Positions 1-64,000 of a stretch of DNA of 64,000 nucleotides are shown in pieces. The first letter of the stretch is position 1. Each line of letters opens with the position of its first letter. This stretch comes from Gemmatimonadetes bacterium T265 (GTDB lineage: Bacteria; Gemmatimonadota; Gemmatimonadetes; Gemmatimonadales; Gemmatimonadaceae). Below the pieces are notes generated by a model that was not told the origin of the DNA, ran no database searches, and was given only the letters and a program-made list of their open reading frames with translations. Location: the NCBI GenBank assembly GCA_019973575.1, contig BPUI01000001.1, positions 558,001 through 622,000 of the forward strand, given 5' to 3'. A program made the translations under genes and the position numbers.

Positions 1-401
1 TGCTCGAGCGCGTCGGCGCGCGTACGCTCCGCCGCCTGGTGCGCCTGCGCGAGCATCTGCTGCGCCTCCTGCCGCGACGCGTCGAGCGCGGCCTGGTGCT
101 GCGCGAGCAGCTGCGCCGCGGCGTCGCGGTCGCGCTTCGCGCCGGCGATCGCCTCCTCGAGCGCGCGCTCGCGGGCCTCGACGGCGCCGAGGATCGTCGG
201 GAACGCGAACCGGCCGAGGACGAAGAGCAGGAGGACGAAGACGATGAGCGTCCACACCATCAGCCCCGCGTGCGGCTCGAGCAGGTTCACCGAGCCACCC
301 CCGCCGGCTCCTTCCTGCGCGAGCAACGGGCGGGTGTCAGCGGCGGCGAGCGCCAGGGCGGTCAGGGACCCGACGAGCGGGCGGCGGAAGAGCGTGCGCA
401 T
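1..401 (-). CDS. atpF: ATP synthase F0 subunit b (3' end beyond window)
   Basis: Subunit b forms the peripheral stalk that holds F1 to the membrane sector. Translating the minus strand from the ATG at 399-401 gives a signal-peptide-like start (MRTLFRRPLVGSLTALALAA, with an ALLAQ-type end near residue 29). Next come a Gly-rich linker, one membrane helix (LMVWTLIVFVLLLFVLGRF) and then the long Ala/Gln/Glu-rich amphipathic helix typical of subunit b, still open at the window edge. It lies directly downstream of atpE in the usual F0 order. A signal peptide on subunit b is unusual for most phyla but fits the similar extension on AtpB here. The identification is secure; the C-terminus and the rest of the operon are outside the window. 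Confidence 0.9.
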   Translation of the reverse strand, partial: MRTLFRRPLVGSLTALALAAADTRPLLAQEGAGGGGSVNLLEPHAGLMVWTLIVFVLLLFVLGRFAFPTILGAVEARERALEEAIAGAKRDRDAAAQLLAQHQAALDASRQEAQQMLAQAHQAAERTRADALE

Positions 402-497
402 CAGAGGGAGCACTCGGTGGTGGGGGCGCGCCGGCGGCCGGACGCCCGGCACGTGCGGGACGGAGCCCGAGGGGGCGCCCCGTCCCGCGCGACGAAC

Positions 498-773
498 TCA
501 GACCTTGCCCTGGAGCTGGAACGCGATGACCGCGCCGAAGAGCGCGACGCCCTCGATCAGGGCCGCGAGAATGATCGCGGCGGTCTGGATCTGACCGGCC
601 GCCTCGGGCTGCCGGGCGATGCCCTCGACGGCGCGGCCGCCGATGTTGCCGACGCCGATGCCGGCGCCGAGTGCCGCGAGACCGGCGCCGATGCCGGCGC
701 CGACGGCGATGAGACCGCGGTTGGAGTTGCCGGCCGTCTCGGCCGCCGCCTGGAGCAGGGGGAGAATCGTCAT
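498..773 (-). CDS. atpE: ATP synthase F0 subunit c
   Basis: This is the proteolipid of the rotor ring, which carries protons across the membrane. The protein has 91 residues with two hydrophobic helices joined by the conserved polar loop ARQPE (residues 53-57). The essential carboxylate is Glu74 in ALIEGVALFG. The sodium-type ligands are absent: no Ser/Thr follows Glu74, and the helix-1 position that is Gln in sodium rings aligns with Val41. A proton-driven enzyme is therefore inferred. It lies between atpB and atpF, with about 165 bases to atpB and 96 to atpF. The length is slightly above the usual 70-90 residues because of a short N-terminal lead. Confidence 0.96.
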   Translation of the reverse strand: MTILPLLQAAAETAGNSNRGLIAVGAGIGAGLAALGAGIGVGNIGGRAVEGIARQPEAAGQIQTAAIILAALIEGVALFGAVIAFQLQGKV

Positions 774-939
774 TGCTGGTAAGGGAAAACGGTGCGCTAC
801 GTGTGACTCCGCGCCGCGCGCCTCGCGCCGTGCGCCGCCCGCCGGCGGGCCGTTAGGCCCAGCGGACTTCCCCGATCATCCGACCGGGTACCGGCCGCGC
901 GCGGTGGAGCTCGCCGCACGCGGTACAACGTCCTACGCC

Positions 940-1995
940 CTAGTGGTGCGCCGTCCGGATCTGGCCAATGAACACGGCCGAGAGGAGCGCGAAAATGAAC
1001 GCCTGCAAGAAGGCGACGAACAGCTCGAGCACCATGATCGCCGTGGCCATGATCGCCGGGCCGACGCCGATCGCCAGGCTCTTGAAGACGAACACGAGCC
1101 CGATGAGCGCGAGCACGACGATGTGCCCCGCCGTCATGTTCGCGAACAGACGGATGGTGAGCGCGAACGGCTTGGTCAGCTTACCGAGGAATTCGATCGG
1201 GCTCATCAGCAGGAACATCGGGACCCGCATGTAGATCGGCAGGTCCTTGTTCCAGTAGAAGATCGTACTCAGATAACCAACGCCCTGGGCGCGGATGCCC
1301 GCGAGCTCGACCACGATGAACGTGATGATCGCGAGCGTCGCCGTGACCGAGATGTTTCCCGTCGCCGTCGAGCCGTAGGGGATCAGCCCGAGCAGGTTGG
1401 CAAAGAGGATGAAGAAGAACAGCGTGAGGATGAACGGCGCGAAGCGTTCGCCGTGCGGGCCGAGGTTGGGGACGGCCACCTCGTTGCGGAGGTAGAGCAC
1501 GATCGCCTCGACCGCGCTGGCGAACCCGCCCCCGCGGCGCTCGCCGCGCACCTGCCGGCTGCGCGCCTGGCCCGCGGGGATGAGCAGCGCGCAGCAGAGG
1601 ACGGCCGCGATGAGCATCATCACGACGTGCTTGGTCGGCGAGAGGTCGACCGCGACCCCGCCGATGTGGATCGGCGCCCAACGCGGCAGCTCGGCTTCGC
1701 ACACGAGGCCCGTCTTGAAGCACGGGTAGTCGATGCTGCGCGAATCCGTGATGTGCGGCGTGATGATGTCGACCGTCTGGGCTTCGCTGGCCGCGTGCCC
1801 TTGCGCCGCCACGTGTCCGACCGTGGTGGGCGTCTGCCCGCGCACTTCGGCGGAGGTCACGGCGGCACTCGTGCCCGCGGGCCCGGTCACGTGCGTGGTC
1901 TCGGGCACGGTCGGCGGCACGGCCGCTTGGGCCAGCGCGGGACGTCCCGCACCGGCGAGCGCCAGCGCAAGCGCGAAGGAGCCGAGCAGTCTCAT
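940..1995 (-). CDS. atpB: ATP synthase F0 subunit a
   Basis: Subunit a forms the proton half-channels next to the c-ring. The ATG at 1993-1995 was chosen because it overlaps the stop of the upstream gene as ATGA and is followed at once by a signal peptide (LLGSFALALALAGAG). An open frame continues upstream but encodes an Arg-rich shadow. After the signal come about 90 polar residues with several His, then five or six membrane helices. The hallmark LTIRLFANMTAGH carries the essential Arg of the fourth helix, and the C-terminal helix ends in FIGQI. At 351 residues it is longer than the roughly 270-residue E. coli protein because of the exported N-terminal region, a form known from Bacteroidetes and related phyla. 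Confidence 0.95.
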   Translation of the reverse strand: MRLLGSFALALALAGAGRPALAQAAVPPTVPETTHVTGPAGTSAAVTSAEVRGQTPTTVGHVAAQGHAASEAQTVDIITPHITDSRSIDYPCFKTGLVCEAELPRWAPIHIGGVAVDLSPTKHVVMMLIAAVLCCALLIPAGQARSRQVRGERRGGGFASAVEAIVLYLRNEVAVPNLGPHGERFAPFILTLFFFILFANLLGLIPYGSTATGNISVTATLAIITFIVVELAGIRAQGVGYLSTIFYWNKDLPIYMRVPMFLLMSPIEFLGKLTKPFALTIRLFANMTAGHIVVLALIGLVFVFKSLAIGVGPAIMATAIMVLELFVAFLQAFIFALLSAVFIGQIRTAHH

Positions 1996-2336
1996 ACGTT
2001 CAGCAACAGAGGTTCGACGAGCGTCGAGAGGAAGAAGAAGGTCGCGAGGCTGAGCAGCGCCGGCGCGGAGGCCAGCGCGAACATCTTGATCGCGACGAGC
2101 GCGTACAGGCACAGCACGCCCATGCGCAGCGCGGCGCCCGCCCCCCACGCCGCGATCGGCGACTGCTTGCGCAGGCGCAGGATCGCGAAGGTGGCGAACT
2201 GCACCACGACCGCGACGAGTGCGCTGGCGAGCACCGCGCGCCGCCCTTCCGTCGTCGGGTACACGCGAGTGAAGATCCAGCCGCCGACGCCGACGATCAG
2301 CGCCATCGCGGCGGCGAACAGGGTCGTCGCCTTCAC
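1992..2336 (-). CDS. AtpI-like small membrane protein of the ATP synthase operon
   Basis: The protein has 114 residues and four predicted membrane helices, with a short basic loop (RLRKQS) in the middle. It overlaps the upstream atpZ stop as GTGA (start GTG 2334-2336) and atpB as ATGA, so it is translationally coupled on both sides. Position, size and topology match AtpI/subunit-I proteins, which assist c-ring assembly or Mg/Ca uptake with AtpZ. Sequence similarity to AtpI is weak by eye, so the name rests mainly on context. Confidence 0.75.
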   Translation of the reverse strand: MKATTLFAAAMALIVGVGGWIFTRVYPTTEGRRAVLASALVAVVVQFATFAILRLRKQSPIAAWGAGAALRMGVLCLYALVAIKMFALASAPALLSLATFFFLSTLVEPLLLNV

Positions 2337-2680
2337 GGCCGCGTGTCCCGCGCGGTGTCCCGCGTGGTCGCGTCGCGCCGCTGCGCGGCCATCAGTTGAC
2401 GGTACATCGCGTAAAGAGCGGCTCCCGATCCGACCAGCACACAGACCAACAGGAACACCGGCGCCGTCCCGAAGCGGCGGTCGAGCCACTGCCCGAGGTA
2501 GAAGAACACCACGAGCGACGCGGCAAACTGGAACCCGACCCCCGCGTAGGCGAACCCACCACTGCGAGCGGCCCGACCCGCGGCCTGCCGAGCGGAGGGC
2601 GGTGCGCGTCCACCGGACCGTTCAGCGGACCCGCGCACGGGTGCGTCGCGCTCCCCCGAGCGCCGGTCATCCCGGTCCAT
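2333..2680 (-). CDS. atpZ: AtpZ-like protein, first gene of the ATP synthase operon
   Basis: The chosen start (ATG 2678-2680) gives about 115 residues. A charged, Pro/Arg-rich N-terminal half precedes two membrane helices containing GFQFAASLVVFFYLGQWLDRR and FLLVCVLVGSGAALY. The GxxxQ...GxWLDRRFGT pattern is typical of the AtpZ/AtpI family (formerly F0F1-ATPase gene 1 proteins). An upstream in-frame ATG at 2773 would add 31 residues but would place the start inside an AT-rich putative promoter patch. The gene leads the operon and overlaps the next gene by four bases. The family assignment is good; the exact role (c-ring assembly or divalent cation transport) is inferred from family knowledge. 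Confidence 0.8.
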   Translation of the reverse strand: MDRDDRRSGERDAPVRGSAERSGGRAPPSARQAAGRAARSGGFAYAGVGFQFAASLVVFFYLGQWLDRRFGTAPVFLLVCVLVGSGAALYAMYRQLMAAQRRDATTRDTARDTRP

Positions 2681-2689
2681 TGCGGGCGG

Positions 2690-2740
2690 CAATCTAGAGC
2701 TTGTGAAATTTTTCGCAAGCAACTTCTGAAGCCCGCCCCG
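2690..2740 (-). promoter_or_regulatory. AT-rich patch, candidate atp operon promoter
   Basis: This is a rare AT-rich island. Read on the minus strand it contains TTGCTT, then TTTCACAAGC and TCTAGAT, ending shortly before the chosen atpZ start. It is consistent with a weak sigma-70 promoter (TTGCTT, an 18-base gap, then TCTAGA). No transcription start is visible from sequence. The rest of the 2681-2975 gap shows nothing else recognisable. Confidence 0.35.
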
Positions 2741-2975
2741 GGCGGACACGGGTGTTTTCTGGATTGGTGCCAAGTCGCGCGATACGTGTCACTTATGTGC
2801 CGTCGTCCGCGTCTGTAGCGTGGTTGACGCCTCCGTGGTGCAGGGGTAGGTTGCCGCGCGCATCCTCCCCGTCCGGGCGCCCGGTCCGAGTGTCCGGCTC
2901 GGGCCCGTCTTACTCGGCACGTTCCCACGTTCCCGGTCACCGGCGCCGCCCCGCCCGCGCCGCCGTCTTCGCCCG

Positions 2976-3551
2976 ATGGACCGTCGCATCGTCTTCCCCC
3001 TGCTCGCCGCCGTCGGCGTGTTCTTCGCCTGCGGGCCGCTGCCCCACTTCGGCAGTGGCCTGCCGGCGCACGCCGCCCGACTCGGCCGCCCCGTGGCGGG
3101 CCGCGCGCCGGTCCACCACGCGCGCCGCCTGCCCGGCGCACCCGACGTCGACGGTGCGCTCGCCGTGACGTCGGCGACCGAGGGCGCGAACACGGACGTG
3201 CACTTCGCCTTCGCCGTCGTCAACGCGAGCGACAAGCGGCTCGAAGTCGACTTCGCCGACGGTCGCACGCGCGACTTCGCCGTGTACGACTCCGCCGGCC
3301 GCGAGCTCTGGCGCGCGAGCCGCGGGCGGCTGTACACCCAACTCGTCCAGAACACCCTGCTCGCTGCCGGCGACAGCGTCGTCTACGACGCCGCCTGGCG
3401 CGCCCCGTCCCCGGGGCGGTACGCCGTCGTCGCGGAGCTGCGCAGCACCAACCACCCGCTGCTCCGCCGCAGCGACTTCGTCGTGCCGCCCGCGCGCACC
3501 GCCGCCGGGCCCGCCGACACGGCCGCGGTCACGGTCGCGGCCGCGCGGTAG
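2976..3551 (+). CDS. Secreted BsuPI-domain protein
   Basis: The protein has 191 residues with an N-terminal hydrophobic segment (IVFPLLAAVGVFFACG) that may be a signal or lipoprotein-like anchor. Residues about 60-165 form a beta-rich domain with the pattern VHFAFAVVNASDKRLEVDF...DFAVYDSAGRELWRAS...LLAAGDSVVYDAAW. This is typical of the BsuPI family (named after a Bacillus intracellular proteinase inhibitor). The role outside Bacillus is unknown. It sits 37 bases upstream of a MoxR ATPase on the same strand, so the two may share a transcript. It ends with a genuine TAG stop, which matters for the amber-codon finding below. Confidence 0.8.
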   Translation: MDRRIVFPLLAAVGVFFACGPLPHFGSGLPAHAARLGRPVAGRAPVHHARRLPGAPDVDGALAVTSATEGANTDVHFAFAVVNASDKRLEVDFADGRTRDFAVYDSAGRELWRASRGRLYTQLVQNTLLAAGDSVVYDAAWRAPSPGRYAVVAELRSTNHPLLRRSDFVVPPARTAAGPADTAAVTVAAAR

Positions 3552-3588
3552 CGCGCCGCGTCCCGCCGCCGCCGCTGACCGCCGCCGA

Positions 3589-4605
3589 GTGAGTACTGCC
3601 GACGGGCGCGCCGCGCCCGGCGTGGGCAGCGCCGACGACGTCGCCCTCCTCGCACGCCTCGCCGCCGCCCGCCGCGCCCTCTCGGAGGCGATCGCGCAAC
3701 GCGTCGTCGGCCAGCACGCCGTCGTCGAACACCTGTTAGGCGCGGTCCTCGCCGGCGGCCACGCGCTCCTCGTCGGCGTCCCCGGCCTCGCCAAGACGCT
3801 CCTCGTCCGCACCCTCGCCGACGCGCTCGCGCTCGACTTCTCCCGCGTGCAGTTCACGCCGGACCTGATGCCGAGCGACATCACGGGGACCGAGCTGCTG
3901 GAAGAGGATCCGGACACCGGACGGCGGATGTTCCGCTTCGCGCGCGGTCCGGTGTTCGGCAACATCGTGCTCGCCGACGAAATCAACCGCGCGCCGCCCA
4001 AGACGCAGGCCGCGCTCCTCCAGGCGATGCAGGAGCACGCCGTCACCGCCGCCGGCGCGACCCACCGCCTCCCCGAGCCGTTCTTCGTGCTCGCCACGCA
4101 GAACCCGATCGAGCAGGAGGGGACGTACCCGCTCCCCGAGGCGCAGCTCGACCGCTTCCTCGTGCAACTCGCCGTCGGCTACCCGACCCGCGACGAGGAG
4201 GAGCAGATCGTCGTCGCGACGACCGGCGGCGACCTCCCGCGGGTCTCGCCGGTGCTCGACGCGGCGGAGCTCGTCGCCCTCCAGGGCCTCGTCCGCCGAC
4301 TCCCGGTCGCGCCCACCGTCGTGCGCCACGCCGTGCGCGTCGTGCGCGCCACCCGCCCGGGCGAGCCGGACGCCTCCGCCGACGTGAAACGCTACGTCCG
4401 CTGGGGGGCCGGCCCGCGCGCGTCGCAGGCCCTGGTCCTCGCGGCCAAGGCGCGCGCCGCAATGGACGGCCGCGCGACCCCCGACCTCGACGACGTGCGC
4501 GCGGTCGCCCCCACGGTTCTCCGCCACCGCCTCGTCCTCGGCTTCCAGGCCGAAGCCGACGGCGTCACGCCCGAACAGCTGCTCGACCTGCGCGACCGGA
4601 GCTGA
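3589..4605 (+). CDS. MoxR-family AAA+ ATPase
   Basis: MoxR ATPases act as chaperones that mature or insert cofactors into protein complexes, usually with VWA-domain partners. The 338-residue protein has a Walker A (GVPGLAKTLL), a Walker B and following motif (LADEINRAPPKTQAALLQAM), the sensor/arginine region LATQNPIEQEGTYPLPEAQ and a C-terminal lid. Length and motifs match the family. The start is GTG at 3589. The usual DUF58 and VWA partner genes are not adjacent; the next gene is a SARP-like regulator, so its client is unknown. Confidence 0.93.
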   Translation: MSTADGRAAPGVGSADDVALLARLAAARRALSEAIAQRVVGQHAVVEHLLGAVLAGGHALLVGVPGLAKTLLVRTLADALALDFSRVQFTPDLMPSDITGTELLEEDPDTGRRMFRFARGPVFGNIVLADEINRAPPKTQAALLQAMQEHAVTAAGATHRLPEPFFVLATQNPIEQEGTYPLPEAQLDRFLVQLAVGYPTRDEEEQIVVATTGGDLPRVSPVLDAAELVALQGLVRRLPVAPTVVRHAVRVVRATRPGEPDASADVKRYVRWGAGPRASQALVLAAKARAAMDGRATPDLDDVRAVAPTVLRHRLVLGFQAEADGVTPEQLLDLRDRS

Positions 4606-4676
4606 ACGGGGCTGCCCCCGCGTTCCCCGCGGCGGGCGCCGGTTGCCCGTGGCGTGATCGCGCACCCGCGCGCTCG

Positions 4677-6437
4677 GTGCGACCGTGGAGCATGCCCGCG
4701 ACTGCTCCACTCGTGACTGCTCCGCGCACGCCCCGGCCGGTCACCGCCCGCTGGCCGGCCCCGCGCGACGCGACCGCGCACGTCACGCTCCACACGGTCG
4801 GCGAGTGCCGCATCGTCGTCACACACGCCGGCGGCACGACGACGCTCACGCCCGCGAGCGACCGCCTCTTTACGCTGATCCTGCTCCTCGCAGCCGAAGC
4901 CGGGCGCCCCGTCCCCCGGGCCCGCGTCGCGGCCTGGCTCTGGCCCGACGCCCCGCCCGCCGCCGCCCGCCACGCGCTCCGCCAGCTCCTCTACCGCCTC
5001 CGCCGACTCGGCCTAACGGTTGGCGGCGACGAGGACTACGTCGCGCTCGCGCCGCACGTCGTCGCCGCGCCGTCGGACGTGCCGTCGGACGCGCCACACC
5101 GCGACGCACCGCGCACGGGCCGCTGCCTCCCCGGGTGGAATCCGCCGGGCGACGAACTCGCCGACTGGCTCGACCAGTACCGCGCGACCGTCGACGCCGC
5201 GACGCGCACCGCCCTCGCCCGGGCACTCGCGGACGCGCGCGCCGCGAACCGCGACGGCGCCGCGCTCGCGATCGCCCTGCTCGAACTCGACCCGCACCAC
5301 CCGCTCGCCCGCGCCACCCTGCCCCGCCCCGCGGCCGTGCGCGAGACGCCCCGCCCGACCGGCCTAACGCCGTGCGTCGGACGGGACGACGTGCTCGCCA
5401 CCCTCCGCACGCACGCGCTGACCGCCTGTGGGGGCCTCGGCGTCGCGGTCACGCTCGCCGCGCCAGCCGGGGCCGGCGCCGACCGCGTCCTCGACGAGCT
5501 CGCGGCGACCGCCCGGACGCTCGGGATGAGCGTCGCGACGGCGCCGGAGCCCCCGAAGCTCCCGCGAACGTTCGCGCGTACGATCGCCGCCCTCACCGGG
5601 GCCCTCCTCGACCGACCCGGCGCACTCGGCTGCACCCCCGACACGCTCCGCGTCCTGCGCCGCTTCGCCACCGCCGCGGTCCTCCCCGACGGCTGCGCGA
5701 CCGTCCGTCGACTCGGCGGCGCCGTCGCCGAACTCGCCCGCGCCGTCGCGGCCGAACGCCCGCTGCTCTTCGCCCTCGCCGCGCGCTGCCTCACGCCGCC
5801 CGAACGCACACTCGCCGCCGCCATCGCCCGCGCGACCGACGGCGCACCGGTGCTCACTGTCTTCCTCGCCCTCCCGACCTCGCCCTGCACACTCGGCCTT
5901 CTGCGCTCGACCACCCACGTCGTCCCGCTGCCGATGCTCGACGACCCGGACGCGACCCACCTCGCGACCGCCGTCGCCCGCGCTCGCGGTTCCACCCTCC
6001 GCACCGACGACATGGCCTGGTGCATCGCGATGGCCCGCGGTCGCCCGACCGACGTCATCACCCTCGCAACCGCCTGCGCCACCCACCCCGGGACGAGAGA
6101 CCTTCCCGCCGCGATCGCGAACCGCCTCCACGCCGGCGTCGCCGCCCTTCCGCGACGCACCCGCCAGGTCGCGGCCCTCCGCGCCCTGGTCGGCGACGCC
6201 GTTAGCACCCAGGTCATCGCCGAACTACTCGGCCGGCATCCCACAGGAGTCTACGCCGCCCTCTCCGAGTTCCACCACGCTCGCCTCCCCGTCGCGACCA
6301 ACGGGGCGACGCCGGACTCCAATCATCGCGACGTCACCCGCGTCGTCGACGCGATGGTGCTCGCGACGCTCGACGCGGGAGAACGGGCAATACTCTCGGC
6401 ACGAGCGGAGAAACTGCTTCGGAGTTCGGGGAAGTGA
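4677..6437 (+). CDS. SARP-like regulator with degenerate NTPase region
   Basis: The N-terminal part (about residues 40-115) reads as a winged-helix DNA-binding domain of the OmpR/SARP kind (LFTLILLLAAEAGRPVPRA, then RVAAWLWPDAPPAAARHALR and QLLYRLRRLG). A short bacterial-transcriptional-activator-like helical stretch follows. From about residue 230 there is a region laid out like the NTPase module of AfsR-type proteins (CVGRDDVLATL), but where a P-loop should lie the sequence is LAAPAGAGADRVLDEL, without the GK[S/T] residues. Start is GTG 4677, or ATG 4692. It is probably a stand-alone transcriptional regulator whose target is unknown. Such proteins are numerous in Gemmatimonadota. Confidence 0.6.
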   Translation: MRPWSMPATAPLVTAPRTPRPVTARWPAPRDATAHVTLHTVGECRIVVTHAGGTTTLTPASDRLFTLILLLAAEAGRPVPRARVAAWLWPDAPPAAARHALRQLLYRLRRLGLTVGGDEDYVALAPHVVAAPSDVPSDAPHRDAPRTGRCLPGWNPPGDELADWLDQYRATVDAATRTALARALADARAANRDGAALAIALLELDPHHPLARATLPRPAAVRETPRPTGLTPCVGRDDVLATLRTHALTACGGLGVAVTLAAPAGAGADRVLDELAATARTLGMSVATAPEPPKLPRTFARTIAALTGALLDRPGALGCTPDTLRVLRRFATAAVLPDGCATVRRLGGAVAELARAVAAERPLLFALAARCLTPPERTLAAAIARATDGAPVLTVFLALPTSPCTLGLLRSTTHVVPLPMLDDPDATHLATAVARARGSTLRTDDMAWCIAMARGRPTDVITLATACATHPGTRDLPAAIANRLHAGVAALPRRTRQVAALRALVGDAVSTQVIAELLGRHPTGVYAALSEFHHARLPVATNGATPDSNHRDVTRVVDAMVLATLDAGERAILSARAEKLLRSSGK

Positions 6438-6458
6438 CGGCGGGCCAGGCTACCGGGG

Positions 6459-6771
6459 CGGGAAGAGCGACGGGTAGGGCGTGAGTGGGGGGGGCGCGCC
6501 AGGTGGGCGCTCGCGGGCAGGTCGTTGGGGCAGTTCCGAGAAGGGCGAGACGAACATGTTGGCGCCCGTACCGCGGGGCGGGCGCGGCGGCCGGGTCGGG
6601 CACGGCCGGGGACCTGCCCGAGCCCTATCGTGCCGTCAGCCGCTCGTCCCGTCCCGTGGCCCTGCCCCGCTGGCTCTGCCCCGCCCGGTCCGGAACCGTC
6701 CCAACGACCTGCCCACGAGCGCCCACCTGGCGCGCCCGCCCACTCACGCCCTATCCGTCGCCCTTCCCGCC
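6459..6771. repeat. Long inverted repeat between convergent genes
   Basis: The arms 6459-6539 and 6691-6771 are about 81 bases each and are near-perfect reverse complements, with roughly six mismatches and one indel by eye. They flank a 151-base spacer. The arms read CGGGAAGAGCGACGGGTAGG outward and are mirrored by CCTATCCGTCGCCCTTCCCG. The element fills most of the 363-base gap between two convergent genes (stops at 6437 and 6801). It could fold into a very stable cruciform or hairpin and act as a bidirectional terminator, or it could be a non-autonomous mobile element. No transposase or clear target duplication is seen. Confidence 0.85.
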
Positions 6772-6800
6772 TCGCACTACCCGCGACGCCTCCGGCCGAA

Positions 6801-7646
6801 TTAGGCGGCTCGCTTTCCTACCCACCGATTCGTCGCGTCCAGAATCGCCAGCACTGCGGCGACCTCCGCCCCCCCGTCCCGCACCTCCGCACTCCCGGTC
6901 AGCAGCGTCGCGCCCCTCCCCTGCCGCGCGACCACTCCGACGAGCACGAACTCCCGCCCGAACGCCGTCACTCTCGCGCTCCCCTCGAACGCGAACGCCG
7001 CCGCGGCCGCTTCGCCCCTCGCCAACGCATCCAGCGCCGCCCGCGCCGCGACCTCGTCCGCCTGCACACGCAGCGTCCCCGTCGACTCCGCCTCCCCTTC
7101 AACGAGAACGTCCGCCTCGCTCGCCAGCGCCTCTCCTCGTCGCAACACCACGCGACACGACACGCCGCCGCGCATCGATCGCCGGGCCTCGACGTCCTCG
7201 AAGTAGAGGCGCCGGGCATTGGCCGAGCGACGCGCGCCGTCGATCGGTGCGGCGGCCGGACTCGGAGCGGACTCGGCGTGCGACACCGAACGGGCCGCCG
7301 TGGCCCCCGCCGGACGCCGCACCGGCCCCGTCGTCGTTGCCACCGAGATGCGCCGCTGCTCGACCCGCACCCCGAACCGCGCGAACAACGCGCTCTCCAC
7401 CGCCCGCACCGTCTGTCGCGGCGGGACCTCCGCACCCGTGAGCACGTGGACCTCGCTCACGCCACCCTGCCGAGTGGGCACGACACGGGCCGAGATGATG
7501 CCCGGCACCGCCGCGAGCAATGCCTCGGCTTCGCCGACCGGCAGCGCCGTCGCGGACGGTAGTTCGTCCGCGCTCGTCGCCGGCCCGGAACCGTATGGAC
7601 TGAACGTCGGCACGAAGGCGGGCAGCGGGGCGGGAACGGCGGTCAT
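6801..7646 (-). CDS. Conserved-looking protein of unknown function
   Basis: The protein has 281 residues. It has two parts: residues about 40-105 (ISARVVPTRQGGVSEVHVLT, then PRQTVRAVESALFARFGVRV) look like a small alpha/beta domain, and residues about 145-275 (RRLYFEDVEARRSMRGGVSC...) a longer beta-rich domain joined by a Ser/Ala/Pro-rich linker. No signal peptide or membrane helix is seen. I do not recognise the family with confidence. It lies alone between the inverted repeat and a 178-base gap before the sigma-54 activator. The stop TAA at 6801-6803 partly overlaps an ATTAGGC variant of the recurrent heptamer. Confidence 0.6.
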   Translation of the reverse strand: MTAVPAPLPAFVPTFSPYGSGPATSADELPSATALPVGEAEALLAAVPGIISARVVPTRQGGVSEVHVLTGAEVPPRQTVRAVESALFARFGVRVEQRRISVATTTGPVRRPAGATAARSVSHAESAPSPAAAPIDGARRSANARRLYFEDVEARRSMRGGVSCRVVLRRGEALASEADVLVEGEAESTGTLRVQADEVAARAALDALARGEAAAAAFAFEGSARVTAFGREFVLVGVVARQGRGATLLTGSAEVRDGGAEVAAVLAILDATNRWVGKRAA

Positions 7647-7824
7647 GAAAGCGAAAGCGAAAACCCGGCCGCAGTGCGCGACTCGGGGCGAGCCTCCGCC
7701 GTGTCACGGTCGACCACATCCCGGGCGGGCGGGAAACTGAGGCGACGGTTCGGCACGCGCAAGCGTCCGCTGCGAACCGCCGTCCACCACCAATCCGCCG
7801 CGACGCGGCCGCCCGCGCGATTGC

Positions 7825-9561
7825 TCAACTGCGGACGGGGTCCTCCGCAGACGCTGCCTCGGCCAGATCAGCGCCGCCGCGGTCGTCCAAGTTCGCCGTC
7901 GTCACGCCCTGCTGGTACTCGTTCAACTTGCGGTACAACGTGCGCTCCCCGATGCCCAGCAGCTCGGCCGCTCGCCGCCGGTTCCCCCGCGTCTCGCGCA
8001 ACGCCGCCTCGATCACCGCGCGCTCGACCTCCGCCATCGTCGTCCCGGGCGCGACCGTGACCACGTTGGCCGGCGGCGCCTCGCCTAACGGACCGATCGC
8101 CGCGGGCCCGCTCGGCAGCGCGGGGGCGCCGGCCTGCGCCTCGGTCCGCGCCGCGAGGTCAAGGCGCGCCGCGCGCTCGTCGTCCAGCCGCCGCCGCAGC
8201 TCCTCGACCTGCAGCTTCAGCTCGAGCAGCCCGCGCACGATGAACTCGAGCTCGCGCCCCTCGGCCCGCTGCCCTTCCCGCACCAGCGGACCGACCGGCA
8301 CCGGCAGCAACCGGCCGCTCGGCGGCAGCCCCGCGACGCCCCCGAACCCACCCCCGCGCAGGTGCTCGGGCAGATCCTCCGGCCGCACCTCGCGCCCCGG
8401 CGCGAGCACGACCATGCTCTCGATCAGGTTCCGCAGCTCGCGCACGTTCCCCGGCCAGTCGTACTCGACGAGCAGCCGCATCGCGTCGGCCGAGATACCG
8501 TGGAACGGGCGGTCGTGGCGCGCGGAGAACTCGGCGATGAACCGGCGCACGAGGAGCGGGATGTCGTCGCGCCGCTCGCGCAACGGCGGCAGCTCGATGC
8601 GCAACACGTTCAGCCGGTAGTACAGGTCCGACCGGAACGCGCCCTCCGCCACGTGCTCCCGCAGCGGCCGGTTGGTCGCCGCGACGACGCGCACGTCCAC
8701 CGGGATCGACGTCACGCCGCCCAGCCGCGTGACCTCGCGCTCCTCCAACACGCGCAGGAGCTTCACCTGCGTCGCAGGCGGGATCTCGCCGATCTCGTCG
8801 AGAAAGAGGGTCCCGTGGTCCGCGAGCTCGAACCGCCCCAGGCGCCGCTCCGCCGCGCCGGTGAACGCCCCCTTCTCGTGCCCGAACAGCTCGCTCTCGA
8901 GCAACGTCTCGGGGAGCGCCCCGACGTTCACCGCGATGAACGGCTTCCCGCGCCGCGGCGACCGCAGGTGGATCGCCCGTGCGACGAGCTCTTTGCCAGT
9001 CCCGCTCTCCCCCTCGACGAGCACCGTGCTCGACACCGGCGCCATCTGCTCGATCTGCACGAGCACTTGGCGGATGGCCTCGCTCTCCCCGTACAGCCCC
9101 GTCGTGAGCGCGAGCTGCCGCCGGTCGAGCAGCCGGTGCACCTCGGCCGCGACCTCCTCCGGGATCACCGGCTTGGGGTAGAGCGCGGCGTACCCCGCGT
9201 CGCGCAGCCGCGCCTGCATCTGCGGGTCGCCGACGTCGGTGAGCGCGACCGCGGGCACGCCCTCCCACAACAGCGCGCGCACAAGCGCCACCTGCGGCGC
9301 GTCGAGCAGCCCGCCGGTGAACACCACGACGTCCGGGTGCTCGCGGCGGATCGCCGTCCGCACGTCGTCCACAGGCGGCACGAGCGTCGTCCCGATCCCT
9401 TCGGCCTGCAGCGCGGCGTTGATCCGGATCGCCGGCTCGAGGTCGGCCATCGTGATCAGCACGCAGGGCGTCGGCTCGTCGCTCCCGCGCGCGCCCCCGC
9501 GACCGCGACGCCCGCCGCTGCCGTTGCTCGCGCGGACGCGCGGGTCTAACGGCGCGGTCAT
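7825..9561 (-). CDS. NtrC-type sigma-54 activator with degenerate receiver
   Basis: This enhancer-binding protein remodels sigma-54 RNA polymerase with ATP. From the ATG at 9559-9561 (ATGA overlap with moaB, good GGAGG upstream) it has 578 residues. The domains are a receiver-like part (about 30-150), an AAA+ core with Walker A GESGTGKE, the sigma-54 contact loop GAFTGA, Walker B GTLFLDEIGE and an Arg finger region, and a C-terminal Fis-type helix-turn-helix (GNRRRAAELLGIGERTLYRK). The receiver keeps the KP pair (YPKPV), but the phospho-acceptor position reads VVVFTGG with no Asp. Phosphorylation control is therefore unlikely, and no histidine kinase is nearby. A Gln/Glu/Arg-rich linker may be a coiled coil. 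Confidence 0.93.
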   Translation of the reverse strand: MTAPLDPRVRASNGSGGRRGRGGARGSDEPTPCVLITMADLEPAIRINAALQAEGIGTTLVPPVDDVRTAIRREHPDVVVFTGGLLDAPQVALVRALLWEGVPAVALTDVGDPQMQARLRDAGYAALYPKPVIPEEVAAEVHRLLDRRQLALTTGLYGESEAIRQVLVQIEQMAPVSSTVLVEGESGTGKELVARAIHLRSPRRGKPFIAVNVGALPETLLESELFGHEKGAFTGAAERRLGRFELADHGTLFLDEIGEIPPATQVKLLRVLEEREVTRLGGVTSIPVDVRVVAATNRPLREHVAEGAFRSDLYYRLNVLRIELPPLRERRDDIPLLVRRFIAEFSARHDRPFHGISADAMRLLVEYDWPGNVRELRNLIESMVVLAPGREVRPEDLPEHLRGGGFGGVAGLPPSGRLLPVPVGPLVREGQRAEGRELEFIVRGLLELKLQVEELRRRLDDERAARLDLAARTEAQAGAPALPSGPAAIGPLGEAPPANVVTVAPGTTMAEVERAVIEAALRETRGNRRRAAELLGIGERTLYRKLNEYQQGVTTANLDDRGGADLAEAASAEDPVRS

Positions 9562-10067
9562 CCTTCCTCCCCGGACGCGTGCCCGGCCGAATGCTCGGTC
9601 GGGAGGCCGCGCAGCACGGCCACCGCGTGCGAGAGGATCGGCTCGAGCGCCGCGAGCGCGTCGCGCACGCCGCCGGTCGACCCGGGCAGGTTGACGATCA
9701 ACGTTTCCCCCCGCGTCCCCGCGAGCCCGCGCGACAGCGCCGCGCGCGGGAACGTCGCCATCGACGCCGCCCGGATCCGCTCGGCGATCCCGGGCGCCTC
9801 GCGCTCGAGCACCGCGCGCGTCGCCTCGGGTGTGACGTCGCGCGGCGCGAGCCCCGTGCCGCCCGTGGTCAGAACCACGTCCGCGACGTCCCCGTCGCAC
9901 CACGCGGCGAGCTGCGCGGCGATCGCCGCCGACTCGTCGCGCACGAGCGCGCGCGCGGCGAGCGTCATCCCGCGCGCGACCGCCCACGCGACGGCCGCGT
10001 CGCCCGAGCCGTCGTCGGCCGGGGTGCGCGTGTCGGAGACGGTGAGGACGGCGACCCGTTCGCCCAT
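9558..10067 (-). CDS. moaB: MoaB/MogA-type molybdopterin protein
   Basis: This family binds molybdopterin and adenylylates it before molybdenum insertion. The 169-residue protein starts at ATG 10065-10067. The motifs are AVLTVSDTRTPADDGSG at the start, the pterin-binding TTGGTGLAPRDVTPEAT, and LPGSTGGVRDAL near the C-terminus. Length matches MoaB (about 170). The longer upstream open frame is Arg-rich shadow. It overlaps the sigma-54 activator start by four bases. No other moa/moe genes are visible here, so whether it is MogA-like or MoaB-like in activity is not decided. Confidence 0.9.
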   Translation of the reverse strand: MGERVAVLTVSDTRTPADDGSGDAAVAWAVARGMTLAARALVRDESAAIAAQLAAWCDGDVADVVLTTGGTGLAPRDVTPEATRAVLEREAPGIAERIRAASMATFPRAALSRGLAGTRGETLIVNLPGSTGGVRDALAALEPILSHAVAVLRGLPTEHSAGHASGEEG

Positions 10068-10095
10068 GCGCGCCGCGCGTGGCCTAACGGCCACC

Positions 10096-10701
10096 CTAAC
10101 GGGACGCGGCGAGCGCGTGCGCCCCGCCGCGCGCCCACCCGCGCAGCCGGAACGCGAGCGCGAGCAGCAGCACGCCCGCGAACAGCGCATACGCCCCGAT
10201 CCAGACGGCGATCACCAGCGCCCCCGCCACCGGCGCCGCGAGCAGCGCCACGCCGAACAGCACGGACAGGAGCCCGCTCAGGCCGAGCAGCCACTCGCCC
10301 CGGACCTCGCGGCGGAGGCGGACGGCGGCGACGATCTGCCCCACGCCCGTCACGAGCGCCCACGCGGCGACGAGGTAGAGCAGGAAGAGCCCGGTCATGT
10401 GCGGGTACCAGAGCGTGAGCGCGCCGACCGTGATCGCGAGCACGCCCGCGAGCAGCAGCCCGCCCCACGCCCCGCCCCCCTCGCGCCGCCGCAGCCCGGC
10501 TACGATGCTCAGGCCGCCGTCGACGAGCGCGAACACCCCGAAGAGCAGCACGAGCGTGGCGAGCGTCGCGCCGGGGTGGATGATCGTGAGCACCCCGAAC
10601 AGCACGGCCGCGCCGCCGCGCAGCGCGACCGCCCACCAGTTGCGCGCCAGCGTCGCCGGCGCGGAGCTCGTAAACCCCGTGATCGTCGTCCCAGCCGTCA
10701 T
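10096..10701 (-). CDS. HdeD-family membrane protein (DUF308)
   Basis: The 201-residue integral membrane protein has six hydrophobic segments in three pairs. Repeated motifs such as LFGVLTIIHPGATLATLVLLFG, ALTLWYPHMTGLFLLYLVAAW and LFGVALLAAP are typical of the HdeD/DUF308 acid-resistance family. In enterobacteria HdeD is linked to acid tolerance at high cell density; the role here is unknown. It sits between gcvT and moaB, and GCCTAACG motifs lie just beyond its stop. Confidence 0.88.
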   Translation of the reverse strand: MTAGTTITGFTSSAPATLARNWWAVALRGGAAVLFGVLTIIHPGATLATLVLLFGVFALVDGGLSIVAGLRRREGGGAWGGLLLAGVLAITVGALTLWYPHMTGLFLLYLVAAWALVTGVGQIVAAVRLRREVRGEWLLGLSGLLSVLFGVALLAAPVAGALVIAVWIGAYALFAGVLLLALAFRLRGWARGGAHALAASR

Positions 10702-10737
10702 GGCAGCATTCCTCCGGTTAGGCCGACGCCCGCCGGA

Positions 10738-11901
<1,164 letters not shown>

Positions 11902-11934
11902 GAGGGCAGCGGTGCGGGACGGCAGATGAACGGC

Positions 11935-12010
11935 GAGGAAAAGCTAGCGGCCCGCGCCCGACGTCCGAGGCGCGGGCCGCTGCACGCCCGGACGCGAGCC
12001 CGGGCGTGCA
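11935..12010 (-). terminator. Tandem-hairpin intrinsic terminator
   Basis: Two adjacent perfect hairpins follow the stop of the gene starting at 12632. The first met by transcription pairs 12000-12010 with 11981-11991 (11 bp, TGCACGCCCGG). The second pairs 11969-11981 with 11946-11958 (13 bp, AGCGGCCCGCGCC). After the second the minus-strand transcript reads AGCTTTTCC, a short T run. This is a convincing Rho-independent terminator and isolates gcvT. Confidence 0.8.
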
Positions 12011-12029
12011 ACCGGTGTGGAGCCGGCGC

Positions 12030-12632
12030 TTAGAGGTCGGCCGACGCCTTCGCGCCGCTCACGGCCGGCGCCTGCCGCAGCTCCGACGCGCTCAGCTCAC
12101 GCGTGTCGGCCATCTTCGGCGGCGTCCCCGTGACGATCCCCTTCGCGACCTCGAACAGCTGCACGGGCGCGGGCCGGTCCTTCTTGGAATACGTGACCGA
12201 GTGCGCCTCGATGAGCACGAGCGTGATGCGCGGGTCGTCCGGCCCGCCGTCGCGCTCACCGCCCTCGTCGCCGAGCCAGGCGCGCCAGTCGGGCTGGTAG
12301 AGGTCGTGGACCATCCGCTTGTCGCGCGAGACCACGGCGGTGCCGCTGACACTCACCCACTCGCGCGAGCTGTTGTTGTAGAACGCGCAGTTCACGTGCG
12401 GGTCGGTCGCGAGCTCCTCGAGCTTGTGCGACTCGCCGTTGGTCATGAACCAGAGGTCCGCGCCGTCGACGCGGCGCTGCACCGCCATCGGGCGCGAGAC
12501 GAGGTGCCCGTCCGCGCGGCGCGTCGTGAACTGCGCGGTCTCGATCCCGTCGATGAGCTTGTAGAGGTCGTCGAGCTTCTTCTCGAGCGGGACGGCGTTG
12601 TCTTCGTTCTTCTGCTGCGTCTTGTCGGCCAT
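12030..12632 (-). CDS. Pyridoxamine-5'-phosphate-oxidase-fold general stress protein
   Basis: The 200-residue protein belongs to the flavin-binding split-barrel family related to Bacillus YdaG/general stress protein 26. Visible features are the motif LYKLIDGIETAQFTTRRADG, SRPMAVQRR...DLWFMTNGES, HKLEELATDPHVNCAFYNN, WVSVSGTAVVSRD and a C-terminal DDPRITLVLIEAHSVTYSK. It probably binds FMN or F420; the substrate is unknown. Start ATG 12630-12632 has GGAG upstream. The longer open frame upstream is not needed. Confidence 0.88.
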   Translation of the reverse strand: MADKTQQKNEDNAVPLEKKLDDLYKLIDGIETAQFTTRRADGHLVSRPMAVQRRVDGADLWFMTNGESHKLEELATDPHVNCAFYNNSSREWVSVSGTAVVSRDKRMVHDLYQPDWRAWLGDEGGERDGGPDDPRITLVLIEAHSVTYSKKDRPAPVQLFEVAKGIVTGTPPKMADTRELSASELRQAPAVSGAKASADL

Positions 12633-12726
12633 GTCGTCTCCAAGGGCTGGGCACGCCGGTCGGGACCGGCGGCGAATCGCGGTCGGGGTGGCAGGACGCG
12701 TGCCGGCCCCCTCCCCGCTGCGGGTG

Positions 12727-13146
12727 TCAGCCCCCGCGCCGCCGTCGCCCCCGCCCGAGCAGCGAGAAGACGACGATCGCCGTCGCGAACCCGCCGATGA
12801 TCCCCGGCGGTCCGCCGAACACCATCGCGCCGAGCACGACGACCGCGCCGACGGCCCCAAGCGCCCACCCGGCGAGCTCGCTCGCCGCGACGAGCGACCG
12901 GTCCGCGCCCGCGAGCGGCGCGCCCGACCGGCGCACCCGCCCGGTCACGACGAGGAACAGGACCGCGGCCACGACCCCGCCCGGCACCGCCCCTTCGAGC
13001 GCGGCCAGCGCCCGGCTCGGCGGCGCGCTACCGTAGGCGACCGCCGCCGAGTCAACCGCCGGCGCGAGGAACAACGCCCCCGCGACCGGCGCGAGCACGA
13101 GCAACGCCCACCCGGCCAGCAACAGCGCGCGGCGGAGCGCGGTCAT
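12727..13146 (-). CDS. Small four-helix membrane protein, unknown
   Basis: The 139-residue protein has four hydrophobic helices (residues about 8-30, 55-70, 88-107, 112-128) and an Arg-rich C-terminal tail. No family is recognised. It starts 13 bases after the argF stop and is probably cotranscribed with it. It reads as a real membrane protein by composition, but this is not proven. Confidence 0.55.
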   Translation of the reverse strand: MTALRRALLLAGWALLVLAPVAGALFLAPAVDSAAVAYGSAPPSRALAALEGAVPGGVVAAVLFLVVTGRVRRSGAPLAGADRSLVAASELAGWALGAVGAVVVLGAMVFGGPPGIIGGFATAIVVFSLLGRGRRRRGG

Positions 13147-13159
13147 CGGCCGAGGCCGC

Positions 13160-14080
13160 TCACGCCAGCGGCTCGCCCCCGATGAGCGCGGCGAGCAGCG
13201 CCTTCTGCACGTGCAGCCGGTTCTCCGCCTCGTCCCACACCCGGCTCCGCGGCCCGTCGATCACCTCGGCCGTCACCTCCTCGCCCCGGTGCGCCGGGAG
13301 GCAGTGTAGGAAGATCGCGTCGGACGCGGCGCGATCCATGAGGGCGGCGTCGACCTGGTAGCGGGCGAAGGCGCGCTCGCGCTGCTCGCGCTCGTGCTCG
13401 TGCCCCATCGACGCCCACACGTCGGTCGTCACGACGTCGGCGCCCTCGACCGCCTCGCGCGGGTCGCGCACGAGCGTCACGCGCGCGGCGCCCTGCGCGC
13501 GTTCGAGCAGCGCGCCGTCGGGCTCGTACCCCTCCGGACAGGCGAGCGTGAGGTCGAAGCCGAGCCGGTACGCCGCGTTCAGCCACGAGTTCGCGACGTT
13601 GTTGCCGTCGCCGACCCACGCCACCCGGCGCCCGTCGAGCCCGCCCAGGTGCTGGCGCACGGTGAGCAGGTCGGCGAGCACCTGGCACGGGTGCAGGAAG
13701 TCGGTGAGCCCGTTGACCACCGGCACCGTCGCATGCCGCGCCAGCTCCTCCGCCTCGGCGTGCGCGTACGTGCGGATCATGATCCCGTCGGCGTAGCGCG
13801 AGAGCACGCGCGCGGTGTCGGCGACCGGCTCGCCGCGGCCTAACTGCACGTCCCGCCCGGAAAGAAAGAGCGCGTGCCCGCCGAGGTGGAAGGTGCCCAC
13901 TTCGAACGAGACCCGGGTGCGCGTGCTCGACTTGGTGAAGACCATCGCGAGCGTGCGGCCGGCGAGCGGGCGCCCGGCGTAGGCGCCGCGCCGCATCCGC
14001 TCCGCGAGGTCGAGCGCGCCGAGCACCTCGGCGCGCTCGAGGTCCGGGATCGCGAGGAAGTGGCGGACCGGCCGACTCAC
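13160..14080 (-). CDS. argF: Ornithine carbamoyltransferase
   Basis: ArgF condenses ornithine with carbamoyl phosphate to citrulline in arginine biosynthesis. The 306-residue protein has the carbamoyl-phosphate loop STRTRVSFE, the HPCQVLAD motif, the ornithine-binding DVWASMGHE and FLHCLPAHRGEEV. Length matches the family (about 305-335). The HCLP Cys and the SMG loop favour ornithine over acetylornithine or aspartate. It follows hslU with 18 bases between. Confidence 0.95.
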   Translation of the reverse strand: MSRPVRHFLAIPDLERAEVLGALDLAERMRRGAYAGRPLAGRTLAMVFTKSSTRTRVSFEVGTFHLGGHALFLSGRDVQLGRGEPVADTARVLSRYADGIMIRTYAHAEAEELARHATVPVVNGLTDFLHPCQVLADLLTVRQHLGGLDGRRVAWVGDGNNVANSWLNAAYRLGFDLTLACPEGYEPDGALLERAQGAARVTLVRDPREAVEGADVVTTDVWASMGHEHEREQRERAFARYQVDAALMDRAASDAIFLHCLPAHRGEEVTAEVIDGPRSRVWDEAENRLHVQKALLAALIGGEPLA

Positions 14081-14098
14081 GGGTGGCTCACAGGCGGC

Positions 14099-15559
14099 TC
14101 ACAGGATGTACTTGCGCAGGTCCTCGTCGTCGACGACCGCCTTCAGCCGCTCGCGCACGAGCGGGCCGTCGACGACCACGGGGTCCGTGCCGCGGTCGGG
14201 CAGCTCGAACAGCACGTCCTCGAGCAGCGTCGTCATGACCGTATGCAGGCGCCGCGCGCCGATGTTCTCCAGCCGGTCGTTCACCAGCGCCGCCGTGCGC
14301 GCGACCTCGGCCACGCCGTCGTCGGTGAAGGTGAGCGCGGCCCCCTCCGCCGCGACGAGCGCGGCGTACTGCTTGGTGAGCGCGTTCTCGGGCTCGGTCA
14401 TCACGCGCACGAAGTCGCCCTCGGTGAGCGGCTTGAGCTCGACGCGGATCGGGAAGCGCCCTTGCAGCTCGGGGATCAGGTCGCTCGGCTTGCTCACGTG
14501 GAACGCGCCCGCGGCGACGAACAGGACGTGGTCGGTCTTCACCGGCCCGTAGCGCGTCGGCACGCTCGATCCCTCGACGATCGGCAGCAGGTCGCGCTGC
14601 ACGCCCTCGCGCGAGATGTCGGGCCCGCGCCCCTCGCCGTCGGCGCTCGCGATCTTGTCGATCTCGTCGAGGAAGACGATGCCTAACGCCTCGACGCGCT
14701 CGAGCGCGTCGCCGATCACGTCCTCCTCGTCGACGAGCTGGCCGAGCACCTCGTCGGTGAGCGTGCGCCGCGCCTCGCTCACCTTCACGCGGCGGCGCTT
14801 CATGCGCTTCGGGAGGATGCCGCGCAGGAAGTCGGCGAAGTTCTCCGCCCCCTCGGGCGCCCCGCCGCTCGAGGCCGCGACGTCGAGCGACGTGCCGCGG
14901 TCCTCGACCTCGATCTCGACCTCGCGCCCCTCGAGCTGGCCGTCGATGAGGAGCTGCTTGAGGCGCGCGCGGGTGCGGGCGACCCGCGGGTCGACCCGGG
15001 TCCCGCCCTCCGCGTCGTCCGGCGCCGCGTCCCCCGACGCCCCGTCCTCGGCGCCGCCGTCGTCGGCCGCGTGCGCGCCGTTCGTGGCGCCGTTAGGCGC
15101 GCCGCCGGCGGCGGGCATGAGCAGGTCGAGGATCCGCTCGTCGACGCGCTCGTTCGCGAGGTCCTCGACCTCCGCCTCGCGCTCGCTCCGTACCATGTCG
15201 ACCGCGCGCTCGACGAGGTCGCGGATCATCGACTCGACGTCGCGCCCGACGTAGCCGACCTCGGTGAACTTCGACGCCTCGACCTTCACGAACGGCGCGC
15301 CGGCGAGCTTCGCCAGCCGCCGCGCGATCTCGGTCTTCCCGCTCCCGGTCGGGCCGATGAGGATGATGTTGTTGGCGCTGATCTCGTCGCGCAGCGCCTC
15401 GGGCGCGCGCTGGCGCCGCCACCGGTTGCGCAGCGCGATCGCGACCGCCTTCTTGGCCTCGGTCTGCCCGACGATGTACCGGTCCAGCTCGGCGACGATC
15501 TGGCGCGGCGTGAGGTCGGCGAGCTTTGCGATCGCCTGTTCCGTTCTCTTCGACAGCAT
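14099..15559 (-). CDS. hslU: HslU ATPase of the HslUV protease
   Basis: HslU is the AAA+ unfoldase that feeds substrates to HslV. The 486-residue protein opens with [17 protein letters not shown] and carries Walker [10 protein letters not shown] (residues 69-77), the pore motif region [10 protein letters not shown], Walker [13 protein letters not shown], sensor 2 and the C-terminal tail LRKYIL that docks on HslV. The I-domain has an extra acidic, low-complexity insert (about residues 150-190, Asp/Gly/Ala-rich), making it longer than the usual 440-465. It lies downstream of hslV. Confidence 0.97.
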
Positions 15560-15571
15560 CCGGGAAAGCTA

Positions 15572-15611
15572 ACGGTCCCGGGACCGTGGACCCCCGCGTG
15601 CGCGGGGATCC
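15572..15611. repeat. REP-like palindromes between hslV and hslU
   Basis: The 57-base gap between hslV and hslU holds a perfect 16-base palindrome (ACGGTCCCGGGACCGT, 15572-15587). An imperfect palindrome follows it (GGACCCCCGCG TG CGCGGGGATCC, 15588-15611). The GGACCCCCGCGTGCGCG core recurs at 16237-16252 on the other side of hslV, so these look like REP/BIME-type extragenic palindromes. They could tune the hslV:hslU ratio by mRNA stability. Confidence 0.7.
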
Positions 15612-15616
15612 ACCTC

Positions 15617-16201
15617 TCACGGCCGAGTCGACTCACCGACCGGCTCGAGTACCGTGATGTTCTTGTTGGAGTAGATGCAGATCTCCCCCGCGATCTCGAG
15701 CCCGCGCCGCACCACCTCGCGCGGTTCGAGCGGGGTGTGCTGGAGCAGCGCCCGCGCGGCCGCGAGCGCGTACGCGCCCCCCGAACCGATCGCGATCACG
15801 CCGTCGTCGGGCTCGATCAGCTCGCCGTCGCCCGAGATCACGAACCCGTGCTCCGCGTCGGCCACCGCGAGCAGCGCGTCGAGCCGGCGCAGCACGCGGT
15901 CGCTCCGCCAGTCTTTGGCGAGCTCGACCGCCGCGCGCGGCAGGTTGCTCGGGTAGCGCTCCAGCTTCTCCTCGAACTTCTCGAACAGCGTCAGCGCGTC
16001 GCTCGCCGCCCCGGCGAACCCGGCGAGCACGCGGCCGCCACGCAACACGCGGACCTTCTGCGCGTTCGATTTCATTACCGTGTCGCCCACGGTGACCTGC
16101 CCGTCGCCGCCGAGCGCGACGCGGCCGTCGCGGCGCACGGCGAGGATGGTGGTCGCGCGGAAGCGCGGGACGAGCGGGGTCGGGTCGCGGAGCACGGTCA
16201 T
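15617..16201 (-). CDS. hslV: HslV peptidase subunit
   Basis: HslV is the N-terminal-threonine peptidase of the HslUV protease. The core matches the family closely: [66 protein letters not shown] and [16 protein letters not shown]. From the ATG at 16199-16201 there are 16 residues before the catalytic Thr pair (RFRA|TTIL), whereas most HslV have only the initiator Met. A GTG at 16208-16210 would add three more. No start codon lies just before the Thr codon, so a propeptide must be cleaved if the usual Thr is used. It is followed by hslU after a palindromic spacer. Confidence 0.95.
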
Positions 16202-16232
16202 CCCCGACACGCTAAGCGGGTCGCCTGGGAAA

Positions 16233-16300
16233 GGTGGACCCCCGCGTGCGCGCCGGTGACCGCCCGGATGCCGTCACCCCCGCGCACGCGGGGGCCCACC
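16233..16300. repeat. REP-like inverted repeat upstream of hslV
   Basis: GGTGGACCCCCGCGTGCGCG (16233-16252) is the reverse complement, with one mismatch, of CGCGCACGCGGGGGCCCACC (16281-16300), around a 28-base loop. The right arm also contains a small palindrome (CCCCGCGCACGCGGGG). The core is shared with the palindrome between hslV and hslU. The element fills the 112-base gap between hslV and the membrane-protein gene at 16314. Confidence 0.7.
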
Positions 16301-16313
16301 CGTCCCGGCGACG

Positions 16314-16742
16314 TCAGCGCCCGCGTCGCTCCGCCCACCGGCGGTCGTTCGTGCGGCGCGGGCCGTCCGGGTCGGGGGCGACCGGATCGCCGAGGTGGCG
16401 ACGGTCGTCCGCCGTGCGCCCACGGCGCGACGCACCGCGGAAGGTCAGCCGCTCGCGTAGGTAGCGCCCGTTGAGCCCGACGCCCAGCACGGTCAGCGCC
16501 GCGCCCGCGAACACCGCCACGGTCGCCCAGCGCCACACGTCGCCCCCGACGAGCGACGCGCCGATAAGCACCAGCCCCGCGCCGACGGCTATCTCCCCGC
16601 CCCGGCTCCGCTCGGCCCGCGCCCGCCGCCGGCGCTCGACGGTCCGCCGCTCGCCGTCCGACACCCACCCGTCGGCGACGAGCGCGAGCCCGGCGAGCAC
16701 CACGAGGCCGCCCAGGACGAGTGGGATGAGCTCCAGCTGCAT
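16314..16742 (-). CDS. Small membrane protein, unknown
   Basis: The 142-residue protein has hydrophobic helices at about residues 5-25, 50-65 and 70-88 and a highly charged loop (RRTVERRRRARAERSRG). It ends with an Arg/Asp-rich tail. No family is recognised. It sits between xerC and hslV on the same strand, interrupting an otherwise familiar gene order. Coding status is supported by the hydrophobic pattern and by its position between genes. Confidence 0.5.
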   Translation of the reverse strand: MQLELIPLVLGGLVVLAGLALVADGWVSDGERRTVERRRRARAERSRGGEIAVGAGLVLIGASLVGGDVWRWATVAVFAGAALTVLGVGLNGRYLRERLTFRGASRRGRTADDRRHLGDPVAPDPDGPRRTNDRRWAERRGR

Positions 16743-16790
16743 GGTCGGGGCCGGTGCAAGTTCGGGACTCGCGACCGGGAGCGCGGGTCG

Positions 16791-17798
16791 TCACGCCCGC
16801 GGGTGCGCCCGCCGGTACGCCTGCCGCAGCCGCTCCACACTCGTGTGCGTGTAGATCTGCGTCGTCGCGACCGAGGCATGCCCGAGCAGCTCCTGCACGG
16901 CCCGCAGGTCCGCGCCGGCGTCGACCAGGTGCGTCGCGAACGTGTGCCGGAGCGAGTGCGTCGACAACGGCTGCTCGTCGTCGACGGCGCGGAGCAGCTT
17001 GACCACCGCGCGCTGTACGCCCGCCACGCTGATCCGCCGCCCGCGGTCGGTGAGGAACACCGCCGCCCGCTCGGCCCCGCGCCCGACGCGCGCGACGACC
17101 TGTTCGCGCCGCGCCTCGTACTGGCGGAGCGCGCGCACGGCCTTCGTCCCGACCGGCACGATGCGCTCCTTGCGCCCCTTGCCACGCACCTTCACCTGCC
17201 CCGCGACGAGGTCGAGGTCGCCCGTGTTCACGCCCTGCAGCTCGCTCACGCGGAGCCCGGCCGAGTAGAGCAGTTCGATCATCGCGAGGTCGCGCACGTC
17301 GGCGAAGCGCGCGGACGCATCCGTCGCGCGCGCCTCCGCGAGCGCGAAGAGCGTTGCGGTCTGCTTCTGGTCGAGGTACGCCGGCAGCCGTCGCTCGGGC
17401 TTCGGACCCGAGACCGCGCGCGCGGGGTTGGCGGGGACGAGCTCCTCGCGGTGCAGGTAGCGGAAGAAGCTCCGCGCCGCCGACAGCGCCCGCGCGATCG
17501 ACCGCTTGGCGAGCCCGCGCCGCGTGAGGTGGCCGAGGTAGGCGCGCAGGTCCTGCCGGGTGACGGCCGGCCATTCCACGGCGGCGCCCGCCGTCGCATG
17601 CAGGTGCCGGCCGAGGAACGCCGTGAGGCCGCGCAGGTCGCGCTCGTAGGCGGCGAGCGTGTGCGGCGAGACGTCCCGCTCCTTGGCGAGGTGCTCGAGG
17701 TACTCCGCGACCTCGGGGGCGAGCGCGACCGGGCCCGCCGCACCCGCCGCTGCCTCGTCCGACGCCGCGGCGGACGTCGCCGGGGCCTTCTTCCTCAC
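16791..17798 (-). CDS. xerC: Tyrosine recombinase XerC/XerD
   Basis: This chromosome-dimer resolution recombinase acts at dif with FtsK. From the GTG at 17796-17798 (GTGA overlap with trmFO) it has 335 residues. It has an N-terminal SAM-like core-binding domain (residues about 30-120) and a catalytic domain with Arg in YSAGLRVSEL, Lys in VRGKGRKERIVP, HxxR in THSLRHTFATHL, His in LLGHASVATTQIY and the Tyr nucleophile in QIYTHTS. There is no extra domain of the IntI kind. The trmFO-xerC-hslV-hslU order matches the Firmicutes codV (XerC) locus, so XerC is preferred to XerD. Confidence 0.93.
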   Translation of the reverse strand: MRKKAPATSAAASDEAAAGAAGPVALAPEVAEYLEHLAKERDVSPHTLAAYERDLRGLTAFLGRHLHATAGAAVEWPAVTRQDLRAYLGHLTRRGLAKRSIARALSAARSFFRYLHREELVPANPARAVSGPKPERRLPAYLDQKQTATLFALAEARATDASARFADVRDLAMIELLYSAGLRVSELQGVNTGDLDLVAGQVKVRGKGRKERIVPVGTKAVRALRQYEARREQVVARVGRGAERAAVFLTDRGRRISVAGVQRAVVKLLRAVDDEQPLSTHSLRHTFATHLVDAGADLRAVQELLGHASVATTQIYTHTSVERLRQAYRRAHPRA

Positions 17799-19174
17799 GC
17801 GGCCGCGCCGGCCGGCACGAGCGCGGCCGCGCCTAACGCGTCGTCCCGCCACCCGCGGAAGTCGGCCAGCGCGCGCTCCGCCATCCGCCCGCGCTTGGTC
17901 AGCTTGTCACGCACCGGCTCGGCCAGGTCGTCGACGAGGCCGAAGTTGGCGTTCATCGGCTGGAAGTGGCGCGGGTCGGCCTCGCGCAGGTGGCGGTAGA
18001 GCGCGCCGAGCATGGTCGTGGGCGGCGGGAGTACCGGGGCGAGGCCGCGGAGGCGACGGTCGAGGTTCACCGCGGCGAGCAACCCGGTTGCCGTGCTCTC
18101 CGTGTAGCCTTCGACGCCCGTCAGCTGCCCGGCGACGAAGGTCGTCGGCCCGTCGCGGAGCGACAGGTGTGGCGTGAGCGCAGCCGGCGTGTTCACGTAG
18201 CTGTTGCGGTGGATCGAACCGAAGCGGAGGAACTCCGCCCCGGCGAGCCCCGGGATCAGGCGGAAGACGCGCTGCTGCTCAGGATGGCGGAGTCGCGTCT
18301 GGAAGCCGACGAGGTTCCACATCCGCCCCGCCCGGTCCTCCTGCCGGAGCTGCACCACCGCCCACGGCCGCCGCCCGGTGCGCGGGTCGGTGAGCCCGAC
18401 CGGCTTGAGCGGCCCGAAGCGCAGCGTGTCCCGCCCGCGCCGGGCCATCTCTTCGACGGGCATGCACCCTTCGAAGTAGGGCACCGCGTCGAACGCGTGC
18501 GCGGTCGCCTGGTCGGCCGCGACGAGCGCGTCGAGGAACGCCTCGTACTCGCCGCAGTCCATCGGGCAGTTGAGGTACGCGCCCTCATCGCCCGCCCCTT
18601 CCATCGTCTCGCGCCCCCAGCGCGCCGCGCGAAACGCGACCGCATGGTCGACCGACTCGACCGCGACGACCGGCGCGATCGCGTCGTAGAAGGCGAGCGA
18701 CGCCTGCCCGAGCCGCTCAGCGAGCACGGCCGCGAGTGCGTCGGAGGTAAGCGGCCCGGTCGCGACGATGCCGACGTCGGGCAGCACGGTGACCTCCTCG
18801 CGCACGACGCGCACGTTCGGGTGCGCGGCCAGGCGCGCGTGCACCCCCACGGCGAACAGGGCGCGGTCGACGGTCAGCGCCGTCCCGCCGGGCACGCGCG
18901 CTTCGTCCGCGGCGGCGAGGATCACCGAGCCGAGTTCGCGCATCTCCGCCTTCAACAGCCCGTGCGCGGTGGTCGCCTCGGTACTCTTGAAGGTGTTCGA
19001 GCAGACGAGTTCGGCGAGCTGATCCGTCTTGTGCGCCGGCGTGGTACGCACGGGCCGCATCTCGTGCAGCGCGACATGGTGCCCGCGCTCGGCCAACTGC
19101 CACGCGGCCTCACTCCCGGCCAGCCCGCCACCGATGATCGTGATCTCGTCGGGGATCGCGTGGGCGGTGGGCAT
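17795..19174 (-). CDS. trmFO: tRNA (uracil-54-C5)-methyltransferase, folate/FAD-dependent
   Basis: TrmFO methylates U54 of tRNA using methylenetetrahydrofolate and FADH2. The 459-residue protein has the dinucleotide-binding start ITIIGGGLAGSEAAWQLAERG, the motif VCSNTFKS, the catalytic-Cys stretch LNCPMDCGEYEAF, YFEGCMPVEEMA, GPLKPVGL and a C-terminal GQLTGVEGYTES. Length matches (about 435-460). A -10-like TATACT lies only six bases upstream of the ATG (19181-19186 on the minus strand), which would suit a leaderless transcript. It is coupled to xerC by GTGA. Confidence 0.96.
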   Translation of the reverse strand: MPTAHAIPDEITIIGGGLAGSEAAWQLAERGHHVALHEMRPVRTTPAHKTDQLAELVCSNTFKSTEATTAHGLLKAEMRELGSVILAAADEARVPGGTALTVDRALFAVGVHARLAAHPNVRVVREEVTVLPDVGIVATGPLTSDALAAVLAERLGQASLAFYDAIAPVVAVESVDHAVAFRAARWGRETMEGAGDEGAYLNCPMDCGEYEAFLDALVAADQATAHAFDAVPYFEGCMPVEEMARRGRDTLRFGPLKPVGLTDPRTGRRPWAVVQLRQEDRAGRMWNLVGFQTRLRHPEQQRVFRLIPGLAGAEFLRFGSIHRNSYVNTPAALTPHLSLRDGPTTFVAGQLTGVEGYTESTATGLLAAVNLDRRLRGLAPVLPPPTTMLGALYRHLREADPRHFQPMNANFGLVDDLAEPVRDKLTKRGRMAERALADFRGWRDDALGAAALVPAGAAA

Positions 19175-19419
19175 GCCGCCAGTATAACGCGGCGCGGCGA
19201 GCTACTGCCGGTCGTACGGCGGGGCGAGCTGCAGTTGGCGGATCGCGTTCCGGATCTCGGAGTGCCACTCGAGGTCGGTCGGCCTCCTCCTCGTAGGCGC
19301 CGCCACGCCCGGCGGGTTACGCGGCTGCGGTCCCGGAAACGCCGGGCCTACGCCTTGCAGCCGCGGGGCGCCCGCGCCCCTCCTCGGCGCGTTGGTCCAT
19401 CCCCCGAACAGGACGACAC
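19175..19419. other. Divergent intergenic region
   Basis: This 245-base gap separates two divergent genes and should hold both promoters. A minus-strand TATACT is at 19181-19186 for trmFO. Nothing as clear is seen for the plus-strand gene. A short inverted repeat (GCGGCTGC at 19321-19328, GCAGCCGC at 19357-19364) lies midway and might be an operator or a stem in the 5' leader. The sequence AGGACG about six bases before ATG 19420 is a plausible ribosome site. Confidence 0.4.
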
Positions 19420-19803
19420 ATGGCAACCCAGGCAGACATCTCGGCCGCCCTGCAGCAGGCGGGCGTTACGGTGTACGGACTACAGGTCGCGGACAACTCG
19501 GTCGTCGGCACCGTCGGCTCGGAGGACGAGCGCCAGAAGGTCTACTCGACCGTCGCCGGCATCGACAACTCGCTCAACCTGAACATCTCGATCGACCCGG
19601 GCTTCGCGACGCAGGAGGCCAGCGCCGCCGCGACGACGTCGGGGCAGACGTACACGGTGCAGTCGGGCGACAACATGCGCCGCATCGCGCGTCATGTGTA
19701 CGGCGACGAGATGCAGTGGAAGAAGATCTGGGAGGCGAACAAGGACAAGATCCCGAACCCGGACGTCGTGCGGGAGGGATTGCAGCTGACGATTCCGGCC
19801 TGA
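19420..19803 (+). CDS. Kbp/YgaU-like BON-LysM protein
   Basis: The 127-residue protein has two parts. Residues about 5-62 (ADISAALQQAGVTVYGLQVA...NLNISIDPG) resemble a BON domain. Residues about 76-126 are a clear LysM domain (YTVQSGDNMRRIARHVYGD, then MQWKKIWEANKDKIPNPDVV and REGLQLTIP). There is no signal peptide, as in E. coli Kbp (YgaU), a cytoplasmic potassium-binding protein of similar size. A potassium-sensing role is inferred from that architecture. It is a lone plus-strand gene between the trmFO and topA blocks, closed by a long hairpin. Confidence 0.85.
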   Translation: MATQADISAALQQAGVTVYGLQVADNSVVGTVGSEDERQKVYSTVAGIDNSLNLNISIDPGFATQEASAAATTSGQTYTVQSGDNMRRIARHVYGDEMQWKKIWEANKDKIPNPDVVREGLQLTIPA

Positions 19804-19806
19804 GGC

Positions 19807-19890
19807 GGCGGCGTGCGGCGGCCCCGCGCGGCGTAGCGCGCGGGGCCGCCGCACGCCGCCGCCCCGCGGACCGCTACCACGGTCCGCGCG
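19807..19890 (+). terminator. Very long hairpin terminator, probably bidirectional
   Basis: A perfect stem of about 24 bp (19807-19830 with 19837-19860) closes on a six-base loop directly after the LysM gene stop. A second smaller hairpin follows (GCGGACCG/CGGTCCGC within 19866-19887). The gene on the other side, topA, converges and stops at 19903, so the structure can serve both strands. There is no T tract, so termination would rest on stem stability or Rho. Confidence 0.75.
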
Positions 19891-19902
19891 TTCTACCTGC
19901 TG

Positions 19903-22668
19903 TTAGGCCGCCTTGCGCGCCCGTGCCGCCCGCTTGGCGGGCGCCTTGGCGGCGGTCTTCCTGCCGCCCTTCGCGGCGCCCTTGCGCGCGCCCGCGGCCG
20001 GCAGCGCGCCCGCCCGCTCCTCGAGTAGCGCGACCGCCTGCGGCAGCGTGACCGACTCGGGCGTGACGCCCTTGGGGAGCGTGGCGCGTACCGGCTTCGC
20101 CTTGCGGTCCGCCGGCGTCGGCCCGAGCTGCACGTAGGGTCCGTAGCGCCCCTCGAACACCAGCACCGGCAGCCCCGTGGGCGCGTGCGCGCCGAGCTCC
20201 CGGAGCGGGGCGACCGTCCCGCCCGACGCCGCTCCGCGACCGCGCTTCGGCTGCGCGAGCAGGTCGACCGCGCGGCCGAGCGAGATCGTGAGCACGTCCT
20301 CGCCGGCCGGGACGGAGCGAAAGTCGTCCTTGCCGTCGGGGCCGCCCTTCACGTGCACCACGAACGGGCCGAAGCGCCCGACGCTCGCCTTCACCACGTT
20401 CCCCGACTCGGGGTGCGTGCCTAACGCGCGCGGGAGCGCGAGTAGGCCGAGTGCCTGCTCGAGGGTGATCGACTCGGGCGTCATGCCCTTGGCGAGGGAC
20501 GCGCGCTTGGGCTTTTCCTCCTCGCCGGCCTCGCCGAGCTGGACGTAGGGGCCGTACTGCCCGTTCATGAGGTAGACGGGGAGTCCGGTGGCGGGGTCTG
20601 TGCCTAACGAGGGCGGGCCGTCGACGCGCTGGCGCAGGAGGTCGCGCGCCATGCTGTCGGTGAGGTCCGCGGGCGCGACCGTGTCGGGGAGGTTGGCCCG
20701 GAACTTCTGGCCGTCCTCCTCGAACTCCAGGTACGGCCCGTAGCGCCCGATGCGCACCGCGGCGCCCAGCCCTTCGAGCTCGACGCGGCGCGCGCCGCCG
20801 GTCTCGTTCTTCACCGCGGACGCGCCGTGCTGCACCATCGGCTCGAGGCCAGGGTGCTGCGCGTCGCCGAAGTAGAACTCGCGGAGGTACGCGAGCTGGT
20901 CCTGCTCGCCGCGCGCGATCTCGTCGAGCTCGGTCTCCATGCGCGCGGTGAACTCGGTGTCGACGAGCGGCGCGAGGTGTTCTTCGAGCAGCGCCGTGAC
21001 GGCGAAGGCGGTGAACGTCGGGACGAGCGCCTTGCCGTCCTTCCGCACGTACCCGCGCGCCTGGATGGTGTCCATGATGCTCGCGTACGTACTCGGCCGT
21101 CCGATGCCGAAGTCCTCGAGCGCCTTGACGAGCGAGGCCTCGGTGTAGCGCGCGGGCGGCTGGGTCTCGTGGCCGTCGGGGCGGAGCGCGCGGCACGCGG
21201 GGCGGTCGCCCTTCTCCATCGCCGGCAGGATGACCTCGCGGTCCTCGAGCGCGGCGTCGGGGTCGTCGCTTCCCTCGACGTAGGCGCGGATGAAGCCCGG
21301 GAACTCGATGCGCTTGCCCGAAGCCCGAAAGCGGGCGTCGTCGCAGTCGAGCGTGACCGTCACGCGCACCTGGCGCGCGTCGGGCATCTGGCTCGCGACG
21401 GTGCGCTTCCAGATCAGGTCGTAGAGCCGGAGCTCGCGCCCGTCGAGGCCCGTGTCGTCGGGCTTGCGGAACGTCGTGCCCGAGGGGCGGATGGCCTCGT
21501 GCGCCTCCTGCGCGTTGGCGCTCTTGGTCGCGTACCGCCGCGGGTGGAGCGGTACGTACTCCCGCCCGAACTCGGCCGCCGCGGCGCGCGCGGCGGTGAT
21601 CGCCTCGTCGCTGAGGTTGACCGAGTCGGTCCGCATGTACGTGATGAAGCCGCGCTCGTAGAGCGCCTGCGCCGTACGCATCGTGTCGCGCGCGCCGAGG
21701 CCCAGCTTGCGGCTGGCTTCCTGCTGGAGCGTGGAGGTCGTGAACGGGGCGGCCGGCTTGGTGGTGAACGGCTCTTCCTCGCGGTCGACGACGACGAACG
21801 GGCGGCCGGTGAGGCGCTCGACGAGCGCGCGCGCGGCGGGCTCGTCGAGGAGGAGCGCCTCCTTGGCCGCGGCCGCGGAGAGCTTGCCCGTGGTCTTGTC
21901 GAAGTCCTTGCCGGTCGCGAGGCGCCGACCGCCTAACGCGACGAGGCGTCCCTCAAACGCCTGGCGCGCGTGTTCGAGGTCGGCGATGACGTCCCACCAC
22001 GTTGCGCTTCGGAAGGCGCGGCGCTCGCGCTCACGCTGGACGACGAGGCGTACGGCGGCACTCTGCACGCGGCCGGCGCTCAGGCGCGGGGCGACTGTGG
22101 TCCAGAGGAGCGGACTGACCGTGTAGCCGGTGAGGCGGTCGACGATGCGGCGGGCCTCCTGGGCGCGGACGAGGTTCTCGTCGACGTCGCGGAACTCACT
22201 CAGGGCGCGGCGGATGGCGGGCTCGGTAATCTCGTGAAACACCATGCGCCGCACGGGCACCTTGGGCTTGAGCTCCTGGAGGAGGTGCCACGAGATGCTC
22301 TCCCCCTCGCGGTCCTCGTCGGTCGCGAGGATGAGCTGGTCGGCGTCCTTCAACGCGTCCTTCAGCTCCTTGATGACCTTGCGACTCGTCGGCGGGACGA
22401 CGTAGAGCGGGCGGAAGTTGTCGTGGACGTCCACGCCCGTCCGCGCCCACTTCTCGCCGCGGTACTTCTCGGGGATCTCGCTCGCGTTCTGGGGCAGGTC
22501 GCGGACGTGGCCGACGGACGCCATGACGCGGAACCCGCGCGGCAGGTAGCGGCCGATCGTGCGGGCCTTGGTCGGGGATTCGACGATGACGAGGGAGCGC
22601 CGGCCGAGCGCGTCGACGTCGGCCCCGCTCTTCTGCGTCTTTGGCGCGGTCTTCTTGGCTGGCGGCAT
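19903..22668 (-). CDS. topA: DNA topoisomerase I
   Basis: This type IA topoisomerase relaxes negative supercoils. From the ATG at 22666-22668 it has 921 residues; an upstream frame to 22947 encodes only Arg/Pro-rich shadow. It shows the Toprim start [19 protein letters not shown], the acidic DEDREGES triad, [15 protein letters not shown], the catalytic Tyr motif [13 protein letters not shown] and [16 protein letters not shown]. The C-terminus has no zinc fingers; it has four repeats of the GRYGPY kind ([46 protein letters not shown]) and a Lys/Ala-rich histone-H1-like tail. The stop TAA lies in GCCTAAC. Confidence 0.97.
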
Positions 22669-22742
22669 ATGAGGCGAAACGCTCGGCGAGCGCGGGGTGC
22701 GGGAAGAACGGGTGCTGGTACCGTACGCGGAGACGATCTGCG

Positions 22743-23198
22743 CTAGTGAACGGTCGGCGGCGGGGCGGTGTCGACGGCGTCGCCGAGCAGGGCACGCAGC
22801 TCCGAAACGCCGACGGGCCCTTCGAGTTGGAGCAGGGCGCGGTCGACGAGGTGTTCGAACTCCCCGTCTCCCATGCCGTCGGCGCGGAGGCGAAGAAGCT
22901 GGCCCCACGCCTCCGGCGAGAAACGGGCCCGTTCGAACGGCGCCCAAACCCGGAGGGTGGGTCCGCCCGGGTCGCCGACGTCTTCGGCGCTCGTCTCCGG
23001 AGCCTCGTCGCGCGGCTCGCCGGCAGGGTCGGCGCCCGCGAGTTGGTCAAGGAGTGCCGCGGCGCGCTCGGTATCGTACCCCGCAGCGGCGAGCTGGATC
23101 GCCAGTTCCTGCCGAGTCGCGCCGGCGGCGGCGAGGGCGCGCAACTCGCGGAGGCGTGCCGCGCGCGCGTCGGCCGGGTCGGAGTCGTCCGCGCTCAC
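22743..23198 (-). CDS. Smg/DUF494-like protein
   Basis: The 151-residue acidic protein has an N-terminal helical part ([20 protein letters not shown]) and a C-terminal part. The stretch [20 protein letters not shown]...[22 protein letters not shown] resembles the end of DUF494/Smg proteins. In many genomes smg is a neighbour of topA, as here. Function is unknown. The start overlaps the aroK stop as ATGA. Similarity is partial, so the family call is moderate. Confidence 0.6.
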
Positions 23199-23752
23199 GC
23201 CGCGACCTCGGTGGGTCGCGCGGGGCGGCGCTGCCAGGCGCGGACGGCAGCAACGACCTCTGCCGCGACCGCGTCCGCCGAGCGAGCGTCGGTGTCGATC
23301 GTCGTGTGGGCCGTGTCGTACGTCGCGGTTCGTCGGGCGAGGAGCGCGGCGAGCGCGCCGGCCGGGTCGGTTCCGGCGACGAGCGGGCGGACGGTGGGGT
23401 CGGCGGCGAGGCGTGCGGCGGCAACCGGGGGAGACACACGGAGGTACACCGTGCAGGTCGATGCGTCGAGCGCGGTGCGGGCGGCCGAGTTCGTCATCCA
23501 GCCGCCGCCGGGAGCGAGGACGGCGGGCGGCGCCGTGGCGAGCTCGCGCGCGAGGTCGGCTTCGGCGGCGCGGAACGCGGCTTCACCGAGGATGGCGAAC
23601 TGGTCCGCCACGCTAAGTCCGGTGCGCGCGACGAGTTCGACGTCGAAGTCGACGAACGGAACGCCGAGTTGACGCGCGGTGAGTCGGCCGACCGTGCTCT
23701 TGCCGGCGCCGGGGAGGCCGACGAGGGCGACGTGGTAGGCGGGCGCGTTCAT
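23195..23752 (-). CDS. aroK: Shikimate kinase
   Basis: AroK phosphorylates shikimate with ATP in aromatic amino-acid synthesis. The 185-residue protein has the P-loop GLPGAGKSTVG, the shikimate-binding DFD (VPFVDFDVELV), FRAAEADLARELA (the usual Glu is Ala-flanked), the APGGGWMTN motif, and the lid Arg in DPTVRPLVAG. The ATG at 23750-23752 was chosen because it lies just after the aroC stop; an in-frame ATG at 23767 would overlap aroC. It is coupled to the smg-like gene by ATGA. Confidence 0.94.
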   Translation of the reverse strand: MNAPAYHVALVGLPGAGKSTVGRLTARQLGVPFVDFDVELVARTGLSVADQFAILGEAAFRAAEADLARELATAPPAVLAPGGGWMTNSAARTALDASTCTVYLRVSPPVAAARLAADPTVRPLVAGTDPAGALAALLARRTATYDTAHTTIDTDARSADAVAAEVVAAVRAWQRRPARPTEVAA

Positions 23753-23759
23753 GCCAGGC

Positions 23760-25022
23760 TCACGCATCGACCGGGGTGCGTTCGGGCGCCACGGGTGCGG
23801 CCGACACCGCGGGGACGCGCGTGGCGACGTGGGCGAGGTAGCCGTCGAGGTTGCGGCGGAGTTCGCCGAGTGAGTCGCCGCCGCACTTTTCGAGGAGGGC
23901 CTGGGCGAGGACGAAGGCCGTCATCGCTTCGGCGATCACGCCCACGGCGGGGACGGCGGTGACGTCGCTGCGTTCGACCGAGGCGGCCGCGGGCTCGCCG
24001 GTGCGGACGTCGATCGTGCCGAGCGGGCGCATGAGGGTGCTGATCGGCTTCATCGCGACGCGGAGGACGAGTGGCTCGCCGGTGGTGATGCCGCCCTCAA
24101 GTCCACCGGCGCGATTGCTGGCGCGGCGGGGGGTGCCGTTGCCGCCCGACGTGGCGTGTTGCTGGACGATCGAGTCGTGGACCGCGGAGCCCGGGTGGCG
24201 GGCGGCGTCGAAGCCGAGTCCGATCTCGACGCCCTTGACGGCCGGGATCGACATGAGGGCTTGCGCGAGGCGGCCGTCGAGCTTGCGGTCCCAACTGACA
24301 TGGGCGCCGAGTCCGACGGGGAGGCCCTGAACGACGACCTCGCAGATGCCACCGAGCGTGTCGCCGGCGGCTTTGGCCTCGTCGACGCGGGCGATCATCG
24401 CCTGTTCGGCGTCGGGGTCGAGGGTGCGGAGCGGGGACTGGTCGGCGACCGCGTTGATGTCGACGGGCCAGGTGGCCGGTGCCGCCGCGTCGAGACCGCC
24501 GAGGTGGACGAGGTGGCTGGCGACGCGGACGCCGCATTCGGCGAGGAGGCGTTTGCAAACAGCGCCGGCGGCGACGCGGGCCGTCGTTTCGCGGGCGGAG
24601 GCGCGTTCGAGGATGTCGCGAGCGTCGGTGCGGTCGTACTTGAGCAGGCCGACGAGGTCGGCGTGGCCTGGGCGGACGCGGGTGACGGCGCGGGCGCGGA
24701 GCGCGGGCCGGCCTGCGTCGTCGGCGTCTTCCGGGCGGGGGGCCGGGTCCATGATCGCGTCCCAGTTGCGCCAGTCGGCGTTGCGGACGAGCATGGCGAT
24801 CGGGGCGCCGGTCGTTTCGCCAGCGCGGACTCCGGCGAGGAACTCGATGTGATCGCGTTCGATCTGCATGCGGCGGCCGCGGCCGTAGCCCTGCTGGCGG
24901 CGGGCGAGCTCCGCGTCCACGTCGGCCGCGAGGAGCGGCAGGCCTGCGGGGACCCCTTCGACGAGCGCCACGAGGGCCTGGCCGTGGGATTCGCCGGCGG
25001 TGGTGAAGCGGAGGTGAGGCAT
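23760..25022 (-). CDS. aroC: Chorismate synthase
   Basis: AroC makes chorismate from EPSP using reduced FMN. The 420-residue protein carries the signatures GESHGQALVALVEGVPAG, RRQQGYGRGRRM, RPGHADL, ERASARETTARVAAGA, the FMN-binding RASNRAGGLEGGITTGEPL and RSDVTAVPAVGVIAEAM. Length is slightly above the usual 350-400 because of the C-terminal tail. It forms a tight pair with aroK, consistent with coordinated shikimate-pathway expression. Confidence 0.97.
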   Translation of the reverse strand: MPHLRFTTAGESHGQALVALVEGVPAGLPLLAADVDAELARRQQGYGRGRRMQIERDHIEFLAGVRAGETTGAPIAMLVRNADWRNWDAIMDPAPRPEDADDAGRPALRARAVTRVRPGHADLVGLLKYDRTDARDILERASARETTARVAAGAVCKRLLAECGVRVASHLVHLGGLDAAAPATWPVDINAVADQSPLRTLDPDAEQAMIARVDEAKAAGDTLGGICEVVVQGLPVGLGAHVSWDRKLDGRLAQALMSIPAVKGVEIGLGFDAARHPGSAVHDSIVQQHATSGGNGTPRRASNRAGGLEGGITTGEPLVLRVAMKPISTLMRPLGTIDVRTGEPAAASVERSDVTAVPAVGVIAEAMTAFVLAQALLEKCGGDSLGELRRNLDGYLAHVATRVPAVSAAPVAPERTPVDA

Positions 25023-25130
25023 CGCGGGGGCTGGGGCGTGGGAGCGGGCCGAAGAAGGTAACGCGGCCGGCCGTCTGGGTAGGGCTGTTTCGTTGCGGGG
25101 TGGGGCGGCGTGTTGCGGGGCGGGCGGTCT

Positions 25131-26168
25131 TCAGCTGCCGAGGAGGAGCGAGACGAGCAGCGTCGCGATGAGGCCGAACGCGGCGACGACAAAATAGACT
25201 CCGGTCAGGAGTGCGACCTTCGCGGTCGTTCGCGCGCGGGACTCCCGACCGGTGCCGTAGACGCGGCGCGTGGCGAGCCACAGGTAGACGAGCGTCCATA
25301 CCGTCGGGACTAACGCCAGCCGTCCGGGGACGACGCGGGCCGCGGCGATCGCGATCAGCCCCTGGGCGTGCGTGTGCCAGGCGAAGACGACGTGCTCCGC
25401 GTAGAACAGCCGCGCGCCGCGCCACAACAGCGAGCACAGGAACGCGAACACCGGCACGAGCAGTGAGAGAGCCGTGCCGAGGTGGCCGAGGAACAGCCCT
25501 TCGAGCCACCGGCTCGCGTCGGCCGACGAGCGTCGGTCGATCTCGTCCTGTCGCTCACGGATGCTGCGCGCGATGCGCGCGCGTACCGAGTTCCCCTGCG
25601 GGACGGCGTCGGCTCGCTTCACCGGCCACTCGCCGTAGAACTTCACGATGTCGGCGACGGCGAAGTTGAGTCGCGTCGTGTCGGGAGGCGCGGCGGGCGC
25701 TCCTGCGGTCGCGGCTCGACGCGCGGGGGCCGTCTGCGGTCGCGTTTCGCTTGCCCGCGTGATGTGGACGATGCTCTGGCCGCCGGGGAGTGGCGCGCGG
25801 AGTGCGAGGAAGAGGAGCGCGCTCGCGAGGAGGTAGAGCTGGAAGGGCGAGAGGTACCGCTTGCGGCGCCCGGCGAGGGACTCGCGGGTGAGGGCACCCG
25901 GACGGGCGAGGAGGAGGCCGAACGTCGCCGGGATCTTGTGGTCCCAACCCGTGAGCGACTCGAACAGGTCGCTCGCGAAGGTGTGGAGTGGGCGGTGAAA
26001 GTCGCGTTGCGCCTGCCCGCAGTCTGGGCAGTACGCACGCGGCGACGCGGCGCCGCAGTTCGGGCACCGCGTCTCACAAGGCGCGGGGTCGGGCGCTGGC
26101 GGGTGGCGGTCGAGGGCGGCCGCGGTCGCACCGTCGACTGACGGAGGGGCGAGCTGGGGCACGCCCAA
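25131..26168 (-). CDS. DUF3667-type zinc-ribbon membrane protein
   Basis: The 345-residue protein has an N-terminal zinc ribbon (CPNCG...YCPDCG). The DUF3667 stretch follows (HRPLHTFASDLFESLTGWDH, then TFGLLLARPGALTRESLAGR and RKRYLSPFQLYLLASALLFL), with four or five membrane helices in the C-terminal half. Function is unknown. Start is TTG 26168 or GTG 26162. The minus strand reads TATACC about 14 bases upstream, a plausible -10. Confidence 0.8.
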   Translation of the reverse strand: MGVPQLAPPSVDGATAAALDRHPPAPDPAPCETRCPNCGAASPRAYCPDCGQAQRDFHRPLHTFASDLFESLTGWDHKIPATFGLLLARPGALTRESLAGRRKRYLSPFQLYLLASALLFLALRAPLPGGQSIVHITRASETRPQTAPARRAATAGAPAAPPDTTRLNFAVADIVKFYGEWPVKRADAVPQGNSVRARIARSIRERQDEIDRRSSADASRWLEGLFLGHLGTALSLLVPVFAFLCSLLWRGARLFYAEHVVFAWHTHAQGLIAIAAARVVPGRLALVPTVWTLVYLWLATRRVYGTGRESRARTTAKVALLTGVYFVVAAFGLIATLLVSLLLGS

Positions 26169-26246
26169 TCTTACTACCCGCGGGTATAGCGGGCCGGCGG
26201 AGGGGCGCGTCGGACGGCAGCCGGCGCGCCCCTCCGCCTCACCGAC

Positions 26247-28712
26247 TCACGAGCATCCCGACCGGATTGGCTGCGCGACGGGGACGACGATCACGCCCGA
26301 GCGCGCGGCGCCGACGAGGACGAGGTCGCCGTTGGCGCGGACCGAGGCGCGGATCGGGCCGACGATCGGGTCGCGGACCGGGATCGTGCGGACGCGTTGA
26401 TAGCAGTACGTGTCGTAGATCTCGATCTGGGGCAGCTGTGATGCCGAGAAGGCGTAGCGGGTGCCGGGGGGCGAGTTCCCGCCCGTATTACGGGGGTGGA
26501 AGTCGAAGCCGGCGTTCGGGCCGCCGCTCGTCTGGAGGAGGCCCTGGAGGCGGAGCGTCGGGTCGAGGAGGTACGTCGAATCGCCGCGGACGGCGCCGAG
26601 CCCGCCATCGAAGTTGATCGCGACGCCCGAGACGCGGGCGTAGCTGTTGGCGATGAAGTCGGAGACGTCGAAGGCGCGCGAGACGCCGAGGTCCGTGACC
26701 GGGGTCGAAAGGGTGTAGGTGTTGTTCGAGAGGACGTCGGTGACCGAGGAGGCGAGTCCGCGCGCGGCGTCGTAGAGGAGGGTGCGGCTTCCGAGCACCG
26801 GACCGCCCTCGCCGAAGATGGCGCGGCCGAAGTTGCCCGAGCTGCGGACGAAGGTGGTGTCGCGGAAGCCGAGCTTCGACAGGTCGACAACGACCGAGTA
26901 CGTGGTTGGCGCGCCGGTGAGCGCGTTCGTGGCGGGCTGCTGGTAAGGAACCAGCGTCGAGTCGTGGCCTACGCCCTGGGCGGCGTAGCGGACGACGAGG
27001 AGCGTGTCCCAGTGGCCTTGCGCGAGCCCGGTCGCCTGCTCGAAGAAGAGGTGCGACGAGTGGCGGACGAGGTTTTCCCAGCGGATCGTGCCCGCGTTCG
27101 GGAACGGGGACGACTGGCCGCCCGTGGGGGTGGTCGAGTAGACGAGGATCGGTTCGGCGCAGCCGTTGCCGGTCGACGCGGAGCCGCTGCAGGTCGTGGC
27201 GAGGAACTGCGGGCGGTCGCTGAAGTCGTACATCGTGCGCTGCTGGACGGCCTGGCCGGCGGCGTTGAGCGTCGTCGTGACCGAGTAGGCGACGATGTTG
27301 GGGAGCGCATAGCGGTAGACCTCGCGGCCCGAGCCGCCACCGGTGAGGTCGACGTAGCTGACGTTGGTGCCGCCCGAGTTGGCGACGATGAGCGTGTCGC
27401 CGAAGGTCCCGTCCGTCGCGCGCGGCCAGGCGGCGATGCCCCAGGGCTGCGAGCCGACGGCAACCGGCGAAAGGAACCGGCGGCCGGCGAGGTCGAAGAC
27501 CTCGAGTTGGTTCAGTTGCAGGTTCGTGAGGTAGAGACGGTCGAGGTGTGGGACGTAGAGGCCGTCGGCGAGTTGGCCGCCCTGCGGGAGCGGGCTCGTC
27601 ACGCCCGCGACGACGACGGCGGTGTCCGGGGCAGCGCTGTTGCTGCTGAGGGCCATCGTCGCGCGCTTGCCACCGCTGTTCGTCGCGAAGCCGCGCACGT
27701 AGACGCGGAGCGGGAGCGAGTCGGCGGTCGTGGTGAGGGTGTCGGGTCGGAGGCGGAGGGTAAAGCGGCGGGCGTCGTTGACGAGCGAGCCGTCGAGGAC
27801 GACCGAGTCGACGCCGAAGCGGCGCGTCGTGTCGGCGCGCGAGAGGATTTCGTAGCCGATGACCTTGACGCCGGTGGGGTCGGAGGCGGAGACGCGGAGC
27901 GTATCGGCGACCTCGAGGCGGACCGGGAACGCGGCGGTGGCGACGGGGGCGACGCTGCTCGTCGCCACCGTCTGGACGGCGTACTGGACGGGGGCGCCGT
28001 TGGCCACTCGACCCGCGCCGTCAACGACGAACGGCTGCACGGTGAGCACGCCGGCCGGTGCGTTGGCCGGGACGGCGAGCGTGTCGGTGACGACGACCGA
28101 GTCGGCGAGCGCGCTGCCCGCGTAGATGACCGAGTCGGCGGTCGTGAACGGGCCGGAGGTGCGGTAGCCGACCGCGCGGACCCTCATCGGCGAGGCGGCG
28201 ACGAGGGTGAGCGCGCCCTTCTTGCCGACGACGAAGAGGGAGGCCGAGACCGGGGCGACGAGCGTGACCGCGGGGGGGCGCACGTTGCCCGCCGAGAGGC
28301 GGAGGGTGTCGCTGGCGGTCTCGTTGCCCGCGCCGTCGCGCGCGTGGGCGACGACGTAGATCGGCGTGCCGGCGGCGACGCTCGCGGGGACGGGGACGCG
28401 CATCGCCAGCGCGAAGCTCGTCGTCGCCGCGGCGGGTGTCGTGTCCCTGGTCATCTGCACGCCGCCGGTGACGTCGACGTGGACGTGCGCGAGGTCGAGG
28501 TTGTCGCTCGCGAGGACGGCGAACGAGACGGCGGAATCGCCGATCGCGTTCTTGACCGTGGTGTCGAAGTGGACGGCCGGCGCCTGCTTGTCGGCGACGA
28601 ATCCGGCGACGCTGTCGGCCTGCGAACCGCACGCAGCCAAACCGGGGGCGGCGAGCGCGCCGGCCGCGAGCAGGGCGACGGCGGACGGGCGCAGGGAGCG
28701 GAGGGGGCGCAT
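26247..28712 (-). CDS. Large surface lipoprotein coupled to pilQ
   Basis: From the ATG at 28710-28712 the protein has 821 residues and a lipoprotein signal (LLAAGALAAPGLAAC). Residues about 35-390 look like several Ig/Big-type beta domains (SFAVLASDNLDLAHVHVDVT, APVSASLFVVGKKGALTLVA). Residues about 400 to the end resemble a propeller-type fold (LDRLYLTNLQLNQLEVFDLA, PWGIAAWP, GDTLIVANSGGTNVSYVDL). It starts five bases after the pilQ stop, so it is the last gene of the pilus operon. I do not recognise it as a named pilus component. A PilY1-like adhesin or tip-regulator role is only a positional inference. Confidence 0.75.
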   Translation of the reverse strand: MRPLRSLRPSAVALLAAGALAAPGLAACGSQADSVAGFVADKQAPAVHFDTTVKNAIGDSAVSFAVLASDNLDLAHVHVDVTGGVQMTRDTTPAAATTSFALAMRVPVPASVAAGTPIYVVAHARDGAGNETASDTLRLSAGNVRPPAVTLVAPVSASLFVVGKKGALTLVAASPMRVRAVGYRTSGPFTTADSVIYAGSALADSVVVTDTLAVPANAPAGVLTVQPFVVDGAGRVANGAPVQYAVQTVATSSVAPVATAAFPVRLEVADTLRVSASDPTGVKVIGYEILSRADTTRRFGVDSVVLDGSLVNDARRFTLRLRPDTLTTTADSLPLRVYVRGFATNSGGKRATMALSSNSAAPDTAVVVAGVTSPLPQGGQLADGLYVPHLDRLYLTNLQLNQLEVFDLAGRRFLSPVAVGSQPWGIAAWPRATDGTFGDTLIVANSGGTNVSYVDLTGGGSGREVYRYALPNIVAYSVTTTLNAAGQAVQQRTMYDFSDRPQFLATTCSGSASTGNGCAEPILVYSTTPTGGQSSPFPNAGTIRWENLVRHSSHLFFEQATGLAQGHWDTLLVVRYAAQGVGHDSTLVPYQQPATNALTGAPTTYSVVVDLSKLGFRDTTFVRSSGNFGRAIFGEGGPVLGSRTLLYDAARGLASSVTDVLSNNTYTLSTPVTDLGVSRAFDVSDFIANSYARVSGVAINFDGGLGAVRGDSTYLLDPTLRLQGLLQTSGGPNAGFDFHPRNTGGNSPPGTRYAFSASQLPQIEIYDTYCYQRVRTIPVRDPIVGPIRASVRANGDLVLVGAARSGVIVVPVAQPIRSGCS

Positions 28713-28717
28713 GGCGG

Positions 28718-30766
28718 TCAGCGGCGCGGGGGCAGGACCGGGGGCATCGGCGTCGCGGGCTGCTCGCCCTCGTCGAGGATCTGCGGGGTGACGAGGATCA
28801 GCAGATCCTGCTTCGTCTCGGAGGTCGTGGTCTGGCCGAAGAGGCCGCCGACGATCGGGAGGTTGCCGAGGACGGGGATCGCGCTGCGAGAGCGCGAGCG
28901 CTGCGTGACGGTGAGGCCGCCGATCACCGCGGTCTCGCCGTCGCCGACGAGCAGGCGGTTCTCCGCGCGCTGGCGGTTGAAGATCACGCCGACGTCGGAG
29001 TTGTCGGTCTGCGCGTTGGAGTTCTCCGCGCGGACGTCGAGGACGATGCGGCGGTTGTTGGTCACTTGGGGCGTGACGGAGAGTCGGATGCCGGCCTCCT
29101 CGAGGCGCACGGTGGCGCGCGGGAAGGCGCCGATCCCGCTGCCGCCCGCGCCGGCGTCGATGACGCGGATGGGGACCTGCTGCCCGACGAAGATCTCCGC
29201 GGTCCGGTTGTTCAGCGTCACGATGCTCGGCTCGCTCTGGATGTCGGCGAGCGAGTTCTGCTGGAGCGCGTTGACGAACGCGGTGAGCTGGTACCGGCCG
29301 AGCGTGAGCGAGTAGATGAGGTTGAGCGCGGACGACTTCATCGCGTTCGAGGCGTTGGCGAGCGCGGAGAGCGCGTTGCCGCCTAACGCGATCTGGCCGG
29401 TGCTGTAGGGCGTGCCGCCGCCGAGGCCGGCGACGCGGCCGTCGGGGCCGTAGACCGGGACGCGCGTCGACGGGTCGACGCGCGGGACGAGGGTGTTGAA
29501 GAACTGCTGCGTGCCCTTGCCGAGGTCGTAGGAGATGCCGATGTCCTGAAGGCGGGAGCGGTTGACGAAGACGATCTTCGCCTTGATCGCGACCTGCGGC
29601 GTGCGGACGTCGAGCTCGCGGAGGCGGGCGAGCATGTCGCCCATGCGCGAGGGCACGTCGGTGATGAGGAGCTTGTTGGTGGCGGTGTCGGCGGTGACGG
29701 ACCCGCGGATCATGCACCCCGCGGGCGCGGCGGCGGATCCGCCGCCCTGGGCCGCGGGCGCGGGGCCGGCGGCGCCGGTGGCGCAGTCGCGCGAGAGCAG
29801 CGACTGGACGACGGGGATGAGGGCGGAGGCCTTCGCGTAGTTGACGTCGACGATCTGCGTCGCGAGCGGCTCGACGGAGCGGACGGTGGCGAGGTTGCGC
29901 CAGCTGTCGACGGTGATGATGCCATAGCGGTCCTCGCTCGCCGCGAGCCCCTGCGCGCCCAACAGCGCGCGCAAGGCGATGTCCCAGGGCTGGTCCTTGA
30001 TCTCGGCCGTCACCGTGCCCGAGACGTCGCGGCCGGCGATGATCGTGCGGCCGGAGAAGGCGGCGAACGCGGCGATGACGTCGCGGATGTCGGCGTCCTG
30101 GTACGTGACAGTCAGCCGGCGCGACTCGGCCGGGCGCCGCGCGGCGAGGGGTGCGGGCGCGGGCGCGGCGGGCACGTCGTCCGCGGCCGCGGCGTCGGCG
30201 GCGGCGGGCACGCTGGGGCGCGCGGCGCGACGGACGGCCGGACGCGACGCGGGCACGACGCGGGCGACCGGCGGGTGGTCGGCCGACTGCCGGTCGGCTG
30301 CGGCGTCGCCGGCCGCCTCGGGGCCGCCGACGACGACGCGGACACCGTCGTCGCCGCGCTCGACGCGGTACGGACGCGCGCGGTCGAGCTCGACGACGAC
30401 GCGGACGACCCCGGCGCGGAACTGCGACGTCCGCACGCCGACCACGCCACCCTGCGGCGCCTCCGCGGCCGCGCCGGCCGCGGCCCCGCGCGCGAGCACC
30501 GCGCCGGAGAGGTCGAGCACGATGCGGCGGGGAGCGTCGAGGGTGAAGTCCTGCACCTGCGCGGCACCGTCGACGTGGACGTGCACGGTCGTCGCGCCGG
30601 CGGCGGCGCCCGCGCCGGGCGCGACGCTCACGCCCGTGACGGCGGCGCGACCGTCAGCTGGGACGGTGACCGCGGCCGAGCGGGGCGCGGGCCCGACGGC
30701 ACCCCATGCGCCGCCGACCGCGGCGTGCAGCACGGCGGCGCTGAGGAGGGAGCGGAGGACCGTCAT
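28718..30766 (-). CDS. pilQ: Type IV pilus secretin PilQ
   Basis: PilQ is the outer-membrane gate for the pilus fibre. The 682-residue protein has a signal peptide, an AMIN domain (about 40-150, VQDFTLDAPRRIVLDLSGAV and RVVVELDRARPYRVERGDDG), and an STN/secretin N domain (YQDADIRDVIAAFAAFSGRT, IKDQPWDIALRALL). The secretin core has TNKLLITDVPSRM, LQQNSLADIQSEPSIVTLNN and the C-terminal LGNLPIVGGLF...LLILVTPQIL. The four-base overlap with pilP and the order pilM-N-O-P-Q are standard. Confidence 0.96.
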   Translation of the reverse strand: MTVLRSLLSAAVLHAAVGGAWGAVGPAPRSAAVTVPADGRAAVTGVSVAPGAGAAAGATTVHVHVDGAAQVQDFTLDAPRRIVLDLSGAVLARGAAAGAAAEAPQGGVVGVRTSQFRAGVVRVVVELDRARPYRVERGDDGVRVVVGGPEAAGDAAADRQSADHPPVARVVPASRPAVRRAARPSVPAAADAAAADDVPAAPAPAPLAARRPAESRRLTVTYQDADIRDVIAAFAAFSGRTIIAGRDVSGTVTAEIKDQPWDIALRALLGAQGLAASEDRYGIITVDSWRNLATVRSVEPLATQIVDVNYAKASALIPVVQSLLSRDCATGAAGPAPAAQGGGSAAAPAGCMIRGSVTADTATNKLLITDVPSRMGDMLARLRELDVRTPQVAIKAKIVFVNRSRLQDIGISYDLGKGTQQFFNTLVPRVDPSTRVPVYGPDGRVAGLGGGTPYSTGQIALGGNALSALANASNAMKSSALNLIYSLTLGRYQLTAFVNALQQNSLADIQSEPSIVTLNNRTAEIFVGQQVPIRVIDAGAGGSGIGAFPRATVRLEEAGIRLSVTPQVTNNRRIVLDVRAENSNAQTDNSDVGVIFNRQRAENRLLVGDGETAVIGGLTVTQRSRSRSAIPVLGNLPIVGGLFGQTTTSETKQDLLILVTPQILDEGEQPATPMPPVLPPRR

Positions 30767-31332
30767 GGCTGCTTGGTGAGGGAGGAGTCGGAGAGCGTGA
30801 CGACTTCCGTGCGGCTGAAGCCGAGCTCCTCGACGGCGAAGACCACCGTGCGGGGGCGGATGCGGACGACTCGCATGCGGCCCACGCGCCCGCCGACGCC
30901 GAGGCGGTGCTGGGCCTTCGTGGTGCCGTCGCGGAGGATCGCGACGGAGCCGACCCCGGTCGGGTCGTACGCGACCGCGACGAGCCGCAGCTCGCTCGGG
31001 AGCGGGCGGAGCGCGGCCGTGACCATGAGCGAACGGAACGGGTCGCGGCGGCCCGCGCCGGCGTAGTCGAAGGCCTCGCGCTCGACGACAACGGTGTCGG
31101 GCGCGTCGACCGCGGCGGCGTGGCGCGCGGGCGCCGGGACGGCAGGCGGCGGCGCATGCGGCGCCGCGTGTGGCGTCACGTGGCGCTGCGACGGGCGGGG
31201 CGCGGGCGCGGCGCTCGCGTCGTCGGCGGACGCGGAGCGCGCGGCGGCGGCACCGCCGGCCACGACGACGAGGGCCGTGGCGTAAATCGCGGTGCGCCGG
31301 GTCACGCCGGCGCGGAGTGCCGGGCGGCTCAC
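30763..31332 (-). CDS. pilP: Pilus assembly protein PilP-like
   Basis: The 189-residue protein has one N-terminal membrane segment (AIYATALVVVAGGAAAA), a Pro/His/Ala-rich linker (about 35-75) and a C-terminal beta domain. This domain starts with GRRDPFRSLM and contains LVAVAYDPTGVGSVAILRDG, HRLGVGGRVGRMRVVRIRPR and VVFAVEELGF, as in PilP. PilP links the inner-membrane PilNO to PilQ. It overlaps both pilO and pilQ by four bases. Confidence 0.85.
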   Translation of the reverse strand: MSRPALRAGVTRRTAIYATALVVVAGGAAAARSASADDASAAPAPRPSQRHVTPHAAPHAPPPAVPAPARHAAAVDAPDTVVVEREAFDYAGAGRRDPFRSLMVTAALRPLPSELRLVAVAYDPTGVGSVAILRDGTTKAQHRLGVGGRVGRMRVVRIRPRTVVFAVEELGFSRTEVVTLSDSSLTKQP

Positions 31333-31970
31333 GGGATCACCTCGCCGCCGGCCCCGATCGTCGTGTGACGCCCCGTCGCGGGCGCGGGGTGCACGACGTA
31401 AGTCTGCACGGTCACGGCGGCCGAGAGCGGCGTCGCGGTCGCGGGGCGGCGCGGGTCGCGCGCGCCGCCGTCGGCGCGCGGCACGAGCTGGAAGGTGACC
31501 GGCGCGACGATGCGCGGCAGCGACCCGACGTTGGCGAGGAACGTCGTGAGCGGGTGGTACCCGCCGGCGACGGTCAGTTTGTATCGGTACGTGTCGAACT
31601 CGGGGCCCGGGAGCATCGGCTCGGGGGCCACGCCGCCGATCTCGAGCCCCGCGCGGCGCGCCGCCGTCGAGACCTGTTCGAGCAGCCCCGGCACCTCGTG
31701 CTCGGTCGGGACGAGGCGGCGGAGCGCCTCGAGCGTGGCGCGCGAGCGGGCGGCCTCGCGCGCGAGTTCGGCGGGCTTCACGCCGGCGGCCGCCTCGCGG
31801 CGCGCCTTCGCGTTCGCCGACTCGACGCGCTCGACCCGCGCCTCGCGCTCGGCGAGCGCGTCGGCGGCGGCCGCGTACGGGTAGGCGTAGTAGTACCCGA
31901 GCCCCGCCAGCGCGACGACGCCGGCGGCGATCTTGGCCTGGGCCCTGGGGTCCTGCGGCAGGAGGGGCAT
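31329..31970 (-). CDS. pilO: Pilus assembly protein PilO-like
   Basis: The 213-residue protein has one N-terminal membrane helix (IAAGVVALAGLGYYYAYPYA), a long coiled-coil-like stretch (residues about 38-90, rich in Glu/Ala/Arg) and a ferredoxin-like periplasmic domain. The PilO patterns are LVPTEHEVPGLLEQVSTAAR, YRYKLTVAGGYHPLTTFLAN and RIVAPVTFQL. It pairs with PilN in the inner-membrane alignment complex. It is coupled to pilP by ATGA. Confidence 0.88.
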   Translation of the reverse strand: MPLLPQDPRAQAKIAAGVVALAGLGYYYAYPYAAAADALAEREARVERVESANAKARREAAAGVKPAELAREAARSRATLEALRRLVPTEHEVPGLLEQVSTAARRAGLEIGGVAPEPMLPGPEFDTYRYKLTVAGGYHPLTTFLANVGSLPRIVAPVTFQLVPRADGGARDPRRPATATPLSAAVTVQTYVVHPAPATGRHTTIGAGGEVIP

Positions 31971-31978
31971 GCGGGGCC

Positions 31979-32023
31979 TAACGAGGGGAGGCGTAACGAG
32001 GAGCGGCGTAACGAGGGGCGGGG
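31979..32023. repeat. Three 15-base tandem repeats between pilN and pilO
   Basis: The 60-base gap contains three near-identical 15-base units, TAACGAGGGGAGGCG, TAACGAGGAGCGGCG and TAACGAGGGGCGGGG (31979-31993, 31994-32008, 32009-32023). The first is part of a GCCTAACG motif and the others read GCGTAACG or end the run. On the coding (minus) strand they read CCTCGTTACGCC and lie just before the pilO start, where a ribosome site would be expected. Confidence 0.75.
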
Positions 32024-32030
32024 CGCCGCG

Positions 32031-32804
32031 TCAGCGCGACGGCGCCACGGGCACGGCGAGCCGCTCGGTGCGGAGGAGGTCGTGCGGCGGGGTCTGGAGT
32101 TCCGCGTCGAGCGTGAACTCGGTGACGTCCTTGCCGTCGACCTGCGCGGCCTCGGAGCGGGCGAGCTGCACGTGCTGCACGAACGGCGACGCCTCGAGGT
32201 CGCGCATGAGCGCGGTGAGGGCCTGGATGTCGACGGTCTGCCCGACGATGCGGAAGGCGAGCGCGGCGCGCGGGCCAGCGGAGTCGGCCTTCACACCCTT
32301 GTCGGCCGGCGGTCGGTCGCCGGCGGACTTCGCGGCCGCGCCGCCCTTCGCGTCCCGGCCCGGGGGCGCGGGGAGCGGCGGCGCGCTCGTCTGCTGGACG
32401 GCCGTGAGCCAGGTGTAGGGCGGCAGCGCACGGCTCACCTCGTCGAGCACGTGGGCCCACGCGTACCGCGCGCTGTCGATCGACGTGATGACGCCCAGCT
32501 GCCGCCGCACGCTATCCCGCTCGGCCGACGCGGCGCGTCGGGCCGCGAGGAGCGCGGCGTAGCGCGACGAGTCGGCCGTCGCGGCCCGCTCGCGCTCGGC
32601 GAGGGCGACGTCGGCTCGCGCCTGACTCGTGTAGAGGAACCCGCCGCCGCCGAGGGCGAGCAGCACGGCGGCGACCGCGCCGGCAAGGTGCGGGTCGCCG
32701 ACGAGGCCCCGCGCGCGCGCGGCGAACGCGGCGAGTGCGTCGCCGAGTCGCTCGCCGGACCGTTCGCCGTCGGGGTCGAGCAGGTTGATCTCGATCATCG
32801 TCAT
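32031..32804 (-). CDS. pilN: Pilus assembly protein PilN-like
   Basis: From the ATG at 32802-32804 (ATGA overlap with pilM) it has 257 residues. The start MTMIEINLLDPDGE is the conserved PilN motif that binds PilM. It is followed by a membrane helix (LAGAVAAVLLALGGGGFLYT), a coiled-coil part and a periplasmic domain (WLTAVQQT...FRIVGQTVDIQALTALMRDL EASPFV). A Lys/Ala/Pro-rich insert (about 150-180) lengthens the protein. Confidence 0.88.
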   Translation of the reverse strand: MTMIEINLLDPDGERSGERLGDALAAFAARARGLVGDPHLAGAVAAVLLALGGGGFLYTSQARADVALAERERAATADSSRYAALLAARRAASAERDSVRRQLGVITSIDSARYAWAHVLDEVSRALPPYTWLTAVQQTSAPPLPAPPGRDAKGGAAAKSAGDRPPADKGVKADSAGPRAALAFRIVGQTVDIQALTALMRDLEASPFVQHVQLARSEAAQVDGKDVTEFTLDAELQTPPHDLLRTERLAVPVAPSR

Positions 32805-33898
32805 GCGGCGGCTCTCGCGGCGGCCGCGGTGCGGGCGGCGCGGCCGACCGGTCGGCGGACGCCGAGCCCGATGGCGAGCAGCAGGAGCGGGGCGACGGCC
32901 TCGGCGTCGATCCCGTCGAGCGCGCCGTCGGCGACGGCGATCCCGGCGAGCGGGTTGAGGCTTTCGACCCGGACCCGGAGCCGGGCCGCCGTGGCGGCCG
33001 CGAGACCGGGGACGCGCGCGCCGCCGCCGCCGAGGAAGAGGGCGCGGAGCGGGCCCGCGTCGTCGCTGCCGGAGCTGAGCACCGCGGTCGCGCGCTCGAC
33101 TTCGGCCGCGAGGTCTTCCGCGTAGCGCCCGACGAGCGCGGCGAGCGCGGGCGAGGGGCGCTCGCCGCGGAGGAGCGCGTCGGCGGCCGGGGCGGACAGT
33201 CCGAGTTCGCGCTGCAAATCCTCGCGCAGGCGGCGGGTGCCGAGGGCGAGGTCGCGGGTGAGCACCGGGACGTTGCCGTCGAGCACGTTGACGATCGTCG
33301 TCTCGTTGCCGACGTGGGCGAGCGCGACGAGACCGTCGCCGGCCTCCGCGGCGCTGGGCGGCGTCGACACGATGTAGGCGTTGTGCAGCGCGAACGCGTC
33401 GACGTCGACGACGGCGGGCGCGACGCCCGCGTCGGCCAGGAGCGCGATGCGGGCGTCGACGAGCTCGCGCTTCGCGGCCGCGATCAGCACGCCCATCTCT
33501 GCCTCGCTTCCCTCGGGGTCGAGCACGTGGAAGTCGAGCGCCACCGAGCTCATGTCGAACGGCACGTGCTGCTCGGCCTCCCATCGCAGGAGCGCCCGCG
33601 CCTCAGCGCCGCGCGCCCGCGGCGCGCGGATGCGTTTCACGATGACGTCGCGCCCGCCGACCGCGACGGCGACGGCCGCCTTTCCCGAACCCGCGGCGGC
33701 GATCGTCGTGCGCACGGCGTCGACGACGAGCGCCGGATCCATGACGTCGCCCTCTACGATCGCGTCGTCGGCCAGGGGCGTGACGACCGCTCGGACGAGC
33801 TCAGGCGCTCCTCCGGCGTGATCGAGGACGACGGCCTTGACGAGCCCGGACCCGATGTCGAGACCGACGGTCTGCTTGGGACGGCCGAACAAGCGCAT
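32801..33898 (-). CDS. pilM: Pilus assembly ATPase-like PilM
   Basis: PilM is an actin-like cytoplasmic protein that binds PilN. From the ATG at 33896-33898 it has 365 residues (family about 350). The motifs are VGLDIGSGLVKAVVLDHAGG (phosphate 1), AVGGRDVIVKRIRAP, ALLRWEAEQHVPFDMSSVAL, FALHNAYIV, VALAHVGNETTIVNVLDG and LFLGGGGARVPGL. It heads the pilMNOPQ-lipoprotein operon. A 191-base gap before the minor-pilin gene may hold its promoter, though none is clear. Confidence 0.93.
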   Translation of the reverse strand: MRLFGRPKQTVGLDIGSGLVKAVVLDHAGGAPELVRAVVTPLADDAIVEGDVMDPALVVDAVRTTIAAAGSGKAAVAVAVGGRDVIVKRIRAPRARGAEARALLRWEAEQHVPFDMSSVALDFHVLDPEGSEAEMGVLIAAAKRELVDARIALLADAGVAPAVVDVDAFALHNAYIVSTPPSAAEAGDGLVALAHVGNETTIVNVLDGNVPVLTRDLALGTRRLREDLQRELGLSAPAADALLRGERPSPALAALVGRYAEDLAAEVERATAVLSSGSDDAGPLRALFLGGGGARVPGLAAATAARLRVRVESLNPLAGIAVADGALDGIDAEAVAPLLLLAIGLGVRRPVGRAARTAAAARAAA

Positions 33899-34089
33899 GC
33901 TGCGGAAGGGCGTCGGAGCGGGGGCGGGCGGCATGCCGCGGCGGGGGCACCGGGCACGGAACGGTGTCGCGCACGTGCCACGGTTCGAGCTAGACACGAG
34001 CCGCGCGCGAGCGAGGTAACAGCCTGACGGAAGACGTAGCAGACGTCGCGAGGGCGCGATCCGCCCCCGGCACGCGCGACGACAAGGCG

Positions 34090-35238
34090 TCAGCGCACAA
34101 CGTCGACCCACGCGCGCCGGGCGAGCGGAACGGGACGTGAGGCCGCCGCGGCGGCGCGCTCGAGCGCACAGCGCGAGCGCCGCACACGAGAGCCGGTGCC
34201 GAGCGCCGCGCCGTTGCCGCGCGCGAGCAGCGCGCCATCGACGACGAGCGAACCGGTCGACGACTGGACGGTTCCGCCGACGACGACGAGGCCGGCGACC
34301 TCGACGCGGCCGACGACGTCGAGCGAGCCGTCGACGAGAAGGGTCCCCTGGAGGCGCGCCGGGCCACGGATGGTGGACGACCCGGGGCCGCGGATGTGGA
34401 TGACCGGGTAGTCCGTGGTGCAGTTCGTGACGGCACCCGGGCCGCGGAGCGGCTCGCCCCAGCTCGCGGCGTCACGCGCGCAGGCCGGATCGGGCGCCGG
34501 CGCGGCGCGTGGAACGGGGGTGAAGGTGCCGCCAGCGGTGAGAATGACGTCGGCGCGGGCGGCGAGCGTCGCGCGGTCGACGTCGCCGAACCGTTCGGGC
34601 ACGGGGGGCGTCCACGTCGCCGGGGCTGTAACGACCGACCCGGCGACGCGCGCACCGGTCGCGAGCGTGGCGGACGGTGCCGCCACCGCGGCGGGCGGTA
34701 CGTCGGGCGTGGTCACACAATCGCTCCACGTCGGTGGAGGCGCGTCGGCGGCCCGGACGTCGGTATCGGTCGCGAGCGAGACTGGACCGGCGGCGACGAC
34801 CACGGCCGGTACGTCGTAGGCAACGTTGTCCAACTGCGCGAACACTCCGGTGCGGCGCACCGCCGGGCCGACCGGGCCGGCGACCGCGGCGCTCGTGGCG
34901 TCGGCCGTGAGCAGGTACCGGCGGACGTCGAGCCGGAGCGCGCGCACGGTCGCCGAGCCTGCGGGCGACGTGATCGTACGCGTGTCGGAGCCGCCGGGGA
35001 TCAGCACCGTGGTCCACGTGCTCGGCCAGTTTGCCAGGACGGTGGTGAGTGCGCCGTCCGCGGCGGTACGGGCCCGGAGTGCTCCGGCGGCTCCGGATGC
35101 GTCCTGCAGGAGCGTGCGGCCGAGGGAGGCGGCCGCGGTCGCGGCGAGCGTGGCGACGATGAGAACGACGAGCACGGCAACAAGGGCCGAGCCGTGGCGG
35201 GTCGCGCGCGGGCGGGCGCTGTGCGGTGCGCGTCTCAC
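34090..35238 (-). CDS. PilX-like pseudopilin or pilus assembly protein
   Basis: From the GTG at 35236-35238 (GTGA overlap) it has 382 residues. After a basic lead (RRAPHSARPRATRHG) comes a hydrophobic prepilin-like helix (SALVAVLVVLIVATLAATAA), with Gly before the cleavage point and no Phe at +1. The long C-terminal part ends in beta-helix-like repeats (LQGTLLVDGSLDVVGRVEVA and GLVVVGGTVQSSTGSLVVDG). This layout matches PilX/DUF7305-type minor pilus proteins. Secreted or pilus-tip placement is inferred. Confidence 0.7.
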   Translation of the reverse strand: MRRAPHSARPRATRHGSALVAVLVVLIVATLAATAAASLGRTLLQDASGAAGALRARTAADGALTTVLANWPSTWTTVLIPGGSDTRTITSPAGSATVRALRLDVRRYLLTADATSAAVAGPVGPAVRRTGVFAQLDNVAYDVPAVVVAAGPVSLATDTDVRAADAPPPTWSDCVTTPDVPPAAVAAPSATLATGARVAGSVVTAPATWTPPVPERFGDVDRATLAARADVILTAGGTFTPVPRAAPAPDPACARDAASWGEPLRGPGAVTNCTTDYPVIHIRGPGSSTIRGPARLQGTLLVDGSLDVVGRVEVAGLVVVGGTVQSSTGSLVVDGALLARGNGAALGTGSRVRRSRCALERAAAAASRPVPLARRAWVDVVR

Positions 35239-36245
35239 CGGTTGCCTCGCGGGCGGATGACGGCGACGGTGCTGTCGATGCAGCGCAGGCGCGGGTCGCG
35301 GGCGCTGCACGGGGCGCGGAGGAGCACGCGGATCTCTGCCGCGACACGTTGCGGCGGTGTGCCCTGGACGGGCGTGCCGGAGGTGTCAACGGCGTCGAGC
35401 TGGAGACCGCGGCGGCCTGGCGTATCGAACGGTCCTGCAGCGGGCTGGATGCCGTCCCAGGCGCTGCCGTCCCACTCGCGGAGGCCGAGTTGCCAGCCGT
35501 CGGGGGCGCGGTAGAGGGAATAGCGGCGGTGGCGGCCGACGCGCACGGGGGCGCCGGCGCCGACCGTCGACGGCAGGACTGGTGGGTCGAGCGCGAGGCG
35601 GACTCGCAGCGCGCCCGGGCCGGTGCCGGCCGCGGTGGCGGTGGCGAACGGTCCGGAGCGGCAGTACGTCGTGCCCTCGCTCACGGTGCGCACGGTGCGG
35701 AGCGTCCAGCGGTCATCGGCGGGGGAGGGCGTGCCGGCGTCGTCGTGGAAGAAGGCGACGTCGCCCGTGCGGGGCGGCGTATTCCACCACACGAGCGTGG
35801 GTGCCGACGGGACGTCGGGGACGCTCGCGAGTTCGACGATGCTGCCGGTGCTGGATACGGACGTGACGGCGCAGGCTACCCCGCCGCCCACGGTCGCGGT
35901 GAGTTCGACCGCGGTGTCGGCGAGGGCGCGGAGGTCGCTCGGGTCCGCGCCGTCGGCGGCGGCGGTGATCGGGCGGAGGTCGGCCGTGAGCGCGCCGGCC
36001 GCCTGTTCGAGTTGGGCGCGCGCCGCGGCGCGGGCGTCGTGCTCGTGGCTGGCGCGTGCGACGCGGACCGCGACGCTGAGGGCGGCGGCGAGCACGAGCG
36101 CGCCGAGTACGGCGGCGAGTAGCGCGTCGACGAGCGCGGTGCCGCGGCGGGCGCGCCCACGCGTTGCAGGTGCCGATGTCACGGGCGCCGATGTCACGGG
36201 CGCCGATGTCACGGGCGCCGGTGTCGCGGGCGATGACGCGGTCAC
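35235..36245 (-). CDS. PilW-like minor pseudopilin
   Basis: From the GTG at 36243-36245 it has 336 residues. A low-complexity lead contains VTSAP repeats, then RRGTALVDALLAAVLGALVLAAALSVA forms the prepilin helix (G|T cleavage likely). The rest is a beta-rich domain with several Cys. Both ends overlap neighbouring pseudopilin genes by four bases. PilW is the best fit by position and size, but not by specific motif. Confidence 0.65.
   Translation of the reverse strand: MTASSPATPAPVTSAPVTSAPVTSAPATRGRARRGTALVDALLAAVLGALVLAAALSVAVRVARASHEHDARAAARAQLEQAAGALTADLRPITAAADGADPSDLRALADTAVELTATVGGGVACAVTSVSSTGSIVELASVPDVPSAPTLVWWNTPPRTGDVAFFHDDAGTPSPADDRWTLRTVRTVSEGTTYCRSGPFATATAAGTGPGALRVRLALDPPVLPSTVGAGAPVRVGRHRRYSLYRAPDGWQLGLREWDGSAWDGIQPAAGPFDTPGRRGLQLDAVDTSGTPVQGTPPQRVAAEIRVLLRAPCSARDPRLRCIDSTVAVIRPRGNR
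36172..36231. repeat. Four 15-base tandem repeats in the PilW-like leader
   Basis: Copies of GCCGATGTCACGGGC at 36172, 36187 and 36202, plus a diverged copy at 36217, encode the Val-Thr-Ser-Ala-Pro repeats near the N-terminus of the PilW-like protein. The repeat is in frame (15 bases = five residues), so copy-number change would alter only the length of the leader before the prepilin peptidase site. Confidence 0.85.
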
Positions 36246-36607
36246 GGCGCGCACCACGCGACGGCGACGATGCCGACGCGCTGCGTGCCGTTCGCGTCGA
36301 GGAGAACGGTGTCGGCGAGCGTGGCGGCGGCGCCGGCGCGGGTCGCGCGCCACTGTTCGACGAGCGGTCCCGCTGGTTGCGTGCCGGCCGCGGGGGTGCA
36401 GGGGCTGGCGCGCCAGCGTTCGACGCGGGCGGCGAGGAGCATAACGCCGGCGTGGCGGGCGCGGGCGCGGCGGGCGTCACGCGCGGCGGAGGCGAGGAGG
36501 CCCGCGGCGCCGAGGACGCCGACGGTGAGGACCGTGGCAGCGACGACGACTTCGGCGAGGACGGTCCCGCGCCGGCGGCGGGCGGGGGGGCGGGGCGAGG
36601 TGGGCAC
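36242..36607 (-). CDS. PilV-like minor pseudopilin
   Basis: The 121-residue protein has a basic leader (PTSPRPPARRRRG), then TVLAEVVVAATVLTVGVLGA as the prepilin helix with the conserved Glu at +5 of the mature form. The remaining domain is short, with two Cys (SPCTP, AWCAP). It resembles PilV/GspI-type minor pilins. It is the first gene of the three-gene minor-pilin operon. Confidence 0.75.
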   Translation of the reverse strand: MPTSPRPPARRRRGTVLAEVVVAATVLTVGVLGAAGLLASAARDARRARARHAGVMLLAARVERWRASPCTPAAGTQPAGPLVEQWRATRAGAAATLADTVLLDANGTQRVGIVAVAWCAP

Positions 36608-36710
36608 GCCGCCAGTGTACGACCGACCCGCGCGGGCGGGTGGGCCGCGACGTTGCGGGGTGGGGCGAAACGTTGCGTGCCGTTGCGTGCCGGGCGGGGC
36701 CCGGGACGCG

Positions 36711-36748
36711 CGCGAGGGCCCGCCCCCGGGTGGGGGCGGGCCCTCGCG
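36711..36748 (-). terminator. Perfect GC-rich hairpin after pilA
   Basis: A 17-bp perfect stem (36711-36727 with 36732-36748) on a four-base loop lies 52 bases past the pilA stop and about 100 bases before the pilV-like start. It probably ends the pilA transcript and keeps the abundant pilin message separate from the minor pilins. A GCCTAACG motif abuts it. No T tract follows. Confidence 0.7.
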
Positions 36749-36800
36749 ATGCCTAACGGAGCGGGCGGGGTCCGCCCGTCAGGCCGGTCTCACGTCGGGC

Positions 36801-37253
36801 TTACTTGCAGGCCGGGACGCCGTCCTGGAGCGAGACGCCGGGGACCACCGCGGCTGCCGCGGAGCTGTCGGTCGAGCCGCCGCTGTAGATCGCGCAGGCG
36901 GTGATCGACTTCACCGACGGGTTGGTGATCTTGGCCGCCCAGCCCGTCGCGGACGGGGTGCCGAGCATCGCCGCCGTCGATCCGTTGCTTTCCTTGAAGC
37001 TGTACGGAGCGGCCGTGACCTTGGTGTAGTCGCCGTACTTGTTGCTGTCGGAGAAGAACGACTCCTGGACGCTGACGAGGTTCTTGAGGTCCGACTTCAT
37101 GTTGGCGACGAACGCCTTCTCCTTGGTGTTCGCGAACTTCGGAATCGCGACGGCGGCGAGGATCCCGATGATCACGACGACGATCAGGAGCTCGATAAGC
37201 GTGAACCCCTTGCGGGCGGCCGAGCGGGTCGCGAGGCGGCGGGTGGTGCGCAT
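36801..37253 (-). CDS. pilA: Type IV major pilin PilA
   Basis: From the ATG at 37251-37253 it has 150 residues. The leader MRTTRRLATRSAARKG ends at Gly16, followed by the classic FTLIELLIVVVIIGILAAVA with Glu5. The mature part contains AIPKFANTKEKAFVANMKSDL, a short beta domain and two Cys (TACAIYS, VPACK) that probably form the C-terminal disulfide loop. A GGAG lies upstream. It is the first gene of the pilus locus and has its own terminator. Confidence 0.96.
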   Translation of the reverse strand: MRTTRRLATRSAARKGFTLIELLIVVVIIGILAAVAIPKFANTKEKAFVANMKSDLKNLVSVQESFFSDSNKYGDYTKVTAAPYSFKESNGSTAAMLGTPSATGWAAKITNPSVKSITACAIYSGGSTDSSAAAAVVPGVSLQDGVPACK

Positions 37254-37610
37254 GCGGTGATTCTCCGAACTGGGGGGTGGGGGTGTGGAGCGCGGACGGT
37301 CGTACGAGTGCGCGAGGCCGGCGGCGGGAGGGGCGCCCAGCGCTCCAGGCGGACGACGGAGCGCGGAGGCGCGCAACGCGGGGCCGGACGGGGGCGGGGG
37401 CGGCGGCCAGAGGGTCGGCGCGCGTTCCGTCTCGCACGCACCATCCTAAGCCATTCGGGCGCAGAGACTTGCATCATTTCTACGCAAGGTGGCCCGCGGT
37501 GTTGCCGACGGACGGTGGGGGTCGCACGGCGGAAACGGCGCGAAGTTGGCGATAGCCGCGGTGGGGGCGAACCTTCGCCCGGGACGAACCACGCACGCAG
37601 GGGTTACGCA
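37254..37610. other. 357-base divergent intergenic region
   Basis: This gap separates pilA (minus) from the CorC gene (plus) and should carry both promoters. A more AT-rich stretch is at about 37440-37490 (CCTAAGCCATTCGGGCGCAG, then ACTTGCATCATTTCTACGCA). No perfect sigma-70 or sigma-54 consensus is found (see rejected items). No small ORF or RNA structure stands out. Confidence 0.4.
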
Positions 37611-39008
37611 GTGTCCGACGCCATTTCCCTCCGCGACGTCGGCGCGCGGCTCGGGGCCGTGGCGCTGCTCATCGCGCTGAACGCCTTCTTTGTCGCGGCG
37701 GAGTTCGCGCTGGTGGGCGTGCGGCGCAGCCGCATCGACCAACTCGCGGAGGAGGGGGACCGCTCCGCGCAGCTTGTCCAGCGCATCCTCGGTCGGCTCG
37801 ACGTCTACATCTCGTCCGCCCAGCTTGGCATCACGCTCGCCTCGCTCGGGCTCGGTTGGATCGGCGAGCAGACGTTCGCGCTCATCATCGACGCGGGGTT
37901 CGCCGCGCTCGGCTGGATCGCGCCCGCGGCCGCGACGCACACGCTCGCGGCCACGGTCGCGGCGTACGTGGTGCTGACAGGGCTCCACATCACGATCGGC
38001 GAGCAGACGCCCAAGTCGGCGGCGATCGTGCAGGCGGAGACGGTCGCCCGGTTCGTCGCGCGCCCGCTGCTCGTCTTCACGACGGTGATGGGGCCGTTCA
38101 TCCGCGTCCTCAACGGTGCGAACAATGCGCTCCTGCGGACGCTGCGCCTGCCCGCGGTCACGGAGCAGAGCCACGTCCATTCGCCCGAAGAGCTGCGCAT
38201 GCTCGTCATGCAGGCGCGCGCGCACGGGACGCTCGACGAGAGCGACTCCGCGATGCTCGCCGGCGTCTTCGACTTCCACGACAAGCGCGCGTACGACGTC
38301 ATGCGCCCGCGCACGGAGGTGGCCGCGCTCGACGTGGACGCGACGGAGGACGAGGTGTGGGCGGCGCTGCGGAGCGAGCGCTACTCGCGCTACCCGGTGT
38401 ACCGCGACACGCTCGACGACGTCGTTGGGGTGTTCCTCGCCAAGGACCTCTGGCTGCGCGACCCGGCCGACGCCCGCCCGTTTGCGCTCGCCGACTACCT
38501 GCGGGAGGCGGTGTACGTGCCGAGTACCCGGGCGGCGGAGCGCGTGCTGGACGACCTGCGGCGGACGCGCGCCCAGCTCGCCGTCGTGCTCGACGAGTAC
38601 GGCGGCACGGCGGGGATCGTGACCGTGGAAGACCTCGTTGAGGAGGTGATCGGGGACATCAACGACGAGTACGATCAGCGGGAGCGCGAGGCCGTGGAGT
38701 TCGACGGCGTGCTCGAACTTGCAGGGACGATGTCGCTCGTTGACGTGCGCTCCGACCACCACCTCGACGTGCCCGAGGGGGACTGGACCACTTTGGGCGG
38801 GTACGTGTTCAGCCAGCTCGGCCGGCTGCCGCACGTCGGCGACCGCGCGCCGTTCCCGGGCGGTGAGTTTGAAGTGGTCGCGATGGACGGGCGGCGCGTG
38901 GCCGCCGTCCGCGTCCACCGCGCGACGGCGGCCACGACGGGCGGGCCGACGGGCGGGCGGGCGAACAAGGGGACGCAGGTCGGACAGGGGATGGGGGGGG
39001 AGCGATGA
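37611..39008 (+). CDS. CorC/HlyC-family (CNNM-CBS) transporter-like protein
   Basis: From the GTG at 37611 it has 465 residues: a CNNM/DUF21 membrane domain (about 10-195, ALNAFFVAAEFALVGVRRSR, QLGITLASLGLGWIGEQTF, GEQTPKSAAIVQAE), two CBS motifs (about 215-330, DVMRPRTEVAALDVDATEDE, SRYPVYRDTLDDVVGVFLAK) and a CorC_HlyC transporter-associated domain (LDVPEGDWTTLGGYV). The family mediates Mg/Co efflux or tolerance. The usual RBS-like AGGGG is seven bases upstream. It overlaps the next gene by four bases. Confidence 0.92.
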   Translation: MSDAISLRDVGARLGAVALLIALNAFFVAAEFALVGVRRSRIDQLAEEGDRSAQLVQRILGRLDVYISSAQLGITLASLGLGWIGEQTFALIIDAGFAALGWIAPAAATHTLAATVAAYVVLTGLHITIGEQTPKSAAIVQAETVARFVARPLLVFTTVMGPFIRVLNGANNALLRTLRLPAVTEQSHVHSPEELRMLVMQARAHGTLDESDSAMLAGVFDFHDKRAYDVMRPRTEVAALDVDATEDEVWAALRSERYSRYPVYRDTLDDVVGVFLAKDLWLRDPADARPFALADYLREAVYVPSTRAAERVLDDLRRTRAQLAVVLDEYGGTAGIVTVEDLVEEVIGDINDEYDQREREAVEFDGVLELAGTMSLVDVRSDHHLDVPEGDWTTLGGYVFSQLGRLPHVGDRAPFPGGEFEVVAMDGRRVAAVRVHRATAATTGGPTGGRANKGTQVGQGMGGER

Positions 39009-39853
39009 CACGTGGGGGAAAGGGCGGACTCGTCGGCGGCGCGGTGGCCGCGCTCGTCGTGTTAGGCACTGGCTGCCGGCCGCGGACGGCCGACGGGGCG
39101 GGCGGGGGCACGCCGCCGGCCGCGCGTGCCGACGCGCCGAACGACAGCATCGCGGTCCGCGGCCCCGCGGGTGCCGCGGCCGACCGCTTCCCCGCCCCGT
39201 CGCGCCCCGTGTCGAGCATCGTCGCGCCGCGGTGGAGCGACGAGGACGACCGCGACCAGGCGGGCGAGGCCGAACGCGTGCTCGCGCTGGCCGGGGTTAA
39301 GGCGGGTACTCAGGTCGCTGACATCGGAGCGGGCGACGGGTATTACACCGTGCGCGCGGCCCCGCTCGTCGGGGCGACGGGGCGCGTGTGGGCGGAGGAC
39401 ATCGAGGCGCGCTACCTCGAGCTCCTCCAGAAACGGCTCCGCGCCCGCCCCCAGCCGAACGTCGTCCTCGCGCTCGGCGAACCGCACGACCCCCGCCTCC
39501 CGACCCGGTCGGCGGACGTCGCGCTGCTGATTCACATGTACCACGAGATCTCGCAGCCGTTCGGGCTGCTCTACAACCTGTACGCGAGCCTCCGCCCGGG
39601 CGCGCGGGTCGTGATCCTCGACACCACGCGCCCGACGGACCGCCACGGTACGCCCCCCGCCCTGCTCCGCTGCGAGCTCGGGGCGATGGGATACGAGCAA
39701 ACGCGGACCGAGGAGACCGGGCCCGGCGAGTACGTCGCGGTGTTCGCGCCGCCGGCCACGGCGGCCGCGCTCACCGCCCCGGAGCGCGTCGCGGGCCGCC
39801 TCGCCGCACTCGGCTGCGCCCGCATCGCCCGCCAGGCGGCGGGCGGGACGTGA
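39005..39853 (+). CDS. Lipoprotein-type SAM-dependent methyltransferase
   Basis: The 282-residue protein begins with a lipoprotein signal (AVAALVVLGTGC) and a disordered linker. It then has a class I methyltransferase domain (about 95-220) with motif I VADIGAGDGYYTV, EDIEARYLELL, the LLIHMYHEI loop and RPGARVVILDTTRP. An exported, lipid-anchored methyltransferase is unusual but recurs in this phylum and in proteobacteria, always without a proven substrate. It is ATGA-coupled to the CorC gene. Confidence 0.85.
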   Translation: MTRGGKGGLVGGAVAALVVLGTGCRPRTADGAGGGTPPAARADAPNDSIAVRGPAGAAADRFPAPSRPVSSIVAPRWSDEDDRDQAGEAERVLALAGVKAGTQVADIGAGDGYYTVRAAPLVGATGRVWAEDIEARYLELLQKRLRARPQPNVVLALGEPHDPRLPTRSADVALLIHMYHEISQPFGLLYNLYASLRPGARVVILDTTRPTDRHGTPPALLRCELGAMGYEQTRTEETGPGEYVAVFAPPATAAALTAPERVAGRLAALGCARIARQAAGGT

Positions 39854-39872
39854 GCGCGGGGCGAGCCTGCCG

Positions 39873-40316
39873 ATGAACGAACTCGACGTCCCGGCCGACG
39901 CCCTCGTGATCACCCCGCGGCTCGCGATCCCGCGCGCCGAACTCGAGGTGAAGGCGACGCGCGCGGGCGGGCCCGGCGGGCAGCACGTGAACACGTCGAG
40001 TACGCGCATCGAGCTGCGGTGGAACGTGCGCACGTCGCGCGCGCTCGACGACGTGCTGCGCGACCAGCTGCTCGCACGCCTCGCGGGCCGGCTCGACGCG
40101 GAGGGCGGCGTGCGCGTGGTGGCGAGCGAGTACCGGTCGCAGCGGCAGAACCGTGAGGCGGCGGAGGCGCGCCTCGCGGCGCTCGTGCGCGCGGCGACCG
40201 TCGTGCCCAAACGGCGGAAACCCACGAAGCCGACGCGCACGTCGATCGTGCGCCGGATGGAGGGGAAGCGCCGGCAGAGCGAAAAGAAGGCGACGCGCCG
40301 CAAGGTCGACGACTAA
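39873..40316 (+). CDS. arfB: ArfB-type peptidyl-tRNA hydrolase (ribosome rescue)
   Basis: ArfB rescues ribosomes stalled on non-stop mRNA. The 147-residue protein has the catalytic GGQ in KATRAGGPGGQHVNTSSTRI, a class-I release-factor fold and a basic C-terminal tail (KRRKPTKPTRTSIVRRMEGK) that enters the empty mRNA channel. Length and tail match YaeJ/ArfB rather than a full release factor. It lies 20 bases after the methyltransferase gene. Confidence 0.93.
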   Translation: MNELDVPADALVITPRLAIPRAELEVKATRAGGPGGQHVNTSSTRIELRWNVRTSRALDDVLRDQLLARLAGRLDAEGGVRVVASEYRSQRQNREAAEARLAALVRAATVVPKRRKPTKPTRTSIVRRMEGKRRQSEKKATRRKVDD

Positions 40317-40349
40317 CGTGGTGGATGCACCGGGGGCGTCACGCGCGCC

Positions 40350-41513
40350 CTACGGCGCCGCGAGCAACCGGTCGACGACCGCCGCGGCCGCGCCGTCGAG
40401 GCTCACCGCCTCGGCACGCGGGAGCAGGCCGTCGGTCGCGAGCCGCTGCACGACGGTCCGGAAGAGGGCGAGGACGTTGGCCGCCGCCGCGGGGTTCCGC
40501 TCGGACAGACCGCGGAGGGCGGTGCTCAGGTACGCGTTCAGCGCGACGCACCGGCCGCTCAACCGGTCGCCGGCGCCCTCGCACGCGGCGTCGGTGAGGT
40601 GTCGGAGCTGGTCGAGCAGCACGCCGGTCGGCAGTGCGGCGCGCGCCGGCTGGAGGTCGAGGACGGCCTCGGCGGCGGCCCGGCGGACCACGTACGCGCC
40701 GTCGACGCGCTCGGAGTCGGCGCGCGCCATCTGGTCGACGGCGGGCAGGAGCTCGACGATCCCGCCGCGGGCGGCGACCATCGCGACCTGCATCCGGACC
40801 GAGTACCAGGGGTGACGCGTCGCGGCGAGCAGGTGCCGGAGCGCGTGCGCGGAGTCGGCGCGCGTGAGGCGGGCGCCGTAGCGTGCGTACATGAGCGCGT
40901 AGGTCTCGACCACGTCCGAGGCGTGGTCGTCGCTCGCCCGGACGAGCGAGTCGAGGGTCGGCATGACCGCGCGGCCCTGGGATGCGACGAACGCCGCGAT
41001 CCCGGAGCCGACGCCGAGCCCGCCCAGGCGGATGATCCCGGGGGTGGCGCGCACGTCGCGGGTGTTGGCGGCCGCGACGAGGAGGTCGACGAGGTACTCG
41101 CCGAATTCCTCGTCGGCGTCGGCGTGGCTTGTGGCGGCCTCGCGGTCCAGGAGCGCGAGCACCGGGGCGACGAGCGAGGGCGGCAGCGCGGTCGCGTACG
41201 CGCCGTTGATGCGGGCGAGGGCGGCGTGGCGGTCGTTCCAGTCGGCGGCCGCGAGTCCCGCGCGTACCGAGTCGAGCGCGGCCGGCGAGAGGGCGGAATC
41301 CTGCTGGGTGCCCTGCGCGCGGACGGGGTGCGGGACGGTCCCGGTGGCCGCGGCGGCGGCCGCGGCGAGCGCCGCCGCGCCGACCACCGCGGCAATCCGC
41401 GCACGCGTTAGGCGGGTGTGCGTTGGGCGGGTGCGCGTCGGGCGGGCCTTCGGACGAACGACGTCGGCGGGCGCCGCGCCGCGCGGCGGCCGGCGGCGGA
41501 CGAGAGGATGCAT
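40350..41513 (-). CDS. Secreted HEAT-like repeat protein
   Basis: From the ATG at 41511-41513 the protein has 387 residues with a basic lead and a membrane or signal segment (IAAVVGAAALAAAAAAATG, ending PVRAQG). The mature part is all-helical with repeating units typical of HEAT/Armadillo folds (WNDRHAALARINGAYATALP, HPWYSVRMQVAMVAARGGIV, DGAYVVRRAAAEAVLDL). Function is unknown. It follows the M15 peptidase gene on the same strand. Confidence 0.65.
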   Translation of the reverse strand: MHPLVRRRPPRGAAPADVVRPKARPTRTRPTHTRLTRARIAAVVGAAALAAAAAAATGTVPHPVRAQGTQQDSALSPAALDSVRAGLAAADWNDRHAALARINGAYATALPPSLVAPVLALLDREAATSHADADEEFGEYLVDLLVAAANTRDVRATPGIIRLGGLGVGSGIAAFVASQGRAVMPTLDSLVRASDDHASDVVETYALMYARYGARLTRADSAHALRHLLAATRHPWYSVRMQVAMVAARGGIVELLPAVDQMARADSERVDGAYVVRRAAAEAVLDLQPARAALPTGVLLDQLRHLTDAACEGAGDRLSGRCVALNAYLSTALRGLSERNPAAAANVLALFRTVVQRLATDGLLPRAEAVSLDGAAAAVVDRLLAAP

Positions 41514-41596
41514 GTGGGTGCTCCGGGCGTGTGGAGGGAGGGGAGTCGCGGCGGGCGGGCGCGGGGCGTGCTCGCCCGCCGCTCGTGGGGTCGGCC

Positions 41597-42670
41597 TCAC
41601 CATCCCCGGGGGCAGACGGGGGCGCCGGGGCGCCAGTCGGCGTGCACGTGGTGCAGCTTGCTGATGCTGAGCGGCTCGACGCACGCGCCGGCGCGCTTGG
41701 AGACGTCCTTCAGCGCGTCCCACCGCGCGCGATCGTTGAACGTGGCGAGGTCGACCGCCGTCCCGTACTGGTGCTGGCTCAGCTTGGCCGCGCCGTTGGG
41801 GATGTGGAACCGCTGGTGGGCGGGGTTGCGGAAGACGCTGTTGAGCGTGAGCGGGGTACCGGCCCGCGCCTCCAACTCGGGGAGCTTCTGCAGCAGCCGC
41901 GTCGTGAGCACGGCGAAGCGGTAGTCGCCCTGGTTGAGCTCCGCCCAGCCGAACCGCGTGACGCCGGCGACGTCGGCGGCCGTGCGCGTGTCGGCGGCGG
42001 TGGGGACCGGGATGCCGTGGTCGACGTACTCCTGGCGCAGCACGTCGACCTCGCGCTGCCGAACGACGAGCGAGTCGCGCAGGGGCGCGCCGCCCGCGCC
42101 GAGGACCGCGGCGACGACCCGGAACGCGAGCGCCTTGTCGGTCCACGCGGTCCCGTGCGGGAGTTGCCAGCGCGTCGCCGTCTGGTTGGGCAGGTCGACC
42201 GACGTGGAGGCGCCGTTCGGGGGCGCGGTGGAGGGGGCCGCGCTCTGGACGCGGTCGGCGGGGTCGTCGGCGACCGTCCACGCGACCGCGCCGGCGAGGG
42301 TGGTCGGGCTCACGTCGGCGGCGAGCGTGAGGGTGCGTTCGCCGCTCCGCGTGGTGAACGAGCCCTCCGGGTTGGGGCCCTGCGCGGTGATGATGCGCAG
42401 CCGCGCGGGCGCGCTGTCGATCGGCGGGAGCGGGACGACGACGCACGACGAATCGCGTCCGCTGGACGTGCAGTCGCACGTGCTGAGGCTGTCCGCGCAG
42501 GTCGGCGCGCAGGGGTGACTTCCTCCCGGGCCGGTACAGCCGATGATACCGAACGCGTGGGGTGGTCGGGGCGCGAGAGGGGTGATGCGGTCGGCGCAGG
42601 AGACCGCGGCGAGGGCGGCGGTGAGACCGACGAGGGCGAGACGGGGGCCCGGATACGATTCGCGGGACAC
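41597..42670 (-). CDS. M15-type D-Ala-D-Ala carboxypeptidase-like lipoprotein
   Basis: The 357-residue protein has a lipoprotein signal (LVGLTAALAAVSC), a Cys-rich segment (about residues 44-75) and an Ig-like region. The C-terminal peptidase domain has SQHQYGTAVDLA (the SxHxxGxAxD zinc motif) and HHVHADW (third zinc ligand His). FRNPAHQRFHIPNGA completes the fold. This resembles Peptidase_M15_3/VanY-like enzymes that trim peptidoglycan stems. Cell-wall placement is inferred from the lipoprotein signal. Confidence 0.82.
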   Translation of the reverse strand: MSRESYPGPRLALVGLTAALAAVSCADRITPLAPRPPHAFGIIGCTGPGGSHPCAPTCADSLSTCDCTSSGRDSSCVVVPLPPIDSAPARLRIITAQGPNPEGSFTTRSGERTLTLAADVSPTTLAGAVAWTVADDPADRVQSAAPSTAPPNGASTSVDLPNQTATRWQLPHGTAWTDKALAFRVVAAVLGAGGAPLRDSLVVRQREVDVLRQEYVDHGIPVPTAADTRTAADVAGVTRFGWAELNQGDYRFAVLTTRLLQKLPELEARAGTPLTLNSVFRNPAHQRFHIPNGAAKLSQHQYGTAVDLATFNDRARWDALKDVSKRAGACVEPLSISKLHHVHADWRPGAPVCPRGW

Positions 42671-42821
42671 GGCACCTCCTGACGGGGCGAGGGGGACGGG
42701 CCCGCCGCATCGGCGGCGGGACGGGCGTCAACCTCGCGCCTCCCGGAGGAGGTACCTGCATCAAATCGTCGCCGGGTGGGCGGAAATCCCGCAGTACCGC
42801 ACCGGCTGATCCCGAACGCGG

Positions 42822-42870
42822 CGGCGGCGCGCTCCCACCCCGGCCGAATCCGGGAGGAAGCGCGCCGCCG
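42822..42870 (-). terminator. Hairpin after the outer-membrane barrel gene
   Basis: CGGCGGCGCGCT (about 42822-42833) pairs with AGCGCGCCGCCG (about 42859-42870) around a loop that contains a smaller CCGG...CCGG stem. It lies 36 bases past the stop of the minus-strand gene at 42906. The rest of the gap to 42671 shows only an AT-richer patch near 42760. Confidence 0.65.
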
Positions 42871-42905
42871 GGCGCGGACGGTGAGCGCGGGGGTGCCCCG
42901 CGCGG

Positions 42906-43778
42906 CTACCGTCCCGTGAGGGACACGCCGAGGTGGTACGTCACGAAGTCCGCGCGGCCGCGGAGGGCGAGCGTGTTCGGGTCGACGTCGGCGGGGACCG
43001 CGCCGGGCGCGAGGTAGCGGACGTCGTTGACGCGCTGCCAGCGGACGCCGGCGTCGACGAAGGCCGCGCTCCGGCCCGCGCTCCCGACCCGGAAGCGCAC
43101 CCCGCCGCCCGCGGCGCGGGCGAGGGCCCAGTTGGACAGGTCCGTCGACTGGAAGTCCCGGTTGAAGCCGTACGGGTCGCCGTAGAGGGCGTACTGCAGC
43201 GACGTGGTAGTCGTGAAGTTCGCCCCGCCGACGGTTGCGAAGCCGTACGGGCGCACGGGGCCGAGGGGGATCGTGACCTGGGGGCCGATGCCGAGCCAGA
43301 AGATGTCGTTGCTCGTCGATTGGCGGAGCTGCGTCGTGAAGAAGCCGTAGCCAGGCTGTGTGGTGCGCAGCGAGGTCGTGCCGTAGTTCTGGGCGCCTCC
43401 CTCGAGGCGGAGCCCGAGGATGCCGACCGGATCGGCGCTGATCGACGCGAAGCCCGCCACGCCGAACCCGACGCGTCCGCCGCGGCGGAAATCGCCGAGC
43501 GGTTGGCTCAGGGCGACCGAGAAGCCGCCCGTGATGCGGCGCGCGAGCGCGGCGCGGTGCGGGGTGTCGTCGTCCGGAAAGGGGTCGCGGCCGAAGTCGT
43601 CCTGGGCGAGGCCGCGGTCGACCGTGTCGCGGAAAGCGGCCGAGTGCGCGCGGGTTGCGGCGGGGTCGGCCGCCGAACGGGCGGGCGCGGGCGCGGCCTG
43701 CGCGCGGACCGCGCGCGGGCTCATACCGCCGAGGACGAGGAGCGAGGCGAACGTGCACCGGACGACCGACACGCGCAT
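42906..43778 (-). CDS. Outer-membrane beta-barrel protein
   Basis: The 290-residue protein has a signal peptide (MRVSVVRCTFASLLVLGGMS, ending VRAQA), a disordered stretch and then alternating beta strands (FSVALSQPLGDFRRGGRVGF, GILGLRLEGGAQNYG, VRPYGFATVGGANF, FVDAGVRWQRV) ending in YHLGVSLTGR. This is the pattern of an 8-stranded OmpW/OmpA-like barrel. Specific function is not recognised. Confidence 0.75.
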   Translation of the reverse strand: MRVSVVRCTFASLLVLGGMSPRAVRAQAAPAPARSAADPAATRAHSAAFRDTVDRGLAQDDFGRDPFPDDDTPHRAALARRITGGFSVALSQPLGDFRRGGRVGFGVAGFASISADPVGILGLRLEGGAQNYGTTSLRTTQPGYGFFTTQLRQSTSNDIFWLGIGPQVTIPLGPVRPYGFATVGGANFTTTTSLQYALYGDPYGFNRDFQSTDLSNWALARAAGGGVRFRVGSAGRSAAFVDAGVRWQRVNDVRYLAPGAVPADVDPNTLALRGRADFVTYHLGVSLTGR

Positions 43779-43899
43779 GGAAACCTCCGGGTGGGCGCTG
43801 ACCGCAAGTTAGCGTGCGGACGCGCTCGCTCGTTCCGAGCCCGGGGCGCGGGAGCGCGCCTTGCGCGGTGGGGCGCGCGTCCCGAGGATGTAGGCGGGT

Positions 43900-44268
43900 T
43901 TGGTTCGCTCTGTCTCCTGCTCCGGTGCCGCGTTGTCCTACTCCCGTCCCATCTTCGACCCGTTCGACGACCCCGAGGGCGACGCGGGCGCGTCGCCGGC
44001 CGACCGCGAGCCGGACGACGACGCCGCAGACGGCGAGGACGTGTTGCTCGACGCGGCGTTCCCGCTCGGCGACGGCGTGGCGGACGTCGAAGCGACCGTA
44101 TGGTGTCCGTACTGCGGCGAGCCGACCGAGGTCGCGATCGACCCCGGGGGTGGGGAGGCGCAGGAGTACGTGGAGGACTGCGCGGTGTGTTGTCGGCCGT
44201 GGCGCGTGACCGTGGCCTACGGCGCCGACGGGACGGCGCGCGTGTCGGCGGAGACGGCGGACGAGTGA
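43900..44268 (+). CDS. CPXCG-motif zinc-ribbon protein
   Basis: The 122-residue protein has an acidic N-terminal half and a C-terminal CPXCG domain with CPYCGEPTEV and EYVEDCAVCCRPWRV, forming a likely zinc ribbon. The family (Cys_rich_CPXG) is conserved but uncharacterised. The real start may be downstream (TTG 43933, giving LSYSRPIFDP). It is GTGA-coupled to the CHAD-CYTH gene. Confidence 0.82.
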   Translation: MVRSVSCSGAALSYSRPIFDPFDDPEGDAGASPADREPDDDAADGEDVLLDAAFPLGDGVADVEATVWCPYCGEPTEVAIDPGGGEAQEYVEDCAVCCRPWRVTVAYGADGTARVSAETADE

Positions 44269-46001
44269 AGAAGCACGGTTCGAAGCGAGATCGGGCGCGG
44301 GACGACGGGGAGCCGAAAGCCGTGCGGGCCGCGCCGGCGTTGGCGGCGCTCCCCGACGACCTGCTCGCGCGCGCGCCGGCCGAGGGCGCGCGGCTGCTGG
44401 CCTTGTACCTGACGACGCGCGCCGGCGCGGCGCACGCGGCGCTCGTCGGGGCGGCCGAGGGCGCGGAGGGCGCGGCGCCGGAGGGCGCGGCGCGCGACCC
44501 GGAGGCGCTACACGACTTCCGCGTCGCGCTGCGGCGGCTGCGCGTGGTGCTGAAGGCGTTCGGCCCCGAGCTGGAGGGGAGCGTGCCGAAGTCGGTGCTG
44601 CGGCGCCTGCGCGACCTTGCGCGGGCGACGAACCCGGCGCGCGACGCGGAGGTGCAGCTCGCGTGGCTCGCGGCGCAGCGGCCGCGGCTGTACTCGCGGC
44701 AGCGCGCGGGCGCGGCGCTCCTGCGGCAGCAGCTGACGGCGGCGCACGCCGACGCGGTCGCCGCGGCGGCCGACGCGTTCGGGCCGCGCGCGGGGCGCAC
44801 GCTGGCGAAGCTCGCGCGCGCGCTCCCGGCGTACACGCGCGCGGTACGCGTGGCGCTGCCGGACGACCACCCGTCGGAGGTGGCGACGTTCGCGGGCACG
44901 CTCGGCGCGCGCGTCCGGGCGGGGGCGGAGGTGTTAGGCGATGCGCTCGCGAGCCTGGCCGCGGCGCGCGCGGGGGCGGACGTGGGCGGCGCGGCGGGGG
45001 AGTCGGAGCTCGCGCACGAGGCGCGGCTCGCGGCGAAGCGGGTGCGCTACCTGCTCGCGCCGGTGGGGCGGTTCGTCGACGGCGCGCCGGCGCTCCTCGA
45101 GCGGCTGCGCGCGCTGCAGGACGAGTTCGGGACGCTGCACGACCTCGACGTGTTGGACGCGACGCTCGAGCGCGCGCTCGCGGCGGCGGAGGCGGACGCG
45201 GCGGAGCAGGCGGCTTCTGCAGAGGCGGCCTCCGCGCGGGCGGCGGAGGCCAGCGCGGAGCCGGCGGACGGCGCGGGCGAGGCGGTCCGGTCGGACGCGG
45301 CGACGCAGGGCGCTCCGCCGGGTGCGGCCCAGGACCCGGCGTCCGACCCTTCCGCGTCGCTTCCTGACCCGCGCCCCGGGCTGCAGGGGTTGGCGCGGCG
45401 CGCGCGGACGCAGCGCGAGGCGCTCGCGCGCGAGATCGGCGAGCGCTGGCTCGACGGCGGGGCGCGGGCGCTCGTGGGCGAGTTGGAGGCGTGCGCGGCG
45501 GCGCTGGAGGCGGCGCACGCGGCGCCGCCGGTCGAGATCGAGCGCAAGTACCTGCTGCGCGCGCTGCCGCGGGCGCTGCGCGGGGGGACGGCCGCGGAGG
45601 TCGAGCAGGGGTACCTGCCGGGCGAGCGGCTGCGCGAGCGCGTGCGGCGTGTGGTGCGCGACGGGCGCGAGCGCTTCGTCCGGACGGTCAAGCTGGGCGC
45701 CGGCGTCGCGCGCATCGAGGTCGAGGAGGAGACGACGCGCGAGCTGTTCGACGTGTTGTGGCCCGCGACGCGCGCGCGGCGCGTGCGGAAGCGGCGGTAC
45801 GCGGTGCCCGAGGGGGCGCTGACGTGGGAGGTGGACGAGTTCACCGACCGCGCGCTCGTGCTGGCCGAGGTGGAGCTGCCGGCGCCGGACACGCCGGTGG
45901 CGTTCCCGCCGTGGCTCGCCGCGTACGTCGTGCGGGAGGTCACGGACGACCCCGCGTACCTGAACAGCGCGCTCGCGAAGCCGGACGCCGGCGGCGCCTA
46001 A
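44265..46001 (+). CDS. CHAD-CYTH fusion, reversed domain order
   Basis: From the GTG at 44265 it has 578 residues. Residues about 80-360 form a CHAD domain (ALHDFRVALRRLRVVLKAFG, LAKRVRYLLAPVG, LRALQDEFGTLHDLDVLD), with a long Ala/Glu-rich coiled insert. Residues about 420-578 are a CYTH domain (VEIERKYLLRALP with the ExExK signature, VEQGYLPGERLRERVR, VRTVKLGAGVARIEVEEET, WEVDEFTDR). CHAD binds polyphosphate and CYTH hydrolyses triphosphates. Most fusions are CYTH-CHAD; here CHAD comes first. Polyphosphate metabolism is inferred. The stop TAA is in GCCTAACG. Confidence 0.88.
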   Translation: MKKHGSKRDRARDDGEPKAVRAAPALAALPDDLLARAPAEGARLLALYLTTRAGAAHAALVGAAEGAEGAAPEGAARDPEALHDFRVALRRLRVVLKAFGPELEGSVPKSVLRRLRDLARATNPARDAEVQLAWLAAQRPRLYSRQRAGAALLRQQLTAAHADAVAAAADAFGPRAGRTLAKLARALPAYTRAVRVALPDDHPSEVATFAGTLGARVRAGAEVLGDALASLAAARAGADVGGAAGESELAHEARLAAKRVRYLLAPVGRFVDGAPALLERLRALQDEFGTLHDLDVLDATLERALAAAEADAAEQAASAEAASARAAEASAEPADGAGEAVRSDAATQGAPPGAAQDPASDPSASLPDPRPGLQGLARRARTQREALAREIGERWLDGGARALVGELEACAAALEAAHAAPPVEIERKYLLRALPRALRGGTAAEVEQGYLPGERLRERVRRVVRDGRERFVRTVKLGAGVARIEVEEETTRELFDVLWPATRARRVRKRRYAVPEGALTWEVDEFTDRALVLAEVELPAPDTPVAFPPWLAAYVVREVTDDPAYLNSALAKPDAGGA

Positions 46002-46028
46002 CGGCCGGCCCCGGCCTACCTTTCGCGC

Positions 46029-46390
46029 GTGCCCAGTCCCCTCGCCGCCCACCTCGCCGACCGCTTCGCCGCCGACGCCCGGGGCCTCCGCGCCCGCGCC
46101 GCGGCGCTCGGCGGCGCCCCCGTGGGCGCGCGCCGGGCCGGCGGCCCCGACGCGGCGAGCTGCGCGCGGATGGCGGCCGCGTGCGACCGCGTGCGGGCGA
46201 TCTTCGCCGATGCCGCCGACCGGACGCCGGACGACGACGCGCTCCGGGCGTTGCTGCCGAGCGTTGCGGAGCTCGTGGCCGGAGCGAGGAGCCCGGACGA
46301 GCGGAACGTGTACGCGGGCGCGGTGGCGCGCCTCACGGAAGGACTCGAGGGTGGGAACGACGGGGACGATTCTGACGACGAGGACGACGG

Positions 46391-46394
<4 letters not shown>
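46029..46394 (+). CDS. Small acidic protein, unknown
   Basis: The 121-residue protein starts at GTG 46029 and ends in an acidic tail (GGNDGDDSDDEDDG). The middle is helical (CARMAAACDRVRAIFADAAD, LPSVAELVAGARSPDERNVY). There is no signal or membrane segment. No family is recognised. It is ATGA-coupled to the Hsp15-like gene and may share a transcript with the CHAD-CYTH gene. Confidence 0.55.
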
Positions 46395-46780
<386 letters not shown>

Positions 46781-46854
46781 AGGGGGGGACGGCCGTCCCG
46801 CGCACAGATTCACGGCGTCGTCGTACGCCTCACTTCGCGTCTCGGGGGATTCTC

Positions 46855-47346
46855 ATGCGCTACTTCCCGTCCATCGCGGCCGTGCTCACGCTCGCCGCGT
46901 GCGGCAGATCCGCCACGGAACCGGCGCGGGTCGCGAGCCCGCTCGTCGGTTCGTGGGACGCGGCGCCGGTTGCACTGCGCCCGACCGGGACGACGTCCCA
47001 GTCGTTGTCGTTCGGCGTGAGCGGCCGGTTCCAATTTTCGACGTCGACCTCCGACGCGTACGCCGGGCAGCCGGCCGGGCTGTCGGCGCGCGTGCGGGTG
47101 ACCGGCACGTACCGCGCGTCGGCCGACGGGGCGGTCGCGTTCGCGGCGGACTCGGTCGTCACGTGGGACCGGCTGTCGGACGGCGGGCGTGAGGTCGTCC
47201 GGACGCCGTACCCGTACACCCCGGGGCCGTTCGACGGCGCGCGGTTCGCGATTACGGGGCAGCAGCTGACGCTGCGGTACACGACGTACCCGGCCGACGG
47301 GCCGGTCGCGACGACGTTGACGCTGGCCCGCGTGCGGGCCGACTAG
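46855..47346 (+). CDS. Small lipoprotein, possible first cassette gene
   Basis: The 163-residue protein has a lipoprotein signal (AAVLTLAACGRS) and a lipocalin-like beta pattern (LVGSWDAAPVALRPTG, SLSFGVSGRFQFSTS, RVTGTYRASADGAVAFAADS, QLTLRYTTYPADGPVATTLT). Function is unknown. Its TAG stop lies in GACTAGCG, which aligns with the 5' end of neighbouring attC sites, so the gene may be an integron cassette. The ATG at 46855 has GGGGGA upstream. Confidence 0.7.
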   Translation: MRYFPSIAAVLTLAACGRSATEPARVASPLVGSWDAAPVALRPTGTTSQSLSFGVSGRFQFSTSTSDAYAGQPAGLSARVRVTGTYRASADGAVAFAADSVVTWDRLSDGGREVVRTPYPYTPGPFDGARFAITGQQLTLRYTTYPADGPVATTLTLARVRAD

Positions 47347-47425
47347 CGGGCCGGCGGAGCGGTCGGGCGCAGGCTCGCGACGGAGGGGCGCGCGTGCGGC
47401 GGATGCGACTCAATGGGCGTTAGGC
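47343..47425 (+). other. Possible degenerate attC site
   Basis: A perfect 3' core GTTAGGC (47419-47425) precedes the DUF6883 cassette. Its 5' partner would be GACTAGCGGGCCGGCGGAGC at 47343, which resembles the attC 5' half at 49483 (GCCTAACGAGGCGCTGTGGC) and is followed by the same GGTCGGG. Core and L-box complementarity is poor. Since GTTAGGC is common in this genome the call is tentative. Confidence 0.35.
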
Positions 47426-47454
47426 GGCTCCACGCCGGCTAGCTTTCCGCAACC

Positions 47455-47814
47455 ATGAAGCTTCCGAATGCCGAGCGCGCGGTGGTGGATCCCGCCAAGG
47501 TGCGCGACTACCTGCTCTCGCCCGACCACCCGGTCGGCGAGTCGAAGGCGCGCTTCTTCGCCACCCTCGGTTTGACCCGGGAGGGCTAGTCGCTGCTCCG
47601 GGACGCCCTGCTGGTCCTGGCGCGCGAGGGTGACGCCGAGCCCGGCGAGGCGAGCGTGTTCGGGCAGAAGTACGTCGTGCGTGGTATCGTACGCGGGCCG
47701 GCGGACCGCGTCGCGGCGGTCGTGACAGCCTGGATCGTCCTGCGGGGCGAGGACGTCCCGCGCCTGGTCACCGCATACCCTGGCCCGGGGAGGCCCCGCG
47801 ATGACAATAGTTGA
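47455..47814 (+). pseudogene. DUF6883 cassette gene interrupted by an amber codon
   Basis: The frame starts MKLPNAERAVVDPAKVRDYL, typical of DUF6883 proteins, and continues to LGLTREG before TAG at 47587-47589. In the same frame it goes on as SLLRDALLVLAREGDAEPGE, GQKYVVRGIVRGPADRVAAV and GEDVPRLVTAYP to a TGA at 47812. Family members commonly have Trp at the stop position, so a single TGG-to-TAG change explains the break. It overlaps the DUF4926 start. DUF6883/DUF4926 pairs are known integron-cassette cargo of unknown function. Confidence 0.75.
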
Positions 47815-48058
47815 GAGTCGCTTCCGCGAGCTGGACACGGTGGTCCTGGTGCGCGACGTGCCCGAGGCCGGGCTCCGGACCGGCGACGTCGGCGCCGTCG
47901 TCGGCGTCTATGGGGGCGAGGCACTGGAGGTGGAGTTCGTGACGCACGCGGGGCGGACGCAGGCCCTGCGCACGCTGGCCGTCTCGGACGTGCGACCCGT
48001 GGCCGACGACGATCTGCCCGCGGTCCGCCCGGTGGGGCCCGTGCCCGGAGCCGCCTAA
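47801..48058 (+). CDS. DUF4926 protein, integron cassette gene
   Basis: The 85-residue protein is a small beta-rich domain (SRFRELDTVVLVRDVPEAGL, GDVGAVVGVYGGEALEVEFV) that fits DUF4926. It is intact. Its TAA stop at 48056-48058 is inside the GCCTAAC core of the attC that follows, a common layout for cassettes. Function is unknown; a partner or immunity role for DUF6883 is only suggested by their pairing. Confidence 0.85.
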   Translation: MTIVESRFRELDTVVLVRDVPEAGLRTGDVGAVVGVYGGEALEVEFVTHAGRTQALRTLAVSDVRPVADDDLPAVRPVGPVPGAA

Positions 48059-48170
48059 CGATGTGTTGAAGCTGTCGGGTTCGCCGGGACGCTCCGCCGC
48101 GGCCCTCGGCTCCGTCTCGCCTCGGCTCCATCGCTTGCCGAAAGTCCGCAGCTTAACTGGAGCGTTGGGC
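48053..48170 (+). other. attC recombination site, well formed
   Basis: The 5' core GCCTAAC (48053-48059) matches RYYYAAC and the 3' core GTTGGGC (48164-48170) matches GTTRRRY. Inside them GTTGAAGCTG (5' half) pairs with CAGCTTAAC (3' half, reverse complement GTTAAGCTG), leaving one extra G, the extrahelical base that defines strand choice by IntI. The following CGG/CCG also pairs, and a variable stem of about 70 bases lies between. These features together make a real attC very likely. Confidence 0.85.
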
Positions 48171-48209
48171 GGCTTCCCGGCGGGGCCGCGGGGCCGGGCT
48201 ACCCGGCCG

Positions 48210-48234
48210 GTATAACCGGGCGTATACTGCGGGC
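48210..48234 (+). promoter_or_regulatory. Candidate cassette promoter
   Basis: GGTATAACCGGGCGTATACTGC contains two -10-like hexamers, TATAAC and TATACT, just before the GTG start at 48235. No good -35 is visible. Toxin-antitoxin cassettes often carry their own promoter. Confidence 0.45.
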
Positions 48235-48372
48235 GTGAAGACCGCCATCTCGCTCCCGGACGACCTCTTCGCGGCCGCCGAGGACGCGGCCGACCGCGAC
48301 TGGCTCCGGCGGGCTCAGGCCCACACCCTCCGGACCACCGCCACCGCCTCGGACCTACCGGGCGGGTGGTGA
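48235..48372 (+). pseudogene. Truncated MazE-type antitoxin
   Basis: The 45-codon frame starts MKTAISLPDDLFAAAEDAAD, the usual ribbon-helix-helix start of such antitoxins, but then runs straight to DWLRRAQAHTLRTTATASDL. It lacks the second helix and the middle part found in full-length members (about 70-80 residues). An internal deletion is likely. The last codons overlap the MazF start as GTGA, the usual coupling. Confidence 0.6.
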
Positions 48373-48740
48373 GCGGCGACGCTGGCGGCGGGGACACCCC
48401 GCCCCGGCGCGGCGCGGTCTGGTGGGCCGACCTCCCCGAGCCGGCCGGGTCGGGGCCGGGCTACCGCCGGCCGGTGGTGGTCGTCTCGGGCGACGCGTAC
48501 AACGCGAGCGCCATCCGCACGGTCGTCGCGGTGCTGCTCACGAGCAACGTGCGCCTGGCCGACGCGCCGGGGAACGTGCGGGTGGCGGCGCGCGAGGCGG
48601 GGCTGCCGCGCGAGTCCGTCGCGAACGTCCCGCAAGTCTAAACCCTGGACAAGGCGCTGCTGACCGAGCGCGCCGGGCAGCTCCGGCCGGCGACGCTCGC
48701 CCGGGTCGCCGACGGGCTGCGGCTCGTGCTCGAGCTATGA
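48369..48740 (+). pseudogene. MazF/PemK-type toxin with in-frame stop
   Basis: The frame reads RRGAVWWADLPEPAGSGPGY, RRPVVVVSGDAYNASAIRTV and VAVLLTSN, the endoribonuclease fold of MazF. It continues to ESVANVPQV and meets TAA at 48639-48641. The same frame then continues as TLDKALLTERAGQLRPATLA to a TGA at 48738, the normal end of the family (about 120 residues). The stop removes the last helix, so activity is doubtful. Confidence 0.78.
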
Positions 48741-48788
48741 CCGGGCCGCGGCCGGAGCCGTGACCGGGACGGCCCCGCGCCCGACGCC

Positions 48789-48907
48789 GCCGAACGCGGC
48801 GTTGCAGCGGCCCGGGTATGCGGGGACGCCCCGCGACGCCCCTCGACCGTCTCTCGCCTTGGCTGCAGCTTACCCGCACAACCCGCGGCTTCACTATTAC
48901 GTTAGGC
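48789..48907 (+). other. Second attC site, 5' core degenerate
   Basis: The 3' core GTTAGGC (48901-48907) is preceded by CGCGGCTTCACTATTAC. The 5' core GCCGAAC (48789-48795) differs by one base from RYYYAAC and is followed by GTTGCAGCGGCCCGGG. The 5' half is alignable with the site at 48053, including the shared GGACGC block. Spacing (119 bases) is the same. It separates the MazF and DUF4258-like cassettes. Confidence 0.6.
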
Positions 48908-48988
48908 ACCGCCCAGCGTCTACCGTCCCGCAACCCGCTCTGGGCGCCCGGTGGGTCCTGCCCCCGGCGGGCGGCTATCGTTCCGGGC

Positions 48989-49258
48989 GTCGACCTCCGC
49001 TGCGACATCGACCCCGAGACGCGCGAGCCGCACCTGTAGCGGCACGGCGTCTCCGAGGACGTCCTCCGCCACCCGCTGGAGGACCGGCCGGGCCGCGACG
49101 GCGCCCGCGTCGCCCTCGGCCGGACCCGGGACGGGCGGTATCTTCGGGTCGTGTACGTGCCCGACGCCGCGCCCGGGTCGGTGTTCGTGATCACCGCGTT
49201 CGGCCTCACCTTCAGTGCGCTACGCGTCCTCCGGCGCCGGCGGAGGAGGAAGCCATGA
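48989..49258 (+). pseudogene. DUF4258-like toxin gene with amber codon and lost start
   Basis: The frame reads DLRCDIDPETREPHL, TAG (49037-49039), then RHGVSEDVLRHPLEDRPGRD, GRYLRVVYVPDAAPGSVFVI and ends in RRRRRRKP. It resembles DUF4258-type proteins (GEPHLW-RHGV). The stop lies where Trp is expected (TGG to TAG). No ATG/GTG/TTG is found where the start should be (GTC at 48989). It overlaps the antitoxin ATG by ATGA. It is almost surely inactive. Confidence 0.7.
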
Positions 49259-49404
49259 CGGAGCCACGGTACCCCGCGGGGTGGGACGAGGCGCGCGTGC
49301 GCCGGGTCCTGGCCCACTACGAGGCGCAGAGCCCGGCGGAGGCGCTCGCCGAGGACGAGGCGGCGTACGGGACCTCGGACGAGCCGCCACGCGCACCGCG
49401 ATGA
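49255..49404 (+). CDS. Antitoxin-like small protein, probably frameshifted
   Basis: The 49-residue frame (TEPRYPAGWDEARVRRVLAH, YEAQSPAEALAEDEAAYG) is the N-terminal part of an antitoxin family that pairs with DUF4258-like proteins. The family's usual C-terminal element (VPVDLVPAVRELIARG) follows in another frame, starting with an ATG at 49401 that overlaps the TGA. A frameshift near 49390-49400 therefore split the gene. The TAA in the attC core at 49486-49488 is in the original frame. Confidence 0.65.
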   Translation: MTEPRYPAGWDEARVRRVLAHYEAQSPAEALAEDEAAYGTSDEPPRAPR

Positions 49405-49482
49405 ACGTCCCGGTCGATCTCGTCCCGGCCGTCCGCGAACTCATAGCCCGGGGGCGCGCGGGCCGAGGCCGGCGCCCGCGAC

Positions 49483-49522
49483 GCCTAACGAGGCGCTGTG
49501 GCGGTCGGGTACGCCGGAACGC
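49483..49522 (+). other. attC 5' half-site
   Basis: GCCTAAC at 49483-49489 is followed by GAGGCGCTGTGGCGGTCGGG and TACGCCGGAACGC, which align with the 5' half of the attC at 48053 (GTCGGGTTCGCCGGGACGC). No matching 3' half (GTTRRRY with L') is found before the next ATG at 49533. The site is therefore truncated and may mark the end of the intact array. Confidence 0.5.
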
Positions 49523-49532
49523 TTTTTCGCTC

Positions 49533-50029
49533 ATGCTCGCGACGGTCCTGACCATTGTGACCCCTGCGCTCGGCCGGCCGGCGCGTCCGGGGGCACGGTC
49601 GCCGGACGCGGCCGCGGTGCTCCGCCCGGTGGCCGCGCTCGTGCGCGACTCGCTCGTCGTCGAGATTGGGGCCGCACCGTCGCTCGCGCCGGCCGACTCC
49701 GGGGCGGTCCCGCGAGCGATGGCGGCGCTCCTCGGCCTGCCGCGCGCGGCACCCAACGACGCGCTCCCGCCGTGCCCGTGGGCGCCGGCCGACTCGGCGC
49801 GGGCGGGCTACCGCCTGACCATCACGCAGTACGTCGTGACGGGCGACCGGGCCGAGGTGGCGGTCGCGCGGTCCTGCCGACAGCAGCGCGCCGGCCGGGG
49901 CACGCGCTACGAATACGAGCTGTCGTCGGAACTCCGGCAGCTGGACGGGGCGTGGTGCGTCGAGCGGCCGCTGCGGGTGCGCCAGACCGCGCGCCCGCCA
50001 CCCCGCCGCCCCCCGCGCGTGCTGCCTAA
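49533..50029 (+). pseudogene. Secreted hypothetical protein, 3' end frameshifted
   Basis: From ATG 49533 the frame encodes a short signal-like segment (MLATVLTIVTPALG) and a globular part (YRLTITQYVVTGDRAEVAVA, YEYELSSELRQLDGAWCVER). It then becomes Pro/Arg-rich and stays open into the next gene. In another frame the TAA of GCCTAAC at 50024 would end the gene as ...RAA-stop, just as other cassettes end. A slip in the C-rich run CCGCCCCCCG (about 50008-50016) would restore this. Function unknown. Confidence 0.5.
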
Positions 50030-50085
50030 CGTGACGTCCGACTCGGGCGTCGGGCAGCGAACGGCTTCCCCGAACCGCGACCGCG

Positions 50086-51090
50086 ATGTCTCTCCTTCTC
50101 GCAGGCGGCCGCGTCGTGCTGGCGGCCTGTTTCGTCTGGGCGCTCCGCGTCGCGTACAAGACGATCAAGGCCGACGCGGACAGCTTCCGTTCTGCCCACC
50201 CCGGCCTCGTAGGCACGGCCGCCAAGGAAGGCGTGTTCGTCTCGCTCGGAGTGAACCTGCTGTGGGTGGTCACGGACGAGGGCGCCCACCTCGGCGTCCT
50301 CCGGGCCTCTGCCGTCGCGTTGGCGCTGGTCTACATCTCCGTGCGACTCTTCTTCGCCGCGCTGCCCACGATCGCGAAGCGCTACCGGACGACCGGCGTC
50401 TTCGACATCCGCGTCCTCACGGCGGTCGCGACCGTCGTGCTCGCGTTCAGCATGATCTACCAGCAGGGCGGACTCCGGGAGGGGAACGCCGCGGCGGGGG
50501 GTGGTACGTTCGTGTACTTCTCCGTCGTCACGCTCACGACGCTCGGCTACGGAGACGTTCTGCCGACGGAGCCGATGCGCTTTTTCGCGTGTGCCGAAGC
50601 CCTGGTCGGTTACGTCCTGCTGGGCGGGATCGCCTCGCTGCTCTTTCAGATCGCGGATTCCGAGCGAACCGGGGGCGCGCCCGCGGCCCGCGGCTATACT
50701 TCGGCGTCGGGTGGCGACGCGTCTTCCCGCGTCGCCACATTCCGCGCTCATCACGCCGACATGGTCACCCGCATCTGGCACGGCTGGACGGCGCCCGAGA
50801 ACTCCGACCGCTACGAGCAACTGCTGCGCACGGAGATCTTCGCCGGCATCGTCGGGCGCGCGATTCCCGGGTTCCGCGACATCCAGTTGCTGCGCCGCGA
50901 GGCGGCGACCGAGGTCGAGTTCGTGACCGTCATGCGCTTCGACTCACTCGACGCGGTGCGCGCGTTCGCCGGCGCCGACTACGAGGCGGCCGTCGTGCCG
51001 CCGAGTGCCCGGGCGCTCCTGGCGCGCTTCGACGCGCGCTCGGCTCACTACGAGGTGCGCGAGGAGCAGTCGGGCCGCCCTGCGGCGTGA
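50086..51090 (+). CDS. Two-TM potassium-channel-like protein fused to ABM-like domain
   Basis: Residues 1-190 hold membrane helices and a pore with the potassium selectivity motif TLTTLGYGDVLP (149-160). Residues 226-334 begin with MVTRIWHGWTAPENSDRYEQ and continue LLRTEIFAGIVGRAIPGFRD, VEFVTVMRFDSLDAVRAFAG, YEVREEQS, a compact antibiotic-biosynthesis-monooxygenase (ABM)-like domain usually found as a stand-alone protein of about 105 residues. The linker (195-225) has the look of a 5' leader with its own -10 and hairpin. It may be a fusion caused by loss of a stop, or two genes in one frame. Confidence 0.75.
   Translation: MSLLLAGGRVVLAACFVWALRVAYKTIKADADSFRSAHPGLVGTAAKEGVFVSLGVNLLWVVTDEGAHLGVLRASAVALALVYISVRLFFAALPTIAKRYRTTGVFDIRVLTAVATVVLAFSMIYQQGGLREGNAAAGGGTFVYFSVVTLTTLGYGDVLPTEPMRFFACAEALVGYVLLGGIASLLFQIADSERTGGAPAARGYTSASGGDASSRVATFRAHHADMVTRIWHGWTAPENSDRYEQLLRTEIFAGIVGRAIPGFRDIQLLRREAATEVEFVTVMRFDSLDAVRAFAGADYEAAVVPPSARALLARFDARSAHYEVREEQSGRPAA
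50693..50738 (+). promoter_or_regulatory. Promoter-like -10 and hairpin inside the channel-ABM linker
   Basis: GGCTATACTTCGG at about 50693 contains TATACT. It is followed by a perfect 11-bp hairpin (GTGGCGACGCG 50711-50721, CGCGTCGCCAC 50728-50738) and then ATG 50761, the natural start of the ABM-like domain. Such signals inside a coding linker suggest the downstream domain was once, or still is, a separate gene. Confidence 0.4.
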
Positions 51091-51119
51091 CGGCGCGGCC
51101 GGTACGGGCGCCCTGCTGC

Positions 51120-51575
51120 CTAACGCACCCCCGGCGCCGCGCGCGGGTCGGCCATGACCTCGACGAGGTTGCCGTCGGGGTCGCGGACCGCGGCCTCGTA
51201 GTAGCCGTCGCCCGTCTCGCGCGGGCCCGAGAGCACGGGCACCCCGGCCGCGCGCAGCCGCGCGACGAGCGCGTCCACGGCCGCGCGGTCGCCGACGGCG
51301 AGCGCGAGGTGGGCGTAGCCGATCGATTCGCCGCGCGCCGGCGCGGCGAGGTCCACCGCGGCGAGGTCCGGGGCGGTCATCAGCTCCAGCCGAGCGCCCG
51401 GCGCGTCGTCCGGCCCCGGCGCGGGGAAGCGGAGGAAGTACGAGAGGAAGCCCGGCCGGCGCGCGCTCGCGTAGCGCGGCCCCGCGACGGCGCCGAAGTG
51501 GGTGACGTAGAACGCCCGGAGGCGCTCCAGGCTGTCCGCGTCGCGCGTCCAGACGGCGAGGTGCTCGAGGCGCAC
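51120..51575 (-). CDS. VOC-family (glyoxalase-like) protein
   Basis: The 151-residue protein has two beta-alpha-beta-beta-beta modules: RLEHLAVWTRDADSLERLRA with FYVTHFGA, and YAHLALAVGDRAAVDALVAR, ending GYYEAAVRDPDGNLVEVMAD. Metal-ligand-type residues His5 and Glu in LVEVM are present. It is close to glyoxalase/dioxygenase proteins; the substrate is unknown. The TAG stop is within CGTTAGGC. It lies seven bases downstream of the esterase gene. Confidence 0.88.
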   Translation of the reverse strand: MRLEHLAVWTRDADSLERLRAFYVTHFGAVAGPRYASARRPGFLSYFLRFPAPGPDDAPGARLELMTAPDLAAVDLAAPARGESIGYAHLALAVGDRAAVDALVARLRAAGVPVLSGPRETGDGYYEAAVRDPDGNLVEVMADPRAAPGVR

Positions 51576-51581
51576 GGTCGG

Positions 51582-52310
51582 TCAGCCGCCGAGGACGCGG
51601 CCTAACGCCGCGCCGTCCAGCCGGTGCCCGCCGGGGTAGCGGACGACCTCGTACGCCACGCCCGCGTCCGCCAGCCGCGCCTCCTGCTCGGCGACCGCGG
51701 CCGGCGTCGCGAACTCGTCGGCGTCGCCCGCGACGAGCGTGAGGCGCGCGCCCCGCAGCGCGTCGCCGTCCGGGCCGGCGAGGTCGAAGTCGTGCGGCAC
51801 CGCGCCGCCCCAGAGCACGACGCGGGCGGGCGGCGCGAGCCCGTCGGCGTGGCGGTGCGCGGCCCAGCGGCACGCGGTCGCGGTCCCCTGCGAGAAGCCG
51901 AGCACGGCGAGCGGCGCGCCGGCGAGGTCGACGGCGGCTGCCTCGGTCGCGGCGTCGAGCGCGCGGTCGAGGTAGCGCACGTAGTCGCCGATCTCGTTCA
52001 GCCGGTCCTCGCGCGTCATCCACGTCGCGCCGACGCGTGGCGCGCCGTTCGCGCCGCCCCCGCCGGGGGCGCCGCCCGGCGCGGGAAGGTAGAAGCGGGA
52101 GAGCGCCTCGGGCGCGACGACGAGGTGGGCCGCCGCGTGGGGCGCGAAGTGGCGCGCGAAGTACTCCGCGAGCTGGCCGTAGCCGTGCAGCGCGAGCCAC
52201 ACCGCGCGCGTCGCGGGGCCGCCGCCGAGCGTGTAGTACCGCGCGGTGCGCGGCACCTCGACGTGGTGGACGCGGGGCGCGTCGACCGTCGGCGCGTCGG
52301 GCCCGCTCAC
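51582..52310 (-). CDS. Carboxylesterase-like alpha/beta hydrolase
   Basis: The 242-residue protein has the oxyanion region WLALHGYGQLAEYF, the nucleophile elbow GFSQGTATACRWA (Ser), the acid in GDADEFATP and His in YPGGHRLDG. This is the layout of the phospholipase/carboxylesterase (YpfH) group. The substrate is unknown. It overlaps ridA by four bases. Confidence 0.88.
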   Translation of the reverse strand: MSGPDAPTVDAPRVHHVEVPRTARYYTLGGGPATRAVWLALHGYGQLAEYFARHFAPHAAAHLVVAPEALSRFYLPAPGGAPGGGGANGAPRVGATWMTREDRLNEIGDYVRYLDRALDAATEAAAVDLAGAPLAVLGFSQGTATACRWAAHRHADGLAPPARVVLWGGAVPHDFDLAGPDGDALRGARLTLVAGDADEFATPAAVAEQEARLADAGVAYEVVRYPGGHRLDGAALGRVLGG

Positions 52311-52741
52311 GAACCGCCGAGGTACGCGACCGCGGTGACCTCGACGAGGATCCCGCGGAGCGCCGCGCCGACTACCGTGCGCGTGGGGTACGGCGGGGCC
52401 AGCGTCTCCCGGTAGACGGCGTCGAACGCGGCCCAGTCGCCGACGTCGGCGAGGTGGACGGTCACGCTCACGACGTCAGCCATCGACGCGCCCGCGGCCG
52501 CGAGCACGCCGGCGACGTTGGCGAGCGTCTGCCGCGTCTGCGCGCGCACGTCGCCCTCGCCGACGAGCGCGCCCGTGCGCGGGTCGCGCGGCACCTGCCC
52601 CGAGACGAAGACGAACGGGCCGGCGCGGACGCCCGGGGAGTACGCGCCCTTGGGCGGCGGCGCGGGCCGGCCGGCGGCGTCGGGGGCGAGCGCGACGGGG
52701 GTCCAGCGGCGGGCGGCGGGGGCGGAGTGGGGGGCGGTCAC
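52307..52741 (-). CDS. ridA: RidA-family deaminase
   Basis: RidA hydrolyses reactive enamine/imine products of PLP enzymes. The 144-residue protein has the motifs KGAYSPGVRAGPFVFVSGQV, TRQTLANVAGVLAAAGASMA, DVVSVTVHLADV and a C-terminal RTVVGAALRGILVEVTAVAY with the key Arg and Glu. It is divergent from a PLP D-amino-acid lyase gene (67-base gap), which is a natural source of such imines. Confidence 0.9.
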   Translation of the reverse strand: MTAPHSAPAARRWTPVALAPDAAGRPAPPPKGAYSPGVRAGPFVFVSGQVPRDPRTGALVGEGDVRAQTRQTLANVAGVLAAAGASMADVVSVTVHLADVGDWAAFDAVYRETLAPPYPTRTVVGAALRGILVEVTAVAYLGGS

Positions 52742-52807
52742 GGGTTGCGGGGCGTTGGGGAACGCACGGCTTGCCGGCGGCCGCGCGCGGGTGTCATATC
52801 CTGTGCG

Positions 52808-53989
52808 ATGCCTCTATACCTGGAGCAGCTCGAGACCCCGGCGCCGCTCGTCGACCTCGACCGGCTGGCGCTCAACCTCGACCGCATGGCCGCGTACTGC
52901 GCCATGCACGGCTTCGGCCTGCGCCCGCACGTGAAGACGCACAAGTCGCCCCGCATCGCGGCCGAACAGCTGCGGCTGGGCGCGGGGGGCGTCACGTGCG
53001 CGACCGTGCGCGAGGCGGAGGTGATGGCGGAGCTCACGGACGACGTACTCCTCGCCTACCCGCTCGTCGGGATGACGGCGCTCAGGCGGCTGACGAACCT
53101 CGCGCCGAGCGTGCGCATCACGGTCGCGCTCGACTCGGAGCGCGCGGCCGCGCAGCTCGCGGCGGCGGCCTCGGAGATCGGGCGCACGGTGGGCGTGCTC
53201 GTCGAACTCGACGTCGGCATGCGGCGCACGGGGGTGCGGGACGGGGCCGCGGCGGTCGCGCTGGCGACGTACGTCGCCGACCAGACCGCGCTGCGCTTCG
53301 ACGGGCTGGCATTCTACCCCGGGCACGTGCGCCAGACAATCGCGCACCAGGCGCCGGCGATGGGCGACGTGGCACGGCACGTGGCCGCGGCGGTGCGCGC
53401 GCTCGAGGCCGTGGGGCTGCCGCCGCGCATCGTGAGCGGCGGCTCGACGCCCGCCGCGTGGCGCATGCACGAGATCCCGCAGCTCACCGAGGTGCGGCCG
53501 GGGACGTACGTCTACAACGACCGCGTCACGGCCGCGATCGGCGCGTGCGAGTGGGACGAGTGCGCGTTCTCGGTGCTCGCCACGGTGGTGAGCACGGCGG
53601 TGCCGGGGCAGGCCGTGGTCGACGCGGGCACCAAGGCGTTAGGCCGCGAGCCGATCGACGCCGCCCGGGTCGCGGACGGCGAAGCCGACGGCGACGGGGG
53701 CGCCTGGGAGCGCGGCGTCGCGGGCGCCCGGGTCGACGGCTTCGGCGCGCTCGTCGACCGCCCCGAGGTCGTCGTCAGCCGGATGAGCGAGGAGCACGGC
53801 ATCCTCGACCTGTCGCGCACGGACTGGCGCCCCGAGGTCGGCGAGCAGGTGCGCGTGGTGCCGAACCACGCGTGCGTCGCGGTCGCGCTCAACGACATGA
53901 TGTTCGGCGTGCGCGACGACGTCGTCGAGACGCGCTGGCCGGTCGCGGCGCGCGGCCGCGTCGCGCCGGAGGCCGTGCCGGGGTGGTGA
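52808..53989 (+). CDS. D-serine dehydratase / D-threonine aldolase-like PLP enzyme
   Basis: This fold-type III (alanine racemase-like) enzyme has 393 residues. PLP Lys lies in LRPHVKTHKSP. The zinc ligands His/Cys are in VVPNHACVAV. Other motifs are LETPAPLVDLDRLALNLDRM, GVLVELDVGMRRTG, VSGGSTPA and GTYVYND. This fits DSD1-type D-serine dehydratase and the closely related D-threonine aldolase, which are hard to tell apart. The divergent ridA favours a dehydratase making aminoacrylate. ATG 52808 lies inside a short 67-base divergent promoter region. Confidence 0.88.
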   Translation: MPLYLEQLETPAPLVDLDRLALNLDRMAAYCAMHGFGLRPHVKTHKSPRIAAEQLRLGAGGVTCATVREAEVMAELTDDVLLAYPLVGMTALRRLTNLAPSVRITVALDSERAAAQLAAAASEIGRTVGVLVELDVGMRRTGVRDGAAAVALATYVADQTALRFDGLAFYPGHVRQTIAHQAPAMGDVARHVAAAVRALEAVGLPPRIVSGGSTPAAWRMHEIPQLTEVRPGTYVYNDRVTAAIGACEWDECAFSVLATVVSTAVPGQAVVDAGTKALGREPIDAARVADGEADGDGGAWERGVAGARVDGFGALVDRPEVVVSRMSEEHGILDLSRTDWRPEVGEQVRVVPNHACVAVALNDMMFGVRDDVVETRWPVAARGRVAPEAVPGW

Positions 53990-53993
53990 CCGG

Positions 53994-55274
53994 GTGACGA
54001 CGGGCGCTCCGGTGGTCCGCCGCATCCTCCTCTCGGACAGCGACGCCTTCTTCACGCAGTGCGCGCGCGCGGCCGACCCCGAGGGCGCCGGGCGCGCCCG
54101 CCTGCTCATCGTCGGCGGCTCGGCCGCGGGGCGCGGCGTCGTCACCTCGGCGAGCTACGAGGCGCGCGCGTACGGCGTGCGCGCCGGCATGCCCACCGCG
54201 ATGGCGGTCCGCCGCTGCCCGGGCGCGATGGTCGTCCCCGTGCCCAAGGACGTCGTCGGCCGCACGAGCCGCGCGATCTTCGCCGCGCTCGCGCGCTTCG
54301 CGCCGGTGTTCGAACCCGCGAGCGTCGACGAGGCGTACCTCGACCTCACGGGCACCGAGGCGGTCTACGGCGGCGAGCCGCTCGCGGCCACCGCGCGCCG
54401 GATCCGCCGCGCGGTGCTCGACGAGACGGGCTTCTCGGTGTCGTTAGGCGGCGGGACGTCCAAGCTCGTCGCGAAGATGGCCGCCGAGGCCGCGAAGCCC
54501 AAGCCCGGCACCGGCGCCGACGGCGTGCACGTGGTCGCGCCCGGCGGCGAGGCCGAGTTCATGCGCCGCTTCGCGCTCGGCGACATCCCGGGCGTGGGGC
54601 CGGTGTTCGCCGAGCGGCTCGCGCGACTCGGGCTCCGCACCGTGGACGACGCGCGCGCGGTCGACCGCGCCGCGCTCGAAGGGCTGCTCGGCGCGCGCGG
54701 CGGCGGGTGGCTGTGGGAGCGGGTGCGCGGGATCGACGCGCGCCCCGTCGCGCCGCGGGCGCGCGCGAAGTCGCACTCGCGCGAGGACACCTTCCCGCGC
54801 GACGTCGCCGACGACGCCGTGCTCGTGGGCGAGCTGCTGCGGCTCGCCGAGCACGTGGTGGACGACCTGCGCGCGGACGGGCTCACGGCGCGGCGGGTGG
54901 TCGTGAAGCTCAAGAGCGCGGAGTTCGCCGTGCGGTCGGGCTCACAGACGCTCGCCGAGCCGGTCGAGACCACTGGGGCGGTCGTGCCCGTGGTGCGCGC
55001 GCTGTTCGCGAGGCTGCGGATGGGTTGGCGGCCGCCGCTCCGGCTCGTCGGCGTGGGGCTGGAAGTGCTCGCGCCGACCGCGGAGCGCGCGGCGCAGCTG
55101 TCGATCTTCGACGCGCTGCCGGAAGCCGGCGGGAACGCGGCTGGTACCACCGTCGGCCGCGAGACCGAGCGCGACCGGAAGCTCGCGGGCGCGCTCGACG
55201 CGATCCGGGCGAAGTACGGCCGCGGGAGCATCGGGCTCGCGCCGGGTGGCGGCCCGCCGGTCGGGCGGTCGTAG
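53994..55274 (+). CDS. dinB: Y-family DNA polymerase (DinB/Pol IV)
   Basis: The 426-residue protein starts GTG 53994. Catalytic carboxylates are in LLSDSDAFFTQ (Asp) and SVDEAYLDLTG (Asp-Glu). Other motifs are TSASYEARAYGVRAGMP and GLTARRVVVKLKSAEFAVRS in the little finger, and LSIFDALP near a beta-clamp-binding motif of the QLSIF kind. It is a translesion polymerase. No LexA-type box is recognised upstream (only five bases separate it from the previous stop). Confidence 0.94.
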   Translation: MTTGAPVVRRILLSDSDAFFTQCARAADPEGAGRARLLIVGGSAAGRGVVTSASYEARAYGVRAGMPTAMAVRRCPGAMVVPVPKDVVGRTSRAIFAALARFAPVFEPASVDEAYLDLTGTEAVYGGEPLAATARRIRRAVLDETGFSVSLGGGTSKLVAKMAAEAAKPKPGTGADGVHVVAPGGEAEFMRRFALGDIPGVGPVFAERLARLGLRTVDDARAVDRAALEGLLGARGGGWLWERVRGIDARPVAPRARAKSHSREDTFPRDVADDAVLVGELLRLAEHVVDDLRADGLTARRVVVKLKSAEFAVRSGSQTLAEPVETTGAVVPVVRALFARLRMGWRPPLRLVGVGLEVLAPTAERAAQLSIFDALPEAGGNAAGTTVGRETERDRKLAGALDAIRAKYGRGSIGLAPGGGPPVGRS

Positions 55275-55339
55275 CCGGGCCCGTGTAAATTCCGCGGCGT
55301 TTCGCGCCTCCTCCCCTCACGTCCCGAACTGCCGGCCCC

Positions 55340-55621
55340 ATGGCGTCTCCTCCCGTCCTCCCGCCTAACCGCCACGTGCCGTACAAGAAGGGCGGCTGGG
55401 GCGCCGCGCTCGGCACCATCCTCGCGGCCGTCGGCTTCTGGACGGCGGCGTGGGCGATCCACCACAAGACGTTCCGCGAGCCGACCGACGTGATGATGCG
55501 CCAGGTCGGCGAGGACGCGGACCGCACGAGCGCGAACAACGCCGGGCCGGTGCCGGGCGCGCCGACGCACGGCGGGACGGCGCCGGGGGCGAACGGCTCG
55601 GCGACGAAGGGCGCGCGGTAG
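55340..55621 (+). CDS. Small one-helix membrane protein
   Basis: The 93-residue protein has a basic lead (NRHVPYKKGGWG), one membrane helix (AALGTILAAVGFWTAAWAI) and a Gly/Ala-rich tail. The pattern resembles small cytochrome-oxidase-associated proteins, but no family is claimed. A perfect hairpin follows its TAG stop. Its 3' part overlaps, antisense, an extended subtilase frame. Confidence 0.65.
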   Translation: MASPPVLPPNRHVPYKKGGWGAALGTILAAVGFWTAAWAIHHKTFREPTDVMMRQVGEDADRTSANNAGPVPGAPTHGGTAPGANGSATKGAR

Positions 55622-57329
55622 GGCCGGTCGCCCGACCGGCCCAACGGCAGGCGGGCGGCGCGTCCGCCGGCCGACAGAGACGCTCCATCGCGCCCTTCGG
55701 GTCGATGCGGCGGATGGCGGGCTCGTCGCCCGCGTCCGCGGTGCGCTCGATGAGGGCGATCACCTGCGGCGGGGTCAGGGCGGGATCGACGGCGAGGAGC
55801 CTGGCCGCGAGGTTGGAGACCGCGGGGGCGGCCATCGAGGTGCCCGACTCCCGGACCTTGGCCCCGCCGGGGACGACGCTCTCGACCAGTAAGCCGTTGG
55901 CGTACACGCCGACGTTCGTGCCGGTGCTCGTGAAGCTGGTCCGCCCGCCCGCCTGGTCGACCGCGCCCACGACGAGGAGGTTGGGCAGGACGAACGACGA
56001 CGGGATCGTCTCCTCGAAGGCGTTGTCCGAGTCGTTGTTGCCGGCGATGGTCACGAACAGGATCTCGGGCGCGCTCTTGAGCGCCGCGTACATCCCGTCG
56101 CGTTCGACGTCGAAGTAGTGTCGGGCGAGGCGTCGGCGTTCCTCGGCGGTCTTGCCGATGCCGTTCTTCTCCAGCACCGCCTCGTACACGAACGGCGCGT
56201 CCCACCAGCTCATGTTGACGACGCGGACCCGGTGCGCCCGCAGCCACGCGACGACCTCCCCGTACATCGCCGCCGTGCGGCGCTGGATTTCGTCGGTCGG
56301 CGGCGTGGGCACGGGCTTGTTGTCGTAGGTCATCCGCACCGAAACCAGGCGGATCGCGGGGTTGCCACGCGCGGCGATGCCGGCGACGTGCGTGCCGTGC
56401 ATGTAGCCGCCGAGCGTCGCCGCGCGCTCCATGAAGCGCTGCATCGCCTGCGGGGTCATTCCGGCCAGCTTCTGGCGCGGGGCGGCCGCCGCGGGGCCGT
56501 CGGTGCCGTTCTGCAAGTCCGAGATGCCGGCCTTGTCGGCGATCATTTGCGGGTAGGCCGCGCTGTCCTCGGCCGAGAGCGGGATCAGCGCGCCCGTCGT
56601 CGGCCGCGCCTCGACGTCGTACGCGGGGCCGTCGACGGGGCGGCCGTCGGCGCCGGTGAGGAGCTGGCCGGGGAACAGGGTGCGGTCGATCCCCGAGTCC
56701 CAGATCGCGACCGCGACGGGCGTCAGCCGCGCCGCCGGGGGGAGCACGGCCTCGCGCGCGGGCCAGATATCGGGTTTGGGCCCGCCGGCGTGTTTGCGGA
56801 TGTAGGCGTCGGTCGCCGCCACGATCTCCGCCCGGCAGGGCACGATCACGTCCATGTTGGTGCGTGCGGCCATGAGCGCCCACGCCGGGTCGTTGGACAG
56901 CGCGTGCGCGCGGTTCAGGACGGGCTGCACCTGCGGCGCCACGAAGCCGGTCACGAAGCTCGGCGTCGCGACCTGCGCGAAGCCCCGCATTCGCGTCTCG
57001 TACACGCCCACCGCTGCCCACGGCAGCGAGTCGAGGTGGCGCGCGTACGTCGCCCCGAAGCCGCGCGGGCACACGCCGGGCGCCTCGCCGCCCGCGAGCC
57101 GGGCTTCGAGGAAGGCCCGCGGCGCGAGCCCGGCGGTGAGCCGGGCCTCGAGCAGTCGGCGGAGCAGCGCGGCGTCCACGATCTGATAACGCTCGAGGAT
57201 GCGGGCGATGTCGGCCCGCATCGGCGCGACCGTCGCCTCGAACGCCGCCGGCGGCGCGGTGAGCACGTCGGCGGCCGACCCCTGCACGGGGTAGGACGCG
57301 CGCGGCAGGTCGTCGACCGAGCGGACCAC
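55365..57329 (-). CDS. Subtilisin-like serine protease (S8)
   Basis: The frame encodes 654 residues. The catalytic triad is complete: Asp in VAIWDSGIDRT, His in GGYMHGTHVAGIAARG and Ser in ESGTSMAAPAVSNLAARLLA, with oxyanion Asn in VTIAGNNDSDN. The N-terminal 200 residues are a propeptide-like region. The signal peptide (HSLGVLTAGLSLARTAAAQ) lies upstream in another frame (57330-57412), joined by a CCCC/GGGG tract at 57329-57332. The C-terminus after CRPADAPPACRWAG runs about 250 bases antisense into the convergent gene, as Ser/Pro/Arg-rich sequence, so the real end may be near 55640. Confidence 0.85.
   Translation of the reverse strand: MVRSVDDLPRASYPVQGSAADVLTAPPAAFEATVAPMRADIARILERYQIVDAALLRRLLEARLTAGLAPRAFLEARLAGGEAPGVCPRGFGATYARHLDSLPWAAVGVYETRMRGFAQVATPSFVTGFVAPQVQPVLNRAHALSNDPAWALMAARTNMDVIVPCRAEIVAATDAYIRKHAGGPKPDIWPAREAVLPPAARLTPVAVAIWDSGIDRTLFPGQLLTGADGRPVDGPAYDVEARPTTGALIPLSAEDSAAYPQMIADKAGISDLQNGTDGPAAAAPRQKLAGMTPQAMQRFMERAATLGGYMHGTHVAGIAARGNPAIRLVSVRMTYDNKPVPTPPTDEIQRRTAAMYGEVVAWLRAHRVRVVNMSWWDAPFVYEAVLEKNGIGKTAEERRRLARHYFDVERDGMYAALKSAPEILFVTIAGNNDSDNAFEETIPSSFVLPNLLVVGAVDQAGGRTSFTSTGTNVGVYANGLLVESVVPGGAKVRESGTSMAAPAVSNLAARLLAVDPALTPPQVIALIERTADAGDEPAIRRIDPKGAMERLCRPADAPPACRWAGRATGPTARPSSPSRSPPAPSRRASARPAPARRCSRSCGPRPRRPGASSRRSARGTSCGGSPTPPSRSRRPRGWCRARRPSRPSCTARGG
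55621..55642 (+). terminator. Perfect hairpin between convergent genes
   Basis: GGGCCGGTCG pairs with CGACCGGCCC around a two-base loop, beginning at the last base of the stop codon of the small membrane protein. It lies between this gene and the convergent subtilase, so it can serve both. No T run follows. Confidence 0.65.
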
Positions 57330-57412
57330 CCCACCGTGCGTTGGGCCGCCGCGGTGCGCGCGAGGGACAGTCCGGCGGTCAGCACGCCGAGTGAATGGCG
57401 AAGGGTCCTCAC
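57330..57412 (-). other. Out-of-frame signal peptide of the subtilase
   Basis: Starting at GTG 57410-57412 this frame reads VRTLRHSLGVLTAGLSLART and then AAAQRTVGW, a good Sec signal peptide with an AAA-Q cleavage site. It is in a different frame from the protease that begins at 57329. Adding one base in the CCCC tract (57329-57332) would give RTVGVVRSVDDLP and restore one long reading frame of about 680 residues. Confidence 0.7.
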
Positions 57413-57455
57413 GCTGTTGGCTCCCGTTTCAGGTTCGTGAGTCGTGAACGGCGGG

Positions 57456-58103
57456 TCAACGCCGCCGCCGTGCGACGCCGGCAATCCCCAGAGCGCCGGC
57501 GCCCACCAGCGCCCACGTCGCGGGCTCGGGGGCGGTGGTCGCGCCGACCGGCGTGATCGCCACCGAGACCCCGCCGGCGTTGTCCGCCGGGTAGTAGTCG
57601 AGGATGTAGAAGTCGAGCGTCGTCGTCGCGGCGAGGGTAAAGGTGTCGGTGAAGCCCGCGGTCGAGGTACCCGGGAGGAGCCGCGCGCCGTCGTAGGTCT
57701 GGACCCCCGTCGCGCCCGCGGCGGCGGCCTGCGTCGCGTACGTCTGGCCGATGTAGTCCTCGAGCACGATGGTGCCCGTCGCGGCGTCGGCCGCGCCGAA
57801 GCTCCACAGCCACGGGCTGTTGTAGGTCCACGCGGTGAAGGTCGGGTTCGCCCCGGGCAGCGCGCCGCTCGCGGTCGCCGCGTTCGTAACGGCGTACGTG
57901 CCCGGGCCGAAGGTGCGCTGGATCCGGGCACCGACGAATCCGGTGGTTAGGCCCGGCGCCGCCGCCGCGTAGGCGGAGCAGGCCGTGCACCCGGACTTGG
58001 TCGCGTCGATGTTGACGACCGTCTGCGCGCGCGCCGCGGCGGCGCCGAGCAAGAGGGCGAGGGTGGCGGACGACGTGGTCCGCGCGGGACGGCGGTGGAA
58101 CAT
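57456..58103 (-). CDS. PEP-CTERM-anchored secreted protein
   Basis: The 215-residue protein has a signal peptide (SSATLALLLGAAAARAQ), a beta-rich domain with Cys pair (SGCTACSAY) and a C-terminal sorting signal: APEPATW, hydrophobic ALVGAGALGIAG, and RRRR. This is the PEP-CTERM pattern recognised by exosortase. Function is unknown. It lies 43 bases upstream of the subtilase signal peptide and is probably in one operon with it. The ATG at 58101-58103 was chosen over an upstream GTG frame that lacks a signal. Confidence 0.82.
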   Translation of the reverse strand: MFHRRPARTTSSATLALLLGAAAARAQTVVNIDATKSGCTACSAYAAAAPGLTTGFVGARIQRTFGPGTYAVTNAATASGALPGANPTFTAWTYNSPWLWSFGAADAATGTIVLEDYIGQTYATQAAAAGATGVQTYDGARLLPGTSTAGFTDTFTLAATTTLDFYILDYYPADNAGGVSVAITPVGATTAPEPATWALVGAGALGIAGVARRRR

Positions 58104-58343
58104 GGTCGTGTGGGGCTGAGCGTGAGGAGGTCGACTACCGGGACGCCGCCGGTGCGGGACTCCCGGCTGCTGCTGGTCCTCCCCGTACTGCGGAATCGGC
58201 GGCGGAACCGGCTCAGCGCCGATCGCCCGCGGCGCCCGGCGGGCCTGTATTGACGTCCGCTCTCGTGACTCGCTATTGTCGCGCTGCACCGATAGGCCGC
58301 CGCGCGCGAGAGGCCGTCGCCACGATGACCGAGGACGGGTTGC

Positions 58344-58979
58344 ATGCCGGACGACGGGCGAGGCTCCGCGCACGCGTCGCTCCCCGACATGGCCGGCACG
58401 GACGCACCGACCCCGTGGGTGACCGATCAGCTGCGCGCGTGGGGCGCGGGCGACCGGGCGGCGCTCGACGCCGTGCTGCCGGTCATCTACGCCGAGTTAC
58501 GCCGTCAGGCCGTGCGCGCGATGCGCCGCGAGGGCGACGGGCACACGCTCAGCGCGACGGCCCTGGTGCACGAGGTTTACCTGCGGCTCGCGCCGCGACC
58601 CGGGGAGACGTGGCGGGACCGCGCACAGTTCTTCGGCGCGGCCGCCCACCTGATGCGGCAGGTCCTCGTCGACTACGCGCGCACCCGGCTGGCGGCCAAG
58701 CGCGGGGGCGGCGCGTGGCGCGTCACCCTCGGTCACGCCGCGGACGTCGCGGCCGACGAGACCGCTGCGGACGGCGCGGCCGACGTCCTCGCCGTCCACG
58801 TGGCGCTCGAGCGCCTGGCCGCCTTCGACCCCGCCAAGGCGCGGCTCGTGGAGGTGCGGTACTTCGGCGGCCTCACGCTCGAGGAGACGGCCGTCGTGCT
58901 CGAGGTCTCGCTGGCCACGGTCAAACGCGAGTGGGCGGTCGCCCGGGCGTGGCTCCGGCGGGAGCTCGCCCCACCGTGA
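58344..58979 (+). CDS. ECF-type sigma factor
   Basis: The 211-residue protein has region 2 (LPVIYAELRRQAVRAMRREG, DGHTLSATALVHEVYLRLAP) and region 4 (FDPAKARLVEVRYFGGLTLE, EETAVVLEVSLATVKREW). This is the Sigma70_ECF/DUF1432-like group that often lies beside Ser/Thr kinases in Gemmatimonadota, Planctomycetes and Acidobacteria. ATG 58389 (MAGTDAPTP) is an alternative start. The following PknB gene suggests control by phosphorylation rather than an anti-sigma factor. Confidence 0.85.
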   Translation: MPDDGRGSAHASLPDMAGTDAPTPWVTDQLRAWGAGDRAALDAVLPVIYAELRRQAVRAMRREGDGHTLSATALVHEVYLRLAPRPGETWRDRAQFFGAAAHLMRQVLVDYARTRLAAKRGGGAWRVTLGHAADVAADETAADGAADVLAVHVALERLAAFDPAKARLVEVRYFGGLTLEETAVVLEVSLATVKREWAVARAWLRRELAPP

Positions 58980-59064
58980 CCCCCGAGAATTACCCGCGGG
59001 CGCGACGCCGGGCACGACGCCGTGCGCGGCCACGGGACGACGTTGGTGTGATGACGTCGGCGCG

Positions 59065-61305
<2,241 letters not shown>

Positions 61306-62139
61306 GTGGCTCCGCGCTCCGACTTCGTCCTGCGACAGGCCTTCGCGGTGGCACTCCTGCTGCGACGGTACGCCGAGGCCGCGGACGTGCTCGCCCGCGA
61401 GCGGGCACTCGATCCGGCGGCACCCCGGGTGGAGGCCGCCACCGCGCTGCTGGCCGGGGCCGCCGGCGACAGCGCCGCGGTGGCCCGGGCGCTGCGGGGC
61501 TACCGCGCCGCCGGCGGGCGGTGGCGCGCGGGGAGCGTGCCCACGATCGCCGTCCTCCGGCCCCCATTCCAGCTCCTGCGGTTCGCCGACCGGGCCCTCG
61601 GCGACACGCTACTCGCCGGCACGCCGGCCGCCTTCGGCGCGCAGAGTGGCGACGACACGCTGCGCGTGGACGAGGAGCAGGCGCAGCTCCTCCTCATACG
61701 CGGGGATGCGGTGCACGCGGGGGCGCTGGTCGCCCGCGGACTGCCGCTCGCCCGCCGGCTGTACGCGGCCGCCGCCAACCCGGACCGGCGAGGGACGCTC
61801 GCCCTCCCCCTCGCATGGTTCGCCGCCGCGCGCGGGGACGGCGGGACCGCACGCGCCGCCCTGGACGCCTACTCGACCGCGTCCGACGCCGAACTCCGGG
61901 CACTTCCGGACGGTTCGAAGAGCGCGGCGCTGACCTGCACGCGGGCGGAGGTGGCGGGGTTGCTCGGCGACGTCGCGGGGCTGCTGCCGCCGCTCCGGCG
62001 CTGCCTCACGATGCCCGGCGGCTTCCCCGTCGCGTTCCTTAGGACGGAGCCGGCCTTCGCGCGCCACCGGGCGGACCTGCGTCTACGAGCGCTCGCCGCC
62101 GAACTCGCGGCGCCCCGGGCCCGGGGGGCGGCCCGGTAG
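61306..62139 (+). CDS. TPR-like C-terminal half of the kinase, after in-frame TGA
   Basis: This 277-residue frame directly follows the TGA (61303-61305) in the same phase and begins at GTG 61306. It contains helical repeats (RYAEAADVLARERALDPAAP, RLYAAAANPDRRGTLALPLA, WFAAARGDGGTARAALDAYS) that continue the TPR-like pattern before the stop. The simplest reading is a nonsense mutation in a kinase of about 1024 residues. TGAGTG could also allow reinitiation. Confidence 0.7.
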   Translation: MAPRSDFVLRQAFAVALLLRRYAEAADVLARERALDPAAPRVEAATALLAGAAGDSAAVARALRGYRAAGGRWRAGSVPTIAVLRPPFQLLRFADRALGDTLLAGTPAAFGAQSGDDTLRVDEEQAQLLLIRGDAVHAGALVARGLPLARRLYAAAANPDRRGTLALPLAWFAAARGDGGTARAALDAYSTASDAELRALPDGSKSAALTCTRAEVAGLLGDVAGLLPPLRRCLTMPGGFPVAFLRTEPAFARHRADLRLRALAAELAAPRARGAAR

Positions 62140-62188
62140 CCCGGCGCCGGCGGGCGCGGGGCGGCGGGGGCGTCCGTCACGCGTCGCG

Positions 62189-62662
62189 TTAGGGGCCGGC
62201 GCCCGCGCGCCGCCGCGCCATCTCCGCGCGCCGCATCGGCATCGCGTCGATCGTCGGGAAGAGGCGGCCCGCCACGACCGGCGCGTGCGACCGCACCGCG
62301 ACGTGTCCGTCCTTGCCGACGAGCACCGCGGTGAACCGCCCCGGCTCCGCGCGCAGCCGGCGGCGGAGCTCGGCCGCGTCGGCCGTGCCTAACGGCTGCC
62401 CGTCTGCCGTGCTCGCGCCCGACTCGAGCGCGCGCACGACGACGAGGTCGCGCTCGGCGACGCCCGCGGCCCGCTCGCGGAGCGCGGCGTCCTCCGCCGC
62501 GAGCGCGGTGTCGGCCGCGGTGGGAGCGAAGAGGATGAGCACGCGCTTCCGGTCGCGATAGCGCGCGAGGTCGAACGGCGCCGCGGCGGGCTGCTGCGCG
62601 GCCGCGTTCGTCGCGGCCGCGACGGCGGCGGGGGGGCGCGGGGGCGTCGGCGCGGGAATCAT
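62189..62662 (-). CDS. DUF4174-like protein
   Basis: The 157-residue protein has a Pro/Ala-rich lead and a thioredoxin-like DUF4174 domain (RDRKRVLILFAPTAADTALA, LVVVRALESG, GRFTAVLVGKDGHVAVRSHA, FPTIDAMPMRRAEM). The family is of unknown function, often periplasmic; no clear signal peptide is seen here. ATG 62660-62662 is preceded by other frames of the shadow kind. Confidence 0.8.
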   Translation of the reverse strand: MIPAPTPPRPPAAVAAATNAAAQQPAAAPFDLARYRDRKRVLILFAPTAADTALAAEDAALRERAAGVAERDLVVVRALESGASTADGQPLGTADAAELRRRLRAEPGRFTAVLVGKDGHVAVRSHAPVVAGRLFPTIDAMPMRRAEMARRRAGAGP

Positions 62663-62829
62663 CGGTCGACCCCGGGCGCGCTGGTGTGATGGCGGGTGAT
62701 GCTGTGACGGGACGCGATGGCCATGTGGGCCGCCGGGGCGAATCGCATGCCCGGCGCCGGTCCATATGGGATGATGCACCGAGACGGGAATGGTTCCCTT
62801 CTCTCCGCCGCCGAAGCACGTCCGGTCCC

Positions 62830-63624
62830 TCACCCCCCGCCCAGCACCAGCACGCCCACGTCGTACAGCGCGTGCGTCCACGCCGTGATCCCGAACCCGC
62901 GCAGCAAGTACAGCGCGCTGAAGAACAGCCCCGCGATCGTGCGGAACACGAAGCTCTCGAGCGTCAGCCGGTCGCCGTACGCCCCCACGTAGTGCGCCGC
63001 CGCGAAGAGCAGCGCGCCGAGCGCGACGGCCACCGCCCCCGCCCCGCGCGCCCCGAGCCCGAACGCCCGACGCGCGAGCGCCGCGAGCGCGCCGACGAGG
63101 ACGACGCGGAAGAGCAGCTCCTCGTAGAGCCCCGCGCCGAGCGACAGCATCAGCCGCGCCGGCGCGCCGAGCGCCGCGACGCCGCCCGACGCCGCGCCCC
63201 CCGCGGCCACGCCGATGCCTAACACCCGCAGCACGAGCCCCGTCGCCGCCCCGACCCCCGCCCCGCACGCGGCCGCCAGCGCCGCCGACTCGGCGAGCAT
63301 CGCCCCGAGCACGCGGCCGCGCACGCCGTCGCGCGCGCGGCGCACGTCGCGCCAGACGAGCACCGCCGCCCCGCCCACGACCAGCGCGCCGAACACCACC
63401 GGCCCGCGCGGCCCGAACAAGGCGACGAACGGCGCCTTGAGCCAGACGTCGGCGCCGTTGCGGACCGACGCGCCGGCCGCGTCGCCCGCGAGCGCGGCGA
63501 GCCCCTCGTACGCGACGAGCAGCGGCAGCGCGAAGAGCAGCGAGTAGCGTGGGGCGCGACTCAGGTGCCAGTACGAGGACCCGGACGAGCGGGCGGCGCG
63601 GGCGGCCGGCGGGCGCGGTGGCAT
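62830..63624 (-). CDS. CPBP-family intramembrane protease
   Basis: The 264-residue protein has seven or eight membrane helices. The catalytic motifs are GAGLYEELLFRVVLV (EExxxR), FAAAHYVGAYGD (FxxxH) and AWTHALYDVG (HxxxD/N-like). CPBP proteases include the CAAX-processing and bacteriocin self-immunity types. Its substrate is unknown. Confidence 0.88.
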   Translation of the reverse strand: MPPRPPAARAARSSGSSYWHLSRAPRYSLLFALPLLVAYEGLAALAGDAAGASVRNGADVWLKAPFVALFGPRGPVVFGALVVGGAAVLVWRDVRRARDGVRGRVLGAMLAESAALAAACGAGVGAATGLVLRVLGIGVAAGGAASGGVAALGAPARLMLSLGAGLYEELLFRVVLVGALAALARRAFGLGARGAGAVAVALGALLFAAAHYVGAYGDRLTLESFVFRTIAGLFFSALYLLRGFGITAWTHALYDVGVLVLGGG

Positions 63625-63653
63625 GACTCCAGGGTAGCGGCTACGCTGACGGC

Positions 63654-64000
63654 ATGCGCCGTCACCCGTCTCCAGCCGGATACCCAGCGCCCGAGGCGTT
63701 CACCGCACCCTTCCTCGACCCGGGCGTCCTCGCCGACGACGCGATCAGCCTGCGCGTCGCCGAACTCCACGAGCCGAACCCCGCTTACGGCATCGTCGCG
63801 TCCTACGCGTTCGCCATCCACCGCCGCCGCGACGACCTGCGCGTCGGCCAGATCTCGCTCCGCCTGAGCGACGCCGAACGCTTCCTGCTCTACTACGGGC
63901 AGATCGGCTACGGCGTGGACGTGATGCACCGCGGGCACGGCTACGCGAGTCGCGCCGTGCGGCTGCTCGTCCCGCTCGCGCGACGGCACGCGTTCCCCGA
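63654..64000 (+). CDS. GNAT-type N-acetyltransferase (truncated by window end)
   Basis: The frame starts at ATG 63654 and stays open to the window edge (115 codons). The pattern LRVGQISLRLSDAERFLLYY, GQIGYGVDVMHRGHGYASRA and VRLLVPLARRHAF is that of a RimJ/RimL-type GNAT with the acetyl-CoA loop RGHGYA. The substrate is unknown. It diverges from the CPBP protease gene with 29 bases between, so the promoters overlap or the CPBP start lies further inside. Confidence 0.8.
   Translation, partial: MRRHPSPAGYPAPEAFTAPFLDPGVLADDAISLRVAELHEPNPAYGIVASYAFAIHRRRDDLRVGQISLRLSDAERFLLYYGQIGYGVDVMHRGHGYASRAVRLLVPLARRHAFP

What the first reader, a model, noticed from the sequence alone, without database searches (positions are those of the whole stretch)
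26247..30766. An 821-residue lipoprotein locked to the pilMNOPQ operon
It starts five bases after the pilQ stop. It combines Ig-like domains and a propeller-like C-terminal region under a lipoprotein signal. No named Pil protein has this form. The position suggests an adhesin, a pilus gate accessory or a PilY1/PilF functional substitute specific to this lineage.
Basis: inference. Interest (0 to 1): 0.5.

Follow-up and report, generated by a model that had tools for sequence, protein, structure and literature searches.

The report
PilQ-linked Ig-stalk propeller lipoprotein
Soil and water bacteria of the Gemmatimonadota carry, directly after the gene for the outer-membrane gate of their type IV pili, a gene for a fat-anchored protein with a chain of Ig-like domains and a seven-bladed propeller, probably an undescribed partner of that gate.

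Summary
Window 26247-28712 (minus strand) encodes an 821-residue lipoprotein that starts 5 nt after the pilQ stop. AlphaFold (mean pLDDT 87.8) gives three Ig-like domains and a seven-bladed YncE/WD40-type propeller behind lipobox Cys28. No Pfam model matches.

It is not a chance neighbour. Of 55 related genomes with a pil-type pilQ, 40 have it immediately downstream of pilQ, 13 lack it and 2 contigs end there. In a second set, pilQ lies upstream in all 76 loci (of 80) with upstream sequence. The link is to pilQ rather than to the flanking aroC. One genome with two pil operons keeps it only in the one unlinked to aroC. Elsewhere, inserts separate it from aroC but never from pilQ. Its divergence tracks PilQ's about as well as PilP's does. 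In a few genomes minor-pilin genes follow it.

Propeller size is nearly constant, while the Ig stalk runs from about one to about nine repeats. Best reading: an outer-membrane, probably surface-exposed, accessory partner of PilQ, lost about three times. PilY1 or PilF substitution is unproven; PilY1 is nearly absent from the phylum, a search that lacked a positive control. Binding to PilQ and orientation are inferred.

The parts
26247..28712 (-). Gene of the 821-aa lipoprotein (Ig stalk + propeller)
   Evidence: homologues
28632..28712 (-). Signal peptide, residues 1-27, ending in lipobox LAA|C
   Evidence: Cys invariant
28629..28631 (-). Cys28 codon, predicted lipid anchor
   Evidence: invariant in 59 of 59 rows of A3
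28293..28589 (-). Ig-like domain 1 (precursor residues about 42-140)
   Evidence: AlphaFold; repeat HMM
27972..28283 (-). Ig-like domain 2 (residues about 144-247)
   Evidence: fold match 9kvu Z 12.5
27657..27950 (-). Ig-like domain 3 (residues about 255-352)
   Evidence: repeat HMM E 0.0051
26268..27611 (-). Seven-bladed YncE/WD40-type beta-propeller (residues about 368-815)
   Evidence: YVTN-type weak hits
28718..30766 (-). pilQ, secretin with AMIN domain; stop 5 nt before the lipoprotein start
30763..31332 (-). pilP (by position and conservation; weak GspC hit)
31329..31970 (-). pilO
   Evidence: PF04350 E 2.1e-16
32100..32453 (-). PilN domain
   Evidence: PF05137 E 2.8e-12
32852..33865 (-). 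PilM domain
   Evidence: PF11104 E 5.1e-53
36801..37253 (-). pilA-like major pilin (GFTLIELLIVVVIIGILAAVAIPKFA), upstream end of the cluster
   Evidence: motif scan and translation; no Pfam scan done on it

Best explanation
[quoted passage not shown] After Sec export and lipidation at Cys28 it is anchored in the outer membrane. The Ig-like domains form a stalk of lineage-specific length, and the conserved propeller at the free end contacts a conserved partner, most likely the PilQ pore or the pilus that passes through it, probably on the outer face. There it would help hold, gate or stabilise the pore or the emerging pilus. Shown: the gene, its domains as a confident prediction, the near-strict pilQ linkage, co-divergence with PilQ, the constant head and variable stalk. 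Inferred: physical contact with PilQ, surface orientation, the gating or stabilising role.
For: Directly downstream of pilQ in 40 of 55 relatives with a pil-type pilQ; the single-sequence search found it in none of the 4 relatives without a pil-type pilQ. In a second set pilQ is upstream in 76 of 80 loci, the other 4 being contig ends. Linkage is to pilQ, not aroC: G012 has two pil operons and keeps the gene only in the one not linked to aroC; in G000, G003, G004 and G030 other DNA lies between it and aroC, while the pilQ-to-gene spacing stays within -47 to +108 nt where the start call worked. In the G004 lineage four pilin-like ORFs follow it, three with N_methyl/GspH Pfam hits, and motif matches lie there in L142 and L148. 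Distance matrices: partial r with PilQ 0.565 given aroC/aroK, as high as PilQ-PilP (0.557) and PilO-PilP (0.517), against 0.234 with PilO and 0.309 with PilP; PilQ cut to 174-206 columns still gives about 0.505 (34 genomes). Head is conserved (median identity 58%) and of near-constant size (425-520 aa in 103 proteins); Ig domains 32-38%, stalk about 150 to about 1000 aa.
Against: 13 of 55 relatives keep pilMNOPQ without it, so it is not essential for a pilus. Operon order is conserved in this phylum even for unrelated aroC-aroK, so neighbourhood alone is weak. The distance correlation also exists with aroK given aroC (partial r 0.364), so it is not unique to pil genes. No PilQ change clearly goes with loss: only 4 alignment columns and no residue switch in all four loss groups. 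With the profile, one of the 4 relatives without pil-type pilQ (G045) gives a weak match, E 2.9e-9. Nothing here shows outer-membrane sorting, surface exposure or contact with PilQ; no complex could be modelled.
Confidence: 0.6

Rival explanations
1. It is a periplasm-facing assembly or stability factor for PilQ, working like a pilotin or like the propeller lipoprotein BamB: it helps PilQ reach, fold in or multimerise in the outer membrane.
For: Outer-membrane lipoproteins that serve PilQ are usually periplasmic (Tgl, PilF; PMC10653833, passages seen). No PilF/Tgl-type protein reaches the family cut-off in 59 relatives (0 of 59). Co-divergence with PilQ. BamB as a propeller lipoprotein is recalled.
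Against: Stalk length from about one to about nine Ig domains fits poorly with fixed periplasmic geometry. Lineages without the gene keep PilQ, so PilQ must assemble without it there. No TPR, BamB or PQQ family hit at cut-off.
Confidence: 0.22
2. It is a surface adhesin or ligand-binding protein that is merely produced together with the pili and does not touch PilQ.
For: Lipid anchor, Ig stalk of variable length and a head is an adhesin-like layout; Ig-plus-propeller adhesins exist, e.g. BapP with a five-bladed propeller and 12 Ig-like folds (PMC12153261, passages seen).
Against: The head is the most conserved part (58% median identity), the reverse of what a ligand-diversifying adhesin usually shows. 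The strict tie to pilQ and co-divergence with PilQ rather than PilO/PilP.
Confidence: 0.13
3. Operon hitch-hiker: a lipoprotein of unrelated function kept between pilQ and aroC by vertical inheritance of a fixed gene order.
For: aroC and aroK are also kept next to this operon without obvious functional reason; the gene's presence is mostly clade-wise with about 4 changes on the PilQ tree.
Against: It stays with pilQ where aroC is separated by inserts, and in G012 it sits in a second, very divergent pil operon while the aroC-linked one lacks it. Not found by the single-sequence search in the 4 relatives lacking pil-type pilQ.
Confidence: 0.05

Closest known systems
PilY1/PilC, propeller protein of type IVa pili (PF05567)
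   Same: Pilus-linked protein with a C-terminal seven-bladed propeller and variable N-terminal part (propeller and EF-hand-like calcium site described in PMC13190605, passages)
   Different: Lipid-anchored rather than a pilus-tip protein; no PF05567 match in this protein; D.[DN].[DN]G loop in 1 of 59 homologues, not in the window's; linked to pilQ rather than usually to minor pilins
Pilotins PilF/PilW/Tgl of PilQ
   Same: Lipoprotein tied to PilQ
   Different: Pilotins of type IV pili are TPR proteins (TPR1 of PilF mentioned and Tgl as OM lipoprotein in PMC10653833); this one is all-beta
YncE / YVTN-type propellers, S-layer protein 1l0q
   Same: Propeller fold; weak sequence match 1l0q E 2.2e-6 over residues 354-457, YncE 3vgz Z 26.0, 3.8 A, 296 residues
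   Different: Those are stand-alone or surface-layer propellers without pil linkage (recalled); the propeller here is long, about 450 aa in all
BamB, propeller lipoprotein of the BAM complex (recalled)
   Same: Outer-membrane propeller lipoprotein serving a barrel protein
   Different: No BamB/PQQ family hit at cut-off; has an Ig stalk; linked to pilQ
BapP adhesin of Pseudoalteromonas
   Same: Ig-like repeats plus propeller (PMC12153261, passages)
   Different: Five-bladed N-terminal propeller, 12 Ig folds, Sec/SPI signal

Membership tests
PilY1 (PF05567) | Match to the PilY1 propeller model | tested here: not met
   0 Pfam families at E up to 1 for the protein
PilY1 (PF05567) | EF-hand-like calcium loop in the propeller | tested here: not met
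   Pattern D.[DN].[DN]G absent from the window protein, in 1 of 59 homologues; pattern recalled and simplified
PilY1 (PF05567) | Propeller fold like PilY1 3HX6 | tested here: inconclusive
   Seven-bladed-type propeller found; a PilY1 entry is not among the 50 rows shown, which excludes nothing
PilF/PilW/Tgl pilotins | Tandem TPR helices | tested here: not met
   Predicted structure is all-beta with no long helix; no TPR Pfam hit
PilF/PilW/Tgl pilotins | Needed for PilQ multimerisation | not testable with these tools
   needs a deletion strain
Bacterial lipoproteins (Sec/SPII) | N-terminal signal with lipobox Cys | tested here: met
   LAAC, Cys28 invariant in 59 of 59; lipidation itself not shown
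YVTN/YncE-type seven-bladed propellers | Seven-bladed propeller fold | tested here: met
   Z about 26-28 to WDR5, YncE and a designed seven-bladed propeller 7big
YVTN/YncE-type seven-bladed propellers | YVTN repeat model match | tested here: inconclusive
   TIGR02276 E 0.0019, 18.1 bits, under the cut-off 27.85
Type IV pilus cluster protein | Conserved in the pil operon | tested here: met
   40 of 55 relatives, 76 of 80 further loci with 4 unevaluable
BamB | BamB/PQQ propeller model | tested here: not met
   no hit in Pfam at E up to 1; NCBIfam gave only TIGR02276, TIGR03866 and NF053532, all under their cut-offs

The most novel reading that the evidence does not exclude
A phylum-specific, surface-displayed, lipid-tethered propeller sits over the mouth of PilQ on an Ig stalk whose length is tuned to each species' cell-surface layer, and takes over at the pore the adhesion or retraction-sensing task that the tip-carried PilY1 propeller has in other type IVa pili.
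Probability: 0.15. Interest if true: 0.75.

Novelty: new variant of a known kind. Interest (0 to 1): 0.5.

Why it matters
Type IV pili are among the commonest bacterial machines, and the parts list of their outer-membrane pore (PilQ, pilotin, TsaP) comes from few phyla. A conserved PilQ-linked lipoprotein family with no Pfam model would add a part in a poorly studied phylum, and may explain how pili work where PilY1 is nearly absent. Its natural presence/absence pattern, about three losses next to an intact pil operon, makes its role directly testable.

Tried and rejected
PilY1 membership: no PF05567 hit. In the phylum PF05567 matched 1 of 298 genomes and 0 of 256 good-quality ones, but none of the 14 control genomes rang, so the absence has no positive control, and a paper reports PilY1 relatives in Gemmatimonadota (PMC13190605, passages).

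PilF/PilW: 0 of 59 relatives over the cut-off; only general TPR hits. This does not show that a pilotin is absent.

PilT as a correlate of the gene's presence: PilT-type matches in 59 of 59, so uninformative.

PilQ signature of loss: 4 gap columns in at least 3 of 4 loss groups and one partial residue switch; too weak, not used.

Minor-pilin clusters in six genomes (L210-L215) searched for a second member of the family: none at E up to 10.

Whole-model Foldseek top hits (complement C4, alpha-2-macroglobulin; TM 0.1-0.2, rmsd mostly over 25 A) are multi-domain artefacts and were set aside. The first stalk-length calculation was spoiled by weak domain hits and was redone.

Rows left out: A2 used 35 of 40 relatives' proteins (five long or contig-cut ones left out). 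A3 used 58 of 63 length-selected database proteins plus the window; A4 left out two more. The distance analysis used 34 of 40 genomes, those with all six genes. In one search the start call failed for 8 of the 76 loci with pilQ upstream (seven set too far downstream, one not called); that is a script fault and no evidence of a gap.

Literature: searches gave no description of this protein in their listings; only passages of four papers were read (PMC13190605, PMC10581226, PMC12153261, PMC10653833). Papers outside that library were not searched.

Full report
OBSERVATION. On the minus strand, window 26247-28712 is an open frame of 821 residues that starts with ATG five bases after the pilQ stop. 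Upstream lie pilP, pilO, a PilN domain, a PilM domain, and further up a pilA-like pilin at about 36.8-37.25 kb. Between pilA and pilM, three frames have prepilin-like hydrophobic starts that I recognised by eye; the frames scanned there had no Pfam hit. No promoter-like or terminator-like site was found at 25.9-28.9 kb, with 0.0 and 0.6 expected.

WHAT THE PROTEIN IS. No Pfam family matches at E up to 1. NCBIfam gives only sub-threshold hits, two of them propeller models, and the PDB sequence search gives the surface-layer propeller 1l0q at E 2.2e-6 over residues 354-457. AlphaFold2 on a 59-row alignment gives an all-beta model, mean pLDDT 87.8: three beta-sandwich domains, then a propeller. 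The propeller aligns to WD40 and YncE propellers with Z about 26-28 over about 290 residues. The N-terminal part alone (pLDDT 90.4) aligns with Ig/FnIII-like domains, best Z 12.5, 92 residues, 2.0 A. The three domains are related to each other (one HMM finds all three). The lipobox Cys is invariant in 59 of 59.

DISTRIBUTION AND LINKAGE. A single-sequence search found relatives in 40 of 59 genomes at E up to 1e-3; pilQ-like matches occurred in 56 of 59. On fetched loci, 55 genomes have a pil-type pilQ. In 40 of them the gene is directly downstream of pilQ: 39 by search, plus G001, recognised by reading the 2.7 kb between pilQ and aroC and later confirmed by the profile, which was built with it, at E 3.7e-216. 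Two contigs end right after pilQ (G010, G058). Thirteen genomes lack it; in 12 of these pilQ is followed by aroC and in one (G057) by a frame that I read as topoisomerase I. G007's match lies on another contig and is weak (E 8.6e-4). With the profile, 159 of 298 genomes of the phylum match at E up to 1e-3, and by my count of that listing 128 at E up to 1e-40. A scan of 84,980 species' genomes gave 126 encoding stretches; the 80 kept are from records labelled Gemmatimonadota or unnamed bacteria, plus one labelled Kuenenia that I take to be mislabelled. The other 46 were not seen, so phylum specificity is likely but not proven. Among the 80, pilQ lies upstream in 76 and the remaining 4 begin at a contig end.

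PILQ, NOT AROC. The usual order is pilMNOPQ-gene-aroC-aroK, so linkage alone could be inertia. Three facts separate the two neighbours. First, in the window's genome a DUF3667 gene, and in G003, G004 and G030 other DNA, lie between the gene and aroC, while the gene was never found separated from pilQ in these loci. Second, G012 has two pil operons; the aroC-linked one lacks the gene, and a very divergent one (PilQ closest to a Longimicrobiales record at 37%) has it right after pilQ, in a short form of 564 residues. Third, in G004 four pilin-like ORFs follow the gene, three with N_methyl or GspH matches; two further genomes have prepilin motifs there (L142, L148). In the other loci scanned no such motif followed the gene.

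CO-DIVERGENCE. In 34 genomes, pairwise distances of the lipoprotein correlate with PilQ at r 0.64, partial 0.565 given aroC and aroK (999 permutations, p 0.001), against 0.309 for PilP and 0.234 for PilO. PilQ-PilP gives 0.557 and PilO-PilP 0.517. Cutting PilQ to 174 or 206 columns leaves about 0.505, so length does not explain it. Against this: aroK given aroC also gives 0.364, so the measure is not clean. On a PilQ tree the gene's presence needs 4 changes, one of them touching the long-branched G012 copy; with presence ancestral, that is about three losses.

ANATOMY AND MECHANISM. The propeller is nearly constant (425-520 aa in 103 proteins with a full match) and most conserved (median identity 58%), whereas the Ig domains are 32-38% identical and the stalk ranges from about 150 to about 1000 residues (106 proteins, duplicates included). 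A conserved head on a variable stalk suggests a conserved partner reached over a lineage-specific distance. Given the lipid anchor, linkage and co-divergence, I propose a PilQ accessory at the outer membrane, probably on the outer face. Contact, side and role are inferences. A pilotin-like or BamB-like periplasmic role is the main rival.

COMPARISON. It is not a PilY1 by sequence, nor a TPR pilotin. PilY1 (PF05567) was found in 1 of 298 genomes of the phylum (no positive control). Literature searches found no description of it. I therefore rate it a new variant of a known kind: a new secretin-linked accessory lipoprotein made of known folds.

Noticed in passing
window 25131-26168: A DUF3667 zinc-ribbon protein gene lies between the lipoprotein gene and aroC; it was recovered only in the window's own genome among the relatives' pil loci compared.
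   Followed up: partly
L074 (G012:C8): A second, very divergent pilMNOPQ operon with its own short version of the lipoprotein and prepilin-like frames nearby on the other strand; nearest PilQ is in a Longimicrobiales record.
   Followed up: partly
window 33993-36800: Three frames between pilA and pilM look like degenerate PilV/PilW/PilX-like minor pilins (hydrophobic prepilin-like starts) with no Pfam match.
   Followed up: no
L210 (G000:C1:1876500-1894500) and L211-L215: A separate cluster of minor pilins followed by a large PilX-like frame; matches to that large frame occur in 31 of 59 relatives, and no PilY1-like gene was recognised beside the six clusters read.
   Followed up: partly
L191, L107, L102: Versions of the lipoprotein with about five to nine Ig repeats before the same propeller, a natural length series.
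   Followed up: partly
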